From: Nitrosopumilus piranensis
GTDB taxonomy: Archaea; Thermoproteota; Nitrososphaeria; Nitrososphaerales; Nitrosopumilaceae
Direction: 5' to 3'
Assembly: GCF_000875775.1 (NCBI RefSeq)
Contig: NZ_CP010868.1
Coordinates: 1,054,001 to 1,118,000, forward strand
DNA length: 64,000 bases
A program made the translations under genes and the position numbers. This document shows, piece by piece, positions 1 to 64,000 of the stretch. Below the pieces are notes generated by a model that was not told the origin of the DNA, ran no database searches, and saw only the letters and a list, made by a program, of their open reading frames with translations. Positions within the stretch are counted from its first letter, which is position 1; each line of letters starts with the position of its first letter.

Positions 1-142
1 AACGGACTCTATTTTCAAATGTAATCATTAGGCTTTTTTGTGTAATCTCCTAGTGTATATTCATTTCATTTTCAACCCATAATTGATTTTCATTGTTGGT
101 AATTAGACTGCATTTTTTATTACTCATTGACTTTTTGAAATT

Positions 143-991
143 ATGAAATATGCTAAGGATTACATGCATTCTCCTAGAACCATCAAGTATGAGTCAAATC
201 TTGATGATGTACTTAAAAAAATCATTGATGAGAAAAAAAGTAGATTACTTGTTACTCAAAATGACAAAATTACCGGTTTAGTGTCTGAAAAAGATCTTGG
301 ATTGTTTCTTCTTACTGATAATTCTGAAAGAAAACTCAATGACATCCCATTATCTGAAATTTATAAAAAAATAATTAGCGTTAATGAAAAAACGGAATTG
401 ACAGAATGTGCTGAACTTATGCTTAGACAGGGCATTGGTTCTTTGGTTGTGACTACAAATAATGAGGTGTCTGGAATCATAACAAAAACAGATCTAGTGA
501 GATTCTTTACAAAAATACATGCTAATCAAAAGACTGTGGGTGAATACATGTCTCCTTATTATGCGTGGCAATATTCAGACACTCCTCTTTACAAAGTTGT
601 ACTCAAAATGATTGATGACAAAATTTCTCGTGTAATTATTCGTGATCATAATGAAACTCCTGTTGGAATTGTAACTTTTCGTGATTTGTTTAATCTGGTA
701 CTAAAATTAGGACAGCAAGATGATGTTCTTGATAACAGTGATCCTCTCATCTCAGTAATTTTTCCAAGAAAAGGATTTGTTTCTGATTCTGGATTTGGGG
801 GCAGTACAAAAATTGATGAAATAATGAGTAAGGATATTGTATCTGTGATCTATGATGATGATTTGGCAAAAACTGGACAAATTTTTTTGGATAAAAACAT
901 TAACGGTGCAGGTGTTTTGTCTGGTCACAATAATATTATCGGCATAATTAGCAAGACTGATATTGTCAAGGCATTGGCATTTTTAAAATAA
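143..991 (+). CDS. Four-CBS-domain protein
   Basis: This 282-residue soluble protein is made almost entirely of CBS motifs, at roughly residues 1-60, 67-125, 130-190 and 222-282. Each ends in the typical 'GIITKTDL'-like strand-helix (GLVSEKDL, GIITKTDLV, GIVTFRDLF, GIISKTDIV). CBS pairs bind adenine nucleotides and usually gate enzymes or act as stand-alone energy sensors. No catalytic domain is attached, so the ligand and target are unknown. The start ATG at 143 follows an AT-rich leader and precedes the first CBS strand directly. A helical protein gene follows 56 nt downstream on the same strand. Confidence 0.9.
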   Translation: MKYAKDYMHSPRTIKYESNLDDVLKKIIDEKKSRLLVTQNDKITGLVSEKDLGLFLLTDNSERKLNDIPLSEIYKKIISVNEKTELTECAELMLRQGIGSLVVTTNNEVSGIITKTDLVRFFTKIHANQKTVGEYMSPYYAWQYSDTPLYKVVLKMIDDKISRVIIRDHNETPVGIVTFRDLFNLVLKLGQQDDVLDNSDPLISVIFPRKGFVSDSGFGGSTKIDEIMSKDIVSVIYDDDLAKTGQIFLDKNINGAGVLSGHNNIIGIISKTDIVKALAFLK

Positions 992-1047
992 TTTTATGTC
1001 AAATTTTATATCTACTAGTTTAAATCAACTAAACTGGAAATAAAATT

Positions 1048-1455
1048 ATGAGTGATAAACCCAAACATAGTGATTTTGAATTATTTGAAAAAATTAGTAA
1101 AAAATATTTTTTAGAACTTGAACAAAACGTTCCACATATTCAACAAACACTATTTGATTTGCAAAATGAATATTATAAAGTATGGAAGAATTTTGTAAAT
1201 TCTAATCTTTCTCTTCAAAAAGAATTCCTAACCACATCTGGGCTTGATTCTAAATTACCTGATGCTACCAAAGATATTATTGAAAACATCGCTGATGAAA
1301 CAATCCAATTTCGTTCAATATTGCATAAAATTACTATCAGCAATATTGAGTATGGAAAAAACTATGCAAAAAAACTCAATGATAATGCTGATGCATTTGT
1401 TGATCTTAATAGAAAAATAACCCAGTATTGGACATCTGCATTTATTCCACGCTAA
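1048..1455 (+). CDS. Helical hypothetical protein, phasin-like in character
   Basis: I do not recognise a family with certainty. The 135-residue product is soluble and predicted almost wholly alpha-helical, with amphipathic heptad-like stretches and few Gly or Pro, and it ends in an aromatic tail (QYWTSAFIPR). This resembles phasin or PhaE-like granule proteins, and Nitrosopumilus relatives are known to carry polyhydroxyalkanoate synthase genes. No pha gene lies in this window, so that assignment is inference only. It follows the CBS protein on the same strand and could share its transcript. Confidence 0.7.
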   Translation: MSDKPKHSDFELFEKISKKYFLELEQNVPHIQQTLFDLQNEYYKVWKNFVNSNLSLQKEFLTTSGLDSKLPDATKDIIENIADETIQFRSILHKITISNIEYGKNYAKKLNDNADAFVDLNRKITQYWTSAFIPR

Positions 1456-1544
1456 GATATTTGATGTGAAAAAATCTATTGCTAGATATTACTGATTATT
1501 GTCTCAGTCTTGTGATGGTGTTATGGCATATGGGATATCTTATT

Positions 1545-2069
1545 CTAAATCTTTGATAATATCTTCTTTTTAGTTTCTTGAAATTCTTTTGCAGTGATTA
1601 ATCCTTGTTTCCTTAATTTCCCAAGTTTTTCTAATTCATCAAGATGATTTTGAGTTGAGGTTTTTAGTTTCTTTGAAATCCTTTTTCTAACTGTGCCTGA
1701 TTTTGCTGTTTTCTTAATCTGTGTCTCCAAATTTGCTTTTTTCCTTGAAATTATTTTACCTATCTCAAACCCTTTCTTTTTTGCGTGATTTATGATCTCT
1801 TCTGATTTTTGTTTGGTTACATCATCTACAAGCTTTCGTTTTTTTGCCATTTTCCCCAATTCTCGAGTTTTTTTGCGGGCTAGTCTGGCTTGATATTTTA
1901 AATCTTTGATAATCTCATCTTTTGTTTTTCTCTTGAATCGCTGTGTATATTCTTCAATCACTAGTATTGGAAATGGACTGTATTCTACATCCAGATAGTA
2001 TTTGATTATTGTGTCATCTGGTAATTTTTTGAGGTACTCTTTGATTGATTTTTCAGATTTAAACATCAT
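1545..2069 (-). CDS. Basic coiled-coil protein with C-terminal SHOCT domain
   Basis: The product has 174 residues and is very rich in Lys and Arg. Residues 45-140 look like a long charged helix. The last ~32 residues (LDELEKLGKLRKQGLITAKE and onward) match the SHOCT pattern, a short C-terminal helical pair with 'lkkLkelGlITeeEFe.kK.kLL'. SHOCT is often an oligomerisation module on otherwise unrelated proteins. The strong positive charge suggests contact with nucleic acid or membrane, but nothing catalytic is visible. A second SHOCT fragment occurs at 33352-33471. Confidence 0.75.
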   Translation of the reverse strand: MMFKSEKSIKEYLKKLPDDTIIKYYLDVEYSPFPILVIEEYTQRFKRKTKDEIIKDLKYQARLARKKTRELGKMAKKRKLVDDVTKQKSEEIINHAKKKGFEIGKIISRKKANLETQIKKTAKSGTVRKRISKKLKTSTQNHLDELEKLGKLRKQGLITAKEFQETKKKILSKI

Positions 2070-2091
2070 AATTGTTCTTTTAGTTGTTCTC

Positions 2092-2322
2092 TTAAAAAGA
2101 TTGATTTGATGTCTCTACTGTGAATCTATTTTCTTGATATTCTTCGTCATAGATTTTCTTTATCTTTTTTTTAATAACAAACTCATCAAGAATTTTTTCT
2201 ACCTCTTCCTCTGAAATGCCAAATCTTCTATGAATATGTCGTATTGCAGTTGTTTCATTAATTTCTGCTCTGTTTTTAATAAAATCAAATATTGTTTCTT
2301 TAATGTCTGTAGTTTCAGTCAT
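2092..2322 (-). CDS. Small winged-helix-like protein
   Basis: A protein of about 76 residues starting MTETTDIKE, with a helix-rich core containing 'RHIHRRFGISEEEVEKILDE', which looks like the recognition part of a winged helix-turn-helix. The C-terminus (KKIYDEEYQENRFTV) could form the wing. The frame has an upstream ATG at 2343 that adds seven residues; I prefer 2322 because the intervening peptide (MFMQHRI) does not look conserved. It lies 22 nt upstream of the SHOCT gene on the same strand. A role as transcriptional regulator is inferred from fold only. Confidence 0.6.
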   Translation of the reverse strand: MTETTDIKETIFDFIKNRAEINETTAIRHIHRRFGISEEEVEKILDEFVIKKKIKKIYDEEYQENRFTVETSNQSF

Positions 2323-2431
2323 AATTCTATGCTGCATGAACAATATTTAAAATTGGCAACGTTAATTTTGATGTTAACTATCTTGTTATCAAATCATATA
2401 CATACAAATTTGACGTATGTAAATTATCAAT

Positions 2432-2728
2432 ATGGCTGAAAAAATAACTGCATCTGCGCTAAAATCTCAGAAAAATGATTTTGTAGTTATTGATGTGAGA
2501 GAAGATGATGAACTTGAGGGTGGAAAAATTGATGGTTCAATTCACATGCCTTTAGGTTTGAGCATTAGAAATGCAAAAAAGAAGCAGATTGAGGATCTTC
2601 GAGGAAAGAAAATCTGTACTTATTGTGGTACTGGTTATCGAGGAAATCTTGCTGCTGATGAATTAATTAAAGAGGGATTCATTGCAGTAACATTGGAAGG
2701 CGGATATCCTTCCTGGACCCAGTCCTAA
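2432..2728 (+). CDS. Single-domain rhodanese-like sulfurtransferase
   Basis: At 98 residues this is one complete rhodanese module. The conserved 'VVIDVRE' strand is at 18-24, and the active-site loop C-G-T-G-Y-R spans residues 65-70, with Cys65 as the persulfide-forming cysteine. A second Cys at 62 lies just before it. 'EGGYPSW' near the end is the usual closing motif ('GG..aW'). Such proteins carry sulfane sulfur for tRNA thiolation, Fe-S assembly or detoxification; the partner is not evident from the neighbours. Confidence 0.92.
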   Translation: MAEKITASALKSQKNDFVVIDVREDDELEGGKIDGSIHMPLGLSIRNAKKKQIEDLRGKKICTYCGTGYRGNLAADELIKEGFIAVTLEGGYPSWTQS

Positions 2729-2732
2729 TTTT

Positions 2733-3083
2733 TTATTTATTCCAGACTGATTGAATTTTTAGCCATGCGATCAAATCTTTGTATAATTTACTTTTGTTCA
2801 TATTTAGAATGCCGATCTCAAGGTTTGTAGATGATTTGACTGTTTTTGAATAGTTTTCATATTTTGCAAAAATTATTTTATCTAGATACATTTCATTTTG
2901 CATCTCTTTTTTTGCCAGCTCTTCAGATTCTGTCATTGCAAAGCTTGCAAACAACACACCATCAACCCAATATGCATTAGCTGACTCTAGAGATGACATC
3001 ATTCCAATTAGATCATCAAGATCCAATTTTATCATATCTCGAACATAGATTTTGTCATATGGCTTATGGATAAACTCTGTCAT
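2733..3083 (-). CDS. Conserved-looking hypothetical protein, 116 aa
   Basis: Family not recognised. The protein is soluble, has no Cys, and has an alpha/beta appearance (YWVDGVLFASFAMTESEELA; KIIFAKYENYS). It ends four bases from the end of the convergent rhodanese gene and starts close to the divergent gene at 3153, leaving only ~70 nt for two promoters. The position between two well-formed genes and a clean start support it being real. Confidence 0.65.
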   Translation of the reverse strand: MTEFIHKPYDKIYVRDMIKLDLDDLIGMMSSLESANAYWVDGVLFASFAMTESEELAKKEMQNEMYLDKIIFAKYENYSKTVKSSTNLEIGILNMNKSKLYKDLIAWLKIQSVWNK

Positions 3084-3152
3084 GTGCTGAATCTTGTGTG
3101 GAGTTTAATGAGTATTTGGAAATTTTATAACTGGTTTTAAACAAATTATTTT

Positions 3153-3389
3153 ATGGTTGAAACTAGTGGAGATTCTTTTGAACATGATTTGTTTGTTACA
3201 GAATTCCCAAAACAAGGCTATGGCATAGTTGATTACTTACAAGGTAGAGTTCATTTTGCTTTACTTGATCAAATGAAACTGATGCACACCTCTGGCATGA
3301 CCCAGGAGAAGATAAAAGAAACAATTCTTATGCGCGTTACTGAAATTATTGAAAATTTTGAACCTAATTCTGACTCAAAAGGTTCTTGA
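3153..3389 (+). CDS. Hypothetical protein, 78 aa
   Basis: A 78-residue acidic protein with a central amphipathic helix (QMKLMHTSGMTQEKIKETIL). No family recognised. A TATA-like AT-rich stretch lies ~25 nt before the ATG, and an inverted repeat starting inside the stop codon (3388-3407) could end the transcript. It is divergent from the 2733-3083 gene. Confidence 0.6.
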   Translation: MVETSGDSFEHDLFVTEFPKQGYGIVDYLQGRVHFALLDQMKLMHTSGMTQEKIKETILMRVTEIIENFEPNSDSKGS

Positions 3390-3407
3390 TTCTAAATTTT
3401 TTGAATC
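3388..3407 (+). terminator. Stem-loop overlapping a stop codon
   Basis: GATTCTAAATTTTTTGAATC forms a hairpin with 5-bp arms plus an A/T inner stem, and its first bases are part of the TGA stop of the preceding gene. A near-identical element (two differences in 20) lies after the stop of the gene ending at 4466. Terminator function is inferred from position. Confidence 0.45.
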
Positions 3408-3520
3408 AGCCATAATGATCTTGTGGCATTTACAATAGCAATTAGTATGTGGTATATCATTATCCATTCGGTATTGACATTCTTTGGTATGTTCTATTGC
3501 TGACAATTTCCTTATTCAGA

Positions 3521-3913
3521 TTATGCCTTGGTTGGATCACGACTAAGTATGTTTAGAACATGCTCAACAATTTGTTTCTGACCACCTTCATGAACATCTT
3601 TTCTTACCGTATCTGAACCCATACTGACAAAGATTAGGTTGTCATCTCCTAAAGGAAATGTCATTCTTGTAATCTTTTCAAATGCAGCTACTGCATACAA
3701 CCCCTTTCCAATTTTTGAACTGAGTTCTTTTCTTCCTTTCCATGCTTGTGCGGCTCTTTTCAAAGATGCTTCTGTTTCTTGTTGTGACAGATAGTTTGTC
3801 ACGCTTTCTCTGTGGCTTGTAGCAAGTATGTTTCCTTCATTATCTGTGACTATACTATGTCGTATGTTTACATCTGAATCCATTATTCTCTTTAAGAGAT
3901 TTTCAAAATTCAT
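3521..3913 (-). CDS. Roadblock/LC7-like small protein
   Basis: The 130-residue product has the beta-helix-beta layout of roadblock/LC7-like archaeal proteins: a first strand pair 'IRHSIVTDNEGNILA' (17-31), a long helix with 'RAAQAWKGRKELSSKIG' (53-69), and a strand pair 'ITRMTFPLGDDNLIFVSM'. It is clearly paralogous to the gene at 37404-37778, which shares the (R/N)xRKELSSK(I/L)G block, and more distantly to 41615-42001. Roadblock proteins regulate GTPases or act as dimeric scaffolds; no GTPase is adjacent. In thaumarchaea this type is often listed as a DUF, so function is open. Confidence 0.72.
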   Translation of the reverse strand: MNFENLLKRIMDSDVNIRHSIVTDNEGNILATSHRESVTNYLSQQETEASLKRAAQAWKGRKELSSKIGKGLYAVAAFEKITRMTFPLGDDNLIFVSMGSDTVRKDVHEGGQKQIVEHVLNILSRDPTKA

Positions 3914-3955
3914 ACAATACTATATATCAAAATGTTACTTAAAAAGTTCTAAAAA

Positions 3956-4111
3956 TTATGATGATTTTCTATAATCAAAATACTCTTGTATCTCATTGTT
4001 GAGTTTTTTTATTAAATACTCATCAGTAAAATCTGATTTTTTTAGTGATTCCCATGTCTCCTCAATTCCTTGTTTTAAGACAAATAATGTTCTTTTATCG
4101 TCACAGTGCAT
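3956..4111 (-). CDS. Micro-protein, 51 aa, acidic helical
   Basis: A 51-codon frame starting MHCDDKRTLF and ending EYFDYRKSS. It is charged, predicted mostly helical, and contains a single Cys next to His at the N-terminus. It sits 42 nt upstream of the roadblock-like gene on the same strand and could be its operon partner. No family recognised; coding status is supported by the clean frame and position only. Confidence 0.45.
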   Translation of the reverse strand: MHCDDKRTLFVLKQGIEETWESLKKSDFTDEYLIKKLNNEIQEYFDYRKSS

Positions 4112-4237
4112 GATATTTCATCTTAATTATGAAATTTATGTTTACCAGAATTTAAAAAAATGATTAGAGTTTTCTCTAAGTTGTTTTGACTGTGTTTTTT
4201 AGCCTAGTAATTTTGACTGCACAGAAATTCAGGCATA

Positions 4238-4309
4238 TCAGTCTTCGGATATTAGCCATGAAAGCCCAATTGCTTCTTCCCATGATGAATTGTTATTGTT
4301 ATTTTCCAT
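4238..4309 (-). CDS. Possible 23-aa micro-protein
   Basis: A short frame MENNNNNSSWEEAIGLSWLI followed by three residues and TGA. The Asn run followed by an amphipathic 'WEEAIGLSW' segment is unlike random AT-rich translation, but 23 codons is too short to be sure. It is included as a candidate only. Confidence 0.25.
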   Translation of the reverse strand: MENNNNNSSWEEAIGLSWLISED

Positions 4310-4428
4310 GATTTGGTATGAGTAATTTTCTATTTAACAAGAATGAATGAATTATCAGTATTAAAAATATGAACAAATCAGTAGTGATTCTTTATATTTA
4401 ATCTCAGTAAAACTTCTTACCCGACCAT

Positions 4429-4463
4429 GTGGTGGCGATTCAAATTTTTTTGAATCTTACCAC
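4429..4463 (-). terminator. Stem-loop after the 4466-4933 gene
   Basis: The core GATTCAAATTTTTTTGAATC (4437-4456) is a perfect 8-bp stem with a TTTT loop. It is flanked by GTGGT (4429-4433) and ACCAC (4459-4463), which extend the stem past a small internal loop. It starts two bases beyond the stop codon of the minus-strand gene, the expected place for a 3'-end hairpin. Confidence 0.5.
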
Positions 4464-4465
4464 TT

Positions 4466-4933
4466 TTAATTTTCTAAATTTGACATTTTTTCATAATAGT
4501 ATTCTTGTTTTTTCAATTCTTTTTCGTTTATGATCCTGAATTTTCTTATTGGGATGAGTTTTGAAATCTCTTCATAAGTGGTAATGTCTATTGCATCAGC
4601 TGCATACGCAATTTGTAAAAGAGGAGCTTTTTCCTCAATTATTGGTTTTACTTGATTGTATCCGCTACTTTGCCTCATCCCAGTTCTAAATAGCCCAATG
4701 TGTTTATCGCTTTTTGAAACTTGAGGATCTTGATAACAACAAATTGCAAATTCATCTTCTTCTTTTTCAATAATCGTCAATCTGGTAAATTTTTCACTCC
4801 AATTTTCAATATTTTTTGAGATTTCAAGTGCTTCATCTTTATCTTCAAAAACAATTGATACTACTATCCTATCTTTTTCATGAGCCCATGATATGCCATA
4901 AAAATTTTTTCGCCAATCAATTTCAAATGACAT
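4466..4933 (-). CDS. Hypothetical protein, 155 aa
   Basis: No family recognised. The protein is acidic and soluble with alternating strands and helices: 'DRIVVSIVFEDKDEALEISK' near residues 20-40 looks like a beta-alpha unit of a ferredoxin-like fold, followed by 'FTRLTIIEKEEDEFAICCYQ' with a double Cys. Gly/Ser-rich 'MRQSSGYNQ' follows. A stem-loop sits immediately after the stop codon. Confidence 0.65.
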   Translation of the reverse strand: MSFEIDWRKNFYGISWAHEKDRIVVSIVFEDKDEALEISKNIENWSEKFTRLTIIEKEEDEFAICCYQDPQVSKSDKHIGLFRTGMRQSSGYNQVKPIIEEKAPLLQIAYAADAIDITTYEEISKLIPIRKFRIINEKELKKQEYYYEKMSNLEN

Positions 4934-5000
4934 AAAATCCTTTAAAAAATCTCACATTAATTCTTTCTAATAATCTATATTCTTAGAAAAAAATGATGAA

Positions 5001-5234
5001 CTAACAATCTTTGTCACATTCACATTTTCTGCTCGTAAACAGATTTTTGAATGCTTCAAATCTTGACTGGTTAATTGATGGTTTTGTTCTTCCAACAATC
5101 TTGAATAATTTGATCCCAGTCTCCGCGCTAGTTCCTTTTAGTGCCCATGAACCATTTTTCATAAGGTATGGTTGTGGGTTCTTCATTGACACTTTTTTTC
5201 GTGCCTTGATATCATATGCCTCTATTACTGACAT
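5001..5234 (-). CDS. DUF5679-like protein that has lost its zinc-ribbon cysteines
   Basis: Residues 4-48 follow the DUF5679 pattern, whose usual form is 'aYCvKCr.k.emk.p..v.lKNG.pa.kG.Cp.CGtk.fri'. Here the N-terminal CxxC reads YDIKARKK and the second pair reads 'GTSAETGIKLFKI', so all four metal ligands are replaced while the spacing and the 'KNG..ALKG' core are kept. The C-terminal extension (residues 49-77) ends in CECDKDC, which could bind metal independently. Function is unknown in the family. Family assignment is from memory of the motif. Confidence 0.65.
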   Translation of the reverse strand: MSVIEAYDIKARKKVSMKNPQPYLMKNGSWALKGTSAETGIKLFKIVGRTKPSINQSRFEAFKNLFTSRKCECDKDC

Positions 5235-5327
5235 GTGCCTTTATTGCCAAATTTCTATTACTAGTCAAAAGTGAATTTTTTCGCAGCATCTAGCTCAAAA
5301 ATTATTTTTTTAAAACAAAAAGAGAAA

Positions 5328-5480
5328 TTAGGACGTAACATTTAGTGCGGATATCTCACATTCACACGCTTCTCTTTTTCCACAATATGGACAATTGCAG
5401 TCACAATGTAGTAATGGAACGCCGCAAGTTATGCATTTGGTATATTCTGCAAAGTCATCTCTCATGCTGTTATATCTCAT
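5328..5480 (-). CDS. Cys-rich micro-protein, 50 aa
   Basis: A 50-residue frame starting MRYNSMRDDF with nine or so metal-ligand candidates: CITC, HCDCNCPYC and CECE. The CxxC plus CDCNCPYC arrangement could bind one or two zinc ions. A TATA-like sequence ATATAAAA lies upstream on the minus strand near 5576. No named family is recognised; the dense Cys pattern strongly argues that it is coding. Confidence 0.65.
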   Translation of the reverse strand: MRYNSMRDDFAEYTKCITCGVPLLHCDCNCPYCGKREACECEISALNVTS

Positions 5481-5613
5481 TCAAAATTGATAAGTTGTCT
5501 GCTAAAAATTATGTAAATTAGTTTTAATTTGAATTTTTTTTTAAACAAATGTTTGAAAATTCCCTCCTGTCTCTTTTATATCTCGAGCCCATAATTGTAT
5601 TGACGCCTTCGAT

Positions 5614-5645
5614 TAGTGGTCTAGGCATGCTATAAACGACCACTA
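5614..5645. repeat. Inverted repeat in an intergenic spacer
   Basis: TAGTGGTC (5614-5621) is followed by a 16-nt loop and its exact reverse complement GACCACTA (5638-5645). The loop itself contains GCATGC. The segment is more GC-rich than its surroundings and lies between two minus-strand micro-genes. It could be an RNA hairpin in a leader, an operator, or a remnant of a structural RNA; no tRNA fold can be completed around it. Confidence 0.4.
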
Positions 5646-5658
5646 TTCCAAGACGTTA

Positions 5659-5808
5659 CTAGTCTCTTTTTTTCAATAATGCCTCTTGTGGGGATTTGTC
5701 TTTATTGGATTCCCAATGCCAACCATGATGTTTTTTCCAATGCTTTTCTAATTCCTCTGTTGTCGGCTCTTTCCCTAAGGGTGTACCACATAATTTACAC
5801 TGTATCAT
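5659..5808 (-). CDS. Micro-protein with CxxC...HxxxHH zinc motif, 49 aa
   Basis: The frame starts MIQCKLCGTPLGKE, giving a CxxC knuckle at residues 4-7, and continues through 'ELEKHWKKHHGWHW', providing His ligands 15-20 residues later. This is the spacing of a C2H2-type finger. The C-terminus is charged and helical. It overlaps a short upstream frame (5795-5884) by 14 nt, suggesting translational coupling. Confidence 0.6.
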   Translation of the reverse strand: MIQCKLCGTPLGKEPTTEELEKHWKKHHGWHWESNKDKSPQEALLKKRD

Positions 5809-5884
5809 TTTTGACTATCTCTTGTTTTTTCTTTTTTGGTTTTATTGTGGGATGACACTGTGCAGGTAAATTTTCATCATCCAT
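5795..5884 (-). CDS. Possible 29-aa basic micro-protein
   Basis: A short frame MDDENLPAQCHPTIKPKKKK and nine further residues, overlapping the start of the zinc-motif gene at 5659-5808. The overlap and the ATG start suggest a leader or coupled peptide. Evidence is weak because of length. Confidence 0.3.
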   Translation of the reverse strand: MDDENLPAQCHPTIKPKKKKQEIVKNDTV

Positions 5885-5939
5885 GAGTTTTTAGAATGGT
5901 TTGCTGAAAATAAGTATTTGTTTAATTTTATGCAAATTT

Positions 5940-6263
5940 TTATTTTTTATTTTTGAAATTATTTGCTTTTTGTCTTTTTCTTTTTTGTTCTGAATTCATT
6001 ATGGAGTACGTTTGACCTACTTTGCACAATTTCATTTCTCCTGAAAATTCATCATGAACTGACTCAATTGTTCCATTTGATAGTAATTCGCCAATAACAT
6101 CCCATGCTTTACTCTCCGATATTTCAAATTTGTAGGGTATTGTTGTGACTTTGGTAAAAAATCCATTTTCTGAATTTCTCAAAATAAATTTTTCAACCTT
6201 TTGCTCAGTAGTTAGTGAAGGTCTTTTTTTCGTAAATTTTCTAAATGGCTTTTTTTGAGACAA
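5940..6263 (-). CDS. Small winged-helix-like protein, 107 aa
   Basis: A basic N-terminus (MSQKKPFRKFTKKRPSLT) and a basic C-terminus flank a central region, 'EQKVEKFILRNSENGFFTKV' then 'YKFEISESKAWDVIGELLSNG', that reads like helix, strand, helix-turn-helix of a winged helix, with 'TIESVHDEFSGEMKLCKVGQ' as the wing. It probably binds nucleic acid. Compare the 2092-2322 gene, which shares 'I...YDE....' after a similar helix pair. Regulatory target unknown. Confidence 0.65.
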   Translation of the reverse strand: MSQKKPFRKFTKKRPSLTTEQKVEKFILRNSENGFFTKVTTIPYKFEISESKAWDVIGELLSNGTIESVHDEFSGEMKLCKVGQTYSIMNSEQKRKRQKANNFKNKK

Positions 6264-6301
6264 TATTTGATTAAAAAATAATCTAGTATTTTAGCTATAC
6301 A

Positions 6302-6892
6302 TCATTTTGCATTAATTGTATCTGGATCATTATTTCCTGGCAGATATTTGTCTCCTAAGATTCCTTTCATATTCTCATCAAATTCTTCTTGAAGTCTTGT
6401 AAGGTACATTTCAGCTTCTGTTTCATCCTGGGGAATACCCGTGTCTGTATCGTAATTGAAGCCTGTTGCGAGGTGGTAAAATTCTTCAAAGAATTCTTTG
6501 CAATCAATTACATCTGCATCTGAGTCAATTGATACTACAAAGCAACCATTATCAATTTTAAAATTCAAACATATTTCTTCCTCAATCATTACATCTGCCA
6601 TTACGGCCATTAGATAAGGTACGTATTTCTCATCAATATTTCTCTGATTCTTGTTTGAAATCCATAATTCTTCTCCGTCAATCATATGATCAAATGTTCT
6701 AACTACCATATCTCTTATCTCCACATCAAGATGGGCTGATTTTGATTTCCATAATTTTTCATCATAGTTTAGAGGCTTGACATAAATAGCATCAAATCTT
6801 AAATCTTCATTTAACTGATCAAATTCCCACACCTGCTTGTTAGTCCACATTGGAGAAAATTTTGCAATTAATGCTCTAGTTGTCTGATTCAA
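6302..6892 (-). CDS. Hypothetical acidic protein, 196 aa
   Basis: Family not recognised. The product is acidic and soluble with a Trp/Asp-rich N-terminal part ('SPMWTNKQVWEFDQLNEDLR') and a C-terminal alpha-rich part with 'CKEFFEEFYHLATGFNYDTD'. It lies 38 nt upstream of the winged-helix-like gene on the same strand, so the two may be co-transcribed. No catalytic motif, signal peptide or membrane segment is visible. Confidence 0.65.
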   Translation of the reverse strand: MNQTTRALIAKFSPMWTNKQVWEFDQLNEDLRFDAIYVKPLNYDEKLWKSKSAHLDVEIRDMVVRTFDHMIDGEELWISNKNQRNIDEKYVPYLMAVMADVMIEEEICLNFKIDNGCFVVSIDSDADVIDCKEFFEEFYHLATGFNYDTDTGIPQDETEAEMYLTRLQEEFDENMKGILGDKYLPGNNDPDTINAK

Positions 6893-6933
6893 TAGATGTT
6901 TTCCACTTTTTCTGTAGTTTAATCTTACCTAGA

Positions 6934-7137
6934 TTATTTGATTCCTGACTTTAGATACTCTATAGTGCATTCTGCAAGCTCTTTATCTTTGTGCTTTGTT
7001 ATTTCGTGTTTGCAATTAGGGCAGATCCCCTCTTGCCCTTCTGTATATTCATCTCCGACTTGTTTCATACAACATTCCATCAATTCTGATGTTGAATGTG
7101 ATTCCATTGAAAGTTTGCATGTTGGGCATTCAGTCAT
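6934..7137 (-). CDS. Tandem zinc-knuckle protein, 67 aa
   Basis: Two internally repeated units are visible: 'ECPTCKLSMESHSTSELMEC' (3-22) and 'ICPNCKHEITKHKDKELAEC' (38-57). Each has CPxCK, an H about seven to eight residues on, then (E)L(M/A)EC, so each unit is CxxC...H...C and could bind one zinc. The duplication within so small a protein is clear. It sits upstream of the 196-aa gene on the same strand. Confidence 0.75.
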   Translation of the reverse strand: MTECPTCKLSMESHSTSELMECCMKQVGDEYTEGQEGICPNCKHEITKHKDKELAECTIEYLKSGIK

Positions 7138-7182
7138 ACTATTGCAACTTTATGACTGGTAATAAATTATATTTAATTTTGA

Positions 7183-7446
7183 ATGCATTATTACATGAAT
7201 CCACAAAAATTTCATAATACAATCAAATGTGTTTGTAACGAATCAGTTAATTTTGAAATAATTGATGAAATTGAATGTGATTGGGGAATTCATTCTGTAA
7301 TACAATGTCCAAAATGTCAAGAACTGTTTTCAATTGATAATATTTGTCCTGCATTTTGTGATGTTTTAGATTTAGAAAAAAATAATTTTAATCTATTTTC
7401 TGAAAAAGAAAAATTTGATTATACCTTAAACTCTCATCCTAATTGA
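7183..7446 (+). CDS. Zinc-ribbon-like protein, 87 aa
   Basis: Contains CVC (16-18), IECDWG (31-34), CPKC (42-45) and two further Cys in 'NICPAFCDVL'. The CPKCxxLF motif is typical of a zinc ribbon second knuckle. An in-frame ATG at 7195 (MNPQKF) could be the true start, since a TATA-like AAATTATATTTA lies about 25 nt before it. Divergent from the tandem-knuckle gene. Confidence 0.6.
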   Translation: MHYYMNPQKFHNTIKCVCNESVNFEIIDEIECDWGIHSVIQCPKCQELFSIDNICPAFCDVLDLEKNNFNLFSEKEKFDYTLNSHPN

Positions 7447-7606
7447 CTTAGGCCACAGATAAAAGTTGATAATCAATGTCGTGTTGCGTTAATGCTATTA
7501 TCAACAATCCAGCTACACCTATGGCAATACCTTAACTATTAAAATATTAATAAAATAAAAAAACAATGCAAAAATTGATTTAGGCAATTAAAAAAATTAA
7601 TCAAAT

Positions 7607-7684
7607 TTAACTAAACAAAATTATGAAACCTACAGCTAGTGCAACTATTGAAATTCCCATGCATACATAAAACCTGTTATTCAT
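7607..7684 (-). CDS. Single-span membrane micro-protein, 25 aa
   Basis: The frame encodes MNNRFYVCMGISIVALAVGF followed by IILFS. A short polar N-terminus and one continuous hydrophobic helix make a plausible tiny membrane protein. The hydrophobicity in an otherwise untranslatable AT-rich spacer argues for coding, but the length leaves doubt. Confidence 0.4.
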   Translation of the reverse strand: MNNRFYVCMGISIVALAVGFIILFS

Positions 7685-7725
7685 GATTTATGCTAGAAAT
7701 TATCTAAAATTAATAGTTTGGATTT

Positions 7726-7811
7726 GGAAAGCAAGCAAGTTTGATATCTTTTATGCATCGACTCTTTGGGAGTTACAGCCAGATATCAAACAGGCAAACA
7801 ACCTTGCTTCC
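7726..7811. repeat. Long imperfect inverted repeat
   Basis: GTTTGATATCT (7739-7749) pairs perfectly with AGATATCAAAC (7781-7791). Outside it, GGAAAGCAAG (7726-7735) can pair with CTTGCTTCC (7803-7811) with one bulge. Together they make an ~86-nt two-part stem-loop. No open frame crosses it. It could be a small RNA or an operator. Confidence 0.45.
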
Positions 7812-8116
7812 AATATTTGTAATGGTTTGTATTCCCAAAAATTCTTAAAATAAAACATGTCTTGCATATTGATCAAAATGGGTTGAAAAAATTATCCACT
7901 TTGTGCTCATAAATCTGAGCCTAGGAGCATTTTTTGATGCATATTTAAAAAATACATACACTTTCTTTTAGTCTGAATTCACGTTAGATATATTGAGTCA
8001 TCCGTTTGATGGCGTTCTAAGTTTGCCTTAACTGACTATACTCCTAGAATCATGCCGTCAAATACACTCCACTTTTAACAAAAAATTTTTCAATTCTAAA
8101 ACTTAATGATACATGT
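7812..8116. other. Spacer without a convincing gene
   Basis: This stretch, with the adjoining 7447-7606, holds only frames shorter than ~27 codons. One (minus, 7528-7448) would encode a hydrophobic 26-mer but needs an ATT start. AT-rich promoter-like sequence (CTTTTAACAAAAAATTTTT) precedes the gene at 8117. Nothing else is evident. Confidence 0.4.
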
Positions 8117-8320
8117 TTGTTAATCACATGTAAAGGCGTCCAGAAAAACAATAGACATGAAAAATGTCCATTCCTCCATGATGGTGACTGGGGGGATTCA
8201 CAATTAGTAGACCATCAAAACTATCACAGATCACAAGAAACTCAAAATTATTCGTGGCTTGGATTTGAAACCTCTCAACCTATTGGAAAATTCAGTGGAC
8301 GAGATGGAAAAAATTCCTAA
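8117..8320 (+). CDS. His/Cys-containing hypothetical protein, 67 aa
   Basis: The frame starts with TTG (MLITCKGVQ...) and includes 'CKGVQKNNRHEKCPFLHDGD', whose C-x9-H-x2-C-x4-H spacing could bind a metal ion. It then becomes polar ('DHQNYHRSQETQNYSW'). No ATG lies in frame upstream. Its C-terminus ends 44 nt before the DUF922 gene on the same strand. Family not recognised. Confidence 0.5.
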   Translation: MLITCKGVQKNNRHEKCPFLHDGDWGDSQLVDHQNYHRSQETQNYSWLGFETSQPIGKFSGRDGKNS

Positions 8321-8364
8321 TCACAATCTAATTATTCTAAAATATCTAAATCATCCTCAAGAAA

Positions 8365-8901
8365 ATGAGCGAAAATAATACTTTGTCTTGGTCAAAGAAC
8401 TACTCACTGAAATGGTCTGATTTCAAAGCAGAACATAACCCTGCAACTTTTGAAGATTCTCACAGTGTGATAAAATATGGTTTTACTTGGATAGTTGACT
8501 CTGAAAAACTGGGTAGTGAAGTACTATTTTTTATAAAAAATATTGATCTTTCTGTAGAGTTCTGCCCCCTATTGTCTTCTGTTAGAATATCTGAGGCGAA
8601 TGATCGTTTGCTAAAACATGAACAAGGGCATTTTGATTTGGCTGAATTAGTTAGACGTGAAAATATTTCAGCACTGCAGATGAAATTTGAAGGAAAGAAA
8701 TTTCAAACAAGAGGAAAAAATGAAGAACAAAGAAAACAATTTGCAAAAGAAGATTCTGGCAAATTAATTGCTCAAGAAGTTGAAAAAATACAAAAAATAT
8801 TAGATGAACGTATTAAGAAATATGATAAAGTTACTGATTTTGGTAATAATTTAGAAATACAGTCTGAATATAATTTAAAATTTGAACCGTTAAGACTCTG
8901 A
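8365..8901 (+). CDS. DUF922-like putative zinc-dependent protease, cytoplasmic
   Basis: The N-terminal 'LKWSDFKAEHNP' and the motif H85-E-Q-G-H89-FDLAEL match DUF922, proteins predicted to be zinc peptidases with an HExxH-like centre. The family is usually secreted, but no signal peptide is present here (starts MSENNTLSWSKNYS), so it would act inside the cell or need another export route. Length 178 is normal. Activity is predicted, not shown, for the family. Confidence 0.72.
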   Translation: MSENNTLSWSKNYSLKWSDFKAEHNPATFEDSHSVIKYGFTWIVDSEKLGSEVLFFIKNIDLSVEFCPLLSSVRISEANDRLLKHEQGHFDLAELVRRENISALQMKFEGKKFQTRGKNEEQRKQFAKEDSGKLIAQEVEKIQKILDERIKKYDKVTDFGNNLEIQSEYNLKFEPLRL

Positions 8902-8972
8902 TTATGCTTCTGATTTAGAATTATTAGAAATTTTCCGTTAACATTAGTTATCCGTACTGGTTTTGACTAATC

Positions 8973-9239
8973 TTAGTGTGACTTTTCAAAAATCTTGTTT
9001 TCTTGAATTGAGTTTATGTAATTTACCAGACTGCGGTAATATTTTAAATGAAAATCTAAGTCTCGAATCTCTGTTTGTTTTAACTCCTCTAACTCTGGCC
9101 CAAAATCCCTTTTGTCTGATTGAATTTGATTCAAAGTATTTTCATTAACTTCAATCATGTGAAATAAACTGTGAAGAACCTCTTCTTTGGTCAATGTTCT
9201 TTCGCATGATTTTCTTAATAATGCCTCAACCCAATCCAT
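8973..9239 (-). CDS. Helical hypothetical protein, 88 aa
   Basis: All-helical, charged 88-residue protein (MDWVEALLRKSCERTLTKEE...). It has a possible coiled-coil hairpin between residues 20 and 80 and no recognisable motif. Spacing from the convergent DUF922 gene is 71 nt. The minus-strand reading is preferred over the plus-strand frame at 8963-9148, whose composition is poor in charged residues. Confidence 0.55.
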   Translation of the reverse strand: MDWVEALLRKSCERTLTKEEVLHSLFHMIEVNENTLNQIQSDKRDFGPELEELKQTEIRDLDFHLKYYRSLVNYINSIQENKIFEKSH

Positions 9240-9324
9240 ATTTTTTTAAAACCAAGTTGTTATATCACCACCTAAATGTGATTAATTCTTACCTTTACTC
9301 TATTTTTTTTAATTGAGGCTAAAA

Positions 9325-9456
9325 TTACTTTTTTTCTGATTTCTTTTTTCTATCCATTATTTCCTTATTTCTTTCCGTATCTGAATGCACTTCTACATGG
9401 TCATAAAGTGCCTCTTTTGAATCAAAAATCTGTTCACAGTAATAGCATTGATGCAT
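9325..9456 (-). CDS. C2H2 zinc-finger micro-protein, 43 aa
   Basis: The frame starts MHQCYYCEQIFDSKEALYDH and continues VEVH, giving C-x2-C-x12-H-x3-H with the hydrophobic F and L at the classic finger positions. A basic helical tail follows (RNKEIMDRKKKSEKK). This is a near-canonical single C2H2 finger in an archaeon and probably binds DNA, RNA or protein. Confidence 0.8.
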   Translation of the reverse strand: MHQCYYCEQIFDSKEALYDHVEVHSDTERNKEIMDRKKKSEKK

Positions 9457-9799
9457 TTCTAAATTACTACATTCTTAGATTAATTGTTTTCTCCAATGTA
9501 AGGCTAATTCATTCGTATTTCAGTATGCAGTAAAATGAAATTCTGGATTTTTCTTACAATCTTGTTTTTTCAATTGGACTCAAATCTTGCAGACTAACGT
9601 CTTTGAATGTAGATTAAAAATGGGTGTGCTGTCCATATTAGGACATATCTATTTGTAAATAATTTTTTAAATATGGTCTAAGCTTGATGAATTCTGAGAA
9701 ATCATTATTTTGTCAGGTCAAATGAACAAATCTTTGTCTCAAATAGTATGATGTCCATATGCCCTTTATTCAATAGTTTTTGATTGGGATTTGGATTTT
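9457..9799. other. Intergenic region with possible 20-aa hydrophobic peptide
   Basis: The spacer is AT-rich. A plus-strand frame at 9535-9597 (MKFWIFLTILFFQLDSNLAD) resembles a bare signal peptide but stops at once. A short TGTCC/GGACA hairpin is at 9631-9645. I see no other support for a gene. Confidence 0.3.
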
Positions 9800-10117
9800 T
9801 TAATGTGTCTCTATCTTTATCTCTGAATTACATGTGGGCAATTCATTTGTCTCACTTCTAAATTGATCAATCAATTGTAATTGAAGTTCTTTTGAATTAT
9901 CTGAGAATACTCTTTGATAAAATTGAGTTTTTTGTTTGCATTCATTTCCTTCAAAATCTGTGTCAACATATTTTGTGAATGTTTTTTCCAGATTATTACT
10001 TTCTCCGATGTAGATTGGGTCTTTGTTTCTGTTGTATAGAACATATACGCCTGGATTTGGTTTTACAAATTTTGCGCTCTCTAGCCATACTCTCATCTTA
10101 TCATCTAATAATTCCAT
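9800..10117 (-). CDS. GIY-YIG-fold protein with doubtful active site
   Basis: The 105-residue protein carries 'GVYVLYNRNKDPIYIGES', with GVY at 23-25 and YIG at 36-38, the signature strands of the GIY-YIG nuclease fold. In active members an Arg follows the YIG helix in an 'xxRLxxH' context; here the helix reads NNLEKTFTKY, with Thr-Phe instead, so catalysis may be lost. It may bind nucleic acid structurally. It is divergent from the helicase gene. Confidence 0.72.
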   Translation of the reverse strand: MELLDDKMRVWLESAKFVKPNPGVYVLYNRNKDPIYIGESNNLEKTFTKYVDTDFEGNECKQKTQFYQRVFSDNSKELQLQLIDQFRSETNELPTCNSEIKIETH

Positions 10118-10187
10118 GATCTATGATGTATTTACTAGATATTAAACTAGATTACTATAATTCAGATATTACAAGAACCTTCATGCT

Positions 10188-10196
10188 TTTAATATA
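10188..10196 (+). promoter_or_regulatory. TATA box of the helicase gene
   Basis: TTTAATATA is centred ~25 nt before the CTG at 10217. Archaeal transcription normally starts ~25 nt after the TATA box, which would make a leaderless transcript beginning at or next to that codon. Confidence 0.5.
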
Positions 10197-10216
10197 AAGG
10201 AGAATCCAGATTAATC

Positions 10217-11896
10217 CTGTCTCTTTTAGAAAAATTTCCTCAACAATTTGTTCCTAGAAATATTCAAAAGGAAATACTTTCTGATATTGAAGAGCAGTTC
10301 AATTCTGGACATAAAAAAATTATTTTGTGTGCTCCTACAGGGGTTGGCAAGTCTCTTGTGGGTGCAACAATCTCCAAACATTTTGATAGTTCTTTTACTG
10401 TAACTGCATCAAAACATCTTCAAGATCAATACATCAAAGACATTCCTTTTCTCAAACCTGTAAAGGGCAAATCAAATTTTCCTTGTCTAAAATTAATGTC
10501 TGCTGAAAAAGTCGATAATTCTAGAAGGGCAATGAGGTGGGGCCTGACATGTGAGAAAGGAGAGTGTCAGGAAAGGACTAGCAAAAATGGCAAAGAAGTA
10601 GTTGAGGTTTGTAAATTCAAGCCTACAATAAAACAAGTTGAGGAAAATACCCAGGATTCTGATTCTTGCCATTACTATCTTCAAAAATACGATGCTCTGG
10701 TTTCAAAGCATTCACTTTGGAATTACCATGCATTTTTTCAAATTATGAAATTCAACAAGAAATTATTTGAAGATTATCTAGATCGTAAAGTGTCAGTTTT
10801 TGATGAGGCCCATAAAATTGAAGATCAAATTATTCAGTTTGTAGGATTCGATATTTTTAGTGGCCAAGTAGATGAATGTAATCTTAATGTTGACAGATAT
10901 GATTTTACAGATTTAGATTCTATGATAAATTTAACTGATGATATTGCATACTCTTATGCTAAAAAAATTAAAGACATCAAAGAAAGTCCATCATTTGAAA
11001 AGGAACCTGACTATGAATTAATTTCAAGATTGGAACGACGTTATGATAGAGCCGCACAGGCCAAAATTGATATTGCATCTGATAAAGATAATTTTGTTGT
11101 AAATGATCCTGTTAGGGATTTAAATGGAAATTTTAGAACAATATCTGTAAAACCAATTGATGTTTCAAAGTTTGCAAATACTTTTTTTGAAACAGAATAT
11201 CAGCTTTTCATGTCTGCAACAATTGATAAAAACAGTTTTTGTGAAAATATGGGGTTGAACAAAGATGATGTTGCATTTGTTGATGCTCCTAAATCTCCGT
11301 TTCCTATTGAACATAGAAAAATTGACTTGCTAAATATTCGACGACTAAGCTATGGTTCCACAGAAGAAGATGAATTAGAAGTAATCAAAACAATTGATAG
11401 GATTTTAGATGAACACTCTGATGAACGTGGATTGATTCTTACGTCTTCTATTCCAAGATGTCACAAAATCTTAAGATATCTGTCTCCAAAAAACACTAGA
11501 AGAATAAGGATTTGTCATAGTAAGAATAAAGATGGGAAAACCCAAGATGAAGTGATATCTGAGCATGCCTCTGATCCTACAGGGGTCTTGTTATCCTCTT
11601 CATTGTGGGAGGGTGTTGATCTCAAAGATGACCTTTCTCGTTTTCAAATAATTGCAAAGGTTCCATATCCAAATTATAAAGAAAAGCGTACAAAAGCCAA
11701 GATGGATAAATTCCCTCTTTGGTATACTTCTCAAACCCTTACCAAACTACTACAGGGATTTGGGCGTTCTATTCGAAGTGAGGATGACTGGGCAAGAACA
11801 TATGTGCTTGATGCTGCAGTAAATAACGTCTTTTTTAAGGCACAACAAATGATTCCAAAATCTTACTATGATGTTTTAGGAATAGAAAACCTGTAG
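10217..11896 (+). CDS. XPD/DinG-type superfamily 2 DNA helicase, likely CTG start
   Basis: Motif I 'APTGVGKS', the Walker B 'DEAH', motif 'LMSATID' and the C-terminal 'LLQGFGRSIRSEDD' (motif VI) define an XPD-like 5'-3' helicase. Four Cys between motifs I and II (in FPC, TCEKGEC, EVC, DSC contexts) fit the Fe-S cluster domain. The frame is open back to a TAA at 10190 but has no ATG or GTG; the first TTG (10325) is only ~2 codons before Walker A and would remove the Q-motif helix 'RNIQKEIL'. CTG at 10217 gives MSLLEKFPQQF, the expected N-terminus, at the predicted transcription start. Role: nucleotide excision repair or general DNA unwinding. Confidence 0.9.
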   Translation: MSLLEKFPQQFVPRNIQKEILSDIEEQFNSGHKKIILCAPTGVGKSLVGATISKHFDSSFTVTASKHLQDQYIKDIPFLKPVKGKSNFPCLKLMSAEKVDNSRRAMRWGLTCEKGECQERTSKNGKEVVEVCKFKPTIKQVEENTQDSDSCHYYLQKYDALVSKHSLWNYHAFFQIMKFNKKLFEDYLDRKVSVFDEAHKIEDQIIQFVGFDIFSGQVDECNLNVDRYDFTDLDSMINLTDDIAYSYAKKIKDIKESPSFEKEPDYELISRLERRYDRAAQAKIDIASDKDNFVVNDPVRDLNGNFRTISVKPIDVSKFANTFFETEYQLFMSATIDKNSFCENMGLNKDDVAFVDAPKSPFPIEHRKIDLLNIRRLSYGSTEEDELEVIKTIDRILDEHSDERGLILTSSIPRCHKILRYLSPKNTRRIRICHSKNKDGKTQDEVISEHASDPTGVLLSSSLWEGVDLKDDLSRFQIIAKVPYPNYKEKRTKAKMDKFPLWYTSQTLTKLLQGFGRSIRSEDDWARTYVLDAAVNNVFFKAQQMIPKSYYDVLGIENL

Positions 11897-11980
11897 TAGG
11901 TGAATCTCTATAGATTCAGTAAATAGACTAGATGTGAGGATCTACATTTTTGTTGAATATATTCAAACAAAAAATTTGTT

Positions 11981-12160
11981 TTAATCATTGTATATTTCGT
12001 TTTTCTTTCTATTGAATTTGTTGTATCCTTCTTTATCGTAATCTGGGTGATCATATCCTAGCACATCGTACCCGCTACTATCATACCCATCTTTGTCATA
12101 CCCATCTAGATCATATCCATACTTGTCAAATGTACGACTGAATCTGCCCAACAAACCCAT
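11981..12160 (-). CDS. GYD-repeat micro-protein, 59 aa
   Basis: After a basic start (MGLLGRFSRT) the protein is a run of five-residue units: YGYD-L, DGYDK, DGYDS, SGYDV, LGYDH, PDYDK, EGYNK. The tail is basic. Such Gly-Tyr-Asp repeats form extended or metal-binding low-complexity segments in other proteins, but I know no function for this stand-alone form. The codons differ between repeats, so selection acted on the protein and not just on a DNA repeat. Confidence 0.7.
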   Translation of the reverse strand: MGLLGRFSRTFDKYGYDLDGYDKDGYDSSGYDVLGYDHPDYDKEGYNKFNRKKNEIYND

Positions 12161-12297
12161 AACAGAATTTCATGAATTCAATTCAGATAAGCATTTTCCT
12201 ATCTGATACGTCCAATTTTATCCTAAAAATAGTTGTTCAATCCACGTGGGCAAAATTTGTAACAACTCTTTTCTAATTTAGAGAAGGAGAGAAACTA

Positions 12298-12405
12298 GTG
12301 ACTAAAAAGAAACAATTTTGCAATTATTGTCCTGAAAACAAGTGTTTGCTAGATTGCAAAATCTGTAATCCAAAACTTGGAACAGGATACATTTGTGATT
12401 GTTAA
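12298..12405 (+). CDS. Cys-rich micro-protein, 35 aa, GTG start
   Basis: The peptide begins MTKKKQFCNYCPENKC and has C-x2-C-x4-C-x3-C-x2-C followed by a terminal CDC. A Shine-Dalgarno-like GAAGGAGAG sits ~7 nt before the GTG. The Cys spacing closely parallels the 38-residue protein at 39355. Seven or more Cys in 35 residues makes a metal-binding role very likely. Confidence 0.6.
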   Translation: MTKKKQFCNYCPENKCLLDCKICNPKLGTGYICDC

Positions 12406-12429
12406 TTATGAAAAATTATACTTTCATGA

Positions 12430-12693
12430 TTAATAATCTAACAGTTTCATTACATCATCTCGTGAAACTGCAGTCATTGTCTGAAAACGCATTACTTCAC
12501 TTGCCATAACGCTAAGCTTCATTGCATCTTTTTCAGATGGTGCTTCGTAGATCCATACGGCATCAAATTTTCCAAGAGTCCAGTATGTTCCAACTATCTT
12601 TATTCCTGAAGGGGGATTTTTCATAATTTCTTTTCCAGATTCCACTACATCTTTTGTTTTTTTCTTGAATTTGATCATACTAATGAAGATCAT
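12430..12693 (-). CDS. GYD-domain protein (PF08734-like)
   Basis: The protein has the alpha/beta GYD-domain pattern: 'GIKIVGTYWTLGKFDAVWIY' then 'SEKDAMKLSVMASEV' and 'TMTAVSRDDVMKLL'. The 'GxYDxv' strand appears here as GKFDAV. GYD proteins are dimeric ferredoxin-like folds of unknown function. An in-frame ATG at 12678 (MIKFKKK) is the more likely start than 12693 because domains of this family begin near that point. Confidence 0.8.
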   Translation of the reverse strand: MIFISMIKFKKKTKDVVESGKEIMKNPPSGIKIVGTYWTLGKFDAVWIYEAPSEKDAMKLSVMASEVMRFQTMTAVSRDDVMKLLDY

Positions 12694-12809
12694 TTCAAAT
12701 GATTAATCTCGATTATCTGATTTAACAATATTGAATATTTTACAAGTTTAGAATTATACAAATTATTATTTATTTTTGAACAGGGATTTTCATTTTTGCT
12801 TATTCTTAT

Positions 12810-12980
12810 TTAACTTCTGCACCCCCTGGTTTTTCTTTTTGCACGTAGGTGTGTTCTGCAGCATGGGCACTGAACTCCCTCAAATTCTAGATATGCATCA
12901 CAATTTGTGCATCTCTTGACCCCTTGACTGTATCTTCTACTCTCAGAACGATACCTTTCACAAATTCCTCTACAAGCCAT
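12810..12980 (-). CDS. MACRGIC-type zinc micro-protein, 56 aa
   Basis: From the ATG at 12980 the protein reads MACRGICERYRSESRRYSQG, then CTNC and CPCC. This matches a thaumarchaeal small-protein type I recall as 'MACkGIC.RYk...rY..GqKRC..Ce.f...EG..CPCC..rLR.kpr', often present in many copies per genome. The ligand set C3, C7, CTNC and CPCC suggests one or two zinc sites, with Arg-rich flanks for nucleic acid contact. Its ATG shares its A with the TAA of the upstream gene, so translation is probably coupled. A longer in-frame start at 13058 is rejected. Confidence 0.8.
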   Translation of the reverse strand: MACRGICERYRSESRRYSQGVKRCTNCDAYLEFEGVQCPCCRTHLRAKRKTRGCRS

Positions 12981-13093
12981 TATGGGATCAGCAATCCTTT
13001 GCATTTTGGACATTTGTATTTGTATTTTGTATAGTGAATTGTGAAAATTCCTCCACATAAACTACAAATTTTCAGAGATGACTGTCTACTCAT
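12980..13093 (-). CDS. CxxC-CxxC zinc-ribbon micro-protein, 37 aa
   Basis: The frame starts MSRQSSLKICSLCGGIF and ends YKYKCPKCKGLLIP, a minimal zinc ribbon with knuckles at residues 10-13 and 28-31. It overlaps the winged-helix gene upstream by 8 nt and shares a base with the MACRGIC gene downstream (TAATG), making a three-gene overlapping chain. Confidence 0.65.
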   Translation of the reverse strand: MSRQSSLKICSLCGGIFTIHYTKYKYKCPKCKGLLIP

Positions 13094-13481
13094 TTTTCAA
13101 ATTTGGATTTTTAGTAAATAATATTGATGGCTCGAACTCTTTGATGGTGATTGTGACATCTTTTATCATGCTTTGATAATATGTGACTATGTGTCCATTT
13201 TCTGCAAAATCTGATTTTTTTAAAATCAATGAGCAGTCTTTGAGACTTTGAACTCTTTTGTAGGCTGAACTTAGGGGAATCTTCAACTCTTTTGCTATTT
13301 CTTGTATTCTCTTTGGTTTTTTTATAATTGAAAATAAAATATGTCTTGATTCTAAATTTATTAATTCATTGAAAATTTTATGTGAAATATCATATTTTTC
13401 TACTAGCAACGGTCTGAGTTTTTTTGCCACAAGAGATTTTAAATTTTTATGGGATATAAAAAAACTAGAGACTCTCATCAT
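13086..13481 (-). CDS. Winged-helix transcriptional regulator (ArsR-like)
   Basis: A 131-residue protein with a winged helix at ~30-100: 'KIFNELINLESRHILFSIIK', 'RIQEIAKELKIPLSSAYKRV' (recognition helix 'PLSSAYKRVQSL') and a wing. It is clearly homologous to the tandem regulators at 21400 and 21738, which share 'ILFSIIKK', 'LKIPLSS(A/V)YK' and a terminal 'I.I.(E/P)..P.' strand. A perfect TAGAAT-ATG-ATTCTA dyad lies directly before the start codon, suggesting autoregulation. It heads the overlapping trio with two zinc micro-proteins. Confidence 0.85.
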   Translation of the reverse strand: MMRVSSFFISHKNLKSLVAKKLRPLLVEKYDISHKIFNELINLESRHILFSIIKKPKRIQEIAKELKIPLSSAYKRVQSLKDCSLILKKSDFAENGHIVTYYQSMIKDVTITIKEFEPSILFTKNPNLKNE

Positions 13482-13482
13482 C

Positions 13483-13497
13483 TAGAATATGATTCTA
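13483..13497. promoter_or_regulatory. TAGAAT dyad before a winged-helix gene
   Basis: TAGAATATGATTCTA is a perfect 6-3-6 dyad two bases upstream of the start codon at 13481. The same dyad (with ATT in the middle) precedes the gene at 35327. Operator function is inferred from symmetry and position. Confidence 0.45.
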
Positions 13498-13537
13498 AAA
13501 TGAAACTTGATTTTAACAAAGAAAACATTAACACAGT

Positions 13538-13648
13538 TTATTCGAAGTTATGCCAATAGCAACTTCCATGTGGATGAACCTTGAATTGCGTTAATGCTTT
13601 CTTTGATTCAAACCTTGCTTGCAAAAAAGTGTCAGGGTAAGAAAACAT
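13538..13648 (-). CDS. His/Cys-tailed micro-protein, 36 aa
   Basis: The peptide starts MFSYPDTFLQARFESKKALT and ends KVHPHGSCYWHNFE. The 'HPHGSCYWH' tail is a possible metal or haem ligand cluster, while the N-terminal half is an amphipathic helix. It was found only by reading the minus strand of an otherwise empty spacer. No family is recognised, and the composition is well away from random translation of AT-rich DNA. Confidence 0.5.
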   Translation of the reverse strand: MFSYPDTFLQARFESKKALTQFKVHPHGSCYWHNFE

Positions 13649-13792
13649 GGCTTGAACATATTTTGATATAAAGTATTTGTAATAAAATAGATGATTATTT
13701 TATTATGCTATTCTAAAGTTTTGACATATCAAATTGTATTATGCTATTACAACCATCTCTATCTTTAATTTATAATTTGCAGATAACACATT

Positions 13793-14092
13793 ATGTCTGA
13801 TCAACTAAAACCATGGGTTATAGTAAGCTCAATCAGTGATGATGCTTCTGAACAAGATATTGATAGGATTCGCCCCCAAATTATTTCCCTAGTAGATAAT
13901 TGGCAATCCTCTAATGGAACTATGTGGTCTGGCTCTTTTAGTGGCAAGCCAAGCGGAATGGCAGTGTTTGAGGCAACAGAGCAAGAGGCAAAAAAATTCT
14001 ACGATGAGTACTCTAAGGTATGTGGAGATGTACTGGTACATCACATGTATCAGTGGGATGCAATGCCCATACTTTCAGTTTTATCAAAATGA
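13793..14092 (+). CDS. Hypothetical protein, 99 aa, ferredoxin-like fold likely
   Basis: The product (MSDQLKPWVIVSSISDDASE...) has strand-helix-strand-strand-helix-strand spacing typical of small dimeric alpha-beta barrel or YCII-like domains: 'WVIVSSI', 'RIRPQIISLVDNW', 'SGMAVFEATEQEAKKFYDEY', 'VLVHHMYQWDAMPIL'. A TATA-like TTTATAATT ends ~20 nt before the ATG. Function is unknown. Confidence 0.65.
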   Translation: MSDQLKPWVIVSSISDDASEQDIDRIRPQIISLVDNWQSSNGTMWSGSFSGKPSGMAVFEATEQEAKKFYDEYSKVCGDVLVHHMYQWDAMPILSVLSK

Positions 14093-14564
14093 CTGAAAGA
14101 TTTTTTATTTTTTAGGTGCCCAAAATGGTAAATAGACCACTGAGTTGAATCTTAATTGAATCATGATTTGTAATCTGTAAATTACATCAGTATTTTTTTT
14201 GCTCAAGAATCATCTATTTTTAAAAAAGTAGGCATGAAAATACGGATAAAACAATTACTATTTGGTAACCTGTAGTAGATAACAGTAATTAACAATATGA
14301 TAATTTCATTTTCTTTTCTGTTATCTCTGAACTAATTTTTGATCGCTGATCTATAAAGATTGTGGACAAATTGATCATCTATCCTGACACTCTCAAATCC
14401 TTAATTGATTGATATCATTTTGTTGCCATATGAGTGCCTCAAAGTTTTTGGTAAATATTAAAAAACAAACACATTTTGCCAAAAATTCGGTTATATCTAA
14501 TTGACAAGGACAAATATTATTTCATTAACTAGGGAACAAGAAAAATTTGATTTGAAAAGACTTT
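14093..14564. other. 470-nt intergenic region
   Basis: No frame with coding character was found on either strand. A 9-bp inverted repeat AGATAACAG (14277-14285) / CTGTTATCT (14318-14326) with a 32-nt spacer is the only structure noticed. The left part contains T-rich runs just after the 13793 gene that could end transcription. Confidence 0.4.
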
Positions 14565-16238
14565 CTATGGATTAGCTTTGGTGATTGCGCCTTCTGCTGC
14601 TGAACCAACTAGAGTTGCAAATTTTGCCAAAGCTCCTGTTGTGTAATTTGGTTTTGGAGGATTCCACTGTTTTCTTCTATCTTCCAATTCTTCAGATGAT
14701 ACGTGAAGTTCAATTAGATTAGTCTCAACATCTATTGTGATTTCATCATCATCTTTTACTAGTGCTATTGGTCCTCCCACATATGCCTCAGGTGCTACGT
14801 GGCCTACCATGAATCCTCTTGTTCCTCCTGAAAATCGCCCATCAGTTACCATTGCAACTTTTTTTCCTAATCCTTGACCTACTAGTGCTGCAGTTGTAGC
14901 TAGCATCTCTCTCATACCTGGACCTCCTTTTGGTCCTTCATATCTGATTACGACAACATGACCTTCGTCAATTTCTCCTTTTTTTACGGCTTCAAATGCA
15001 AATTCCTCTCTATCAAAAACCCGTGCTTTTCCTGTAAATTTTGTCATCTCTACACCTGCAGTTTTTATCACTGCTCCTTCTGGTGCAAGTGAGCCTTTGA
15101 GTATAACTGCAGTACCTACTGTATGTATTGGGTTCTCTATTGACCTTACTATTTGCTGATCTGCTTCAGGCATACTCATTGAAGTTAAATTCTCTTTGAT
15201 AGTTTTTCCAGTAACTGTAATACAATTTTCATGTAATAGTCCTTTGTCAAGTAACTTCTTTAGTACAAATGGGATTCCACCAATTTTATCAAGTGAATTC
15301 ATTACATAGTTTCCACCAGGCTTCATGTCTGCTAGATGTGGTGTCTTTTTTCTCACTCTTTCAAAATCATCATATGTTAATTTGATACCTACTTCATTTG
15401 CAAGTGCAAGTAAATGTAAAATTCCGTTAGTTGAACCCCCAACTGAATTTAACATGGTAATTGCATTCTCAAATGCCTCAAAAGTAAGAATCTCTTTAGG
15501 TCTAATATTCATCTGTAATAATTTTGCACATGCCACTCCTGTATCATATACCATCTTTTCTCTTCTATCATCTTCTGCTGGAGGACTGGCACTACCTGGT
15601 AATGCAAGACCAATAGCTTCTGATATTGATGCCATTGTATTTGCAGTAAACATACCTCCACAAGATCCTTCATTTGGACATGCAGTATTTTCAATATTTT
15701 TGAGTCCTTCTAATGATAATTGACCTGCATCATATGCGCCAACTGCCTCATAGACATCTACAACTGTTAGTTCTTTTCCATCTAGCATTCCTGGCATGAT
15801 GGTTCCTCCATAAACAAATACTGATGGGATGTTTAGTCTTGCCATTGCCATCATTGTGCCTGGAAGACTCTTATCGCAACCTGCAATTCCTACCAGTGCA
15901 TCATATTGATGGGCTCTTACCATTAATTCAATAGAATCTGCAATTATTTCACGAGAAACCAAAGAAGATTTCATTCCTTCATGTCCCATAGCAATTCCAT
16001 CACTTACAGCAATTGTTGAAAATTCTCTAGGTGTTGCACCTGTATCTGAGACACCTTCTTTAGCTTTTAATGCTAATCTGGGAAGATGAATGTTACATGG
16101 TGTTGCTTCGTTTCCTGTATGGCATACTCCAATGAACTGCTTTGATAAATCATTGTCATCTAATCCCATAGCTTTGTACATTGCTCTTTGTGGTGCACGG
16201 GAAGTTCCTTCTACAACGTTTCTGCTAGAAATTTCCAT
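14565..16238 (-). CDS. ilvD: Dihydroxy-acid dehydratase
   Basis: IlvD dehydrates 2,3-dihydroxy-isovalerate or -methylvalerate to the 2-oxo acid precursors of valine, leucine and isoleucine. The 557-residue length is typical. Fe-S ligand cysteines are at C48 (in 'EATPCNIH'), C121 ('[11 protein letters not shown]') and C193 ('[13 protein letters not shown]'). Other landmarks are '[14 protein letters not shown]', 'GGPGMREML' and '[10 protein letters not shown]'. It is divergent from a zinc-ribbon gene. The other branched-chain gene in the window is ilvA at 44.8 kb. Confidence 0.98.
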
Positions 16239-16326
16239 AATATTGAATTCTTGATTGCTATAATTTAGACTTTGTTGATTTAGTCAATTCAAAAATTTTC
16301 ATTGAGTTTAAATTGTAATTGTTTAG

Positions 16327-16533
16327 TTGGATTCCATGGAGCAAAAAGCACTTGAATGCCCAGTTTGTAAAAGTAACAAAGCCGAAATTGCAGGTGAAAA
16401 TGTTAAACTTGGTGGTAGATTCAAAGACAAAGAATTTCTCACAACAGAACTTACTGTATTAAGATGTGCTCGCTGTGGATTTTACATGTTCTTTGATAAA
16501 ATGGCACAGTTTACAACAAAAGAAGAATCTTAG
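16327..16533 (+). CDS. Small zinc-ribbon protein, 68 aa
   Basis: Knuckles CPVC (11-14) and CARC (47-50) with 'GGRFKDKEFLTTELTVLRCA' between them give a two-stranded zinc ribbon of the nucleic-acid-binding or hypothetical DUF type. The frame opens with a TTG at 16327; ATG at 16336 (MEQKALECPVC) is an equally good start. Divergent from ilvD with ~90 nt shared promoter space. Confidence 0.75.
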   Translation: MDSMEQKALECPVCKSNKAEIAGENVKLGGRFKDKEFLTTELTVLRCARCGFYMFFDKMAQFTTKEES

Positions 16534-16537
16534 AATT

Positions 16538-17137
16538 CTATTTGACTATTCTTTGGTTTTCTAACTCAATTAATTGACCTTCGATTTCTTCAGGTGTTTC
16601 GCCACCATATGAAACTAAAATTCTATCATCTTCCATAATTTCAATGTCTCTGATATCTGGAACTTGTTTTCCGTTATAGTAGAATTTCAGAGAATAGTCC
16701 TCATTTGTACAGAACTCTCGCCCATCCTGGAAAACAAAGCATTTGTCATCAAGACCTAATGACAGTGTCTCAAATAGATATCCTAGTGTAACTCCTGTTG
16801 CATGTTTGTGTATTGTGGAACCATCTCTTCCTTCAAAGTGAATCCAACTTGATTTGATTTGATATGCTGGGGCTGAAAAGTCGAAATAATCTCCAAATAT
16901 TCTTACTGCAATTGCAGCGTGTGCATGATCACTGCCTAATGCACCTGCATTTTCTGGCCCACCTGGAGCAGTACTTTGATCCATTGTGACAAACATCCAT
17001 ACGGCATATCCTACAATTACTGCAATTACTGCAAAGACACCAATTGCAATCAGGGTGTTTTTTCTTTGCTCAGCTGAATGTTTTGTAGCATAGTTTTCAC
17101 GTTTTTGTTCACGTGCTCGTCTCTCTTTTCTGCCCAT
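16538..17137 (-). CDS. Membrane-anchored extracytoplasmic protein, 199 aa
   Basis: A very basic cytoplasmic N-terminus (1-27) is followed by one transmembrane helix (about 28-50) and an exported domain of ~145 residues. The domain has 'DHAHAAIAVRIFGDYFDFS' and 'IHFEGRDGSTIHKHATG', His-rich segments that may bind metal, plus two Cys (DKCFVF, EFCTN) able to form a disulfide. I do not recognise a named family, though this looks like a conserved archaeal surface protein. Confidence 0.75.
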   Translation of the reverse strand: MGRKERRAREQKRENYATKHSAEQRKNTLIAIGVFAVIAVIVGYAVWMFVTMDQSTAPGGPENAGALGSDHAHAAIAVRIFGDYFDFSAPAYQIKSSWIHFEGRDGSTIHKHATGVTLGYLFETLSLGLDDKCFVFQDGREFCTNEDYSLKFYYNGKQVPDIRDIEIMEDDRILVSYGGETPEEIEGQLIELENQRIVK

Positions 17138-17244
17138 AGGATGTTCAAACTCTCAAATTTGCCCTAATTAACCATTCGATAAACTCTTTTCTCAAAGTAT
17201 TTTTTTCTAAAAAATAATAAATAAAATTACAAACTGCTGAATTT

Positions 17245-17649
17245 ATGACTTGTATCTTTTGTGATATTTTAGATGGCAAGATTGATGGTCACTTTTTGTA
17301 CGAAGATGACTCTCACGTTTCATTTTTGGATAAATACCCAATCGATGTGGGTCATAGCTTGGTAATTCCTCGCGAACATCATGAAAGGATCACTGACATG
17401 GCCTCTGAAGATGTTGGAAAAGCATTTTCTTTGGTCCCAAAAATTGCAAAGGCTATACTAACTGCTACAGGAGCTGATGCGTTTAGCCTTGGCCAAAATA
17501 ATGGACGTGCTGCAAAACAAATAATTCCTCATGTGCATATCCATATAATTCCCAGGTATAATCACAAGGGAACAATTTGGACTAAACGACAAATATCAAC
17601 TGATGATGAACTCTCAGAACTTGCAAAAAAGATTCGCAGTGTTATTTAG
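17245..17649 (+). CDS. HIT-family nucleotide hydrolase
   Basis: The 134-residue protein is a complete histidine-triad domain: zinc-knuckle start 'CIFCDI' (3-8), 'GHSLVIPREHH' and the catalytic H96-V-H98-I-H100. HIT proteins hydrolyse AMP-linked or dinucleoside phosphates. Its 3' end overlaps the convergent prf1 gene by 8 nt. Start ATG is preceded by a TATA-like AAAAAATAATAAATAAAA stretch. Confidence 0.93.
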   Translation: MTCIFCDILDGKIDGHFLYEDDSHVSFLDKYPIDVGHSLVIPREHHERITDMASEDVGKAFSLVPKIAKAILTATGADAFSLGQNNGRAAKQIIPHVHIHIIPRYNHKGTIWTKRQISTDDELSELAKKIRSVI

Positions 17650-18922
17650 CGTGCCCTGGGTTGTATCTTAAAATCGCGCCAATTTTTCCAAGACTTGCAA
17701 GCATATTTCCGTGTTCTGCACTTCCTGACACCACTTCTAATTTTGAACCTGTCTTTGATGAAAGTAATTCTAGATAGTCTACAATATCTTGTTCGTTTAC
17801 CTCCACTTCCATGGCTTTACATCCAGGACATGGGTTGTTAGAATACTCTGTCTTTTTTGGGATTACTTGTGGCCTTTCAACAATTTCTTCTTGCATGTGT
17901 TGACAGCGTTTACATTTTCCTTCTACTCTATGCAAATTTGTATTATCTGTAATGATCAAGGTTTCTACTACGTTATTTTTTAGAAACTCGATTACTTCTT
18001 TTAATCCATATGATCCTTTTCCAGTATTTCCGTTAATCTCTCTGAACAAGTCTTCAACTAGTTTTTTTTCTTCAACTAGTCTAAAGTTTCCCAAAATATC
18101 TGAAGACTTTGCAAATGCTTCTCTAATTCCTTCTGACCCTGAATATGATGAATCAATTGTTGCAATGATGTTGTTTTGTAATCGATATTCTAGATAATTT
18201 CCATTGATAAAATCTTCTTTTGTAGGTCCTGGACCTGAAATGACAAGTCCCTTTACTGGATAGATATCAATAAAATATTCTCTTGTTGTTTGTGCTACTC
18301 TGTTAAAATAATATGTCAGCTCCATTTCTCTTAATTTTTGAAACCTCTTTGCAGATTGTCCTCCTTGTCTATGTTTTCCTGCAACTCCTGAACCTGTTTG
18401 GGCAAGTACTTCAATTTTGTCCCCATGTAGCAATCCCCAACCTGCATCTTTTGCATCAATTGCTAAAAACCCAATCAGATTGTCATCCTTGAGCATGTCT
18501 TTTAAAATGTCGACATGGAAATGGTCATCACATCTGTACAGATATTGATTCAAATCTTTTGGTGGGTCTATCTCCCAAACTTTGACAACTTCGCTTCCTA
18601 ATGGACCGCCTTCTTCTGGAGGTAACGCTCCACAAAACATCACTAATCCTCTTTCAGGTGTTTTTTTGTAGAGTTTTAATCTCTGAACTACTTTCCCCAA
18701 AGAATCTACAACATGACTTCTAGTAAGATCTGATTTGATATTGTCTGCTGTACCTTGTTCTTGTTGAAGTGTTCCAATAATCTCATGAAGTTGCTTTCCT
18801 TTGGGAATGTATACTGTGATTAGTTCTGTTCCGCGACCAGACTTTTTTGATAACTCTTCCAATGTTTTTCTAATTTTATAGATTTTAACAGAATCTTGTT
18901 TTTCTATCTTTATTTTGCCCAT
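17642..18922 (-). CDS. prf1: Peptide chain release factor aRF1
   Basis: aRF1 recognises all three stop codons and triggers peptide release. The N domain contains TADNIKS, the stop-codon decoding motif, and the M domain contains 'GKHRQGGQSAKRF' with the catalytic GGQ. The C domain carries two CxxC pairs (KCKRC, PCPGC), as in many archaeal members. ATG at 18922 (MGKIKIEKQ) fits the family start better than the TTG at 18937. Length ~426 is normal. It ends convergent with the HIT gene. Confidence 0.96.
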   Translation of the reverse strand: MGKIKIEKQDSVKIYKIRKTLEELSKKSGRGTELITVYIPKGKQLHEIIGTLQQEQGTADNIKSDLTRSHVVDSLGKVVQRLKLYKKTPERGLVMFCGALPPEEGGPLGSEVVKVWEIDPPKDLNQYLYRCDDHFHVDILKDMLKDDNLIGFLAIDAKDAGWGLLHGDKIEVLAQTGSGVAGKHRQGGQSAKRFQKLREMELTYYFNRVAQTTREYFIDIYPVKGLVISGPGPTKEDFINGNYLEYRLQNNIIATIDSSYSGSEGIREAFAKSSDILGNFRLVEEKKLVEDLFREINGNTGKGSYGLKEVIEFLKNNVVETLIITDNTNLHRVEGKCKRCQHMQEEIVERPQVIPKKTEYSNNPCPGCKAMEVEVNEQDIVDYLELLSSKTGSKLEVVSGSAEHGNMLASLGKIGAILRYNPGHAK

Positions 18923-18981
18923 TTGTGCTTTCTCCAAACTATGCGGATATTAATTTTGATTGATTGATTTGGGTTTTCTAA

Positions 18982-19626
18982 TCATAATTCATCAAATGTT
19001 TTAAGAAATACCTCTAATGGTTGATTTCCTCTAATTTTGATAATTTTTTCATCATTGAATACTAAAAATGAAGGTGTGGCATCAATTCCTATCTCTCGAC
19101 CAAATTCATACAATTCATTTACTTTGTTTTGATATTTGTGTTCATCAAGACATTTGTTGAACATGTCTAAATCCAAATTAACAGTTATTGCAAAACTATC
19201 TAATGAATTTCTTGTAATCCATCCTGTTCTTTCTCCTCCCCAATTTTTGTAAAGTTCATTATGATATTGCCAATATTTTCCTTGATCTTCAGCACAATAT
19301 GATGCTTCAGCAGCCAATAGTGAATCTGGTCCATTTAATGGGAAGTCTTTGAATACAAGTTTAATTTTACCAGTTTTGATAAAATCCTCATTAATTACAT
19401 CCAATGTGTTTTGATGAAATTTGTAACAAAATGTACATTGATAATCTCCCCATTCTAAAATGGTGATAGGTGCATTATTCTTACCCATAACGGGTGACCC
19501 GTTTTCGATTAGTTTTGATACTGTTAATTTTTCTGAATTGTCTTCTGGCTCTGGATAAAATACTAGAAAACTGCCTGCAATAATGCCTATTACAATAGGA
19601 ATTACTAAAAGATAGAATTTACTCAC
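18982..19626 (-). CDS. Membrane-anchored DsbA/thioredoxin-fold oxidoreductase
   Basis: A signal anchor (residues 5-24) precedes a DsbA-like domain with the redox centre C64-T-F-C67 ('WGDYQCTFCYKFH') and the cis-proline loop 'DATPSFLVF'. It probably forms or shuffles disulfides outside the membrane. A second gene of the same type, with CHFC, is at 60275-60985. The two share the N-terminal 'ENGSxxxG...AP..I...GDYQC' block, so they are paralogues. Confidence 0.9.
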   Translation of the reverse strand: MSKFYLLVIPIVIGIIAGSFLVFYPEPEDNSEKLTVSKLIENGSPVMGKNNAPITILEWGDYQCTFCYKFHQNTLDVINEDFIKTGKIKLVFKDFPLNGPDSLLAAEASYCAEDQGKYWQYHNELYKNWGGERTGWITRNSLDSFAITVNLDLDMFNKCLDEHKYQNKVNELYEFGREIGIDATPSFLVFNDEKIIKIRGNQPLEVFLKTFDEL

Positions 19627-19662
19627 ACCATCTTTTTTTTGTAATACATGTAAAAATCTTGT

Positions 19663-20292
19663 TTAACTTGTAGCAATTGTCCACAATGCAGAGTTTTTTG
19701 CAGATATCTCTGCAACAAAGGGATCATCTGATGATGAAATAATAACTATGTCTCCTTCTGATGGGTTTAATTTTTCTAAAAGCGTTTGTTTGATTTTTTT
19801 GTATGGTGCAAGGCAGTCTTTGCCTTCCCCTGGAAAGACAAATCTATTGTTTTCAAACATCAATGTGATACATCCTGATGAGCCATACATTATCGCATAA
19901 TCTCTTTGTTCTAATCCTGTTTTTATTACTGAAGAGAATTTTTTGAGAATAATTGCATGATTGTTTTTGCTTTTGGTCAATCCATTTTTCTCAATCTTAC
20001 ATTCATTTGAAATAATTTTTTTTAATTGCAAAGTAATTTTTTCCCCTTTGTCTGTAAGAAAATTCCCAGATCTTGTTGATTCAATTATTCCTGCTTCTTT
20101 TAGATGCAAAACAAGTGTTTTTACTGCACCTTCTCCTAGATGGATTTCTTTTCCCAATGTAGCTCTGCTTACAAATTTTTCTTCTGATAATAATTGAAGG
20201 GCTTTGAATACATGCGGAATACTAAATGTGAGTATTTTACTAGATCCCTTTCTTGATACTATGTTTTGTAATGTTTGAATAGTTTTTTTCAG
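19663..20292 (-). CDS. Winged-helix protein (DUF4443-like), likely CTG start
   Basis: The recognisable part is an N-terminal winged helix (IPHVFKALQLLSEEKFVSRA, then 'GEGAVKTLVLHLKEAGII') followed by a ~120-residue alpha/beta domain with 'RDYAIMYGSSGCITLMFENN', as in archaeal DUF4443 regulators. The only ATG/GTG/TTG in frame before the domain is a TTG at 20157, inside the winged helix. A CTG at 20292 (MKKTIQTLQNIVSRKG if read as Met) restores the full domain and lies 26 nt after a TATA box. From there the protein is 209 residues. Effector unknown. Confidence 0.75.
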   Translation of the reverse strand: MKKTIQTLQNIVSRKGSSKILTFSIPHVFKALQLLSEEKFVSRATLGKEIHLGEGAVKTLVLHLKEAGIIESTRSGNFLTDKGEKITLQLKKIISNECKIEKNGLTKSKNNHAIILKKFSSVIKTGLEQRDYAIMYGSSGCITLMFENNRFVFPGEGKDCLAPYKKIKQTLLEKLNPSEGDIVIISSSDDPFVAEISAKNSALWTIATS

Positions 20293-20313
20293 TTTTTTTC
20301 CTTTTGTATTATT

Positions 20314-20322
20314 ATTTATAAA
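20314..20322 (-). promoter_or_regulatory. TATA box of the DUF4443-like gene
   Basis: On the minus strand TTTATAAAT is centred ~26 nt upstream of the CTG at 20292, the usual archaeal distance to the transcription start. It is the best TATA match in this spacer and supports a leaderless mRNA. Confidence 0.5.
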
Positions 20323-20371
20323 TTGGATAAATCATCCAAGAGCTTAAATACGCTCAACTGATGCTAATCTC

Positions 20372-20587
20372 ATGTCTGAAACAAGACAAATTAATGTGTC
20401 TAAAACAAGCGTACCTAAACTTGCATTACTTGCATTAGGAATTATCTTTGCAGCCGGATTGTTTGTTGTAGGCTTTGATCAAGGACACATCTTTAGTCTA
20501 GTTTATGGTGAGCAAGCATTTACAGATCTTTACATCCATGAACTTACTCATGATATGAGACACGCTGCTGGATTTCCTTGTCATTAG
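20372..20587 (+). CDS. cbtB: CbtB, small subunit of a predicted cobalt transporter
   Basis: A 71-residue protein with one transmembrane helix (about 17-38) and the diagnostic C-terminal histidine motif 'HELTHDMRHAAGFPCH'. CbtB occurs with CbtA in genomes that make or use cobalamin, often under B12 control. The pair replaces other cobalt importers. cbtA starts 12 nt downstream. Confidence 0.9.
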   Translation: MSETRQINVSKTSVPKLALLALGIIFAAGLFVVGFDQGHIFSLVYGEQAFTDLYIHELTHDMRHAAGFPCH

Positions 20588-20599
20588 AGGTCTTTAATC

Positions 20600-21331
20600 A
20601 TGAAAACATTTCTTTTTATCATAATTGTCTTAATTTCAGGTGCGTTTGCAGGTTTTGTTCATGGAACTGTTAATTTTGCAATTGTAGAACCATATCTTGA
20701 TCAAGCAATTGGAATTGAAAACCAAAATCTATTTGCAACTGGTGAAGAAGAAGACACCCCTGAGTTTTGGGTAGAATATGAAGGATATCGAACTTGGCAA
20801 AAAGGTGGACAGATTCTTGCTGGAGTGATTCTAGGTGTTTCAGTTGGCTCTTTGTTTGGAATAGTTTTTGCATTGTCTAGAAATTCATTACCTGGAAGTA
20901 ATGATGTCAAAAAATCACTTGTATTGGCTGGCATCATGTGGCTTACTCTTTATTTTATACCCTTTCTCAAATACCCTGCAAACCCTCCAACAGTGGGTGA
21001 TACTGAAACCGTTGTATTGCGTGCAATTTTGTATTTGACATTTATTGCTATTTCTGGATTTGGGGCCGTGGGATTTTATCAGTTATCAAAGAAACTACAA
21101 AATAACAAAAAACTCCTTGCGTTACTGGGTTATGGCGTTTTTATTTCTGCAGTATTTCTTGCAATGCCAGAAAACCCTGATGAGATTACAGCCCCTATGA
21201 ATTTGGTCAATGAATTTAGGATAATGTCTGTTCTTGGAGTAACATCATTTTGGATATCTGTTGGCATAATTCTTGGGTTATTGTGGAATAGACTTTTAAC
21301 TAAACAAGAAACCCCTCAATCATACAGCTAG
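20600..21331 (+). CDS. cbtA: CbtA, membrane subunit of a predicted cobalt transporter
   Basis: The 243-residue protein has five or six transmembrane helices (starting at residues 3-22, 72-92, 108-122, 143-162, 173-190 and 212-230) and acidic loops such as 'ATGEEEDTPEFWVEYEG'. The match to CbtA rests on size, topology and the adjacent cbtB. Together with the PduO adenosyltransferase at 36.5 kb it fits B12 metabolism, which thaumarchaea need for the 3-hydroxypropionate/4-hydroxybutyrate cycle mutase. Confidence 0.9.
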   Translation: MKTFLFIIIVLISGAFAGFVHGTVNFAIVEPYLDQAIGIENQNLFATGEEEDTPEFWVEYEGYRTWQKGGQILAGVILGVSVGSLFGIVFALSRNSLPGSNDVKKSLVLAGIMWLTLYFIPFLKYPANPPTVGDTETVVLRAILYLTFIAISGFGAVGFYQLSKKLQNNKKLLALLGYGVFISAVFLAMPENPDEITAPMNLVNEFRIMSVLGVTSFWISVGIILGLLWNRLLTKQETPQSYS

Positions 21332-21335
21332 TTAT

Positions 21336-21358
21336 TCTAAATCTCTAGAATGAGAATA
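21336..21358. promoter_or_regulatory. 23-bp site, inverted copy A
   Basis: The site contains ATTCTA-AATCTC-TAGAAT, a perfect 6-bp dyad, continued by GAGAATA. Its reverse complement recurs at 22090-22112 with a single mismatch. It lies between cbtA and the first of two winged-helix genes, ~42 nt before the ATG at 21400. Confidence 0.55.
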
Positions 21359-21399
21359 AAATATCTAGTTTTAAATACACCAAATAATTTTTCAACATT

Positions 21400-21732
21400 A
21401 TGTCCAGAAAATTAACTTTACCGCAATTAAAAAAATATGATATCACTCAAAAGGTAATAGAGGCATTAGCTGATTCAGAATCTCGCGCAATACTATTTTC
21501 TATTATTAAGAAAGGAAATACAGCTGCAGAACTTTCTGACAAACTCAAAATCCCTCTTAGCTCTGTATACAAAAAATTATCTGACCTTGAAGAACTCACT
21601 CTAATTGAAGTTGAAAAATGGATGTTGTCTGATAAAGGTAGAAAATACAAAGTCTATAGAAGTAGAATCAGCAAAGCAGATATTTCTATTAAAAAACCTG
21701 AACCTGTTCTTGTGTTACTGCCAAACAAGTGA
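21400..21732 (+). CDS. Winged-helix regulator, tandem copy 1
   Basis: 110 residues with the thaumarchaeal ArsR-like winged helix: 'KVIEALADSESRAILFSIIK', 'NTAAELSDKLKIPLSSVYKKL' recognition helix and a wing ending in 'KYKVYRSRISKADISI'. No metal-binding Cys set of ArsR is present, so the inducer is unknown. It is ~50% similar to the next gene, which starts 5 nt after its stop; the pair arose by duplication and may form heterodimers. Confidence 0.88.
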   Translation: MSRKLTLPQLKKYDITQKVIEALADSESRAILFSIIKKGNTAAELSDKLKIPLSSVYKKLSDLEELTLIEVEKWMLSDKGRKYKVYRSRISKADISIKKPEPVLVLLPNK

Positions 21733-21737
21733 TATGA

Positions 21738-22088
21738 ATGTCCAAACCTAACATTATTCAATTATCCGAATTCGATATCACTCAAAAAATTATTGAATCT
21801 CTAAGCAATGTTTGCACAAGAGCTGTATTGTTTTCTGTAAAAAATGAATCAAAAGATGCAACCCAAATTGCAGATGAATTGAAACTTTCTCTTTCAACAG
21901 TATACAAAACACTCTCCAATCTTGAAGTTCTTGCTTTAGCTGAAGTGGACAAGTATGTAATTTCTCCAGAAGGAAAAAAAATTAAACTGTATCGTAGTAG
22001 GATCGGAAAAGTTGAGATTACATTAGATGATCTAGAGCCCAGCTTGAATCTATATCCTAACACTACCAATCCAAAATCAAACCTATAG
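21738..22088 (+). CDS. Winged-helix regulator, tandem copy 2
   Basis: A 116-residue paralogue of the preceding gene with 'DITQKIIESLSNVCTRAVLF', 'ATQIADELKLSLSTVYKTLS' and 'KIKLYRSRIGKVEITLDD'. The recognition helix differs at several positions (SLSTVYK against PLSSVYK), so the operators may differ. It is followed at once by the second 23-bp site and then by the phosphonate-type transporter, the probable regulated operon. Confidence 0.88.
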   Translation: MSKPNIIQLSEFDITQKIIESLSNVCTRAVLFSVKNESKDATQIADELKLSLSTVYKTLSNLEVLALAEVDKYVISPEGKKIKLYRSRIGKVEITLDDLEPSLNLYPNTTNPKSNL

Positions 22089-22089
22089 A

Positions 22090-22112
22090 TATTCTCATTC
22101 TAGAGATTTGGA
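22090..22112. promoter_or_regulatory. 23-bp site, inverted copy B
   Basis: Reads TATTCTCATTCTAGAG followed by ATTTGGA, the reverse complement of copy A with 22 of 23 bases kept. It lies ~65 nt upstream of the PhnD-type gene. Additional GAATGA half-sites follow at 22111 and 22125. A winged-helix operator is the simplest reading. Confidence 0.55.
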
Positions 22113-22175
22113 ATGATTTCTTGGAATGAAAATTCAGTTTAAATAATTTAGCTACTCCTAATTTTTTTAGAAATC

Positions 22176-23264
22176 ATGAAACAAAAAACAACCATGGCAA
22201 TTATTGTTGCATTTGTAGCTATTGGCATAGCAACAATTCCTTTGAGCCAGACTGCACAAGCACAGAGTTCTATTCCTGATTGGATTAAAACAAATGCTGG
22301 TTGGTGGGCCGAAGGTGCTGTAGATGATACCACTTTTCTAAATGGAATTGAATTCCTAATTGAAAATGGAATCATCAATGTTTCATCTGATTCAAAATCT
22401 GTTGATGTTGACACACTAACAATAGGATTCATTCCAGTCGAAAAGGCTGATGAATTAACTCCAAAAGCACAAGCCTTGGAGGCATTCCTTGAAAATGAGT
22501 TAGGTGTTGATGTCGAAGTAGTTGTACCAACAAACTATGAGACCATTATTGAAGGAATGAGGTTTGGTCACATAGATGCTGCCTTTATGGATACTGGTCC
22601 TGCATGGATCACTCATGAAAGAACAGGAGCAGAAGCAGTTTTGGCAGAACTTGTTAAAGGAAAAGTGAACTACCAGGCAACAGTTTGGACCCTGGCAGAC
22701 AATGATTCTTTGCAATCAATTGAAGATACTGTTGGCAAAAAAGTTGCATTTACTAGCATTACTGGTTCCTCTGGTTTTGTTAGACCAATGGGAACTTTGG
22801 TAACTGATGGACATGTAACAATTGAAGGTGACGATATAGTTGCACTAGAATCTGCATTGGCAAAAAACTTTGAAAGTTATACCTTTGCAGGAGGATACAA
22901 AGCAGCATTAGAATTATTACTAAATGGAAATGTTGATGTTGCATTTGGTTCTGATATCGCCCCACAAAAGTATCTTGAATTAGAGGATCAAAAGAAATTA
23001 CGTCCGATAACAACTATTGGACCAGTACCATCACATGTGTTTATGGTAAGTGCTGATATGTCAGACTCTACCAAAAATGCACTAGTTGATGCTCTCATAC
23101 AACTAAACTATGATGAGCACAATTCCATTTTGAGGGATTTGTATGGTGCTGAAGCACTAGTTCCAACAACAACTACGATGCATATAGGCGAATTTGGAGA
23201 ATTCATCAACGCATTAACAGGACTTGATCAGTTGATTCTAGACAAATACAACAAGAGCAAATAA
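22176..23264 (+). CDS. PhnD-type phosphonate/phosphate-binding protein with thaumarchaeal WW motif
   Basis: A signal peptide (1-30) is followed by a ~35-residue segment 'IPDWIKTNAGWWAEGAVDD' plus 'FLNGIEFLIENGII', a motif repeated in many thaumarchaeal exported proteins, and then a PhnD domain ('LTIGFIPVEKADEL', 'FMDTGPAWI', 'VAFGSDIAPQKYLEL'). It should deliver a phosphonate, phosphite or phosphate to the membrane permease. Ligand cannot be chosen from sequence. It heads a three-gene operon. Confidence 0.9.
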   Translation: MKQKTTMAIIVAFVAIGIATIPLSQTAQAQSSIPDWIKTNAGWWAEGAVDDTTFLNGIEFLIENGIINVSSDSKSVDVDTLTIGFIPVEKADELTPKAQALEAFLENELGVDVEVVVPTNYETIIEGMRFGHIDAAFMDTGPAWITHERTGAEAVLAELVKGKVNYQATVWTLADNDSLQSIEDTVGKKVAFTSITGSSGFVRPMGTLVTDGHVTIEGDDIVALESALAKNFESYTFAGGYKAALELLLNGNVDVAFGSDIAPQKYLELEDQKKLRPITTIGPVPSHVFMVSADMSDSTKNALVDALIQLNYDEHNSILRDLYGAEALVPTTTTMHIGEFGEFINALTGLDQLILDKYNKSK

Positions 23265-23281
23265 AAACAGGAATTCTGAAA

Positions 23282-24112
23282 ATGATTCAAATTCAGATGA
23301 CCAAAAACCCTTCTTTTTCATTAATCTCTACAAAGAAAATTATTCAAATGAATGATGTTTGGACATCTTATGATTCTAAGAACTTTGCATTGGAAGGAAT
23401 TAACATGTCAATTGACAGAGGTACAAATTATGCCATAGTAGGACAATCGGGTTCTGGAAAATCCACTTTGTTAAAACTGCTTAACGGTATGATGGTTCCC
23501 AGTAAAGGAATTATCAAAATTGATTATGTGACTCCAAACATGAATGATAAAAAATTCAAAAAAATGATGCATTCAATTGGATATATTCCTCAAAGTCTTG
23601 GATTGGTAAAAAATAGTACTGTTCTTGAAAATATTTTGATTGGCTCTTTACCTAGAATAGGGAAAATCCAATCTTTTCTAAAAAATTTTCCAGAATCTGA
23701 GATTCACGATGCCAAAAAAATTATTTCTCAAGTTGGTTTGTCTGGTAAAGAAGAAAGAAAGGCCTACATGTTAAGTGGTGGTGAGAAGAGAAGAGTTGCA
23801 ATTGCTCGAGCCTTAATGCAAAAACCCACTATCTTGTTAGCAGATGAAATTGTTTCAGAGTTGGATCATGTAACTGCTCGTGAAATTATGGATTTAATTG
23901 CAGATGCTCAAAAGAGAATGAATCTCACTGCAATAATGGTACACCATGATATGCAACTTGCCTTAGAATATGCAAATCGTGTTGCTGTTATCAAAGAAGG
24001 ACAAAAAATTCTTGAGATAGGTGTTGAGGGTGATACTATTGTTGATTTTCAAACGGGGGATATGACTACTGAAGAAATTATGGAGATGTATGCTGATGAC
24101 GCCCAAAAATAA
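23282..24112 (+). CDS. PhnC-type ABC transporter ATP-binding subunit
   Basis: Walker A 'GQSGSGKST', Q-loop 'GYIPQSLGL', signature 'LSGGEKRRVAIARAL', Walker B 'TILLADEI' and switch His 'MVHHD' are all present. Note LADEIVSELD with Ile in place of the more common Pro. The 276-residue protein energises import by the neighbouring permease, whose gene overlaps its 3' end by 23 nt. Confidence 0.92.
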   Translation: MIQIQMTKNPSFSLISTKKIIQMNDVWTSYDSKNFALEGINMSIDRGTNYAIVGQSGSGKSTLLKLLNGMMVPSKGIIKIDYVTPNMNDKKFKKMMHSIGYIPQSLGLVKNSTVLENILIGSLPRIGKIQSFLKNFPESEIHDAKKIISQVGLSGKEERKAYMLSGGEKRRVAIARALMQKPTILLADEIVSELDHVTAREIMDLIADAQKRMNLTAIMVHHDMQLALEYANRVAVIKEGQKILEIGVEGDTIVDFQTGDMTTEEIMEMYADDAQK

Positions 24113-24887
24113 TATTCTCATTGGAATAATCGTTGCCTTGGTAGTAGTTGCATCCTACAATGTGGATGCAAATCCTGTTGACTTTGTTCAAGGATTGCCA
24201 AATATTGCAATTGTAGTTGAAGAAATGCTTGTAGTTGAACCAAAATATGTGCCAACAGCTCTTTGGGCAATGTTTGAAACAGTTCAGATGGCATTTATTG
24301 GAACAATTGTGGGTGTTGCAATTGCATTGCCTTTGAGTATGCTTGCTGCAAGAAATCTAAATAGCAAATATGTCTATGCCCCAATTAGGGCATTATTAGC
24401 TGCCATTCGTACATTCCCTTCAATATTATGGGCAATTTTGTTTGTGATAATGGTTGGATTAGGCCCATTTGCAGGTGTTCTTGCAATTATTATGTATACA
24501 ATTGGATTTGTAGCAAAATTACAATACGAAGCAATTGAAACAATTGATTCTGATCCTATGGATGCAGTTAGTTCTATAGGTATATCAAAATGGCAATTAA
24601 TCAGATATGTTGTAATTCCAGAATCTGCATCTCATCTTTTAAGTCAAATGCTTTACATGTTTGATTACAATGTACGTCAAACAAGTATTCTTGGATTGGT
24701 TGGTGCTGGTGGAATTGGATTTTATATTATTAATTATATTAAATTCTTTGAATATGGAAAAGCTGCAATCTTTATGCTTGTAGTTTTAGTAGTTGTATTA
24801 ATTATTGATTGGATTAGTGTCAAGATTAGAGACAAGTTTATCATAAAATCACAACATGGAATGGAAGTAACTGCAAAAAATACGTAA
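24090..24887 (+). CDS. PhnE-type ABC transporter permease
   Basis: 265 residues with about six transmembrane helices and the permease EAA-type loop 'EAIETIDSDPMDAVSSIGIS' that contacts the ATPase. 'RQTSILGLVGAGGIGF' near the end is typical of the PhnE family. Overlap with the ATPase gene suggests coupled translation. An alternative start is the ATG at 24096 (two codons on). Confidence 0.92.
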   Translation: MLMTPKNNILIGIIVALVVVASYNVDANPVDFVQGLPNIAIVVEEMLVVEPKYVPTALWAMFETVQMAFIGTIVGVAIALPLSMLAARNLNSKYVYAPIRALLAAIRTFPSILWAILFVIMVGLGPFAGVLAIIMYTIGFVAKLQYEAIETIDSDPMDAVSSIGISKWQLIRYVVIPESASHLLSQMLYMFDYNVRQTSILGLVGAGGIGFYIINYIKFFEYGKAAIFMLVVLVVVLIIDWISVKIRDKFIIKSQHGMEVTAKNT

Positions 24888-24889
24888 TC

Positions 24890-25915
24890 TTAGGTTGTAA
24901 TTTTATCTAGTTGGTTAGATTCTTGAGCAGTCTTTACTTCTCTTGCTATTCTTTTACCCATACTCATGTTCTCATTGAATAATAATGAATAATATGGAGA
25001 CCCATCCATGTAGATGTTAGTTCCTGCTACGATTCTTGCTGAAAACTCAAATGATGTGAATTTTGCATTTTCATCATATACTCCTTCAATACAAAACGGA
25101 CCATTCATTCCAGGTGGGACAACTCTTTTTGCAGCTTCAACAAAATTTTCCCCCATTGTATACACATCATCTAAAAGTGATTCCCGTAAAACTAATGGAC
25201 TATTTCCTATGACGTTAAAAGATGGCACTTTGTTATTTTTTAGTTGTTGTTCTGATGGAATTCTAGCTAGTCCTTCGATATCTGATTCATGTCTTTGATC
25301 AACTCCAAAAAATTCCAACTCTTCTTTTAATGGTGAATAGAAGAATTGTAAATAAGCTAAAACACCTGCTGCATATTCTTGAATGTATAGTGTTTCATCT
25401 TTTGAAATGATTCCTTCTGAAATCAGTTGATTTCTTTTTGTATTATAGTCGTCTTGATTTGCCACCATAAAGTAACCCTTTCCTCCTGCGGCACCTTGTC
25501 TTTTCACAATAGAGAGTTTTTCAATGTCTTTTGGATCTGTAACTGGTTTTGGAACTGGTAAATTTGCCTCTCTCATGAGTTTTTCTTTCATTTCTCTGTC
25601 TGATTCCCATCTTAGAATCCACTTGTTTCCAAAAATTGGTGTCTTGATTGATTCTATTTCCTCAGAACTCATTTGTGCAATTAATGTTCCATGTGGGATT
25701 AGCACCGCATCGTTTTGCTCTAGAACTGATTGACACTTTTCATCAATAACCTCTTTGAATTTATCAACTATGATCAATTCATCAATGAATGGAAATCTTT
25801 TGTAAAGCCTCTCTCGTTTTTTCTCACATACTAGAATTGTTTTTAACCCTTCATCTTTTGCGCCCTTGAGAACCTGAAGTGAGCAGTGAGAGCCTAATGT
25901 TGCAATCGAGGTCAT
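24890..25915 (-). CDS. purP: PurP, formate-dependent AICAR formyltransferase (FAICAR synthetase)
   Basis: PurP is the archaeal ATP-grasp enzyme that converts AICAR plus formate and ATP to FAICAR in purine synthesis. The 341-residue protein has the PurP N-terminus ('IATLGSHCSLQVLKGAKDEG'), an ATP-binding stretch 'IVKRQGAAGGKGYF' and 'GPFCIEGVYDENAKFTSFEFSARI' with metal ligands. Archaea can carry more than one PurP paralogue, and only some are proved active. It converges with the transporter operon, 2 nt apart. Confidence 0.88.
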   Translation of the reverse strand: MTSIATLGSHCSLQVLKGAKDEGLKTILVCEKKRERLYKRFPFIDELIIVDKFKEVIDEKCQSVLEQNDAVLIPHGTLIAQMSSEEIESIKTPIFGNKWILRWESDREMKEKLMREANLPVPKPVTDPKDIEKLSIVKRQGAAGGKGYFMVANQDDYNTKRNQLISEGIISKDETLYIQEYAAGVLAYLQFFYSPLKEELEFFGVDQRHESDIEGLARIPSEQQLKNNKVPSFNVIGNSPLVLRESLLDDVYTMGENFVEAAKRVVPPGMNGPFCIEGVYDENAKFTSFEFSARIVAGTNIYMDGSPYYSLLFNENMSMGKRIAREVKTAQESNQLDKITT

Positions 25916-25942
25916 TTTATGCCTATTCTAGTATTTTGTACT

Positions 25943-26152
25943 TTATGAACTATGTGCGGATGTAACATATTGGAATACTTCATCTATCAACTCTGCACTA
26001 AGTTCTGATTTTATATCTTCAGGAATTACTTTTAAAACAAAATCATACATGGTTGTATTTTTTGGAATCTCTTCTCTTTCTTGTAACAATGAAAATACTG
26101 CAATTCCATTTGAAATAACTGCAACAATCTTCTCTTTATCTGATAGAGTCAT
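25943..26152 (-). CDS. Hypothetical protein, 69 aa
   Basis: A small acidic, helical protein (MTLSDKEKIVAVISNGIAVF...) located 27 nt upstream of purP on the same strand. The first 25 residues are amphipathic and the rest, 'IPEDIKSELSAELIDEVFQY', is helical. No family recognised. Operon position supports coding. Confidence 0.6.
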   Translation of the reverse strand: MTLSDKEKIVAVISNGIAVFSLLQEREEIPKNTTMYDFVLKVIPEDIKSELSAELIDEVFQYVTSAHSS

Positions 26153-26177
26153 AACATTTGTAAAAATTACTGGTAAT

Positions 26178-26378
26178 TTAATGTAAAACTAGTTTAGGTG
26201 ATGGATTTTGATAGTTCAAATTTTGAATTTGAAGGGAATTCTCATTCTCATTGACTGATTGAATTTCTAGTTTCATGTCGTGTCCTTCTGCATCATCTAC
26301 CTGCTGGGAGGCATGATATCCTACAAATCCTGCTACGACTATGATAAATGCTATTACAATGCCCATTAGTATGTCCAT
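26178..26378 (-). CDS. Single-span membrane protein, 66 aa
   Basis: An N-terminal transmembrane helix (3-23: 'ILMGIVIAFIIVVAGFVGYH') precedes a polar exported tail rich in Asn, Gln and Asp ('NENENSLQIQNLNYQNPSPK'). Function unknown. It lies just upstream of the 69-aa gene and likely shares its transcript; divergent from aspS. Confidence 0.65.
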   Translation of the reverse strand: MDILMGIVIAFIIVVAGFVGYHASQQVDDAEGHDMKLEIQSVNENENSLQIQNLNYQNPSPKLVLH

Positions 26379-26488
26379 CTTGTTTTGTTGTGGAATTAGT
26401 GCTGGCTATAAGCATTATGAAAATTAATGTGTTCATTAGTTAAATTATATAAAAATTAATTACACCATCCAATTGAGTAATGTAAATT

Positions 26489-27799
26489 ATGATTGAAACT
26501 GAATTAGGAACATTACGTAGATCACATTATTCTGATGAAATTAACTCCTCAATGGATGGTACACAAGTAACAGTAATGGGATGGGTTTTGACTATTCGAG
26601 GACATGGCAACATCAGTTTTGCCACGATCCGAGACAAAAATGGTGATGTTTCTGTAGTTGCAAAGAAAGGAGATTGTCCAGATGATATTAGAGAAAAGAT
26701 ATCTTCTCTAAAGGCACATTCCTCAATTGCAATAACTGGCAAAGTAAAATCTTCTGAGAAATCCCCGAGTGGATATGAAATTGTTCCAACAGAACTTCGA
26801 GTGTTTTCTGAGGTTGAAAAAATACCTCCTTTTGAGCCTATTGCAAAGACTGTCAAAAATATTGATACTAGACTTGAGGTAAGACCAATTGATCTTAGAC
26901 GAAAGGTTTTGCAACATATCTTCAATACTAGAAGTTTAGTTTTAAAATCAATCCGAGAATATTTCAATACTCAGAATTTTGTTGAAATCAATACTCCAAA
27001 AATGATAGCAACAGCTACTGAGGGTGGCGCTGCATTGTTTCCAATATTTTACTATAACAAAGAGGCATTCTTAGCTCAGAGTCCGCAACTGTATAAAGAA
27101 CAATTAACGATGAGCTTTGAAAAAGTATTTGAGATAGCACCAATCTTTAGAGCAGAGCCTTCTAGAACTAATCGCCATTTAGCTGAAGCAATATCTATTG
27201 ATTTAGAAGAGGCATTTGTAGATTACAATGATGTCATGATTAGAATTGAAGAGATTGTTAAAATTTCAATCAAGGCTGTTAGTGAATATGCAAAAAACAA
27301 TCCTGACACAGAATTTACTATTCCATCATTACCAGAATCCATTCCTCAATATTCATATGATGACTTGGTTGATAGAATGCAAAAGGCAGGAGCTAAAACT
27401 GAATGGGGTGATGACCTGTATCCATCAAACCTTAAAAAAATCGGGCTAGAAGGATTTTACTTTATCAAAGACTGGCCTTTGGCACCAAAACCATTCTATG
27501 TTAAGGATAGTAAGTCTAATCCAAAAATTTCCGAATCCTTTGATTTGATGTTTGGTGATTTAGAATTATCTTCTGGCAGTACAAGAATAGAAAAAAGAGA
27601 TGAATTAGCTGAGAGAATGAAAAACAAAGGTATGAACACTGATGCATTTGAATATCATCTTGGTGCTTTTGATTATGGTGTCCCCCCACATGCTGGATGC
27701 GGTATTGGTCTTGAGAGGTTAATTATGGCACTCACTGGAACAGAAAACATTCGTGATGTTACATTTTATCCACGAGATGTCGATAGACTAACTCCATAG
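26489..27799 (+). CDS. aspS: Aspartyl-tRNA(Asx) synthetase, archaeal type
   Basis: 436 residues: N-terminal OB-fold anticodon domain (1-105: 'VTVMGWVLTIRGHGNISFAT') and class II catalytic domain with motif 2 'FRAEPSRTNRHLAE' and motif 3 'GCGIGLERLIMALTG'. The following gatCAB genes make transamidation of Asp-tRNA(Asn) available, so this enzyme is probably nondiscriminating and charges both tRNA-Asp and tRNA-Asn. That specificity is inferred from context. Confidence 0.95.
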   Translation: MIETELGTLRRSHYSDEINSSMDGTQVTVMGWVLTIRGHGNISFATIRDKNGDVSVVAKKGDCPDDIREKISSLKAHSSIAITGKVKSSEKSPSGYEIVPTELRVFSEVEKIPPFEPIAKTVKNIDTRLEVRPIDLRRKVLQHIFNTRSLVLKSIREYFNTQNFVEINTPKMIATATEGGAALFPIFYYNKEAFLAQSPQLYKEQLTMSFEKVFEIAPIFRAEPSRTNRHLAEAISIDLEEAFVDYNDVMIRIEEIVKISIKAVSEYAKNNPDTEFTIPSLPESIPQYSYDDLVDRMQKAGAKTEWGDDLYPSNLKKIGLEGFYFIKDWPLAPKPFYVKDSKSNPKISESFDLMFGDLELSSGSTRIEKRDELAERMKNKGMNTDAFEYHLGAFDYGVPPHAGCGIGLERLIMALTGTENIRDVTFYPRDVDRLTP

Positions 27800-27969
27800 T
27801 TTTTGAATTAGTTTCTAATGTTAATCACTAGCATTATATCAAAGAAATTCAATCTCAAATTGAATTAAGAATGAAGCAGTTCTGTGTTGATTTTTGGGCA
27901 CAATTTACTCGATCAGACTCAAAAACCTTAGAATATGTGGATAAAAATTAGCACTTTAGGTGAATTGTT

Positions 27970-28236
27970 GTGGTAAGTGAAGAAGAAATTGAAATTGTAA
28001 CAAAGATGATGAAAATTGATGTACATGATCATAAGGAATTCATTGACAAAGTCCATACGATGATTGATTATTTTGGTATTCTAGATTCAGCAGGAGTTGA
28101 AGGTGAAGAGATTGTTATGGATGATATTTCTATTTCCTCTTTGAGAAAAGATGAACACATTCCATATCCTGATAAACTAATTGAAAAACTAAATCACTAT
28201 AAAGGAACCTACGTTAGAGCCCCAAAGATGGTATAA
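27970..28236 (+). CDS. gatC: Asp/Glu-tRNA amidotransferase subunit C
   Basis: An 88-residue GatC starting with GTG. It has the usual helical start and 'DYFGILDSAGVEGEEIVMDD', a short acidic belt that wraps between GatA and GatB. Its TAA is followed directly by the TTG start of gatA, so the trio is one operon. It is separated from aspS by 170 nt. Confidence 0.9.
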   Translation: MVSEEEIEIVTKMMKIDVHDHKEFIDKVHTMIDYFGILDSAGVEGEEIVMDDISISSLRKDEHIPYPDKLIEKLNHYKGTYVRAPKMV

Positions 28237-29682
28237 TTGAATCTGAAAATTTCTGCTTTAGAGTATGTGCAAGAAGTTAAAAATGGAAATATTTCTGCTG
28301 AAGATTTTACTGCAAAAACAGTTGAAAGAATCAACCAAATTGATGACAAAGTACATGCATTTTTGGATGTTAATTCAGATGCAGTAGAACGTGCAAGGCA
28401 GATAGATAAGAAAATAAAATCTGGTGAAAATGTTGGTGGATGTTTTGGAATGCCAATATCAATTAAAGATAATATTTGCATCAAAGATAGCAGAACTTCG
28501 TGTGCATCAAAAATGTTGCACGACTTTATTGCGCCCTATGATGCAACTGTAATTTCAAAACTTAAGGCACAAGATGCGGTATTTATTGGAAAAGCAAACA
28601 TGGATGAATTTGCAATGGGGTTGACAACTGAATTTAGTGCATATGGACCTACGCACAACCCTTGGAATCTTGATTGTGTTCCTGGAGGTTCATCTGGCGG
28701 AAGTGGTGCATCTGTTGGCGCACTGGAATGTGTTGCGTCTCTTGGTTCTGATACTGGTGGGTCTGTACGAAACCCTGCAAGTTTTTGTGGCATTGTGGGA
28801 TACAAGCCAACATACGGTTTGATTAGCAGGTTTGGACTTATCTCTTATGCTAACAGCATAGAACAAATCGGACCGATGACTAGAACTGTAAAAGATACAG
28901 CGTTTTTGCTTGATATTATTTCTGGACAAGATCCTAATGATGATACAACCATATCTAATTCAAATCAAAATTACTTATCTGGTATAGATGCTGGAATTGA
29001 AGGTAAAAAAATTGGCATAATTCAAGAGATGATTGGAGATGGAATTGATCCTGCAGTATTATCTGCTACAAAAAATGCTGTTTCAAAATTTGAAGGGTTG
29101 GGTGCTACTTGTGAGTATGTCTCACTTGATATGGTAAAATACTCTGTTGCCGCATACTATACAATTACTGCAACAGAGGCTGGAAGTAATTTGGCACGAT
29201 ATGACAACTTGCTATATGGTTATGATTTTCCAGTGGAAGGTTACGAGTTTAATTCCTATATTTCAAAGGCCAGAACAAAATTTGGACCAGAGGTAACTAG
29301 AAGAATGATTCTCGGAGGGTTTGTTCCGTCAGCAGGACATGCAGGAAAGTATTTCCTCAAAGCACTCAAAGTAAAACAAAAACTAACTAGAGAAATTACA
29401 GAGTTATTTAAAAAATATGATTATCTTATAGCTCCCACTGTTCCAATATTACCATTTAAGATTGGAGAAAAGATTGATGATCCTATTGCACTATTTTTAG
29501 TTGATATTAATACCGTAACTGCAAATCTTACTGGCATACCTGCAATCTCCGTACCCTTTGATGTCTCAGATGGTTTACCAATTGGAATGCAAATCATGGC
29601 AAATACCATGGAAGACAAATCACTATTGCAAGCAGCATTTGCACTTGAAAGTACTGTGAAATTACCTGAGGTTCCAATATGA
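28237..29682 (+). CDS. gatA: Asp/Glu-tRNA amidotransferase subunit A
   Basis: The amidase subunit that frees ammonia from glutamine. The Ser-cisSer-Lys triad is visible: K77 in 'PISIKDNICIKD', the cis-Ser in 'PGGSSGGSGAS' (152-153) and the nucleophile S176 in 'GSDTGGSVRNPASFCG'. Length 481 is normal. Start is TTG immediately after gatC. It overlaps gatB by four bases (ATGA). Confidence 0.97.
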   Translation: MNLKISALEYVQEVKNGNISAEDFTAKTVERINQIDDKVHAFLDVNSDAVERARQIDKKIKSGENVGGCFGMPISIKDNICIKDSRTSCASKMLHDFIAPYDATVISKLKAQDAVFIGKANMDEFAMGLTTEFSAYGPTHNPWNLDCVPGGSSGGSGASVGALECVASLGSDTGGSVRNPASFCGIVGYKPTYGLISRFGLISYANSIEQIGPMTRTVKDTAFLLDIISGQDPNDDTTISNSNQNYLSGIDAGIEGKKIGIIQEMIGDGIDPAVLSATKNAVSKFEGLGATCEYVSLDMVKYSVAAYYTITATEAGSNLARYDNLLYGYDFPVEGYEFNSYISKARTKFGPEVTRRMILGGFVPSAGHAGKYFLKALKVKQKLTREITELFKKYDYLIAPTVPILPFKIGEKIDDPIALFLVDINTVTANLTGIPAISVPFDVSDGLPIGMQIMANTMEDKSLLQAAFALESTVKLPEVPI

Positions 29683-31082
29683 CTAAGATAGGGCTTGAAA
29701 TTCATTGTCAATTAACAAATCTTGAGAGCAAGTTATTTTGTCCATGTAAGGCAAATTATCGTTCATATGAGATTAATACTAACATCTGTCCAATATGCAT
29801 GGGTTTGCCAGGAAGTTTACCTCGTTTAAACCAAGAAGCAGTAAAAAAAGCAACAATGATTGCGATGGCTCTAAACTGTTCAACTCCTGAGAAAATTGCA
29901 TTTTTTAGAAAAAATTACTTTTATCCAGACTTGCCCAAAAATTTCCAAATTACTCAATTAAACATCTATGGCGATACTAGTATTGGTGGTGCTGGTTCTG
30001 TCATGGTTGGAGATAAGAAAATCAGAATTACTCGAATCCAACTAGAAGAAGACCCTGGTAGATTGATTTACGAAGGAAGTTCATCTAAAAATCAGATAAC
30101 ATTAGTTGATTATAATCGAGCAGGCACACCCTTAGTGGAAATTGTAACAGAGCCTGACTTTGAGAATCCAAAACAAGTAAGAGAATTTCTTAATATTTTG
30201 TCTGATTTACTTGAGAATTTGGGAGTATCTGATCCTAGTTTGGAAGGTGCAATGAGGGCTGATGCCAATGTCTCAATTGAAGGCGAAAAAAAAGTTGAGA
30301 TAAAAAATATCGGCTCATTTCATGATTTAGAAAAAGCGGTGCATTTTGAAATAACTAGACAAGAGAGCTTACATGCACGTGATATTGAGATTGTTCAAGA
30401 AACTCGTCATTGGGATGATAAACGTAAAATCACAATATCGTCTCGCTCAAAAGAAGAAGCACTTGACTATAGATATTTCTTAGAAGGAGATATTCCTTGG
30501 GTAAAAATTGATTCAGAAACTTTTGAGAAATTAAAATCTAACATGCCTGAAAGTATTAGTTCTAAAAAAGAACGATATGTTTCTAACCACCATATCCCTA
30601 ATCAAGTCGCTGATGTTTTATCATCAGATAAATTCTATTCTGATTTATTTGAACAATCATATACAGAATCAAACGCAAAAGAGATTGCAAATATCATTAC
30701 CACTGATTTGATGGGGTTAGTAGATACAAGAGAAAAACGTGAATCTTCAAAAATTACACCTAATCATCTTAGAGATTTAGCTGATTCAATACAATCTGGA
30801 AAAATTTCAAGAAATTCTGCAAAAAATGCATTGTATGAAATTGTAAAAACCGGAAAAGACTTGGCCCAAGTAATCTCTGATTTAGATTTGGGAAATGTTT
30901 CTGATGAATCAGAGTTAACAAAAACTATTGATGAAGTAATATCTGAAGAAGCAGGAGCAGTAGAGCAAGCAAAAACAAATCCTCAAACCATTAACTATCT
31001 TGTAGGAAAAGTTATGCAAAAAACAAAAGGCAAGGCAGATCCCAAAATGACATTGGAACTGTTAAAAAAGAAAATTGAATAA
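29679..31082 (+). CDS. gatB: Asp/Glu-tRNA amidotransferase subunit B
   Basis: 467-residue GatB kinase/transamidase subunit: 'GLEIHCQL' start, zinc-type cysteines in 'LFCPCKANY' and 'NICPICMGLPGSLP', 'FYPDLPKNFQIT', and a C-terminal YqeY-like helical tail ('EAGAVEQAKTNPQTINYLVG' and 'KGKADPKM'). It activates Asp- or Glu-tRNA with ATP and amidates it. Confidence 0.97.
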   Translation: MTKIGLEIHCQLTNLESKLFCPCKANYRSYEINTNICPICMGLPGSLPRLNQEAVKKATMIAMALNCSTPEKIAFFRKNYFYPDLPKNFQITQLNIYGDTSIGGAGSVMVGDKKIRITRIQLEEDPGRLIYEGSSSKNQITLVDYNRAGTPLVEIVTEPDFENPKQVREFLNILSDLLENLGVSDPSLEGAMRADANVSIEGEKKVEIKNIGSFHDLEKAVHFEITRQESLHARDIEIVQETRHWDDKRKITISSRSKEEALDYRYFLEGDIPWVKIDSETFEKLKSNMPESISSKKERYVSNHHIPNQVADVLSSDKFYSDLFEQSYTESNAKEIANIITTDLMGLVDTREKRESSKITPNHLRDLADSIQSGKISRNSAKNALYEIVKTGKDLAQVISDLDLGNVSDESELTKTIDEVISEEAGAVEQAKTNPQTINYLVGKVMQKTKGKADPKMTLELLKKKIE

Positions 31083-31084
31083 CT

Positions 31085-31342
31085 ATGCTTTCACTTGAGA
31101 ATGTTGAATTTATCAAAATATTGGCAACTTCTGATGCAACAATCCTTCAGGCAGGCATGACTGAGGCAATTAGGAGGAGACTAGATGAAGAAATAGGCGT
31201 AATTTTAAGGGAATATTACCGTGAAAATACTCAATTTACTGGAACCACTTGGACTGATGAATTTCAAAAGGCAGGAATTACTGAAGACCAAGGAAAAGCT
31301 GCGATTGCATGTGCTAGACGACTAGGAATTGACATATCTTAA
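31085..31342 (+). CDS. Small protein following gatB, 85 aa
   Basis: Starts 3 nt after the gatB stop, so it is in the same operon. Predicted helical: 'FIKILATSDATILQAGMTEA', 'LDEEIGVILREYYRE', 'EDQGKAAIACARRLGIDIS'. No named family recognised; the position suggests a link to translation, which is inference. Confidence 0.7.
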   Translation: MLSLENVEFIKILATSDATILQAGMTEAIRRRLDEEIGVILREYYRENTQFTGTTWTDEFQKAGITEDQGKAAIACARRLGIDIS

Positions 31343-31385
31343 TCTGAAATCTTTTTACACTCAATATCATTTTAACAATTGAATC

Positions 31386-33311
31386 TTGTCTAATTTTGAA
31401 TTTGTTCCAACACAAAAACAAATTGAAGAATCAAATATTTTTCGTTTTATGCAGAAACATAATATCAACTCATTATCTGAATTATCTGAAAAAGCAAAAA
31501 ACAATTTAGAATGGTTTTGGCAAGAAGTCGATAAAGATATTGGAGTTGTTTGGGATAGTATGTATTCACAAACATTAGATTCCTCCAAAGGAATAATGTG
31601 GTCCAAGTGGTTTGTAAATGGAAAGACAAACATCTGCAAGTCTACTGTTGAAAAATTTGCAAAAATATCCCCAGACAAAACTGCATATCATTTTATTTCA
31701 GAAGGTGGAAAAATATCAAAAATATCCTATTTAGAATTAGATCATAAAGTATCAAAACTTGCAAATGGTCTAAAATCTCTAGGTGTAAAGAGAGGTGACG
31801 TTGTTGCAATTTATCTTCCAATGATTGAAGAAGCAATATTGGCAATTTTAGCATCAGCAAAAATTGGTGCAGTTCAAACAGTAATTTTTTCTGGGTATAG
31901 CACAGAATCTCTACATGTTAGATTGCAAGATTGTAATGCAAAGATTCTTTTTGTTACTGATGGATTTACTAGAAAAGGAAAACCAATGTCTCAAAAAGAA
32001 ATTGTTCAAAAAGCAACATCTCAAACAAAAATCGAAAAAATAATTGTTGTAAAATATGGTGATGTTGATGTCTATGAAAAGTCTGAAAATATTGTTTTTT
32101 ATGATGAATTAGTTTCAGATCAAAATTCAAACTGTGATACAGAAATAATGGATTCTGAAGATCCTCTCTTTATCTTGTATACTTCTGGAACTACTGGTAA
32201 ACCAAAGGGTGTTGTACATGTTCATGGAGGTTTTTCTGTTTTTGCAGGTCATCAGGCAGCATATTTGATAGATTTACAGCCTAGGGATGTGCTGTTTTGG
32301 CCTGCAGATATTGGTTGGATTACAGGTTTAGTGTGGAATGTTTATGGTTTGCTGATTATGGGGGGCAGTGCAGTAATTTATGATGGTGCGCTAGATTTCC
32401 CAAATTCTGACAGAGTCTGGAAAATTTTATCTGAATACGATGTTACAATATTTGGAATTTCCCCCACTGCAACAAGATTATTTAAAAAAAATAACGAGGA
32501 GCCTTTGAGAAACTACTCTCTTGATAAAATTAAAAACATTCCAACTACTGGTGAACCACTCGATGAAGATTCTTGGTGGTGGCTGTTTGAAAAAATTGGT
32601 CAAAAAAAAATACCGATAATGAATTTGTCTGGTGGCACTGAAATTGGTGGTGCAATGTTGTCTGTACTTCCTGGAATGAGTATTAAGCCATCTACCGTAG
32701 GAATACCTGTTCCTGGAATGAATCTTGACGTAGTTGATGATGATGGGAATTCTATTCAAAACCAAAATGGATATTTGGTGATAAGATCCCCTTGGCCTGG
32801 AATGACTAGAGGATTGTTAAATGATGATCAGAGATTCATTGAAACATACTGGTCTCGATTTGATAACATTTGGTTTCATGGCGATTATGTTTTTGCTGAT
32901 AATGATAATCTTTGGTTCATGAGAGGAAGAACTGATGATGTAATCAATGTTTCAGGTCACAGAATGAGTACTGCTGAAATTGAACACACAGTAATTTCAC
33001 ATGAAAAAATTTCTGATGCTGCCTCTATTGCAATTCCTGATGATTTAACAGGTGAGGCAATTGTTGTTTTTATTGTATCTGACAAGAAAACTAACTCTGG
33101 TTTGGAATCTGAAATTTCAGATTATATTGGAAACAAGATAGGCAAAGTTGCCAAACCCAAATTTGTTTTCCAATTAAGTGATTTACCAAAAACTCGAACT
33201 GGTAAAATCATGAGAAGGCTCTTAAAATCAAAACTTTTGGGAATGGACATGGGTGATTTATCCTCTCTAGAAAACCCCAACATTTTAGAGGAAATTCCAA
33301 AAATCAGTTAA
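31386..33311 (+). CDS. AMP-forming acyl-CoA synthetase, Acs-like with altered acyl pocket
   Basis: 641 residues of the ANL superfamily, Acs branch. Core motif 'YTSGTTGKPKGVVHVHGG', 'FHGDYVFADNDNLWFMRGRTDDVINVSGHR' region and C-terminal 'PKTRTGKIMRRLLK' with the catalytic Lys are intact. In true acetyl-CoA synthetases the pocket reads WWQTETGG; here it reads S415-G-G-T-E-I-G-G, so the Trp that limits the substrate to acetate/propionate is Gly416. A bulkier acid (3- or 4-carbon, hydroxy or branched) is therefore likely. Start is TTG. In a 3HP/4HB-cycle organism a hydroxyacid is possible, but that is speculation. Confidence 0.88.
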   Translation: MSNFEFVPTQKQIEESNIFRFMQKHNINSLSELSEKAKNNLEWFWQEVDKDIGVVWDSMYSQTLDSSKGIMWSKWFVNGKTNICKSTVEKFAKISPDKTAYHFISEGGKISKISYLELDHKVSKLANGLKSLGVKRGDVVAIYLPMIEEAILAILASAKIGAVQTVIFSGYSTESLHVRLQDCNAKILFVTDGFTRKGKPMSQKEIVQKATSQTKIEKIIVVKYGDVDVYEKSENIVFYDELVSDQNSNCDTEIMDSEDPLFILYTSGTTGKPKGVVHVHGGFSVFAGHQAAYLIDLQPRDVLFWPADIGWITGLVWNVYGLLIMGGSAVIYDGALDFPNSDRVWKILSEYDVTIFGISPTATRLFKKNNEEPLRNYSLDKIKNIPTTGEPLDEDSWWWLFEKIGQKKIPIMNLSGGTEIGGAMLSVLPGMSIKPSTVGIPVPGMNLDVVDDDGNSIQNQNGYLVIRSPWPGMTRGLLNDDQRFIETYWSRFDNIWFHGDYVFADNDNLWFMRGRTDDVINVSGHRMSTAEIEHTVISHEKISDAASIAIPDDLTGEAIVVFIVSDKKTNSGLESEISDYIGNKIGKVAKPKFVFQLSDLPKTRTGKIMRRLLKSKLLGMDMGDLSSLENPNILEEIPKIS

Positions 33312-33351
33312 TATTTACTCGCGCTCTAATACTTTGTATTTTTACAAAACA

Positions 33352-33471
33352 TCAAATCTTTTTTAATTTTTTTTCTAGCATTTCAAATTCTTCTATTGTT
33401 ATCTCTCCTTTAGCTAGTCTTACCTGAATTTTCTCTAAAGATTTGTTTCTGATAATTGGATTAAAAACAAT
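33352..33471 (-). pseudogene. SHOCT-domain fragment without a standard start
   Basis: The 39-codon frame ends 'LEKIQVRLAKGEITIEEFEM' and 'LEKKLKKI', a full SHOCT motif. The frame opens at a TAG, and no ATG, GTG or TTG exists; only ATT is available. No TATA box stands at the right distance. It may be the tail of a broken gene, or a tiny SHOCT protein with a rare start. Confidence 0.45.
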
Positions 33472-33479
33472 CTAATTTT

Positions 33480-33572
33480 GTGGGCAAATTTGAAGAATGT
33501 CCTTATTGTAAAAGAGATGGTCTAAGCATACCTTTACGGTTTAAAAATGAAATTAAATTCTGCCTAATATAA
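33480..33572 (+). CDS. Possible CxxC micro-protein, 30 aa
   Basis: GTG-started frame MGKFEECPYCKRDGLSIPLR followed by ten residues including one Cys. The CPYC knuckle is suggestive, and it is divergent from the SHOCT fragment. Very short, so uncertain. Confidence 0.25.
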   Translation: MGKFEECPYCKRDGLSIPLRFKNEIKFCLI

Positions 33573-33620
33573 GATGAAGCATAAATTTAGATAAAAAACT
33601 TCAAAACATGATATATTTGA

Positions 33621-34844
33621 TTATTTCTTTTTTCTAATTTGTTGTGCAACCATGGGCAAGAATGCTCCTACATCTGAAACTATTCCAAGTGCTTGCCATG
33701 TTCCTCTATCCATAAGTTTTGTTACGGTTGGCTGGTTGATATCAACAACAATGACTTTGACATTTGCAGGTAGCATGTTTCCAGTTGCAATTGAATGAAG
33801 CATGGTTGAGATCATTATGACCATCTTTGCATCTTTTAGAACTTTTTTGTATTCTCTTTGGGCTTGTGCTACATCGGTAATTACATCAGGCAGTGGACCA
33901 TCATCTCTAATTGAGCCTGCCAAAACAAATGGGACTTTATTTTTTACACATTCATACATGATCCCTTTGGTAAGTTTTTTTGATTTTACCATATTTGCAA
34001 TAGATCCTGCCTTGAAAACAGAGTTAATTGCATCCATATGGTTTCTATGACCACGATATGCTAGAGTTGCATCATGAACATTCATTCCAAGTGATGTTCC
34101 CAAAGTAGCATACTCAATATCATGTACTGCCAAAGCATTACCTGCTAGTACTCCGTCAATATATCCTGCTCTGATTAGCTCAGATACTGCATCAGATGCA
34201 CCTGTATGAACAATTGCTGGACCTCCTACTATGACGATTTTTCCCCCATTCTTTTTTGTATTGTATATGTCGTCTGCTACTTTTTTTGCAATATGCTGCG
34301 TTGGTCTTTCACTAGAACTTGAACTTCCCATAAATTCAAAGACGTTGGAGCCCTCTCGAGGTCTTTCAGGAGGATTAATCTTAACCCCATCTTCACCTAC
34401 GATGATTTGATCACCTTTTTTGACATCCCTTACAGGAACACAAAATGCCTTGTTGTTTTTTACAACAATACACTTGTCCATCATCATATTTTCTACTTGA
34501 ATCCATTTGCCTTTGTGAAAAACTTGGGTGTGATTATTGGTAGTACTGTAAAAATTATCGGGCATTACATAGTTTTTTGGAGATCTTTTTAATTTAATTT
34601 CCTTTTGGATTTTAGATACTGCTCCTTCTCTGTAAATTGTTTGCAGAATTTCATCAAGATGTTTTTGGTTTTTTCCTTTGACTAGCAATCTTGCATAGGA
34701 CTGATCTTTTTTTCTTTTCCCAATACTGATTTCTTGTACTTGAAATTCACCTTGCAAATCCATAATTTTATCAAATATTTTGGTTAAAATTAACGAGTCA
34801 ATCAAATGGCCACTGACTTCGATCTCTTGAGAAAATTTACTCAT
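33621..34844 (-). CDS. LOR/SDH bifunctional-domain protein (TIGR00300), putative ornithine cyclodeaminase
   Basis: 407 residues. The N-terminal ~100 residues are the small alpha/beta LOR/SDH-associated domain ('ISIGKRKKDQSYARLLVKGK'); the C-terminal ~250 form a nucleotide-binding domain with 'GGKIVIVGGPAIVHTGASDA', 'GYIDGVLAGNALAVHDIE' and 'HSIATGNMLPANVKVIVVD'. A methanogen member of this family has been shown to act as an NAD-dependent ornithine cyclodeaminase making proline. That reaction is a reasonable guess here. Confidence 0.85.
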   Translation of the reverse strand: MSKFSQEIEVSGHLIDSLILTKIFDKIMDLQGEFQVQEISIGKRKKDQSYARLLVKGKNQKHLDEILQTIYREGAVSKIQKEIKLKRSPKNYVMPDNFYSTTNNHTQVFHKGKWIQVENMMMDKCIVVKNNKAFCVPVRDVKKGDQIIVGEDGVKINPPERPREGSNVFEFMGSSSSSERPTQHIAKKVADDIYNTKKNGGKIVIVGGPAIVHTGASDAVSELIRAGYIDGVLAGNALAVHDIEYATLGTSLGMNVHDATLAYRGHRNHMDAINSVFKAGSIANMVKSKKLTKGIMYECVKNKVPFVLAGSIRDDGPLPDVITDVAQAQREYKKVLKDAKMVIMISTMLHSIATGNMLPANVKVIVVDINQPTVTKLMDRGTWQALGIVSDVGAFLPMVAQQIRKKK

Positions 34845-34900
34845 TTTATTATTCTTGACACAATCATAACTAAAGCTTTACGTTTTATTTGAGGCTAAAA

Positions 34901-35257
34901 TTATACAGGAAGAATTACCTTTCCCTCAAATTTTGGAATATTATCTGACTGGAACATTTTTTCTAACTTTTCTTTTTGTTCTTGAGTAACTCCTTGAACA
35001 ATAGTTTTAGATGCTCCGCTATTATCAACTAAAGCCAAGATGTAACCGCTGTTATCTGTTAAAACAAACCCTGCTGATTCATCTACAAATGCATAAAGAT
35101 TTTCTTCACCTACAGGCTTCCAAACATTGGATTTTGTATCAGTTAACGCCAATGCTGGCATTGCTTTTCCATCAGTTAACTTATTGAGATATTCTCTTGC
35201 TTCTGCTACTCTTTTTTGGCCAAGCTTTAATGCCTGAAAATATTGCATATTTGGCAA
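34901..35257 (-). CDS. Hypothetical protein, 118 aa
   Basis: An alpha/beta protein with 'LKLGQKRVAEAREYLNKLTD', 'PALALTDTKSNVWKPVGEEN', 'AFVDESAGFVLTDNSGYILA', a Gly/Asp pattern like small PAS or profilin-type sheets, and a charged helix near the end. An in-frame ATG three codons in (MQYF) is an alternative start. No family recognised. It lies 56 nt upstream of the LOR/SDH gene. Confidence 0.65.
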   Translation of the reverse strand: MPNMQYFQALKLGQKRVAEAREYLNKLTDGKAMPALALTDTKSNVWKPVGEENLYAFVDESAGFVLTDNSGYILALVDNSGASKTIVQGVTQEQKEKLEKMFQSDNIPKFEGKVILPV

Positions 35258-35302
35258 AGTATCTAATTGTTATAAAAACAGTATTGCCACAAAAGATAGT
35301 TA

Positions 35303-35317
35303 TAGAATATTATTCTA
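35303..35317. promoter_or_regulatory. TAGAAT dyad before the 35327 gene
   Basis: TAGAATATTATTCTA is a perfect 6-3-6 dyad ending 9 nt before the ATG. The same arrangement precedes the winged-helix gene at 13481. Because AT-rich palindromes arise by chance, function is only suggested. Confidence 0.4.
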
Positions 35318-35326
35318 AACAAATCG

Positions 35327-35626
35327 ATGCCCCTTACAAATAATGTAATAATCAAATTAAATGAAATTACGACTATGATTGAGGATAAATCAAAATTATC
35401 TGAATCCGAAGTTGACGAAATAAAATCAATATTCAAAGGGCTAGTTGAAAGTGGAGAGAGATATGATGTTGATGAGATTGAATTCTGGTTTGAAAATGAA
35501 GGTAGTTGGAAAAATAAAGAATCTCGGGTAAGAATTGCAAATCTTTCAAACTATGTTCAAGACAAATACCAACAAACTGCTCATCTAAGAATACTTTCTG
35601 ATGATGATTGTAGTTGCGGTCATTAG
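35327..35626 (+). CDS. Hypothetical acidic protein with DCSCGH tail, 99 aa
   Basis: Acidic helical protein (MPLTNNVIIKLNEITTMIED...) with 'VDEIEFWFENEGSWKNKESR' in the middle and a C-terminus DDDCSCGH that could bind a metal. Its stop overlaps the convergent 74-aa gene by 4 nt. Preceded by the TAGAAT dyad. Confidence 0.65.
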   Translation: MPLTNNVIIKLNEITTMIEDKSKLSESEVDEIKSIFKGLVESGERYDVDEIEFWFENEGSWKNKESRVRIANLSNYVQDKYQQTAHLRILSDDDCSCGH

Positions 35627-35847
35627 GTTTCGAGTTGTTCTAACAGTCTACCTACAATCTTTGCATTTTCTTGTCGTTCTTTTAGAATCTCATCTAATCT
35701 TGATTGATCTTTTTTTTCTTTTGTAATTAACTCAAAATACTCTTCATCTAAATCACTGTTGGCTTGTAATCTTTTAATCACTTCAAATAATATTCCAATA
35801 ATCTGTTTTTGTGCTTCGATTAATTCATCTTTTTCAGATTCTGACAT
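35623..35847 (-). CDS. Coiled-coil protein, 74 aa
   Basis: Fully helical (MSESEKDELIEAQKQIIGIL...LDEILKERQENAKIVGRLLE) with heptads throughout. It starts directly after the stop of the HD-domain gene (TGA then ATG), so it is translationally linked with it and may be a small partner. Confidence 0.65.
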   Translation of the reverse strand: MSESEKDELIEAQKQIIGILFEVIKRLQANSDLDEEYFELITKEKKDQSRLDEILKERQENAKIVGRLLEQLET

Positions 35848-36381
35848 TCAATTACTCTCTACAATCTTTGTAAATAATTCTTTTAATCTTGGATGGGTTA
35901 TGCTTTTTTTTGCAGATTCAAAAAAAGTGTCCAGTTTTTCTTTAGAAAGTCCTTGAGATTGATACATTTTTGCTTGAAGTGCCATCTCCAACTTGTCAAT
36001 TTGATGAACAATTTGACTTTCTGCAGTAGAATTTTCCTGATACTCTCTCCACATATCAAAATACTGTGAACTTGTTGCATCCGGCAAAGTTTGGATAATT
36101 TCGTCAAATGCAGAGTTTTCTAGTTTTTCTTTTTCTTTTTCGTTTATTTTTTCTGGAACAATATCTCCAATTTTAGATTCAGCCAAATCATGCAATAAAA
36201 TCATTTTTAGAATTTTTTCCGAATTTAGATTCTCTAAATCAGATATTATCATTCCTATAATACTCATAGAAAACGTATGATCTGCAACAGATTCAGGGTT
36301 GTTGATTGATAATTTGTCTATCCATCCCTGCCGTGGTACGTTTTTCAGATTTACAGCAATTTTTAAAAAATCTTCTATCAT
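35848..36381 (-). CDS. HD-domain nucleotidase (YfbR/HDDC2-like)
   Basis: 177 residues with the HD metal motif: H in 'SVADHTFSMSIIGMII', H-D in 'LLHDLAESKIGDIVP' and a later D in 'QIVHQIDKLEMALQA'. This pattern ('...HDLaE...GDi.p') fits 5'-deoxynucleotidases of the YfbR/HDDC2 group, which dephosphorylate dNMPs. 'VPRQGW' near the start is also typical. Substrate is inferred from the family. Confidence 0.88.
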   Translation of the reverse strand: MIEDFLKIAVNLKNVPRQGWIDKLSINNPESVADHTFSMSIIGMIISDLENLNSEKILKMILLHDLAESKIGDIVPEKINEKEKEKLENSAFDEIIQTLPDATSSQYFDMWREYQENSTAESQIVHQIDKLEMALQAKMYQSQGLSKEKLDTFFESAKKSITHPRLKELFTKIVESN

Positions 36382-36462
36382 TGTAAGTTAATACAAAGTA
36401 TTCTCCTAAAGAGTTTTGAGATTTTCGAACAACATAATAGTTGAGTTGGATTATACCATCAT

Positions 36463-36999
36463 ATGAAAATATACACCAAAACAGGTGATGATGGAAATAC
36501 TGGTATTCAAGGAAATTTGCGTATATCCAAATCTCATCCCAGAATTATTGCCTATGGGGCAGTAGATGAGACAAATGCTGCGTTAGGAATTGTTTTAGCA
36601 AATTCAGTAGATAAGGATATTTTTAATTGTCTTACAAAAATTCAAAATGATTTGTTTGTTGTAGGATCTGATCTGTCAAATCCCAATCTTAATGATGTAA
36701 AAAATAGAGTTACACTGGAAATGATTCAAGAATTAGAACATTATATTGATAAATTCGAATTAGAATTACCGCCTTTGACAAATTTCATTTTGCCAGGGGG
36801 GGCAATTCCGGCAGCTCAATTACAATTTACGAGAACAATTGTCCGAAGAGCTGAAACCTTAACAGTAGATCTTGCAGAAAAAGATGAAATTAACACTAAT
36901 TGCTTAATTTACCTTAATCGATTATCTGATCTGTTTTTTGTTCTAGGTCGTCTAATCAATAAAAGACAGGGGAAAAAGGACATCCTCTGGAAACCATAG
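36463..36999 (+). CDS. Cob(I)alamin adenosyltransferase, PduO type
   Basis: The 178-residue protein starts 'MKIYTKTGDDGNTG' (ATP-binding loop), has 'YGAVDETNAALG' and the Arg-rich helix 'RTIVRRAETLTVDL'. It transfers the adenosyl group of ATP to cob(I)alamin, making the B12 coenzyme used by methylmalonyl-CoA mutase. It links functionally with cbtBA in this window. Confidence 0.93.
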   Translation: MKIYTKTGDDGNTGIQGNLRISKSHPRIIAYGAVDETNAALGIVLANSVDKDIFNCLTKIQNDLFVVGSDLSNPNLNDVKNRVTLEMIQELEHYIDKFELELPPLTNFILPGGAIPAAQLQFTRTIVRRAETLTVDLAEKDEINTNCLIYLNRLSDLFFVLGRLINKRQGKKDILWKP

Positions 37000-37002
37000 A
37001 GA

Positions 37003-37134
37003 ATGAAATGCAATAACTCTTGCAACGGATTCTTTTTGGGATGCAGATGTGGTGAACATACATTTATGATAATAATTGATTATGATAATACTCTAAAAGA
37101 CCATTATACAATCCCAAAAATAATGAATTATTAA
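37003..37134 (+). CDS. Cys-containing micro-protein, 43 aa
   Basis: Frame MKCNNSCNGFFLGCRCGEHT followed by a hydrophobic-acidic segment. The C-x3-C-x6-C-x-C-x2-H set near the N-terminus could bind metal, and is loosely like the Cys-rich proteins at 12298 and 39355. It begins 3 nt after the adenosyltransferase stop, so it could be an operon member. Confidence 0.4.
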   Translation: MKCNNSCNGFFLGCRCGEHTFMIIIDYDNTLKDHYTIPKIMNY

Positions 37135-37403
37135 AAAAAAATTAACCTTGAACCATCCCTTGAATCACAATTTTATTTTAACATTCCCCCCCATACATAA
37201 TATCAAATGTTAATCAAATGAATACTGTAAACGGTATCTTGGTCGAAAAAATAACTGAAATGCCAATTTCAGAACATAATGTTTACACTAAATGAAGAAA
37301 AAACCAAAATGCAGTTTAGTCAACAAAATTATTAAAAACCAGTGACTTTTTTGTCAATATTTACAATATAATTTCTTTAATGTAAAAATTCTAGATAACA
37401 ACA

Positions 37404-37778
37404 ATGAAGTTTTCTCTAGATTTTTATAATTTCATATTCAAAATTAGTTCCCAAATTAGATTTATCGGCATATATCATCATGATCATTTAGATGGACAGA
37501 TGAAATGGGGTTTAGAAAGTTATATGACAAAAGAAGAAACAAAAAAATCTCTCCAAAACGCACTGAGAAGATGGAACGAGCGTAAGGAATTATCTTCAAA
37601 ATTAGGATCTCCAGTTTACACTATGACTGTCTATAAATTAGTAAAGAGAGCAACAATTGAATTATCTGATAAAACATTAATTTTAATCAGTACTGACATT
37701 GATGCAGATATAGAACAAATAGTTAAAAAATTACTAGGCAATAAAGAAAAAATTCTAGAAAAATTAGAGATACGATAA
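37404..37778 (+). CDS. Roadblock/LC7-like small protein, second copy
   Basis: The 124-residue product aligns with the 3521-3913 protein over its length: an N-terminal helix/strand (MKFSLDFYNF...), 'ETKKSLQNALRRWNERKELS', 'TMTVYKLVKRATIELSDKTL' and a terminal helix. The strand turn 'DNEGNIL' of the first copy is replaced by HDHLDGQM here. About 270 nt of spacer (37135-37403) without a convincing gene precedes it; one 25-codon frame at 37218 was seen there. Confidence 0.7.
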   Translation: MKFSLDFYNFIFKISSQIRFIGIYHHDHLDGQMKWGLESYMTKEETKKSLQNALRRWNERKELSSKLGSPVYTMTVYKLVKRATIELSDKTLILISTDIDADIEQIVKKLLGNKEKILEKLEIR

Positions 37779-37905
37779 TACGTTTGATTATGTTGGATTA
37801 AAAACTTGGATTAAACATAATGTATTTGGGATTAGAAAAATACTATTATGAAAATCTAGACGGATGGACACACTTTAATTCCTCAACCAGCAACATTTTT
37901 TGAGT

Positions 37906-37979
37906 GCCGGGGTAGCTCAGCCTGGGAGAGCACTCGGCTGAAGACCGGGCTGTCGCGCGTTCAAATCCCGCCCCCGGCA
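37906..37979 (+). tRNA. tRNA-Phe (GAA)
   Basis: Complete cloverleaf of 74 nt without CCA. Acceptor GCCGGGG/CCCCGGC with discriminator A, D-arm GCTC/GAGC, anticodon arm CTCGG-CTGAAGA-CCGGG with anticodon GAA, and T-loop TTCAAAT. The T stem GCGCG/CCCGC contains one C-C mismatch (52-62). A TTTAATT box at 37874-37880 stands ~29 nt upstream. No intron. Confidence 0.97.
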
Positions 37980-38065
37980 TTGTAATATCACATTAGTGCC
38001 CTTACATGAAAAATAATGGATTATTCTAAATTTTCGTAATCTTGTATAGGGGTATGAAATCCAAA

Positions 38066-39217
38066 TTATCGCGTCTGTTGAACGTGTGGTTGGCCAAAAG
38101 AATCTCTGAAATCATGATAGCGCAGACTAATGCTTCCCCCTCCAGAAGAAATTAATTCAGTACCTGATTTATTGCAGATTTTAGTTGGTACTTTGAAGGC
38201 GCCCTCAAATATTCCAGAACTTGGACTTGTTTCAACAAGCGTAAACCCTGTAGATGCCAATCCTCCATGTTCTATGCCATCAACGGTACATCTTTGATAC
38301 CTCACATCTTTGATTCTAACTTCTAATAAGATTCCACCACTAGCGGACCCAACGGTATCAACAAATGGAGAATTAGGATTATTTACGACCAGGTAAATAT
38401 CTTGCAGGTTACTGTTCAAGTTCAAGTCAGGATCAATCAGAGTAATTGTGACAGGTTGGCCAAAACGATAATTTTTAGGAGTAATAAAAAGAGTAGCTGG
38501 ATTTTTTGGGCTGTCTTCATCAAGTAAATATTGAAGTGACTTTAAAAATTCAGAATTTGATAAACGGCCATCACTCCACCATTCAGAGTTTTTTCTAATC
38601 TCTGCAAGATCTTTTCGCATGTCTTTACCTTTCATGGATACGTCTTTTGGAAAATCAATTGTCTTTTGCTTTATCAGATATTTGATGCCTTCAATGAACT
38701 CAAAATCAGATATTTGGTTCAATGACCACCATTTCGCAGTACTACGAACCCATCCTGGAATAAGTTCTTGTGATTCAGAATTTGTTGTAAAAATATCAGT
38801 ATTGACGCCAATATTTTGATTTGGGTTAGGTTTCTCATACGAATTAATTACAAAGCTAATCTCTGCGATTTCAGAATACCGTCCGAAATTAGATTTAATA
38901 GTATATACGCCAGTTTTTTTGAAATCAGCCGTATCAATAAATATTGAAAAATTTTTCTCTGGACTGACATCCGTTTTCAGCAGCGATACTATCTTTCCAG
39001 TAGGAGCATAAAGGATTATTTGGACGGATTCATTTTCATGGTATTTCTCAACCGCGCCCGTAATGTTTATCACCTCACCAATCACGTAAGATTCTTTGTC
39101 GGATTCAACAAGCAGGTATTCATATTCTGATTCTAGTTGATAGTTTCCATATGCACTAGCTTCGATAATTACTCCGAATGCAAGTAAAACAACAACTAAT
39201 AGAACAAGCACCTTCAC
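38066..39217 (-). CDS. Exported surface protein with two thaumarchaeal WW motifs
   Basis: A signal peptide (1-22) leads into an Ig-like beta domain (~30-130: 'YVIGEVINITGAVEKYHENE'), then two helical motifs: 'IPGWVRSTAKWWSLNQISD' with 'FEFIEGIKYLIKQ', and 'LAEIRKNSEWWSDGRLSNSE' with 'FLKSLQYLLDE'. A C-terminal beta domain (~245-383, 'ITLIDPDLNLNSNLQDIYLV') resembles repeats in thaumarchaeal S-layer-like proteins. Four Cys are present (RCTVDG, ICNKSG and others). Probably cell-surface or S-layer associated. No membrane anchor at the C-terminus is visible. Confidence 0.8.
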   Translation of the reverse strand: MKVLVLLVVVLLAFGVIIEASAYGNYQLESEYEYLLVESDKESYVIGEVINITGAVEKYHENESVQIILYAPTGKIVSLLKTDVSPEKNFSIFIDTADFKKTGVYTIKSNFGRYSEIAEISFVINSYEKPNPNQNIGVNTDIFTTNSESQELIPGWVRSTAKWWSLNQISDFEFIEGIKYLIKQKTIDFPKDVSMKGKDMRKDLAEIRKNSEWWSDGRLSNSEFLKSLQYLLDEDSPKNPATLFITPKNYRFGQPVTITLIDPDLNLNSNLQDIYLVVNNPNSPFVDTVGSASGGILLEVRIKDVRYQRCTVDGIEHGGLASTGFTLVETSPSSGIFEGAFKVPTKICNKSGTELISSGGGSISLRYHDFRDSFGQPHVQQTR

Positions 39218-39354
39218 ACTATCATATGGTTTTCATTTTAGATAAACTTGAGAACTTTCATAGTCTAACTACAGATTACAAATTATCAAAGTGTTAAAAG
39301 TCTGAAACAGACAATAAAATTATGAATACAGCACCAGTATGACACCATAGACAG

Positions 39355-39471
39355 ATGTGTTCAGATTGCAAACAAGTAAAATGTATGAGTGGTTGTGATT
39401 GTCAGACATGTAACTCAGAACATGGTTTCCAATCAGATGAATCCTGGTTTCCTGCTGTAATTATTTTTTGA
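39355..39471 (+). CDS. Cys-rich micro-protein, 38 aa
   Basis: Frame MCSDCKQVKCMSGCDCQTCN with C-x2-C-x4-C-x3-C-x-C-x2-C-N. The first four spacings and the terminal C-N equal those in the 35-residue protein at 12298, which supports a shared small family. Its 3' half runs antisense through the metallophosphoesterase remnant, so the C-terminal sequence may be young. Confidence 0.5.
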   Translation: MCSDCKQVKCMSGCDCQTCNSEHGFQSDESWFPAVIIF

Positions 39472-39654
39472 GCCATTTAGCAATGTTTGTTGCATCTTGT
39501 ACTTTATCTCCAAAATCATCAAAATAGTCTCCCAAGAATACAATTTTGTGAGGATTTTCTTGAGATAATTTTTTGCTGTATTGTAATCATTATGAATATC
39601 GGGAATAATCAATGTTTTTTCTGATGTATCTTTGACCATGATTTTTATCGACAT
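39407..39654 (-). pseudogene. Decayed calcineurin-like metallophosphoesterase
   Basis: The start 'TLIIPDIHNDYNTAKN' has the D-x-H metal motif. One extra A in the run at ~39580 would join it to the other frame, which then reads QENPHKIVFLGDYFDDFGD (the GD motif) and DATNIAKWLKK. A TAA at 39461 interrupts the frame, but it continues LQQETRIHLIGNHVLSYM, where GNH(D) is the next conserved motif with the Asp changed to Val. So there is one frameshift, one stop, one lost ligand, and no C-terminal half. Confidence 0.75.
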
Positions 39655-39884
39655 GATAGTCTGAAACCATTGTTTCCGTTCAAATCCCTATCAAGGAATT
39701 TACTGTGGCGTTGGGATACTCTGTAGGGGCACTGAACACGTTTTGCAAAAAATTCAATTTCTCAAAAAAATTTTTTAATTTTTTTGAAATGTTAGAGTAC
39801 TCATGTGATTTCATAAATCCCGCCAGGCACTGTTTTAATATTAAAAAAAATATTAAGTATGGTGATCATGATTTTTTTAAAATA
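39655..39884. other. AT-rich spacer with tRNA T-arm copy and two hairpins
   Basis: CGTTCAAATCCC at 39677-39688 repeats positions 37958-37969 of tRNA-Phe. CAAAAAAATT (39763-39772) / AATTTTTTTG (39777-39786) and TTAATATT (39835-39842) / AATATTAA (39849-39856) form hairpins. A 64-codon plus frame here has poor composition and is not called. The stretch may be remains of an integrated element. Confidence 0.4.
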
Positions 39885-40217
39885 TCATACATCTACTAAA
39901 TTATAAAAACTCTTTCCAGAAGCGGATTTTTCAGAGACGCATTTAACTGGTCCCAAAGCATTTCCATTATTTACATCTGAACGTAATTTCTCATTACTGA
40001 ATTTTTTAACAATTGCTACTCTTGTTGTATGGAATTTATTTACAAAATTACCTTCAACTTCAAAAGTTTCTTTAGTGGTAATCTTTACTCCTTTTGTGAT
40101 TATGTCTCCTTGAGTATAATCTGAATCTTCAATGAATGTAATGGTAAACGCTTTATCGCCAATTTTTGCCAAGCTGACTGAATCGCCAATAGTTGCATAA
40201 TCTGCTAACGTTGCTAT
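39885..40217 (-). CDS. Hypothetical protein with ATA start and perfect Shine-Dalgarno, 110 aa
   Basis: Reading from ATA at 40217 gives (M)ATLADYATIGDSVSLAKIGD, then 'KITTKETFEVEGNFVNKFHT' and 'GNALGPVKCVSEKSASGKSF'. The first in-frame TTG (40170-40172) would drop 15 conserved-looking residues. A TGA lies just two codons before the ATA, so the true start must be in this short window. The fold looks like a small beta barrel (OB-like); a role in nucleic acid binding is only a guess. Confidence 0.75.
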   Translation of the reverse strand: MATLADYATIGDSVSLAKIGDKAFTITFIEDSDYTQGDIITKGVKITTKETFEVEGNFVNKFHTTRVAIVKKFSNEKLRSDVNNGNALGPVKCVSEKSASGKSFYNLVDV

Positions 40218-40223
40218 CTTCTT

Positions 40224-40231
40224 TCACCTCC
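40224..40231 (-). promoter_or_regulatory. Perfect Shine-Dalgarno deciding the ATA start
   Basis: GGAGGTGA on the minus strand is an eight-base complement to the archaeal 16S rRNA 3' end and lies 6 nt (AAGAAG) before the ATA at 40217. Such a strong site is unusual in this mostly leaderless window. Confidence 0.7.
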
Positions 40232-40414
40232 CAAAATTAATGATTAAGATACTTTTGATAAATTGATCTTAAAGTAAATTTTTGACTCAGATGGCTACTT
40301 TCATCTACCATTAACAAAAAGTTTGGTTGATCGGAAAATATTTGTACAAAATCCTCAAAAAACCAATTCTACAAAATATTTAAAAATAAGGCGACCTCTA
40401 GATTTTCGACATTC

Positions 40415-40687
40415 ATGGCTGAAAAAAAATCTGTAAAGAAGACTAAATCAAAAAACCCTAAGGCAAAAACTACAAAATCTAAGGCTAAAGCAACCAAATC
40501 AAAGGCTAAGGCAAAAACTACAAAATCTAAGGCTAAAGCAACCAAATCAAAAACCAAAAAAGATGAACCTGTTGGAGATATGGGGATAGTTATAGTAGAT
40601 GATGATATTGAAATTGATCAGGAAAAAGTCAATGAAGAAAGACGTGCATATTTAGAAGAAGCAAGGTCTCAGGAAGCATTTGACTAG
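40415..40687 (+). CDS. Lysine-rich repeat protein with acidic tail, 90 aa
   Basis: Residues 1-50 are made of Lys/Ala/Thr/Ser repeats (KAKTTKSKAKATKSK twice), like histone H1 or bacterial HU tails. Residues 51-90 are acidic ('VDDDIEIDQEKVNEERRAYL'). The basic part should bind DNA or RNA. The repeat is also exact at DNA level. Start ATG follows a TATA-like ATATTTAAAAATAAG. Charge-segregated architecture suggests a chromatin- or polymerase-associated role, inferred. Confidence 0.75.
   Translation: MAEKKSVKKTKSKNPKAKTTKSKAKATKSKAKAKTTKSKAKATKSKTKKDEPVGDMGIVIVDDDIEIDQEKVNEERRAYLEEARSQEAFD
40460..40551 (+). repeat. Tandem 48-nt repeat within the Lys-rich gene
   Basis: A 44-nt block beginning AAGGCAAAAACTACAAAATC occurs exactly at 40460-40503 and 40508-40551, a 48-nt period equal to 16 codons. 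Identity at synonymous sites shows a recent duplication or ongoing slippage. Confidence 0.85.
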
Positions 40688-40721
40688 GAATCTTTATCCG
40701 ATTCAATAACATAGTACCTGT

Positions 40722-40961
40722 ATGCGTGCATTATGTCTAATTACTGTAAAACCAGGAAAAGTAGACTCTGTTGTCCAAATTCTAAAAAAGAAAAGAAAGG
40801 TGGTCAAACAGATTATGGTAGTAACAGGTCGTGCAGACATTAGTGTTCTTTTACAAGGAGGAATCGAAGACATCAATAACATGGTAATAGATTTCAAGAA
40901 AATCAAAGATATTGTAACTACTGAAACTCTAATTGAGGTGGAGGTAAATCTGGGATGGTAA
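40722..40961 (+). CDS. Stand-alone Lrp/AsnC ligand-binding (RAM) domain protein, 79 aa
   Basis: 'MRALCLITVKPGKVDSVVQI' and 'VVTGRADISVLLQGGIEDIN' followed by 'TETLIEVEVNLGW' match the beta-alpha-beta-beta-alpha-beta RAM domain of Lrp regulators without the DNA-binding part. Such proteins bind amino acids and may modulate full Lrp proteins. It overlaps the next, similar gene by 7 nt. Confidence 0.88.
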   Translation: MRALCLITVKPGKVDSVVQILKKKRKVVKQIMVVTGRADISVLLQGGIEDINNMVIDFKKIKDIVTTETLIEVEVNLGW

Positions 40962-41173
40962 GGGCCATAATTTTAGTAAAATCTCCCAAAAAATTAATTG
41001 CGGCAAGATTACGTAAGATCAATTCAGTGTCTGATTCATTTCCTACTAGTGGTCAATTTGATGCAGTCGCTATTATTGATGTTAACCAATTAATACAAAT
41101 TAAAGAAGTTGCCAACCAAATCCAAAAAATCAACGGAGTTGAACGAACTGAAACCATGGTCGAAGTTCAATGA
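40955..41173 (+). CDS. Second stand-alone RAM domain protein, 72 aa
   Basis: A divergent tandem copy: 'MVRAIILVKSPKKLIAARLR', 'GQFDAVAIIDVNQLIQIKEV', 'NGVERTETMVEVQ'. The overlapping arrangement suggests the two small RAM proteins form a hetero-oligomer. Both lack a helix-turn-helix. Confidence 0.86.
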   Translation: MVRAIILVKSPKKLIAARLRKINSVSDSFPTSGQFDAVAIIDVNQLIQIKEVANQIQKINGVERTETMVEVQ

Positions 41174-41207
41174 CAATTAATTTAAAGAACTTCGAGGTAG
41201 CATATCT

Positions 41208-41618
41208 GTGAATATTAAAAAAGTTGGAAATGTGATTTTGGCCGTAAAGGACCTAGACAAATCAGTTCAATTCTACAATGAAATTATTGGACTCCCAATA
41301 AAAAATCAGAGAAGAACATGGGTTGATTTGGGCACTTCAGGAGCTTTACTGAGTCTCCATCCAGCTTCCATAACAGAACAACATGGAAATGCTCTTGAAA
41401 GTGGAATCACAATCGGTTTTCTAGTTGGAGATGTAAAATCCGCAGTTGAAGAATTAAGAGAAAAAGGAGTCAAAATCCATCGTGAAATTGTTGAAAAAGA
41501 TGCAGGAAAAAATGCTGTAATTTCAGATCCTGATGATTATTTGATTTCCTTGTTTGAGCCAAGTTTCTCAGATAAAGCTGAACAAACTGGCGGATACCAC
41601 GGATTTACACCTGCTTAG
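41208..41618 (+). CDS. VOC-superfamily (glyoxalase/dioxygenase-like) protein
   Basis: 136 residues with two beta-alpha-beta-beta-beta modules: 'VGNVILAVKDLDKSVQFYNE' and 'GITIGFLVGDVKSAVEELRE', ending 'KNAVISDPDDYLISLFEP'. Usual metal ligand positions hold H in 'SLHPASI' and E in 'LFEP'; an N-terminal His/Glu is not evident, so the metal site may be partial. Start is GTG (41208). Substrate unknown. Confidence 0.85.
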   Translation: MNIKKVGNVILAVKDLDKSVQFYNEIIGLPIKNQRRTWVDLGTSGALLSLHPASITEQHGNALESGITIGFLVGDVKSAVEELREKGVKIHREIVEKDAGKNAVISDPDDYLISLFEPSFSDKAEQTGGYHGFTPA

Positions 41619-42001
41619 ACTATCTTCTTTATTGAAGAAATAATTTTTTCTAAGCCTTTTTCTTTTCTATTAATAGAAACATAAAAGGTAATGTCATTTT
41701 TTTGCAAAATGACAATTGTTACTTTTTGATGTTGTAAAATAACATGTTCTAATTTTCCAACAGTACTTGCAGTATTTTTTCGCAAAGACATCAAAGTTGA
41801 AAGAATAAAAAATTCATTTTTTACTTGTTCAGATTTTAATAGAGGTTTAAGATTTGGTTGTACCATTCCAGCTAGAGTTCTACCATATACATTGATTACA
41901 CCTGCATATCTTATGCTCTTTGACACTTTTAGGATTCGTTGACATTGTTTTCGATATTTGACTACAGTATCTTTCCATTTATCTGCAGGAGTTTTGCCCA
42001 T
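41615..42001 (-). CDS. Roadblock-like protein with GRTLAG motif, 128 aa
   Basis: 'KSIRYAGVINVYGRTLAGMV' is a strand-turn-strand like the roadblock-like proteins at 3521 and 37404 (compare 'IRHSIVTDNEGNILA'), followed by a long helix and 'HQKVTIVILQKNDITFYVSI' strands. Thaumarchaeal genomes carry many such proteins (I recall DUF6659). Function unknown; dimerisation and signalling are typical of the fold. Ends overlapping the VOC gene by 4 nt. Confidence 0.75.
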   Translation of the reverse strand: MGKTPADKWKDTVVKYRKQCQRILKVSKSIRYAGVINVYGRTLAGMVQPNLKPLLKSEQVKNEFFILSTLMSLRKNTASTVGKLEHVILQHQKVTIVILQKNDITFYVSINRKEKGLEKIISSIKKIV

Positions 42002-42072
42002 ATTAAAAATTGGATTTGGAATTAATAAGGATTCTTACCATTTGCAACATATGAATTGCCACATTTTCAATT

Positions 42073-42438
42073 TTACTTTTTAGATTTTTTTTCTAATTTT
42101 TTCTTTAATTCGGTATTTTCTTTAAGCAATTTATCGTTTTCAGCTTTTAGTGTTTGCACCGAATTTTGTTTAGTGTATAATGGATGGCTTGGAGGGATGA
42201 TTGGATGACCTGATAATAACCCTGCTGCATATTGTTGATACATATGTTGGAATCCTTGAAGCTTTTGACTAACTGTTTCTACATTTCTTGAAAATTGTTC
42301 TTTTACTGGATTTTCATGTATCTTAAACATTGGATGTGTCAATCCAGGTGGTAATCTAGGGAATTGTAATGCCATATGAGGAATATTTGGATTCAATCCA
42401 TACAGGTCTTGAAGATGTTTATTCACTGAGTTTTCCAT
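42073..42438 (-). CDS. Hypothetical protein with C-terminal leucine-zipper-like coil, 121 aa
   Basis: A Pro-rich middle ('IPHMALQFPRLPPGLTHPMF', 'GHPIIPPSHPLYTKQ') is followed by a C-terminal coiled coil 'LKAENDKLLKENTELKKKLE'. The first half has an amphipathic helix 'VETVSQKLQGFQHMYQQYAA'. This pattern resembles PhaE-like or phasin proteins that coat granules, but the match is only by character. Confidence 0.65.
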   Translation of the reverse strand: MENSVNKHLQDLYGLNPNIPHMALQFPRLPPGLTHPMFKIHENPVKEQFSRNVETVSQKLQGFQHMYQQYAAGLLSGHPIIPPSHPLYTKQNSVQTLKAENDKLLKENTELKKKLEKKSKK

Positions 42439-42575
42439 GAGATTGGTTTGAATTTGCTATATTTCTGCCTTGCTTTAGGCATTTGATATACCGTTTAGTA
42501 AAATCTGAGTCGTTTTTGCTCAATTCAAGCTGATCGCAGATCCTTATAGATTCCCAGTTTAGATCGCAGGTACGC

Positions 42576-42722
42576 ATGGTCGAATCAAAAAAGACATGTC
42601 TTAGATGTAAAAAAGACATTGGAGAAAAGGAACTACATAAGATAGTAATCTACGTGGTTCAAGAAAAATTCACAGAACATCATTATGAACATGTAGAATG
42701 TCCTGACAATTTCACAGTATGA
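42576..42722 (+). CDS. Zinc-binding micro-protein, 48 aa
   Basis: Frame MVESKKTCLRCKKDIGEKEL ... 'EHHYEHVECPDNFTV'. CxxC at 8-11, then HH, H and C near the end give four or more ligands with ~25 residues between, like small treble-clef or FYVE-type knuckles. A CTTATAGA TATA-like box is ~30 nt upstream. The minus-strand frame over this region (42419-42619) is rejected in its favour. Confidence 0.65.
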   Translation: MVESKKTCLRCKKDIGEKELHKIVIYVVQEKFTEHHYEHVECPDNFTV

Positions 42723-42736
42723 ACAAAAATTTCAGA

Positions 42737-43531
42737 CTATCCTTTGAATTCATAAACTTTGTAAATTTCCCCAGTTACTCTGGAACGATATTTCCATTCA
42801 TCCTTTTTCCACACAACACTCACAAAGTCTCTTTGAAGATTTGGGTGTAATCTTTGATACACATCATTGCCAATCAAAATTTGATTAGGTTTTGCCATAT
42901 TTTGAATTTTAGCAGCAATATTCATGGCAGGCCCCATTAAATCTACATGTGAATGCTCAGCATCAGCTCCATATCTTACCACCATGTTTTGTCCAAAATC
43001 CACTCCAATCTTTACCATCAAATCTGGATAATCATATTGATTAAGAATTGGGTTAATTCCTTTTTGAATAACTGAAATCATTGATTTTGCACAATTAACA
43101 GCACTATCTGATGCAAGCAATCCGTTACTTTGAGCATCAAAATATCCGATAACTGCATCACCTACAAATTTTAAGACATATCCTTCATGTTGTCTAATTA
43201 CTGCTGCCATTTCTTGTGCAAAGGAGCTAATTATTATCGCAATTTTTTCTTCAGGCATTTCTAAAGTCATGGTAGTTGAACCAACAAGATCAACATAGAT
43301 TACAACTAAATCCACTTTTGAAAATACATTTTTTCGTAAAAATTTATCAGATTCATTTGCAACTCCAGAATACTGATATCCTTTTTTTAATGCCCCCCAA
43401 ACTCGTTTTTGGGTTTCTAAAATCATAGATTCTGAATCCAATGTTTTTTCAGATGCAGAACTAAGTAGCATATCTACTACCTCTTTCTTGTTATTAGAAT
43501 CTGACTTTTTTTCGACATTATTTTCTTCCAA
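42737..43531 (-). CDS. Class III adenylate/guanylate cyclase-like protein
   Basis: 264 residues, with an N-terminal helical linker (1-70) and a cyclase catalytic domain: 'VVIYVDLVGSTTMTLEMPEE' (metal Asp, GST), 'YVLKFVGDAVIGYFDA' (second Asp) and 'LMGPAMNIAAKIQNMAKPNQ'. It could make cAMP or another cyclic nucleotide. The start is TTG with AGGTGAT 6 nt upstream. No sensor or membrane domain is attached. It follows a zinc-ribbon micro-gene on the same strand. Confidence 0.88.
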   Translation of the reverse strand: MEENNVEKKSDSNNKKEVVDMLLSSASEKTLDSESMILETQKRVWGALKKGYQYSGVANESDKFLRKNVFSKVDLVVIYVDLVGSTTMTLEMPEEKIAIIISSFAQEMAAVIRQHEGYVLKFVGDAVIGYFDAQSNGLLASDSAVNCAKSMISVIQKGINPILNQYDYPDLMVKIGVDFGQNMVVRYGADAEHSHVDLMGPAMNIAAKIQNMAKPNQILIGNDVYQRLHPNLQRDFVSVVWKKDEWKYRSRVTGEIYKVYEFKG

Positions 43532-43541
43532 TATTCATCAC

Positions 43542-43664
43542 CTATTCTAGTGGGAATTCATGCCCACATTGAAGACATTTTCCTCTCTTTCCCTTATATC
43601 CTTCATGATAATACTCTACAATCTCTCCTTTGCAATCATGACACCTGAAATCGGAATCCCTCAT
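43542..43664 (-). CDS. Zinc-ribbon micro-protein upstream of the cyclase, 40 aa
   Basis: MRDSDFRCHDCKGEIVEYYH then 'GKRGKCLQCGHEFPLE'. Knuckles at 8-11 and 30-33 form a typical short zinc ribbon. It ends 10 nt before the cyclase start, and its 3' end contains the cyclase Shine-Dalgarno, so the two are likely co-expressed. Confidence 0.7.
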   Translation of the reverse strand: MRDSDFRCHDCKGEIVEYYHEGYKGKRGKCLQCGHEFPLE

Positions 43665-43723
43665 GCCTAGAATCACCTTATTCTGTATTTAGAGATTGAT
43701 GAAGGTTTAAGGAGAACAATAAT

Positions 43724-44575
43724 TTGGTAATTCTTGTGCGTTTAGGAACAAGATCTCCAAATGAATTTATTCAACTTTTGAATCAAAAAAATGAATCAAT
43801 CCAAAAATCATTTCTATCAAAAATTTCCGATATGACAAAAATGATCGATGTTAAAGTGATGTTAGGAGACTCTACCGTGTCTGAACAAAAAACATTTGAT
43901 CCTAAACTAGTGATGGATTATTTTCAAAATATAAGTAAAAATCTAAAGGAATGGTCTATTCAAGATGTTACAATATCAAATAATGAAGACATTAGAAGGA
44001 TTTTTATGAAATTTGAAATCATGGAAGGAAATTATTTAATTTCAGGACACATTTCAATACAATTTCATGTTTTGCTATATTACAAACCAGTTCAAAGAGT
44101 AATTGATTGTCAAAAAGAGTTAGCAGAGATAATTGATATGACAAAAAACAAAGAACAAGAGTTTTCAGATAATAGTGATCAATTTGTTTTAGATAAATTA
44201 AAAGAGATGGGGTACAAGGATTTTGATCATCAAAAATTATTTGAAGTGTTTTATGAAAATGATGAGTTTAGGGAAAAAATTTTCGCCGAAATTGAAAAAC
44301 AATCAGGTGTTGATTTTCAAAAACTGTCTGAAAAAAAGACAAAATTATTTAATGAATTAGATTCTCTTTTAGTTGAAACATATCAAACAACTCCGACATT
44401 AATTGATGATTCAAAACTCGTTACAGGTGAAGAAGGATGTTTATGTACATTTGATTTAGAATTTGTAAAAAATAATACTAAAGAAGGGTTATTTGATCCG
44501 CGAAAAATGTCGAACTCTACAAAAGAAAACATCATAAAAAGATTAGATGAGTTTTCAGATATCATAAATTCATAA
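43724..44575 (+). CDS. Hypothetical protein, 283 aa
   Basis: No family recognised. TTG start (MVILVRLGTRSPNE); a GTG five codons on is an alternative. The protein is acidic and alpha/beta, without signal or membrane helix. Residues 1-140 contain 'LISGHISIQFHVLLYYKPVQ' strands; residues 150-235 are helical; a single 'EEGCLCTFDLEF' near the end has the only Cys pair. A nested stem-loop starts two bases after the stop. Confidence 0.7.
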   Translation: MVILVRLGTRSPNEFIQLLNQKNESIQKSFLSKISDMTKMIDVKVMLGDSTVSEQKTFDPKLVMDYFQNISKNLKEWSIQDVTISNNEDIRRIFMKFEIMEGNYLISGHISIQFHVLLYYKPVQRVIDCQKELAEIIDMTKNKEQEFSDNSDQFVLDKLKEMGYKDFDHQKLFEVFYENDEFREKIFAEIEKQSGVDFQKLSEKKTKLFNELDSLLVETYQTTPTLIDDSKLVTGEEGCLCTFDLEFVKNNTKEGLFDPRKMSNSTKENIIKRLDEFSDIINS

Positions 44576-44577
44576 AG

Positions 44578-44634
44578 ATCAAGGAACCAGAAAATGAGAA
44601 AATTTTCTCAAAGGGGAGTTTCTGATTCCTTGAT
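44578..44634 (+). terminator. Nested stem-loop after the 43724-44575 gene
   Basis: ATCAAGGAA (44578-44586) pairs with TTCCTTGAT (44626-44634); AGAAA pairs with TTTCT inside it across a small internal loop; and TGAGAAAATTTTCTCA (44595-44610) is a perfect 16-nt palindrome at the tip. It begins two bases after the stop codon. It may be a terminator or 3'-stabilising structure. Confidence 0.55.
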
Positions 44635-44757
44635 ATATTTTCAACGGGATTTCTAAAGTATTTAGGCATTCCTGGAAATTTACGTATAAAATTTGACTAA
44701 AAAAATAATTTTTGTATAGAAGAAGTCAAATACATCGTTTTCTTAGCAACATTTCCA

Positions 44758-45966
44758 ATGGACCCAACATACGATGAGATAAAAAAAGCAAACTCTATGC
44801 GAGGAAATGAAATAAAAAAGACTCCTTTAATTCATTCTCCTACTTTTAGTGAACTTACAAATTCAGAGATTTTTCTAAAAGCAGAATTTCGGCAAAAAAC
44901 TGGATCATTTAAAATTCGTGGAGCATACTATAAAATCAAATCATTGTCTGATGATGAAAAAAAACATGGAGTAGTAGCTGCATCTGCCGGAAATCATGCA
45001 CAGGGTGTTGCACTCGCATCGGCATTAGAAAAAATTCCATGTACTATAGTTATGCCAAAAAATGCTTCTCCTGCAAAGGTTGCAGCAACAAAAGGATATG
45101 GCGCAAAAGTAATCTTAGAGGGAATTAACTATGATGAATCATCTGCCAAAGCAAAAGAGATAGCAAATGAAACAGGTGCAACTATGATACATGCATTTGA
45201 CGATCCACAAATCATAGCAGCACAAGGAGTCATCGGATTAGAAATACTTGAAGAGTTACCAGATGTAGAAGAGGTTTATCTTCCAATAGGTGGTGGGGGT
45301 CTAGCAGCTGGGGTATTAATTGCCATTAAAGAAAAAAATCCTGATGTTAAAGTAGTAGGTGTTCAATCAAGATCATTTCCATCTATGTATGAATCAGTTA
45401 AACAAGGTTCAATAACTGCAACCGGAGGTGCAAGAACTATAGCAGATGGCATATCTGTAAAAATCCCGGGACAATTAACATTTAGTGTAATTAACCAATT
45501 GGTTGATGAGGTTGTTTTAGTAGATGATACTGAAATTACAAAAGCCATGTTCTTATTAATGGAACGAATGAAATTTGTGGTTGAACCAGCTGGCGCTGCA
45601 AGTCTGGCATATCTAATTTCTAAAAAACCGGCACAAGGAAAAAAAGTTGTTGCGATTTTAGCAGGAGGTAATGTAGACATGTATCTATTAGGCCAAATTG
45701 TTGATAAGGGACTAGCTGCTATGGGTAGATTATTAAAATTATCAGTTTTGTTGCCTGATAGACCAGGAGCATTCAAAGAAATTGTGGATGAAATCACCCT
45801 TGCCAATGCAAACATCGTTGAAGTCGTTCATGATAGATTAAGCTCAAATGTTAATGCTGGTTCTGCAGCAGTTACTATGAATCTAGAAACTCAAGGAAAA
45901 GAGCAAGCGGATGCCTTAATTGAGGCATTACGAAAGAAGGATGTTCAATTCACATTATTAACTTGA
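44758..45966 (+). CDS. ilvA: Threonine ammonia-lyase with ACT domain
   Basis: 402 residues. Fold type II PLP enzyme with Schiff-base K52 in 'RQKTGSFKIRGAYY', the 'SAGNHAQGVALAS' phosphate region and Gly loop 'PIGGGGLAAGV'. A C-terminal ACT domain (about 327-402, 'LSVLLPDRPGAFKEIVDEIT') suggests allosteric control, as in the short IlvA/TdcB type. It makes 2-oxobutanoate for isoleucine, upstream of ilvD. Converges with purE, 2 nt apart. Confidence 0.93.
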   Translation: MDPTYDEIKKANSMRGNEIKKTPLIHSPTFSELTNSEIFLKAEFRQKTGSFKIRGAYYKIKSLSDDEKKHGVVAASAGNHAQGVALASALEKIPCTIVMPKNASPAKVAATKGYGAKVILEGINYDESSAKAKEIANETGATMIHAFDDPQIIAAQGVIGLEILEELPDVEEVYLPIGGGGLAAGVLIAIKEKNPDVKVVGVQSRSFPSMYESVKQGSITATGGARTIADGISVKIPGQLTFSVINQLVDEVVLVDDTEITKAMFLLMERMKFVVEPAGAASLAYLISKKPAQGKKVVAILAGGNVDMYLLGQIVDKGLAAMGRLLKLSVLLPDRPGAFKEIVDEITLANANIVEVVHDRLSSNVNAGSAAVTMNLETQGKEQADALIEALRKKDVQFTLLT

Positions 45967-45967
45967 A

Positions 45968-46543
45968 TCATTTGAATTTAGTTTTAGTAAATTTTGATAA
46001 GCCTTGTTTTTTCAATTGTTCAGATTCTTTAAGAACTGATTTGTGTTGATCAGATTTATGTTGTTTCAATTTATTTTTTAATTCAGGGAATTCATTTGCA
46101 AGAATTTTCATTGCATAAATTCCAGCATTTCCAGCTTTATTGACTCCCACAGAAACTACTGGTGACCCTGAAGGCATTTCCGTGATGGACAATAGTGAAT
46201 CTAAACCCCCAAATGCGGAAAACTTTGCGGCATCTGTTTTCTTTGGGTGCTTGTCATTGTATACTAAAATAGGAACTCCAATCACAGGAATGATTGTATG
46301 AGATGCAATCATTCCAGGCAAATGTGCAGCTCCTCCCGCACCTGCAATTATTACTTTAAATCCCATCTTTTCAGCATGTTGTGCATATTCTGCCAATCTG
46401 GAAGGAGTTCTATGTGCCGAAATTATTTGATCTTCATGCTTAATTTTAAATTCATCAAAAATTTCAGCCGCACCTTTCATGATTCTGCTATCTGAACTAG
46501 ATCCCATAATTATTCCAACTAATGGTTTTTTTGAATATGTCAC
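45968..46543 (-). CDS. purE: N5-carboxyaminoimidazole ribonucleotide mutase
   Basis: PurE motifs are present: 'IMGSSSDSRIMKGA', 'SAHRTPSRL', 'GAGGAAHLPGMIASHT' and 'PVIGVPI'. It converts N5-CAIR to CAIR in purine synthesis with PurK supplying N5-CAIR. The C-terminus has a ~30-residue basic extension (HKSDQHKSVLKESEQLKKQG). It is divergent from purK with ~105 nt between starts. Confidence 0.95.
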   Translation of the reverse strand: MTYSKKPLVGIIMGSSSDSRIMKGAAEIFDEFKIKHEDQIISAHRTPSRLAEYAQHAEKMGFKVIIAGAGGAAHLPGMIASHTIIPVIGVPILVYNDKHPKKTDAAKFSAFGGLDSLLSITEMPSGSPVVSVGVNKAGNAGIYAMKILANEFPELKNKLKQHKSDQHKSVLKESEQLKKQGLSKFTKTKFK

Positions 46544-46648
46544 AGTATTAGAAAAAACTAGAGAGTAATTAACAATAACTGTTACAAAAAGAATAGGAAA
46601 AACAAAACAGCATTAGCTATATTTGTTCGATAAATATTGAATACGATA

Positions 46649-47791
46649 ATGACAAAAATTCTGGGGATTATAGGAGGTGGACAGCTTGGAATGATGATTA
46701 CTGAGGCAGCTAAAAAGATGCCAGAACATGTTTCAAAAATCATAGTGCTAGATCCAACTGAAAATTGCCCCGCTACCCAAGTTGGAGCTGAGCAAATACT
46801 TGCAGATTTCAAAGATAAGGCAGCCATAATTGAGCTCTCTGAAAAATCAGATATCATTACATATGAGATTGAGTCGGGAGACAGTAATGTACTAAAATCC
46901 GTTGAAAAAAATGCTGAGATAAATCCCTCGCCAGAAACACTACATACAATTCAAGACAAATTTTTACAAAAAACATTTCTAAAAGAACACAATATTCCTG
47001 TTCCAGAATTTATAGAAATCTCAAATACCGATGATGTGAGAGATGGATTGAAAAAATTTGGAATTCCTGCAGTACTAAAAGCAAGACGTGATGCATATGA
47101 TGGACGAGGTAATTTTAAAATAAATTCTGAAAATGATGTAGAAAAAGCATTTGATTATTTCAAGGGCCAAAAATTAATGCTAGAAAAATTTGTTTCATTT
47201 AAAATGGAAGTATCAGTAATTGCAGCTAGAAATACCAAAGGTCAAATCAAAACATACCCTCTAGTTGAAAATATCCATGAAGAAAACATTTTACGTGAGA
47301 CAATTGCCCCCGCAAGAGTTTCTTCAGATGTAACAGAAAAGGCTGAAAAAATTGCCAATCAAACAATGGATGTGTTAAAAGGAGCAGGGGTATTTGGAAT
47401 AGAAATGTTTGTAACACAAAATGATCAAATAGCAATTAATGAAATTGCTCCACGAGTACACAATTCTGGACATCATACTTTACAATCAAGTGAAACATCT
47501 CAATTTGAACAACATTTGCGTGCAATTTTGGGATTAGAACTTGGTAGCACCAAACTTTTACGTCCAACAATCATGTATAACATATTGGGAACAAAATCAT
47601 TTGAAGGAGAATACAAACCATTAGAAATTCTTGATGAAAATTTATTTCTTAAAATGTATGGTAAGAAAATTTCTAAACCCATGAGAAAATTGGGTCATTT
47701 TAATCTCATTTCAACTAACAATGAATCAATTGAAGATTTACTCAAAAAATTAGAATCCATTAAACCTAGGGCAGTAGTACAATCAGTCTAA
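46649..47791 (+). CDS. purK: N5-carboxyaminoimidazole ribonucleotide synthase
   Basis: An ATP-grasp enzyme starting 'MTKILGIIGGGQLGMM', with 'ATQVGAEQILADF', 'VLKARRDAYDGRGNFKI' (ATP-grasp), 'VIAARNTKGQIKTYPLVENI' and 'INEIAPRVHNSGHHT'. It makes N5-CAIR from AIR and bicarbonate. ATG at 46649 matches the family start; a TTG at 46637 is in frame. The divergent pair purE/purK indicates common control. Confidence 0.95.
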   Translation: MTKILGIIGGGQLGMMITEAAKKMPEHVSKIIVLDPTENCPATQVGAEQILADFKDKAAIIELSEKSDIITYEIESGDSNVLKSVEKNAEINPSPETLHTIQDKFLQKTFLKEHNIPVPEFIEISNTDDVRDGLKKFGIPAVLKARRDAYDGRGNFKINSENDVEKAFDYFKGQKLMLEKFVSFKMEVSVIAARNTKGQIKTYPLVENIHEENILRETIAPARVSSDVTEKAEKIANQTMDVLKGAGVFGIEMFVTQNDQIAINEIAPRVHNSGHHTLQSSETSQFEQHLRAILGLELGSTKLLRPTIMYNILGTKSFEGEYKPLEILDENLFLKMYGKKISKPMRKLGHFNLISTNNESIEDLLKKLESIKPRAVVQSV

Positions 47792-47825
47792 CTAAGTTTA
47801 TTAATTGTGAAGAAAAAAAATCATT

Positions 47826-48215
47826 ATGGCATTAAGTGCTGCACTAGTTATTACAGGAATCGCAATAGCATTACTTGTAATTTATGCGGCAGATGTAGCA
47901 GTTGCAATGTCTTCAGATAGCGATAACGGATTTTTACCACTTGATCACATGCAAAGAGGTATGGGCTTAGGTGGACCTGCATTAATTTTACCAATTATTG
48001 CATTCTTTATTTCTAGAAAAGAACCATCAAAAGGATTAGGAGTCATGATCGTTATCTCAGGAATTTTGATCATTATAGGTGGAATTGTGGTTTTAGCAAA
48101 TCCTGCCCCGGGAGCAGAAGCCTCAGACAGAGATCCTGTTGCATCTACTGCAATGTTGTTTGCCCCTGCAATAATCCAGTTGGCTTTAGGTGGAATTAAA
48201 ATAGCAAAATCTTAA
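47826..48215 (+). CDS. Four-helix membrane protein, 129 aa
   Basis: Hydrophobic helices at about 2-25, 42-60, 70-92 and 105-125, separated by short loops ('SSDSDNGFLPLDHMQRGM', 'NPAPGAEASDRD'). No family recognised. It follows purK by 34 nt and precedes a Cys-rich micro-gene, all on the plus strand. Confidence 0.7.
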   Translation: MALSAALVITGIAIALLVIYAADVAVAMSSDSDNGFLPLDHMQRGMGLGGPALILPIIAFFISRKEPSKGLGVMIVISGILIIIGGIVVLANPAPGAEASDRDPVASTAMLFAPAIIQLALGGIKIAKS

Positions 48216-48226
48216 CTGAGAACATC

Positions 48227-48364
48227 ATGCCAATTTGTGCTAAATGTAACAATGATGTAAAAAAAGTATATGATTGTGATCATACAGACTATGAAGAATA
48301 TTGTGTAGAGTGTTACACTGAACTACACTACTATATGACAGAAAGTGAAAACGATGCTAACTGA
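48227..48364 (+). CDS. Zinc-binding micro-protein, 45 aa
   Basis: MPICAKCNNDVKKVYDCDHT then 'EEYCVECYTELHYYM'. CAKC (4-7), C-D-H (17-19) and CVEC (26-29) form two possible sites in cross-brace order. Its 3' end overlaps the next gene, suggesting coupling. Confidence 0.65.
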   Translation: MPICAKCNNDVKKVYDCDHTDYEEYCVECYTELHYYMTESENDAN

Positions 48365-48590
48365 ACGAGAGATAGCAATTTATGCTCTAGGTAAAACCGA
48401 AGGACTCAATTCCATTGCAGAAACATTAGGAAAAGGATTTGATGATGAAAAATATATCGAGTCTTGGCATAAAACTATGAAACTTTTAGGAACTGAAATA
48501 CCTTTAAAAGATTTAGAAAAAATCTACAATGAATTTGCAAAAAAAATGGATGCAGTTGTAGAATCTAATGAATCAAAAAAACAAGAGTAG
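48345..48590 (+). CDS. Helical hypothetical protein, 81 aa
   Basis: A GTG start at 48345 overlaps the micro-gene by 20 nt; an ATG at 48354 (MLTEREIAIYALGKTEG) reduces the overlap to 11 nt and may be the true start. The protein is helical and charged with 'SIAETLGKGFDDEKYIESWH'. No family recognised. Confidence 0.65.
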   Translation: MKTMLTEREIAIYALGKTEGLNSIAETLGKGFDDEKYIESWHKTMKLLGTEIPLKDLEKIYNEFAKKMDAVVESNESKKQE

Positions 48591-48625
48591 ACATTTTCAT
48601 ATACTGTATAGATAGAATAGTTTTA

Positions 48626-49294
48626 TTGAGAGCAATAATTTTAGCTGGCGGTCGTGGAAAACGTCTAAAACCAATAACAGATTATGTGCCAAAACCCCTA
48701 GTTCCAATAAAAAATGTCCCTATAATTGAATGGCAAATAAGATATTTGAAAAAATTTGGAATTAATGAGGTTATTATTTGTACAGGATATAAGACAGAAA
48801 TGATTGAAAATCACTTGAATATGAAAGATGTTGGAATCAAAATCAAATTCTCTATAGAAAAAACTCCTTTAGGTACCGGAGGAGCAATTAAAAAAGCTGG
48901 AAAGATGATTAAAGAAAAATCATTTTTTGTATTAAATGGAGATACAATTACAAACATTGATTTAAAGAAATTAAGAGAAAAGAAAAATGCAATTGCTGCA
49001 ATTGAATTAAGGACAAAATATGGTATTTTAGAAACAGATGATGATAAAATTTTGAATTTCAGAGAAAAAAAAGAAATTTCAGATACTTGGATGAATGCAG
49101 GAATTTATCACTTACAAAAAGAAGTCCTAAAAGAACTTCCAGATATAGGAGATATTGAAAAAACAGTTTTTCCAAAATATGCAAAAAAAGGTATACTAAA
49201 CACAGTTAAATTCAAAAATGCAAAATGGTATTCAGTAGACTCATTCAAAGACATGGAAGAATGTGCGCTAGAAATAAAGAAAATAATAAAATAA
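48626..49294 (+). CDS. Sugar-phosphate nucleotidyltransferase
   Basis: 222 residues, TTG start. The signature 'LAGGRGKRLKPITDYVPKPL' at the N-terminus, 'LGTGGAIKKAG', 'FFVLNGDTITNIDL' (catalytic Asp) and 'WMNAGIYHL' place it in the glucose-1-/mannose-1-phosphate nucleotidyltransferase group. Without the C-terminal beta-helix it is a minimal form. It makes NDP-sugars for glycans or surface layer. Exact sugar unknown. Confidence 0.9.
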   Translation: MRAIILAGGRGKRLKPITDYVPKPLVPIKNVPIIEWQIRYLKKFGINEVIICTGYKTEMIENHLNMKDVGIKIKFSIEKTPLGTGGAIKKAGKMIKEKSFFVLNGDTITNIDLKKLREKKNAIAAIELRTKYGILETDDDKILNFREKKEISDTWMNAGIYHLQKEVLKELPDIGDIEKTVFPKYAKKGILNTVKFKNAKWYSVDSFKDMEECALEIKKIIK

Positions 49295-49303
49295 AATTTT
49301 AAT

Positions 49304-49450
49304 TTAGGCACCAGTTCTGTGCAATGTAACCATCATGTATGCCACTTCTTCAACAAAGGATTCATCTTTGCTCGCAGAGGCATATTTTGTAGCGTCATTC
49401 CAAAAATTGGATTCATAAGATGGTTTTTGTACAAATACTTGTTCACTCAT
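49304..49450 (-). CDS. Hypothetical micro-protein, 48 aa
   Basis: MSEQVFVQKPSYESNFWNDA ... 'FVEEVAYMMVTLHRTGA', an amphipathic helical protein. The frame extends 14 codons upstream to 49492 (MRRRIIRKSL), but that basic leader looks like untranslated sequence. Family not recognised. Convergent with the nucleotidyltransferase. Confidence 0.55.
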   Translation of the reverse strand: MSEQVFVQKPSYESNFWNDATKYASASKDESFVEEVAYMMVTLHRTGA

Positions 49451-49551
49451 CAAGTTGTATTTTAGGGATTTTCTGATAATACGGCGCCTCAAGGAAAATT
49501 AACCCAATGCTAAAACAGAACACTAGAATATCCAAACATCGTATGGTCTTC

Positions 49552-50517
49552 ATGCGTATTGCATGCAGTTTGGGTTCAATGCTTTCAGTAAATGAGATAT
49601 TAAATTGTGCCAAAATCATGTCTAATACTCAAACAGAGACAATTTGGGTGCCTGAAACATGGGGAATGGAGAATTTTTCCATGTTAACCGCAGTTTCTGG
49701 AAAAACATCTACTCAAAAAATAGGCTCATCAATTATCAACATCTATTCTAGAAGTCCTGCAGCGATTGCAATGGGTGCAGTCACAGTAGACACCATATCA
49801 AATGGAAGGCTGATCCTAGGTCTTGGGACTAGCAGTCTCCCGATAGTAGAAACTTTTCACGGATACAAATTTGAAAAACCATTAGAGCGAATGAAAGAAT
49901 ATGTGGAAATAATTAGACTAATCTCATCTGGAAAAACAATCACTTATTCAGGAAACATTTTCAATTTAAAAAATTTTAGATTACTAATTAAACCACAAAG
50001 AGAATCAATTCCAATCTACATTGCAACAGTTAATGAAAAGATGGTAAATTTAACATGGAGTATTGGAGATGGAGTAATTTTTTATCTTAGACCAAAAAAT
50101 GAAATGAAAGAAATTATTACAAAAATGCAGTCAAAAAGAAAAATCGATGTTACGTGTCAAATAATCACATGTGTTTCAGAAAATTCTGAAAAGGCAATTG
50201 AACGTGCAAAAAAAACATTGGCATTTTATATATCTGTAGGTAAAGTGTATAGAGAGTTTTTAGCAAAAAATGGATTCAAAAATGAGACATCAAACATATA
50301 TGAAGAGTTCAAAAAATCTGGTTTTTCATCAAATCATGAATTAGTTTCAAATTCCATGTTACAAAAACTTACAATATGTGGAACACCTGAGGAATGTAAG
50401 AAACAACTTGATGAATTTAAAGAAACAGGGATTGATTTACCAATTATTCAATTCAACCCAATAGATGACACTATGGAATCATTTAGATTATTACAAAAAA
50501 CATTTTTGGATGAGTAG
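49552..50517 (+). CDS. Luciferase-like (LLM) flavin/F420-dependent oxidoreductase
   Basis: From ATG 49552 (MRIACSLGSMLS) the protein shows the LLM barrel: 'IWVPETWGMENFSMLTAVSG', 'RSPAAIAMGAVTVDTISNGR', 'LGLGTSS' and 'GTPEECKKQLDEF'. These resemble F420-dependent reductases such as methylene-H4MPT reductase-like enzymes. Thaumarchaea make F420. An earlier ATG at 49507 would add 15 basic residues and is less likely. The next two genes (thiolase, DUF35) follow at 2 nt and -4 nt, so the three work together, perhaps in a CoA-thioester pathway. Confidence 0.88.
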   Translation: MRIACSLGSMLSVNEILNCAKIMSNTQTETIWVPETWGMENFSMLTAVSGKTSTQKIGSSIINIYSRSPAAIAMGAVTVDTISNGRLILGLGTSSLPIVETFHGYKFEKPLERMKEYVEIIRLISSGKTITYSGNIFNLKNFRLLIKPQRESIPIYIATVNEKMVNLTWSIGDGVIFYLRPKNEMKEIITKMQSKRKIDVTCQIITCVSENSEKAIERAKKTLAFYISVGKVYREFLAKNGFKNETSNIYEEFKKSGFSSNHELVSNSMLQKLTICGTPEECKKQLDEFKETGIDLPIIQFNPIDDTMESFRLLQKTFLDE

Positions 50518-50519
50518 TA

Positions 50520-51629
50520 ATGAAGAAAGTAGGAATTGCAGGATATGGAATTACCCCTTTTACCAAAGAAGATAAAAAAATAGAATCCATACTTTTTGAA
50601 TCTACAAAATCTCTGCTTGAAAACAACCCAAAAATCTCAAAAAACAACATTGATGCAGTACTAGTATCGACAAATAATAATTCAAAATACCTCTCACCTA
50701 TTTTGTCAGAAATGATGGGCATTCAACCAAAAATTGCTCATTCAGTAGAAAATTTGTGTAATTCAGGCACAAATTCCATAGTGTCTGCATTTTCATATGT
50801 TGCCTCAGGTCTTGCAGATATGGTATTAGTAAGCGGGGCTGAAAGATATGACAGTCCAGGTCAGATTTTAGAATGGGATAATTCTCGTGGAGAATTTAAA
50901 CATCCAATATTTTGGGCATCAATTTTTACAAGTTCCTATAAACGACAGTTTGCTGTTTCTGATGAACAACTAGCTTTAGTATCTGTAAAAAACCATGCAC
51001 AGGCACAAAATAATCCAAATGCCATATCAAAAAAAACATATTCAATACAAGATGTGATTAATTCTAAAATAATCACAGGTGATCTAAAATTACTTGATTG
51101 CTCAAGATCATGTACTGGCAGTGCATCAATCATTTTAGCATCAGATGAGATGATTAAACAAATTACTGATCAACCAATATGGATTTCAGGGATAGGACAA
51201 AAAACAACATCAGCAGGATTTACAAAAAATGAATCGTTTAATTCAATGGAATCAACAAAAATAGCTAGTCACACAGCATTACAGATGGCAAATAAAAAAA
51301 TTCAAGATGTTGATGTAGCAGAAATACATGATGCATTTTCAGTATGTGAACCAATGGCATTAGAAGCAATTGGTTTTTCAAAAAATGGAGAGGGATTAAA
51401 TTTGGTTAAAGAACTGTATGACAAAAAAGATTACAAAATTAATCCCAGAGGGGGATTGATAGGTTCTGGACATCCACTTGGAGCAACAGGAATTGCACAA
51501 ACAATAGAAATTACTCAACAATTAGAATCAAATGCAAAAAATAGACAAATTGAAAATGCTAAAGTAGGATTAGTACACAACATGTCAGCTGCTGCAACAT
51601 CTTCAACTGTTTTGGTGTTGGAAAAATGA
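50520..51629 (+). CDS. Thiolase-family acyltransferase (SCP-x type)
   Basis: 369 residues with thiolase N-domain Cys in 'ENLCNSGTNSIVSAFSYVAS', 'EIHDAFSVCEPM' and 'GGLIGSGHPLGATGI' active-site loops. The archaeal SCP-x-like type usually functions with a DUF35 OB-fold protein, which overlaps it here by 4 nt. It may carry out acetoacetyl-CoA thiolysis or condensation. Whether this copy serves the mevalonate route or a lipid/CoA catabolic route is not decided by sequence. Confidence 0.9.
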   Translation: MKKVGIAGYGITPFTKEDKKIESILFESTKSLLENNPKISKNNIDAVLVSTNNNSKYLSPILSEMMGIQPKIAHSVENLCNSGTNSIVSAFSYVASGLADMVLVSGAERYDSPGQILEWDNSRGEFKHPIFWASIFTSSYKRQFAVSDEQLALVSVKNHAQAQNNPNAISKKTYSIQDVINSKIITGDLKLLDCSRSCTGSASIILASDEMIKQITDQPIWISGIGQKTTSAGFTKNESFNSMESTKIASHTALQMANKKIQDVDVAEIHDAFSVCEPMALEAIGFSKNGEGLNLVKELYDKKDYKINPRGGLIGSGHPLGATGIAQTIEITQQLESNAKNRQIENAKVGLVHNMSAAATSSTVLVLEK

Positions 51630-51934
51630 ATTTTGAATCAGAGCTTGCTCAAGGAAAATTTTTCATTCCAGAATGTACTGTATGTGAAAAAATTGTATGG
51701 CCTCCTGCGGAGTTTTGTAATAATTGTATGGGAACAGTGTCTCTAAAAAAAGGAGATTTTATGGGTAAAATCTTGGAGTATTCAGTGCATAATGAAGCGT
51801 ATTTTTGCATTGTAGAGATTGAAAATACGTTTAGAATTATGGCAAAAATATCTGAAAAACCACACATAGGCCAAGATGTAAAAATTTCAAAATGCGGTAT
51901 TAATAATGGGAATTATTTTTTTCAGGTCAATTGA
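51626..51934 (+). CDS. DUF35 OB-fold/zinc-ribbon thiolase partner
   Basis: 102 residues: rubredoxin-like zinc ribbon 'CTVCEKIVWPPAEFCNNC' (13-30) then an OB-fold ('GDFMGKILEYSVHNEAYFCI'). In archaea DUF35 proteins bridge thiolase and HMG-CoA synthase and bind CoA. Overlap with the thiolase gene supports a complex. It converges with the methyltransferase gene by 8 nt. Confidence 0.92.
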   Translation: MNFESELAQGKFFIPECTVCEKIVWPPAEFCNNCMGTVSLKKGDFMGKILEYSVHNEAYFCIVEIENTFRIMAKISEKPHIGQDVKISKCGINNGNYFFQVN

Positions 51935-52754
51935 ATTTAGTGTAGATGTAAGGTGTTTCGCTAGTCTGATCAAATGTCCACACTGTAGGAAGTGAAACGG
52001 TTTTAATCACTTGTAAATTATGATTTTGGATTAATGAACTCCAACCACCATCGGATAGATTTCCAGACAATTGTCGTTTGGAATGAGTTCCGGCAAAAAC
52101 TATTCCTGTTGATTTTTTAAGATTGTCAATAGAATTTATTTTATCAATTATACTTGTAGCCAGCATATCACCTCCCATTTGAGGTAATCCTCCAATAAAA
52201 AATACAGGTGATTTTAATTGGAATTTTGAATAATCAAATTCTAATGCATCATCGCAAACAGGATCAAAATTTTGTTCAATGTCATTGCAAATTAGTTTTT
52301 GTAATTCTACCAAACCATCATCGATTTCAATACTGTGAGAAGTAAACCCTAAAAATTTTCCACAAAAGGCAATCCGTCCATCACCTGAACCAATATCGAT
52401 TAATTCTTGATAACCTAATTTTTTTGCAATTAACACCATCAAGTATGCTGAAAACATCCAAGTTGGGTAAAATGGTTGACAGCTAGTTCCATGTTTAATG
52501 CTATTGAGCCAATAATCATTGATGTCTCCTTCATATACAACACAGTCAATTCCTAAAATTTTTTCTTCAAATGAATTAAAGTAGATAGGGTTTTTTTCTA
52601 CAAATTTATGAATATACTCTAGATGAGATTCTTCTAATGGGAATTGATCTGAGGTGGATGCAGGAATTACTTCCTGAATATGTGCATTTCCTGAATAATT
52701 TTTAGCAAAATCTTGCTTTATTGAAACAAAATTTTTGATAATTTGATCAAACAT
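51927..52754 (-). CDS. SAM-dependent methyltransferase-like protein
   Basis: 275 residues with a Rossmann motif I 'ELIDIGSGDGRIAFCGKFLG', acidic 'HSIEIDDGLVELQKLI' and 'DPVCDDALEFDYSKF' (motifs II/III), typical of class I methyltransferases. An N-terminal ~95-residue helical extension is unassigned. 'FIGGLPQMGGDML' replaces the usual NPPY/DPPY-type motif, so the target is not a clear amino-methylation site. Substrate unknown. Confidence 0.75.
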   Translation of the reverse strand: MFDQIIKNFVSIKQDFAKNYSGNAHIQEVIPASTSDQFPLEESHLEYIHKFVEKNPIYFNSFEEKILGIDCVVYEGDINDYWLNSIKHGTSCQPFYPTWMFSAYLMVLIAKKLGYQELIDIGSGDGRIAFCGKFLGFTSHSIEIDDGLVELQKLICNDIEQNFDPVCDDALEFDYSKFQLKSPVFFIGGLPQMGGDMLATSIIDKINSIDNLKKSTGIVFAGTHSKRQLSGNLSDGGWSSLIQNHNLQVIKTVSLPTVWTFDQTSETPYIYTKFN

Positions 52755-52794
52755 AAATTTTCTAAATACAGGGGTTTGATAAACTCACTGCAAA

Positions 52795-52995
52795 TTATGG
52801 TGATTTTCTTGATAAAAGATAAGCAATTTCTTGTTCCACTTTTTTTAGTTGATGAATTGTTGTTACCTGTAACTTTTCAATATCATTATTTTCATTTTCA
52901 GAAGGTTCCATTACTAGTTGGAATTCAAGTTGTTTTAGGGTATTGAGGTAGAAATCACGTTGTTCCAATAATTTTTCAATTATAATTTCAGACAA
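52795..52995 (-). CDS. Coiled-coil protein, 66 aa
   Basis: MSEIIIEKLLEQRDFYLNTL and 'IHQLKKVEQEIAYLLSRK' suggest a helical hairpin with a polar Asn/Glu turn (SENENNDIEK). It lies 40 nt upstream of the methyltransferase on the same strand and could be a partner. The plus-strand frame over it is rejected as its shadow. Confidence 0.6.
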   Translation of the reverse strand: MSEIIIEKLLEQRDFYLNTLKQLEFQLVMEPSENENNDIEKLQVTTIHQLKKVEQEIAYLLSRKSP

Positions 52996-53009
52996 TTAGA
53001 TAATTTTGA

Positions 53010-53135
53010 ATCAGGTTCTATTTAGATAGAGTATTCGATGACCTCGGAATAGTTGAATTAGCAACGATCACGACATTCATTACTAAATTAATAGATGAAA
53101 TTCAAATTATTTTAAAAATGTTAATGTTAAAATGA
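53010..53135 (+). CDS. Possible helical micro-protein lacking a standard start
   Basis: Between a TGA at 53007 and a TGA at 53133 the frame reads ...DRVFDDLGIVELATITTFIT and 'KLIDEIQIILK'. This is helical and protein-like for AT-rich sequence. No ATG, GTG or TTG occurs before the helix. It is listed as a candidate because other genes in this window also appear to use rare starts. Confidence 0.3.
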   Translation: MRFYLDRVFDDLGIVELATITTFITKLIDEIQIILKMLMLK

Positions 53136-53198
53136 CTTTTTGTTGAGTTATTATGTAATTACCCACCTTACTATACCTAAAATTAGGAACTAAAAGGC

Positions 53199-53747
53199 AT
53201 GCAAACAAAAACAATGACAATCTCCAAACTAGCAAAAAAAACAAAAACCAATAATCAAAAAGCTGCCAAAACAAGAAGACAACGGGGCTATCAATGGGAA
53301 GACACACTAGTTAAACGATTCAATACAACAAAAAACTGGAAAGCATTCAGATTAGGTTCACCAAGTATTGCGTTGCCTGATGTATTAGCGGTAAATACAG
53401 ATAACAGCACAATTTTTACCATTGAGGCCAAATCAGGAACAAGTACATCCCTTCCGGTTCCAGCTGATCAAATTGAACGATGCTTAGAGTGGATAAAGAC
53501 ATTTGACATATATCAAAAAAGACATGTTTTGCTAGCCTTCAAGTTTCTATCTAAGAAAAGGATAGGAATAGGCCAGTATGAGGGTAGAGAACTCAGAGAA
53601 TTTTACAAGATATGGGATGATACTCTGGAAATTACTGATTGTGTCTGTACATATGAAGGCAAATTCTTTGCAAAAATTAATGGAGAACGAAAAGAGATTC
53701 CTCTTAAAGAATGTACAATGCCATTTAAAACAAAACAGCGTAAATAG
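53199..53747 (+). CDS. hjc: Holliday junction resolvase Hjc-like
   Basis: The core has the archaeal Hjc nuclease pattern: 'RQRGYQWEDTLVKRF' with E34, 'AFRLGSPSIALPDVLAV' with D61, and 'TIFTIEAKSG' with E76 and K78. These are the PD-(D/E)xK residues that cut four-way junctions in recombination. The protein is 182 residues, longer than usual Hjc (~120-140), with a basic N-terminal tail (1-28) and a C-terminal extension. A resolvase role is likely; another junction- or nick-specific nuclease is possible. Confidence 0.82.
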   Translation: MQTKTMTISKLAKKTKTNNQKAAKTRRQRGYQWEDTLVKRFNTTKNWKAFRLGSPSIALPDVLAVNTDNSTIFTIEAKSGTSTSLPVPADQIERCLEWIKTFDIYQKRHVLLAFKFLSKKRIGIGQYEGRELREFYKIWDDTLEITDCVCTYEGKFFAKINGERKEIPLKECTMPFKTKQRK

Positions 53748-53805
53748 TGCCTAATTTTCCAAAATCTGCAAATCGTTTTTTAAGGATAAATAAGAATCAA
53801 AATTA

Positions 53806-54453
53806 TTGTCTGATGTAAACAAAGATGAAGAGGCCCAGTCGCTATGGGAAATAGAATCAAAGAGAATTCAAGAAATCAAAAATCCTCCAAAACCTGAAGA
53901 GGTAGTTACAGAAAAAGTCGATATCCCAACTGAAAAAATACCTGAATCTGAGGAGAAATACATACCAAAGTCCAATACAGAACCAGAACTACCCGAAATC
54001 AATATCAATACAAGTTATGATGAAAAACCAACCTCTGAGTTGAATTCAGCAGCACTTTTGGAAACCGTTTCTGATGCAGAAGTAAATTCCAGAATCAGTT
54101 TTGAGGAATTCACTGATGAAAAAATATTGATCAGTCACGATGCATTTGGAAATAAGCAGATGAAAATCAAAGTGTTAGAAGTATCTGATGAAACGCCACC
54201 ATCAAAATGGAAGTTTGGAGACAGAGTCAAAGTAACTAAAATTCTTGTAACAATAAAACATCTCACAACACAAGAAGTTGAAGAAGGGGAGTTTGATGTT
54301 GAGGCAATTGAAAGAGAATTACAAGAAAAAAGACATTATACATCTACTAATAGATGGATCCCTGCTAGCGACATTAAAAATGGCTATGTTGTAGGTTCAA
54401 AACATACAAGATTGATTAGTGATGCTTCAGCACTAGATTATATCGTATTCTAA
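53806..54453 (+). CDS. Hypothetical protein with acidic low-complexity N-terminus, 215 aa
   Basis: TTG start (MSDVNKDEEAQS). Residues 1-85 are Pro/Glu-rich and probably unfolded; residues 90-215 form a beta-rich domain with 'EKILISHDAFGNKQMKIKVL' and 'WKFGDRVKVTKILVTIKHLT' and end 'TRLISDASALDYIVF'. No family recognised. It follows hjc by 58 nt and may share its transcript. Confidence 0.65.
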   Translation: MSDVNKDEEAQSLWEIESKRIQEIKNPPKPEEVVTEKVDIPTEKIPESEEKYIPKSNTEPELPEININTSYDEKPTSELNSAALLETVSDAEVNSRISFEEFTDEKILISHDAFGNKQMKIKVLEVSDETPPSKWKFGDRVKVTKILVTIKHLTTQEVEEGEFDVEAIERELQEKRHYTSTNRWIPASDIKNGYVVGSKHTRLISDASALDYIVF

Positions 54454-54508
54454 AAATTCATTATTTTTCTCTGAAAAACATTATAAAGATAAGAATTCGA
54501 AAAATGGT

Positions 54509-54832
54509 ATGAGTTCAAAAGAATTCGAGGTAAATGGAACCGATTACCGGATTGTGATTACAGATCAAGTAGTAGGACATGTAAACAACCTCAAAAATCT
54601 CTATAATGCAGCATATGAGGATCCTGAAAGCTTCGAGGATGTTAGTGCTGAGATTTCAAACACAATTAATGAAATTGCCGCAACCGTAGAGCCTGATGCA
54701 GAAGATAGTGACCTTGACGGATTAATTCAAGAGATTATCAAGGCAGTAGATAGCAAAGCTGAAGAAATTGAAAAAGAGTTAGAAGGGAAAGAATCTACAG
54801 GAAAGAAATCAAAATCCAAATCTAAAAAATAA
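54509..54832 (+). CDS. Acidic helical protein with Lys-rich tail, 107 aa
   Basis: 'IVITDQVVGHVNNLKNLYNA' followed by acidic helices and an ending GKESTGKKSKSKSKK. The N-terminus could be a single beta-hairpin and the rest helical. No family recognised. The basic tail may bind nucleic acid. A TATA-like TTATAAAGATAAG stands ~25 nt before the ATG. Confidence 0.65.
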   Translation: MSSKEFEVNGTDYRIVITDQVVGHVNNLKNLYNAAYEDPESFEDVSAEISNTINEIAATVEPDAEDSDLDGLIQEIIKAVDSKAEEIEKELEGKESTGKKSKSKSKK

Positions 54833-54900
54833 TCTCATTTGACCTTAAACTCATAAAAATTTGGGGGATAAAATATATTCTAAATAAGACTACAAACAAC

Positions 54901-55017
54901 ATGTCTGGAAGTTGTGAATGTGGGATTTGTGGTCATCATTCTGAGTCAGAATGTCTTGAAAAAGAATGTAAATGCTGTTTGAATTTCCATGAAAGATCTG
55001 GACCTAAACGAAAATAA
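54901..55017 (+). CDS. Cys-rich micro-protein, 38 aa
   Basis: MSGSCECGICGHHSESECLE and 'KECKCCLNFHERSGPKRK' carry CECGIC, HH, C, C-x-CC and H. Two zinc sites are possible. The basic tail resembles nucleic acid binding micro-proteins. A TATTCTAAAT box lies ~26 nt upstream of the ATG. Confidence 0.65.
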   Translation: MSGSCECGICGHHSESECLEKECKCCLNFHERSGPKRK

Positions 55018-55026
55018 TTTTAAAAA

Positions 55027-55131
55027 TTAACTTTCTTCTTTATAACAACTGCAGTTTTTTGACATATGTCTATTACAACCAAATAATTTATGATCCTTAC
55101 ACCCACACAAGACACATTTTTTTTCACTCAA
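55027..55131 (-). CDS. Cys/His micro-protein, 34 aa, TTG start
   Basis: MSEKKCVLCGCKDHKLFGCN then 'RHMSKNCSCYKEES'. CVLCGC and C-x-H...C-x-C provide several ligands. The TTG start overlaps the TGA stop of the upstream gene (TTGA), the common coupling arrangement. Confidence 0.55.
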   Translation of the reverse strand: MSEKKCVLCGCKDHKLFGCNRHMSKNCSCYKEES

Positions 55132-55502
55132 ACCTTCTCTAACAACTCCTTAACATCTGCCATCATTTTATTTTCTTCTAGTGACTCTAAAATCTTTAAT
55201 CGCATATTTTTCACCCTATGCAGATCCTCATGATAGAGTGGAGCCATAGTTTCAATTTCTTGCTCAAATGAATAATTTGTTAAATAATGTTTAAATTTTA
55301 ATTTCAAAGGTTTAAAATCCGAATGATGTATTTTACTTTCATCAATCTTATTTGAGATTACTTTTAGAAATCCGCTAATTTTGAGTAATTCTTTTTTAAT
55401 AACATCCAGATCTCCAGGTTTTTCCTGAATCTCAGATAGATGATCATATGATTCAAGAATTTGGGATAGAATACTTTTCAAATATTCATTATATGTGGTC
55501 AC
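55128..55502 (-). CDS. Helical hypothetical protein, 124 aa
   Basis: All-helical protein (MTTYNEYLKSILSQILESYD...) with Leu/Ile heptads through 'KKELLKISGFLKVISNKIDE' and 'RVKNMRLKILESLEENKMMA'. Possibly a dimeric coiled-coil or four-helix bundle. It is translationally coupled with the 34-aa Cys/His protein. Family not recognised. Confidence 0.65.
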   Translation of the reverse strand: MTTYNEYLKSILSQILESYDHLSEIQEKPGDLDVIKKELLKISGFLKVISNKIDESKIHHSDFKPLKLKFKHYLTNYSFEQEIETMAPLYHEDLHRVKNMRLKILESLEENKMMADVKELLEKV

Positions 55503-55600
55503 AATTATTTTCCAAATACATCTAATCTAAAGTTTAGGAAAAATAGCTTGACTTGTCTAAAAATTACACATTTGCTTTAAATTATCATTAATTTTTCGTA

Positions 55601-56944
55601 ATGACTATGCAGGGAGACGCTTATCTCAAATGTATTGATCCACAATGCGGATTAGAATATCCAATTGAGAGCACAAATGTACAATGTGATAAAGGTCACT
55701 TGCTAGATGTAAAATACAAAAAAACACCATCCACAAATCTAAAAGATGTCTTTTCTAATCGACGAAATCCACAAGGAAGTATTTTTAATGAAAGTGGGGT
55801 TTGGCGATTCAGAGAATTACTAAATTTTTGTCAAATTGATACAGAAAATATTGATGAATGCTCAAAGTACTTAGTATCATTAGATGGGGCTGAAGGAAGA
55901 CAGTCAAAACCATACCAAATGTCAAAGGCTGCTGAATTTGTTGGAATTTCAAGTAATAATTTATGGCTACAACCAGAAGGATACAATCCAAGTGGTTCAT
56001 TCAAAGATAACGGAATGTCTACTGCAGTAACACATGCTAAGATGATCGGTGCAAAGAAAATTGTTTGTGCGTCAACTGGAAACACATCAGCTTCGGCAGG
56101 GATGTTTGCAGCAAATGAAGGAATTAATTGTGATGTGTACATACCAGCAGGTCAAATTGCGCCAGGGAAGCTTAGTCAAGCATATCAATTTGGAGCTCAA
56201 ATTATAGAAGTTGATGGAAATTTTGATGATGCCTTAAAACAATCATTAGAAGATGCTCAAAACCATGAAGGATACACAGTAAATTCCATTAATCCATTTA
56301 GAATCGAAGGACAAAAAACAATTCCATTTAGGGCATTAGAGTATCTCAACTGGGAATCCCCTGATTGGATTGTCTATCCTGGCGGAGCACTTGGAAATAC
56401 TTCGAGTTGTGGGAAAGCATTAATGGAACTCTATGAATGGGGATGGATTAAAAAAATTCCAAGAATTGCAGTAATCAATTCTGAAGGCGCAAGTACACTA
56501 TCTGATTTGTATAATGGTAAATTCGAAGGAGAGGAATTAAGGTGGAATAAGGGTAAACCAAATACGGATTTAATCACAAAATATTATGATCATTTGGATA
56601 AAGAAGGAATACGTCCCAAAACTAAAGCCACTGCAATTCAAATTGGAAGACCCGCAAATATTTTGAAAGGACTTCGAGCATTAGAATTTACAAATGGAGT
56701 TGCAACTACGGTTTCAGATTCAGAAATGCTTGATGGAATGTCCGTAGTAGGATTAAATGGGTTTGATTGTGAGATGGCATCGGGGGCATCAGTAGTAGGA
56801 ATTAAAAAATTGATGGATGAGGAAATCATCAAAAAAGACGATACAGTAGTAGGTATTCTTACAGGTAGACAAAAAGATGCAATGCTTCCAGTTGATTACC
56901 ACAAAAATCCAGAAAACAAATTTGCCATACCTCCAAAAAGCTAG
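55601..56944 (+). CDS. thrC: Threonine synthase
   Basis: 447 residues. The N-terminal zinc-ribbon-like segment (C11, C16, C29) precedes a fold type II PLP domain with K135 in 'NPSGSFKDNGMSTAVTHA' and 'CASTGNTSASAGMFAANEGI'. 'VYPGGALGNTSSCGKAL' is the phosphate-binding region. It converts O-phosphohomoserine to threonine, the substrate of IlvA. ThrC of this long archaeal type is common. Start is ATG 55601; a second ATG at 55607 is close. Confidence 0.93.
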   Translation: MTMQGDAYLKCIDPQCGLEYPIESTNVQCDKGHLLDVKYKKTPSTNLKDVFSNRRNPQGSIFNESGVWRFRELLNFCQIDTENIDECSKYLVSLDGAEGRQSKPYQMSKAAEFVGISSNNLWLQPEGYNPSGSFKDNGMSTAVTHAKMIGAKKIVCASTGNTSASAGMFAANEGINCDVYIPAGQIAPGKLSQAYQFGAQIIEVDGNFDDALKQSLEDAQNHEGYTVNSINPFRIEGQKTIPFRALEYLNWESPDWIVYPGGALGNTSSCGKALMELYEWGWIKKIPRIAVINSEGASTLSDLYNGKFEGEELRWNKGKPNTDLITKYYDHLDKEGIRPKTKATAIQIGRPANILKGLRALEFTNGVATTVSDSEMLDGMSVVGLNGFDCEMASGASVVGIKKLMDEEIIKKDDTVVGILTGRQKDAMLPVDYHKNPENKFAIPPKS

Positions 56945-57089
56945 CCTCAGATCATCTGCAAAATAACAAATGCTCAATATCAAGAGTTAAATCCAAGAAC
57001 AACAAAATGATGGTAACCAAGAGATGGTGTTTGACACATAAAATGAATGACCGTTATAGTTGTTCTAATTTAATTTTCAGGAGAAAGAA

Positions 57090-58349
57090 ATGGTAGAACT
57101 TTGGATGGAGTTAGCAGCACTTGCAGGATTAATTGGCCTCTCAGGTTTTTTTAGTGGATTAGAAGTTGCATTAGTGGGAACTAGTCAAGCGACAGTTGAA
57201 CGTTTACTTAAAGAAAAAAAACGTGGCTCTAAAGCACTTTACAAATTAAAATCAAATCCAGGATGGATGATGTCCTCTGTTAATCTAGGCAATAATTTAG
57301 TAAATGTTGGGTCGTCTGCATTAGCAACGGTTGTTGCCATAAAAATTTTTGGAGACGAGGGTTTAGGAATTGCTGTTGGGATTATGACATTTTTAATTAT
57401 TATTTTTGGTGAAGTTACTCCAAAAACATACTGTAATGCTAATGCCTCAAAAGTAGCATTAAGAACAAGTGGAATATTGATTTTCTTTAGTTATGCAACA
57501 TATCCTGTTGTTTGGATTTTAGAAAAAATAACACGAGGAATGATAAAAATTACTGGTAGCGATTATCACCCCCCTGCTTTAACAGAAAAGGAGATTAAAG
57601 GAATTATTGATCAAGGATTCAAAGATGATGCATTAGAGAAAACAGAAAGGGATTTGGTTCATAGTGCACTAAACTTTGATGATACCGTTATCAGATCAGT
57701 AATGACACCAAGAACAAAGATGTTTGTACTTCCAGCAAAAATGTTGATTTTTGATGCATTACCATTAATTAATAAAAGTACACATTCTAGATTTCCAATT
57801 TATGGCGAGACTAATGACGACATTATAGGATTTATTCATGTTAGAGATGTTTTGAGAGAATTAGAATCAGAAAACAAAATGGTTACATTAAAAGAAATCT
57901 CAAGAGAGCCAGTCTTTGCGTCACAAGAAAAAATGGTCAGTGCATTACTAAAAGAGATGAAGGGAAGGAAAACACACATGGCCATTGTAATTGATGAACA
58001 TGGAGGCGTTGAGGGACTAGTAACACTAGAAGATTTGATTGAAGAGATTGTAGGGGAGATTGAAGATGAAACAGATGCAGAAATAAAGAAAAACATTCGG
58101 GTTGTAGATAAAAATACCTTAATTGTAAGTGGAGATATTCAAATAGAACAAATTAATGAATATTTCAAGTCAGATATTCCTGAAGGAGATGACTATTCAA
58201 CATTAAATGGATTGTTACATCATGAATTACAAGACATTCCTCGTTCAGGTGACAAAGTGGAGTTGAATAATTTGAAAATCATTGTAGATAAAGTTGTAAA
58301 AAATCTACCCACAGAAGTTAGAATAGAACGAATGCGTGAAAAAAATTAG
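57090..58349 (+). CDS. CNNM/CorC-family membrane protein
   Basis: 419 residues: CNNM (DUF21) transmembrane domain (1-170) with four helices and 'GLIGLSGFFSGLEVALVGTS' and 'GEVTPKTYCN', a CBS pair (about 200-320: 'VMTPRTKMFVLP', 'HGGVEGLVTLEDLIEEIVGE') and a C-terminal CorC_HlyC domain. Members are linked to Mg2+ (or cobalt) transport. A Shine-Dalgarno CAGGAGA lies 7 nt before the ATG. It converges with gap by 4 nt. Confidence 0.92.
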   Translation: MVELWMELAALAGLIGLSGFFSGLEVALVGTSQATVERLLKEKKRGSKALYKLKSNPGWMMSSVNLGNNLVNVGSSALATVVAIKIFGDEGLGIAVGIMTFLIIIFGEVTPKTYCNANASKVALRTSGILIFFSYATYPVVWILEKITRGMIKITGSDYHPPALTEKEIKGIIDQGFKDDALEKTERDLVHSALNFDDTVIRSVMTPRTKMFVLPAKMLIFDALPLINKSTHSRFPIYGETNDDIIGFIHVRDVLRELESENKMVTLKEISREPVFASQEKMVSALLKEMKGRKTHMAIVIDEHGGVEGLVTLEDLIEEIVGEIEDETDAEIKKNIRVVDKNTLIVSGDIQIEQINEYFKSDIPEGDDYSTLNGLLHHELQDIPRSGDKVELNNLKIIVDKVVKNLPTEVRIERMREKN

Positions 58350-59395
58350 AATTTTTTAAAGTGCTCTTGTAATTTTTGTTTCTTTTCAGTCATATGGAAT
58401 ATAGATTCAGTATGTGCAAATGCCTCAGAATATGATTTTTCAAATAACATTGCCTGCATTAACATATGATTTTCAGGAATAACAATTCCTGTTTGATCAT
58501 CAGAATACATCATTTGAACTGTATCTCCAATTGAGGTAGTCATATTGGCATGAATATGAATCATGTTTGTATCAGTAAAATTGAAGCCCATGTTTTGAGC
58601 ATAATCTCTAACATCTTTTGTGCCTTTTGCAGTCCATAATGTTGCGACCCCAAACTCATTTGTAAAAAGTTCATGAATTTCAGAATGCTTTGGGGCAGTT
58701 CCATTGAATCTAACATCCATAATATGCAGATGCATCTGTCTTGTTGGTACTTTGATTGCTCTAACATAAAGAGGGGCATCTTTGCCAAAATACAACTTCA
58801 CATCATCTCCGTGATGAGGTTTTTCAGTCATTTCAATAGTGTCAGAAAGTTTCTTTTCAGTTTGTTCAATGTCTGCCCATCTTCGCACAAGTGTTACATC
58901 AAAGCGAATAATACTGTCTCCAAATTTTTCTCTTAAAGGTTCTAAAATTCTACCCATTCCAGTAACATTACAACTTCCCTGCATGACATGGTTTTTTCCT
59001 ATTGCAAGATCATAATTTGCACGAGAGTTAAACAATAAATCAGAAACAGCATTATCTCCCATAGTGGATTCCCCACCCTGGTAAATTGCAGAAATGTTAC
59101 GTGGCTCATACAGATTTTTTTTATTTTTAAAACCATGACCGCCAGGTGCAGCATCAACTACAAGATCAGATTTGTCTAATGCCGATTCAATTGAACCAGA
59201 AATTTTAAAATCTTTGAAATCATCTACTTTACTTTCAGGTACATAAACATCAAGGCCTCTAGAAATAGCAACGTTGACATCTTCATCAGGAGAATATTTT
59301 CCAACTCCAACAACAGAGATTTCTGGATCATCTTTTAGAAAGGCAGTAATTCTACTACCAATGGATCCATATCCATTAACAAATACATTCTTCAC
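58346..59395 (-). CDS. gap: Type II (archaeal) glyceraldehyde-3-phosphate dehydrogenase
   Basis: 349 residues. The NAD(P)-binding start 'VFVNGYGSIGSRI', the catalytic C142 in 'MQGSCNVTGMGR' and 'RWADIEQTEK' identify the archaeal type II enzyme. In autotrophic thaumarchaea it likely works in gluconeogenesis. The upstream space to the secreted gene at 59523 is ~127 nt and divergent. Confidence 0.95.
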   Translation of the reverse strand: MKNVFVNGYGSIGSRITAFLKDDPEISVVGVGKYSPDEDVNVAISRGLDVYVPESKVDDFKDFKISGSIESALDKSDLVVDAAPGGHGFKNKKNLYEPRNISAIYQGGESTMGDNAVSDLLFNSRANYDLAIGKNHVMQGSCNVTGMGRILEPLREKFGDSIIRFDVTLVRRWADIEQTEKKLSDTIEMTEKPHHGDDVKLYFGKDAPLYVRAIKVPTRQMHLHIMDVRFNGTAPKHSEIHELFTNEFGVATLWTAKGTKDVRDYAQNMGFNFTDTNMIHIHANMTTSIGDTVQMMYSDDQTGIVIPENHMLMQAMLFEKSYSEAFAHTESIFHMTEKKQKLQEHFKKF

Positions 59396-59522
59396 ACATT
59401 ATCACAAATTATCCCGTTTTTTTAGGTATTGATATCTAACAGATAGTAGCCTCTAGCAAAAAGAACAAAAACTAGTATAATTTGATAAAAATTCTTTTTA
59501 GCGTATTCATACAGTCAAAATC

Positions 59523-60236
59523 ATGAATCATTATTTACTCATGGGGATTTTTTCATTAATGTTTGGGTTTTTCTCAATAACTACAGCTTTTGCAGAAGTA
59601 GATCCACTAACAGAAGTATCATTTATGAAAACAGGCACGCTACACACAAACGAAAATAAATTTCAAATAAGTAATGAAATTACCGTTAGAGAATTTTTCA
59701 ATGGTAAAATAATTCGGATTTCAGGACAGACCTTGGAAGGATTTCCATACATAACATATTCTAAAATTTTAAACGACGATATTCAAACTCATGGAATAAT
59801 TTTTGTGGGAGGAAAATTTGTAAAACTGTCATTTGAGGAAACGCTCCCACAAAAAGATGAATTAGAAAAAGAAGATAATTTGCAGATTCTGGTCCAGTAC
59901 ACACAAAGAGTTCATTCACAAAAAACTGCACATGTAGACATCAAAGTATATGATCCAACACAAAACAAACTAAATGATTTTAATCTCAATTATGGATTTC
60001 TAGCAAATACAAGTATTGAGGTAATTGTTTTAGATGAAGACGGTAAAAAATTTCATTCATCTACAGGATTTACGAACAACAAAGGACTTTTTGAAACAGA
60101 ATTTTATATCCCTGAAAGATATCCTAGAGAAACATTAACGGTAACAATTAATGCTGAAGACCAAGATTCAAAATCATCTAAAATATTACAGATTTTCACA
60201 TTAGGTGCAGTACCGGAACATGGGAGTTCTCCATAG
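59523..60236 (+). CDS. Secreted beta-rich protein, 237 aa
   Basis: A cleavable signal peptide (1-25, ending TAFAEVD) is followed by beta-rich segments with 'IIRISGQTLEGFPYITYSKI' and a C-terminal Ig-like repeat 'SIEVIVLDEDGKKFHSSTGF ... LFETEFYIPERYP'. Similar Ig-like and 'GLFETEF(Y/R)IP' patterns occur in exported thaumarchaeal proteins. No WW motif. Surface or adhesion role likely; specific function unknown. Confidence 0.75.
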   Translation: MNHYLLMGIFSLMFGFFSITTAFAEVDPLTEVSFMKTGTLHTNENKFQISNEITVREFFNGKIIRISGQTLEGFPYITYSKILNDDIQTHGIIFVGGKFVKLSFEETLPQKDELEKEDNLQILVQYTQRVHSQKTAHVDIKVYDPTQNKLNDFNLNYGFLANTSIEVIVLDEDGKKFHSSTGFTNNKGLFETEFYIPERYPRETLTVTINAEDQDSKSSKILQIFTLGAVPEHGSSP

Positions 60237-60274
60237 CGCAAAAGACTAAATGATATAAATAATTTCAAAAATTA

Positions 60275-60985
60275 TTGATACATGGTCCATCTTTGGCAAT
60301 AGGTGCAGGAATATCTGCAGCTGTACTAGTTGTTGTGTTTCTTGGATTTGATCAAGTTGCTAATGAGCATGAATTAGTAATTGAACCCACACCTAATGTA
60401 CAACCAGAAGGACCAGCAAAGATTACAATGAGTACATTTTTGGAGAACGGTTCTTCAATATTAGGAGATTCTAGTGCACCAGTAATATTAGTAGAGTTTG
60501 GAGACTACCAATGCCATTTTTGCAATGTCTTTTTTCATTCAACTGAAGGAGATATCTTGAAAAATTATGTAGAAACAGGTAAAGTTCGCATGATCTTCAA
60601 AGATTTCAACATTATAGGACCCGATTCAATTAATGCATCTCATGGAGCACATTGTGCAAATGATCAAGGAATGTTTTGGGAATACCATGATATCTTGTAT
60701 TCTAATTGGACTGGAGAAAATAATGGATGGGCATCATCAGAAAACTTGCTCAAATTTGCACAAGAGATTGGATTAGATATTGATTTGTGGTCTGAATGCA
60801 TGATTAGTGGAAAACATTCACAAACAATAGTTGCAAGCAATGATGATGCAAGATCGCTTGAATTAACTGGAACTCCAGCATTTTTTGTGATTGGACCTGA
60901 TGGAAAAGTTACCCGATTGTTTGGAGCACAACCATATTCAACATTTGAAAATATTTTTGAAATTGAATTAAAAAAAATAAAATAA
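60275..60985 (+). CDS. Exported DsbA/thioredoxin-fold oxidoreductase, second copy
   Basis: 236 residues, TTG start (MIHGPSLAIGAGI). Signal anchor 7-24, then a DsbA-like domain with C80-H-F-C83 ('EFGDYQCHFCNVFF') and the cis-Pro 'TGTPAFFVIG'. Paralogous to 18982-19626 (CTFC) with the shared 'ENGSS..G..SAP' segment. It probably oxidises or reshuffles surface protein disulfides. The CHFC dipeptide gives a more DsbA-like (CPHC-like) redox potential than CTFC, by inference. Confidence 0.9.
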   Translation: MIHGPSLAIGAGISAAVLVVVFLGFDQVANEHELVIEPTPNVQPEGPAKITMSTFLENGSSILGDSSAPVILVEFGDYQCHFCNVFFHSTEGDILKNYVETGKVRMIFKDFNIIGPDSINASHGAHCANDQGMFWEYHDILYSNWTGENNGWASSENLLKFAQEIGLDIDLWSECMISGKHSQTIVASNDDARSLELTGTPAFFVIGPDGKVTRLFGAQPYSTFENIFEIELKKIK

Positions 60986-61092
60986 TTTGCGATCAATTTA
61001 CGAATAAAGTTAAAAAAAAGTATCAAAATTCCCTTCCTAGTTAGATAGAATTTACACAATAACCTTATTAATGAAATATCGGACGCAAGCTT

Positions 61093-62487
61093 ATGGCAGC
61101 GGGAATTGATGACATTGCAATATACATACCTAGACTATACATTGACGCAGCAGATTTTGCAAAAGCTAGAGGACTAGACCCAGTAAAATTACAAAAAGGT
61201 CTTGGAGTATCTCAGATGGCAATAGTCGATGCCAATCAAGACCCAGCAATTTTGGCAGCAAATGCATGTTTGAAGATCATGCAAAAAAACAAACTATCAC
61301 CAGAAGATATAGGTCGATTATACGTATCAACTGAATCATCATTTGATGAATCAAAGGCAATGAACTCTTTTGTTATTGGAATGCTCGAACAAGTTTATGG
61401 TCAAGGCGCATTTGAGCACTGTGGAGGAGTGGAAACAAAATTTGCATGTGTAAGTGGCTCATATGCATTGTATGACAATACAAATTGGATTAGAGCAGGA
61501 GAAGCTGAAGGAAAACACGCACTTGTTGTAGTGTCTGATATTGCAAAATATGATATGGGCTCCAGTGGAGAAATGACACAAGGTGCAGGAGCAATGGTAA
61601 TGCTTCTAAATGACAAACCAAGATTATTAGCATTTGATCCTAGAGTAACATCAACATCAATTAAAGATGAATATGACTTTTACAGACCCTTTGGAAAAGA
61701 GACACCAATTGTTCATGGACAATATTCCAACATGTTATACATGATTCAAGTAAGAAAAGCACTTGAAGCATACAAGAAAAAAGTAATCTCATCAAAACTA
61801 ATCAACATAGAACCAGGAGAAACAATACTAGACCATATGGATTACATTAACATGCACTTGCCATATAGCAACATGGGAAAGAAAGCATTAGCATACCTAG
61901 TAAGACATGAATGGCGTCAACTCCCAAGATGGAAAAAAATTCTGCAAGAAATTGGAATAGAAGAGCCAATTCCAAAAGATCCTAGAGGAACCATAGAATC
62001 AGTGTTAGGTGATGAGGAGTTTATGGCAAAAGATCATGAATTTACTAAACTATTTACTAAAACACCAGAGTATCAAGAAGTCTATGAATCAAAACTTGCA
62101 AGTTCATTAATTGCATCAAGTATGATTGGTAATTTGTATACAGCATCACTATACCTAGGGTTTAGGAGCAGTCTTGAATTTGAATATCAAAAAGGAATCA
62201 AATTGGAAGGAAAGAGAGTAGGATTTGGATCATATGGTAGTGGAAGTAGTGCCATGGTGTTTAGTGGTGTAATTCAACCTGAATACGAAGAGATTGTGAA
62301 AAACATGAACTTGGAGGCAGAAATTGGAGATAGACGAAAACTAACCTGGGAAGAATACGAAGAACTTCATGAGAACAAATTATCACCTGAAGACTCCATG
62401 CTACATTCAAAGAAAGAATTTATTCTAGTTGATGTAAATAAAGAAACTGAATCCAAAGGCGAAAGACGTTACATCTACAATGAATAA
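61093..62487 (+). CDS. Hydroxymethylglutaryl-CoA synthase
   Basis: 464 residues of the archaeal/eukaryotic-type HMG-CoA synthase (thiolase fold). E81 in 'VSTESSFDESKAM' and catalytic C119 in 'ETKFACVSGSYALYD' are present, with His in 'HLPYSNMGKK' and 'GFGSYGSGSSAMVF'. It condenses acetoacetyl-CoA and acetyl-CoA for isoprenoid lipid synthesis. A thiolase/DUF35 pair that could complete the route lies ~10 kb upstream. The next gene shares the A of TAATG. Confidence 0.95.
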   Translation: MAAGIDDIAIYIPRLYIDAADFAKARGLDPVKLQKGLGVSQMAIVDANQDPAILAANACLKIMQKNKLSPEDIGRLYVSTESSFDESKAMNSFVIGMLEQVYGQGAFEHCGGVETKFACVSGSYALYDNTNWIRAGEAEGKHALVVVSDIAKYDMGSSGEMTQGAGAMVMLLNDKPRLLAFDPRVTSTSIKDEYDFYRPFGKETPIVHGQYSNMLYMIQVRKALEAYKKKVISSKLINIEPGETILDHMDYINMHLPYSNMGKKALAYLVRHEWRQLPRWKKILQEIGIEEPIPKDPRGTIESVLGDEEFMAKDHEFTKLFTKTPEYQEVYESKLASSLIASSMIGNLYTASLYLGFRSSLEFEYQKGIKLEGKRVGFGSYGSGSSAMVFSGVIQPEYEEIVKNMNLEAEIGDRRKLTWEEYEELHENKLSPEDSMLHSKKEFILVDVNKETESKGERRYIYNE

Positions 62488-63035
62488 TGGATGAAGAATC
62501 AAATCCAATCAAGGATTACCTATTTGATTATATCAAAAACTCACAAACAATACCAGAATTAATCTCTAAAAAGAAATTTGATGTTGTCATTAATGAAATA
62601 ATTCAACATTGCTATGATAAAATAATTTTAATGGATAAAAAAGATGTAGCAGTTGGAGTACTTGCAACAGGACTTCTTCATTATTTGTTGACTAATGCGT
62701 TGCTGAATAGTCAAAGAAAAATAGAGTGTCAAGGAATTGAATTAGATATCATAATTCCCGATATCAAGACACTAGAAAAAGATCCAAAAATGGCTCTGCT
62801 AATTTGTATTCCAAAGTATTCGGACAAAAGAATCATTGAAGAAAAAATAGAACAGTTAGAAAAAATTCAACCAATCAAAGAAAATATTTGGATAGTTCTA
62901 TCTGAAAACATAAAACTAGACAAGAAGACATTTGTTTTATCCAAACAAGATTCCTCTTTTTCAAAGATAATTTTTGAGATTGCTCAGTTTAGTAATGTGG
63001 GTGGGGCAAACAAATTCAAAATTTTACGAGTGTAA
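62487..63035 (+). CDS. Hypothetical protein coupled to HMG-CoA synthase, 182 aa
   Basis: Starts within the HMG-CoA synthase stop (TAATG). Alpha/beta protein with 'GLLHYLLTNALLNSQRKIEC' and 'IELDIIIPDIKTLEKDPKMA' then 'LLICIPKYSDKRIIEEKIEQ'. The D...(I)xK arrangement faintly recalls PD-(D/E)xK nuclease-like folds, but without clear catalytic residues. Not recognised; function unknown. Confidence 0.7.
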   Translation: MDEESNPIKDYLFDYIKNSQTIPELISKKKFDVVINEIIQHCYDKIILMDKKDVAVGVLATGLLHYLLTNALLNSQRKIECQGIELDIIIPDIKTLEKDPKMALLICIPKYSDKRIIEEKIEQLEKIQPIKENIWIVLSENIKLDKKTFVLSKQDSSFSKIIFEIAQFSNVGGANKFKILRV

Positions 63036-63076
63036 GATTAAAAAGAGAATAAATATCAAAAAAACATACAAAAGTT

Positions 63077-63361
63077 ATGGCATCAGTTATCATAATTCCA
63101 ATAGTTATAGTTGCGGTGGCGGGATTGAGTGCTTACTTGGTGTATAGATATGCCATGTATGATTTTCTATGTAAAAGATCAGTCAATCAGACCCTTAAAA
63201 GATACAATATCAAAAAGACACCATCTCAAATCATCAAAGAGTATTATGAGCAAAAAGATGAGAAAAAATCACACAAAGAGATTCTAAATTTGGAAAAATA
63301 CTATAGGCAAAAAGAACCAGACCAGTTCCTAGCCATGTACGATGTGCTTAGAGAAAAATAA
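63077..63361 (+). CDS. Single-span membrane protein, 94 aa
   Basis: A transmembrane helix (about 3-27) is followed by a basic, helical cytoplasmic tail with 'KRYNIKKTPSQIIKEYYEQK' and 'LNLEKYYRQKEPDQFLAMYD'. No family recognised. It sits between the HMG-CoA synthase operon and the prohibitin-like gene. Confidence 0.65.
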   Translation: MASVIIIPIVIVAVAGLSAYLVYRYAMYDFLCKRSVNQTLKRYNIKKTPSQIIKEYYEQKDEKKSHKEILNLEKYYRQKEPDQFLAMYDVLREK

Positions 63362-63380
63362 AACAACTAATTTTGAAACA

Positions 63381-64000
63381 CTATGGTTGCATAGGTATCT
63401 GGATAAATGGAGTTCCACCTTCACCAACTACTAGAGGTAATCTTCCATCCCAAGCTTGTGTCTTTAGCCATTCCAAATAGTTTGGATTTTCAGAAAGTGC
63501 TTTGTTGATAATTGCAATTGCTTCAGCTTCACCTTTGGCTTCTGCAATATTTGCATTAGCAAGACCAATTGCATTTGCTTCACGTTGTCTTGCCTCTACT
63601 TCAATTCTTCGCAAATCATTCTCTGCTCTTAGAGCGTTTTGCTCAGCTTCTACTTTGGATTCAATGGCTTGAGCAAATAATGGTGAGAATTCAAAATCTG
63701 TAATTGAAATTACATCTGTTACAACATTAAATTGGTTTAATCTTTCTGTGATTGCAGCTTCAATATCTTGTTTAACAAGAGGTCTTTTTGTAATTAGTTC
63801 TTCAGCATTATATTTTGCAGTTACTTGTTTTACTGTCTCCTCAATTGCAGGTTGGATTACTCTATTTTCATAATCAAGCCCTAAATTCTTGTATAATCTA
63901 TGTACACTTTCCTTATCAGGGTGATAATTGACGGTAACTGTTGTTTCTACTGTTTGTAAATCTCTTGATGCACTTCGGGCATCACTTGCATACTTTAGAG
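63381..64000 (-). CDS. Prohibitin/SPFH (band 7) protein, 5' end beyond the window
   Basis: The frame is open to the right edge and only the last ~206 residues are seen: 'DLQTVETTVTVNYHPDKESV', 'ITERLNQFNVVTDVISITDF', a coiled segment 'EAEQNALRAENDLRRIEVEA', and the helical end 'GEAEAIAIINKALSENPNYL'. This is the prohibitin/stomatin SPFH domain plus flotillin-like coil. Such proteins form membrane rings that hold proteases or lipids. The N-terminal anchor lies outside. Confidence 0.9.
   Translation of the reverse strand, partial: LKYASDARSASRDLQTVETTVTVNYHPDKESVHRLYKNLGLDYENRVIQPAIEETVKQVTAKYNAEELITKRPLVKQDIEAAITERLNQFNVVTDVISITDFEFSPLFAQAIESKVEAEQNALRAENDLRRIEVEARQREANAIGLANANIAEAKGEAEAIAIINKALSENPNYLEWLKTQAWDGRLPLVVGEGGTPFIQIPMQP

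Follow-up and report, generated by a model that had tools for sequence, protein, structure and literature searches.

A small gene of Nitrosopumilus piranensis, on the minus strand of the 64,000-nucleotide stretch of DNA analysed here (the window; contig NZ_CP010868.1, positions 1,054,001 to 1,118,000), is very probably translated from an AUA codon, which would be retained as a translational attenuator, its weakness compensated by a strong Shine-Dalgarno (SD) sequence and its low, tunable output favoured by selection. Comparison of orthologous genes shows where translation would start, that the AUA is invariant and that a full-length SD is conserved together with it. We infer that initiation is reduced and sensitive to initiation factors, and the OB-fold product presumably has to be kept at low levels, or may control its own mRNA. 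AUA serves only exceptionally as a start codon, and here it has the look of an intrinsic brake or regulatory point in protein synthesis, not of a mistake.

Start site and reading frame

The features of the gene and its upstream region, in window coordinates, are the following.

39885–40217, minus strand: coding sequence of 110 codons for a small OB-fold-like protein of no named family (assigned from homologues, AlphaFold2 and Foldseek)
40197–40214, minus strand: codons 2–7 (GCA ACG TTA GCA GAT TAT), with unusually constrained silent positions
40215–40217, minus strand: ATA (AUA) start codon, 0 changes in 35/35 distinct orthologous coding sequences; ATG in genome G089
40224–40226, minus strand: in-frame TGA two codons 5' of the ATA, overlapping the SD (from the sequence and the stop-to-stop frame)
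40224–40231, minus strand: extended SD GGAGGTGA, 6 nt 5' of the ATA, complementary to the 16S 3' end
40257–40262, minus strand: TTTATC, probable TATA-like promoter element at −45 from the ATA; conserved, with a presumed function
40274–40286, minus strand: GTCAAAAATTTAC, dyad-like element (GTCAAnnnTTRAC in relatives) and possible operator; conserved, with a presumed function

The minus-strand context around the start is ttaattttGGGAGGTGAaagaagATAGCAACGTTAGCAGATTATGCA; ATTTTGGGAGGTGAAAGAAG lies directly 5' of ATA-GCA-ACG-TTA-GCA-GAT-TAT, and the spacer between SD and ATA is the six nucleotides AAGAAG. The stop-to-stop frame (40223–39885, minus strand) opens with K K I A T L, and its first conventional in-frame start is a TTG at 40172, codon 16. 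An earlier note on this DNA had proposed that the SD marks the ATA as the start, and the layout that it described was confirmed: GGAGGTGA at 40231–40224 ends 6 nt before the ATA at 40217–40215, the TGA two codons upstream lies at 40226–40224, the next TTG is indeed codon 16 of the frame, and the predicted peptide ATLADYATIGD matches the frame translation.

Conservation of the ATA codon among relatives

Homologues (E <= 1e-8) were found in 40 of 250 genomes of the family, and in 37 of the 40 an ATA occupies exactly the homologous codon behind an SD. Thirty-six of these genomes are members of the genus, 35 of which fit GGAGGTGN{4,9}ATAGC; in G094 the ATA is preceded by GGGGGTGA. In G133, which belongs to another genus (63% identity, different neighbours), the ATA follows GAGGTGA. 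Nearly all orthologues carry the SD as GGAGGTGA or GGAGGTGG with a spacer of approximately 5–6 nt. The remaining homologues include one cut off by a contig end (G028) and the divergent G115 (44–48% identity), which has no ATA and likely starts at a TTG one codon later without an SD, a point that counts against the attenuator explanation. In G089 (locus L101, 61–63% identity), an ATG stands at exactly the homologous codon behind GGAGGTGA, the same SD, which fixes the start position. It also shows that ATG has been tolerated at this codon at least once, again a point against attenuation. The earlier note had suggested a search for orthologues with ATG behind the same SD; G089 is the one found, and nearly all others keep the ATA. 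G089 joins the ATA-bearing G133 on long branches in the tree. Among more distant relatives in the genus, L019 and L023–L029 (30–36% identity by tblastn) start with ATG.

The 35 distinct coding sequences span a tree of 5.0 substitutions per site, on which third positions changed 6.9 times on average and only 5 of 109 remained unchanged, whereas the ATA codon underwent 0 changes at any position. The start codons of the four syntenic neighbours vary between species (ATG/GTG; ATG/TTG/CTG; ATG/GTG; GTG/ATG). Set against these changing third positions and neighbouring starts, the invariance of the ATA indicates selection or strong constraint, not short divergence. In G081, G090 and G133 the gene sits at other loci behind other promoters, and the ATA is still present.

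Two orthologues bear directly on the need for a non-canonical start. In L083 (82% identity) a TGA closes the frame three codons 5' of the ATA, and in L037 (90% identity) the frame is closed sixteen codons 5' of it; neither contains a single ATG, GTG, TTG or CTG over the full length of the frame, indicating that a non-canonical start is unavoidable in these species. The SD and the ATG of G089 point to the ATA as that start. In several other orthologues the first conventional start comes only at codon 26–54, and a protein begun there would lack much of the predicted fold.

Strength and rarity of the Shine-Dalgarno sequence

The exact GGAGGTGA occurs only 30 times on both strands of the 1.71-Mb genome (approximately 1e-5 per position). 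One copy is the 16S 3' end itself, and across the whole genome copies precede other plausible gene starts at three ATG codons and one TTG. Among 49 examined genomic sites at which GGAGGT or GAGGTG is followed by ATA, this gene is the unique open reading frame of at least 100 codons without a nearby conventional start, lacking any upstream of the ATA and any over the 14 codons that follow it. General use of ATA as a start codon in N. piranensis was rejected, as none of the other examined sites of this SD-preceded kind resembles a gene start; L142 (68 aa), considered as a second ATA-start candidate, is of low complexity and without support.

The predicted duplex of the SD with the 16S tail, at −15.8 kcal/mol, is the strongest found in the window, where the best SD near any start of the 56 large open reading frames has a median of −5.2 kcal/mol and only one reaches −14. 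A functional SD has been predicted in only 11% of Nitrososphaeria mRNAs, with the consensus AGGAGGUGA (PMC10783764), and a full-length SD is therefore unusual in this class. Such an SD is as expected if it compensates for a weak AUA codon, and its strength is consistent with this role.

Predicted product

Searches of Pfam, PHROGs and NCBIfam returned no family for the product, and it fell into no known sequence family of single-stranded DNA-binding proteins (SSBs). An AlphaFold2 model built from 22 aligned sequences (pLDDT 88.7) is a beta-rich, OB-like barrel with a helix between strands. The best viral model found with Foldseek was a podovirus ssDNA-binding protein (E 7e-4, TM 0.61, 12% identity), with several further viral SSBs ranking below it; matches in the PDB were weak SSBs, none at E <= 0.001. 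The product is thus predicted to be a small OB-fold protein resembling single-strand nucleic-acid-binding proteins. Its predicted fold is like that of viral ssDNA-binding OB-fold proteins of the podovirus and tectivirus types, from which it differs in the lack of a sequence family match and in the low identity, its binding being a prediction; no virus or phage relatives were found by sequence.

Promoter region and locus

Upstream of the ATA, almost every syntenic orthologue has TTTATC at −42 to −48, and most have GTCAA (often GTCAAnnnTTRAC) at −66 to −72. With TTTATC as the TATA element, transcripts would begin approximately 17–20 nt before the ATA, and a leader of this length would leave no space for an upstream start. 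The copies in G081, G090 and G133 have the ATA without the TTTATC and GTCAA elements. The conserved elements at 40257–40286 (minus strand) are possibly a regulator site common to the divergent gene at 40415.

The locus is conserved. On its upstream side lie the divergent lysine-rich gene, a pair of short genes with an Lrp/AsnC ligand domain and a glyoxalase-like gene, and on its downstream side lies tRNA-Phe. One of the short Lrp/AsnC-ligand-domain genes (40955–41173, plus strand) starts with ATG, TTG or CTG depending on the species, behind GGAGGT. The homologues in G133, G090 and G081 (L153, L154 and L155, respectively) are non-syntenic; one has a ParB_N gene in its vicinity and another a DEAD_2/Helicase_C_2 gene. 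These positions indicate that the gene has relocated at times. The tRNA-Phe gene adjoins it in many relatives; here it is approximately 1.9 kb away (37905–39850), separated by a surface-protein-like open reading frame (38066–39217) and debris, along with two segments, at approximately 39677–39688 and 39815–39824, that match the tRNA-Phe T-arm over 12 and 10 bp, respectively. The segment 37905–39850 may represent the remnants of an insertion at tRNA-Phe.

Alternative explanations

Translation might instead begin at the TTG at 40172, the upstream codons and the SD serving something else, given that no other conventional start precedes this TTG in N. piranensis or in 20 of the 35 orthologues. However, codon 16 is TTA, CTG, CTA or CTT in 12 of the 35, L083 and L037 offer no conventional start, and the TTG lies some 50 nt downstream of the SD. 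The earlier note held that orthologues lacking the first 15 residues would speak against the ATA start; residues 2–16 are instead conserved (A-T/K-L-A/T-D-Y...SLAK), and both tests of the SD-marked start agree with the ATA. We rejected the TTG, which is not conserved and is absent in some orthologues, as very unlikely. A start at the GTG within the SD itself (GGAGGTG), with the ATA as an internal isoleucine codon or one reached by frameshifting, is just as hard to sustain. A spacer shorter by one nucleotide puts the GTG in frame in L003 and L012/L014, but this GTG is out of frame in every species with the 14-nt spacing, including N. piranensis, in which a TGA also intervenes, and it would have no SD of its own. 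An internal isoleucine codon would, moreover, be expected to vary: in the same sequences internal isoleucine is encoded by ATT (58%), ATA (23%) and ATC (19%), so that ATT and ATC make up 77%, yet this ATA never changes. Given that the spacing differs by one nucleotide between clades, an upstream GTG start, in frame or out of frame, was rejected. Sequencing error or gene decay, for which the oddity of the codon is the sole point, has a negligible probability and is refuted by the cross-genome comparison, in which the identical codon recurs in 37 genomes, including single-contig genomes and a single-cell genome (L034), within a frame that is intact in nearly all members and a protein that is approximately 63–97% conserved.

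A more serious alternative, although still an unlikely one, is that the ATA is fixed as part of a DNA or RNA binding site, an operator for the product itself or for another regulator, with low initiation as a side effect. Third-position changes over codons 1–7 sum to 9, against 25 in the next-lowest window of codons, and three of the four neighbouring genes show no such silent constraint over codons 2–7. The product also resembles single-strand nucleic-acid-binding proteins, a class with known translational self-control, of which the single-strand-binding protein gp32 of phage T4 is an example. On the other hand, G089 accepts an ATG, constraint close to a start codon may merely reflect ribosome access, and the start region gave no sign of a stable, conserved structure; a search for a leader RNA element or hairpin yielded neither an Rfam match within the gene nor a fold that was both stable and conserved. 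The constraint over codons 2–7 is also not unique, since the control gene K40415 likewise shows low silent change there (rank 2 of 67 windows). In a more specific proposal, which we regard as improbable to a similar degree, the OB-fold protein would bind its own SD, AUA and codons 2–7 and shut off its own translation, the AUA being a required part of the switch in two genera and across relocations. Slow, readily reversed initiation at the AUA would make such a shut-off by the product possible, and the silent-site constraint in codons 1–7 and the class of protein are in its favour. Autoregulation by the OB-fold product is plausible.

Discussion

In the attenuator model that we favour, the extended SD would position the 30S subunit with its P site over the AUA, to be read by initiator Met-tRNA despite a mismatch at the third position. 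This mismatch would hold initiation well below the AUG level and make it sensitive to start-codon fidelity, which in archaea would depend mainly on aIF1 and aIF2. The AUA would be kept because the resulting low, tunable output is selected for.

Bacteria are known to use conserved AUA or AUU starts, which IF3 rejects, as a means of control. To our knowledge archaea are without IF3, and their start choice is made by aIF1/aIF2, as in eukaryotes. Bacterial infC, which encodes IF3 and starts with AUU or AUA, likewise combines a conserved non-canonical AUN start with a strong SD and the expected limitation by start fidelity; in S. aureus, infC has an AUA and an extended SD, as here (PMC13009471). 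The present gene differs in that its product is not an initiation factor. Staphylococcal and Bacillus ccpN (AUA) and staphylococcal cvfC1 (AUU) are also alike, each being a small, putatively regulatory gene with a conserved start and an extended SD, although they encode other proteins and depend on bacterial initiation with IF3, in contrast to archaeal aIF1/aIF2. The present gene thus shares with the infC and ccpN types a homologous non-canonical start in many species and an extended SD at functional spacing. The AUA/AUU starts of infC, ccpN and cvfC1 with their extended SDs are in use in S. aureus, with ccpN and cvfC1 reporters yielding about 10–30% of the AUG level (PMC13009471); in Listeria, start strength follows the order ATG > ATA > ATT (PMC13068326), and archaeal aIF1 disfavours non-AUG complexes (PMC6237735). 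Activity of bacterial AUA starts at a fraction of AUG, taken with the bias of archaeal aIF1, favours translational attenuation through an SD-compensated AUA. The single SUI1/aIF1 gene found in N. piranensis lies elsewhere in the genome and begins with ATG, so that a direct infC-style fidelity-feedback loop is not evident; on this ground, and given the OB-fold-like product, infC-type self-feedback by aIF1 was rejected.

A review of archaeal initiation names only AUG, GUG and UUG as starts (PMC7531240), and our search of the open-access literature found no archaeal gene previously described with a conserved AUA start. In ammonia-oxidising archaea, gene-calling rules confined to ATG, GTG and TTG would annotate this gene too short or overlook it. 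The autoregulatory proposal, if true, would make it the first archaeal counterpart of the bacterial genes controlled through AUA or AUU. A deeply conserved archaeal AUA start would provide a natural substrate for asking whether a eukaryote-like initiation machinery uses poor start codons for regulation.
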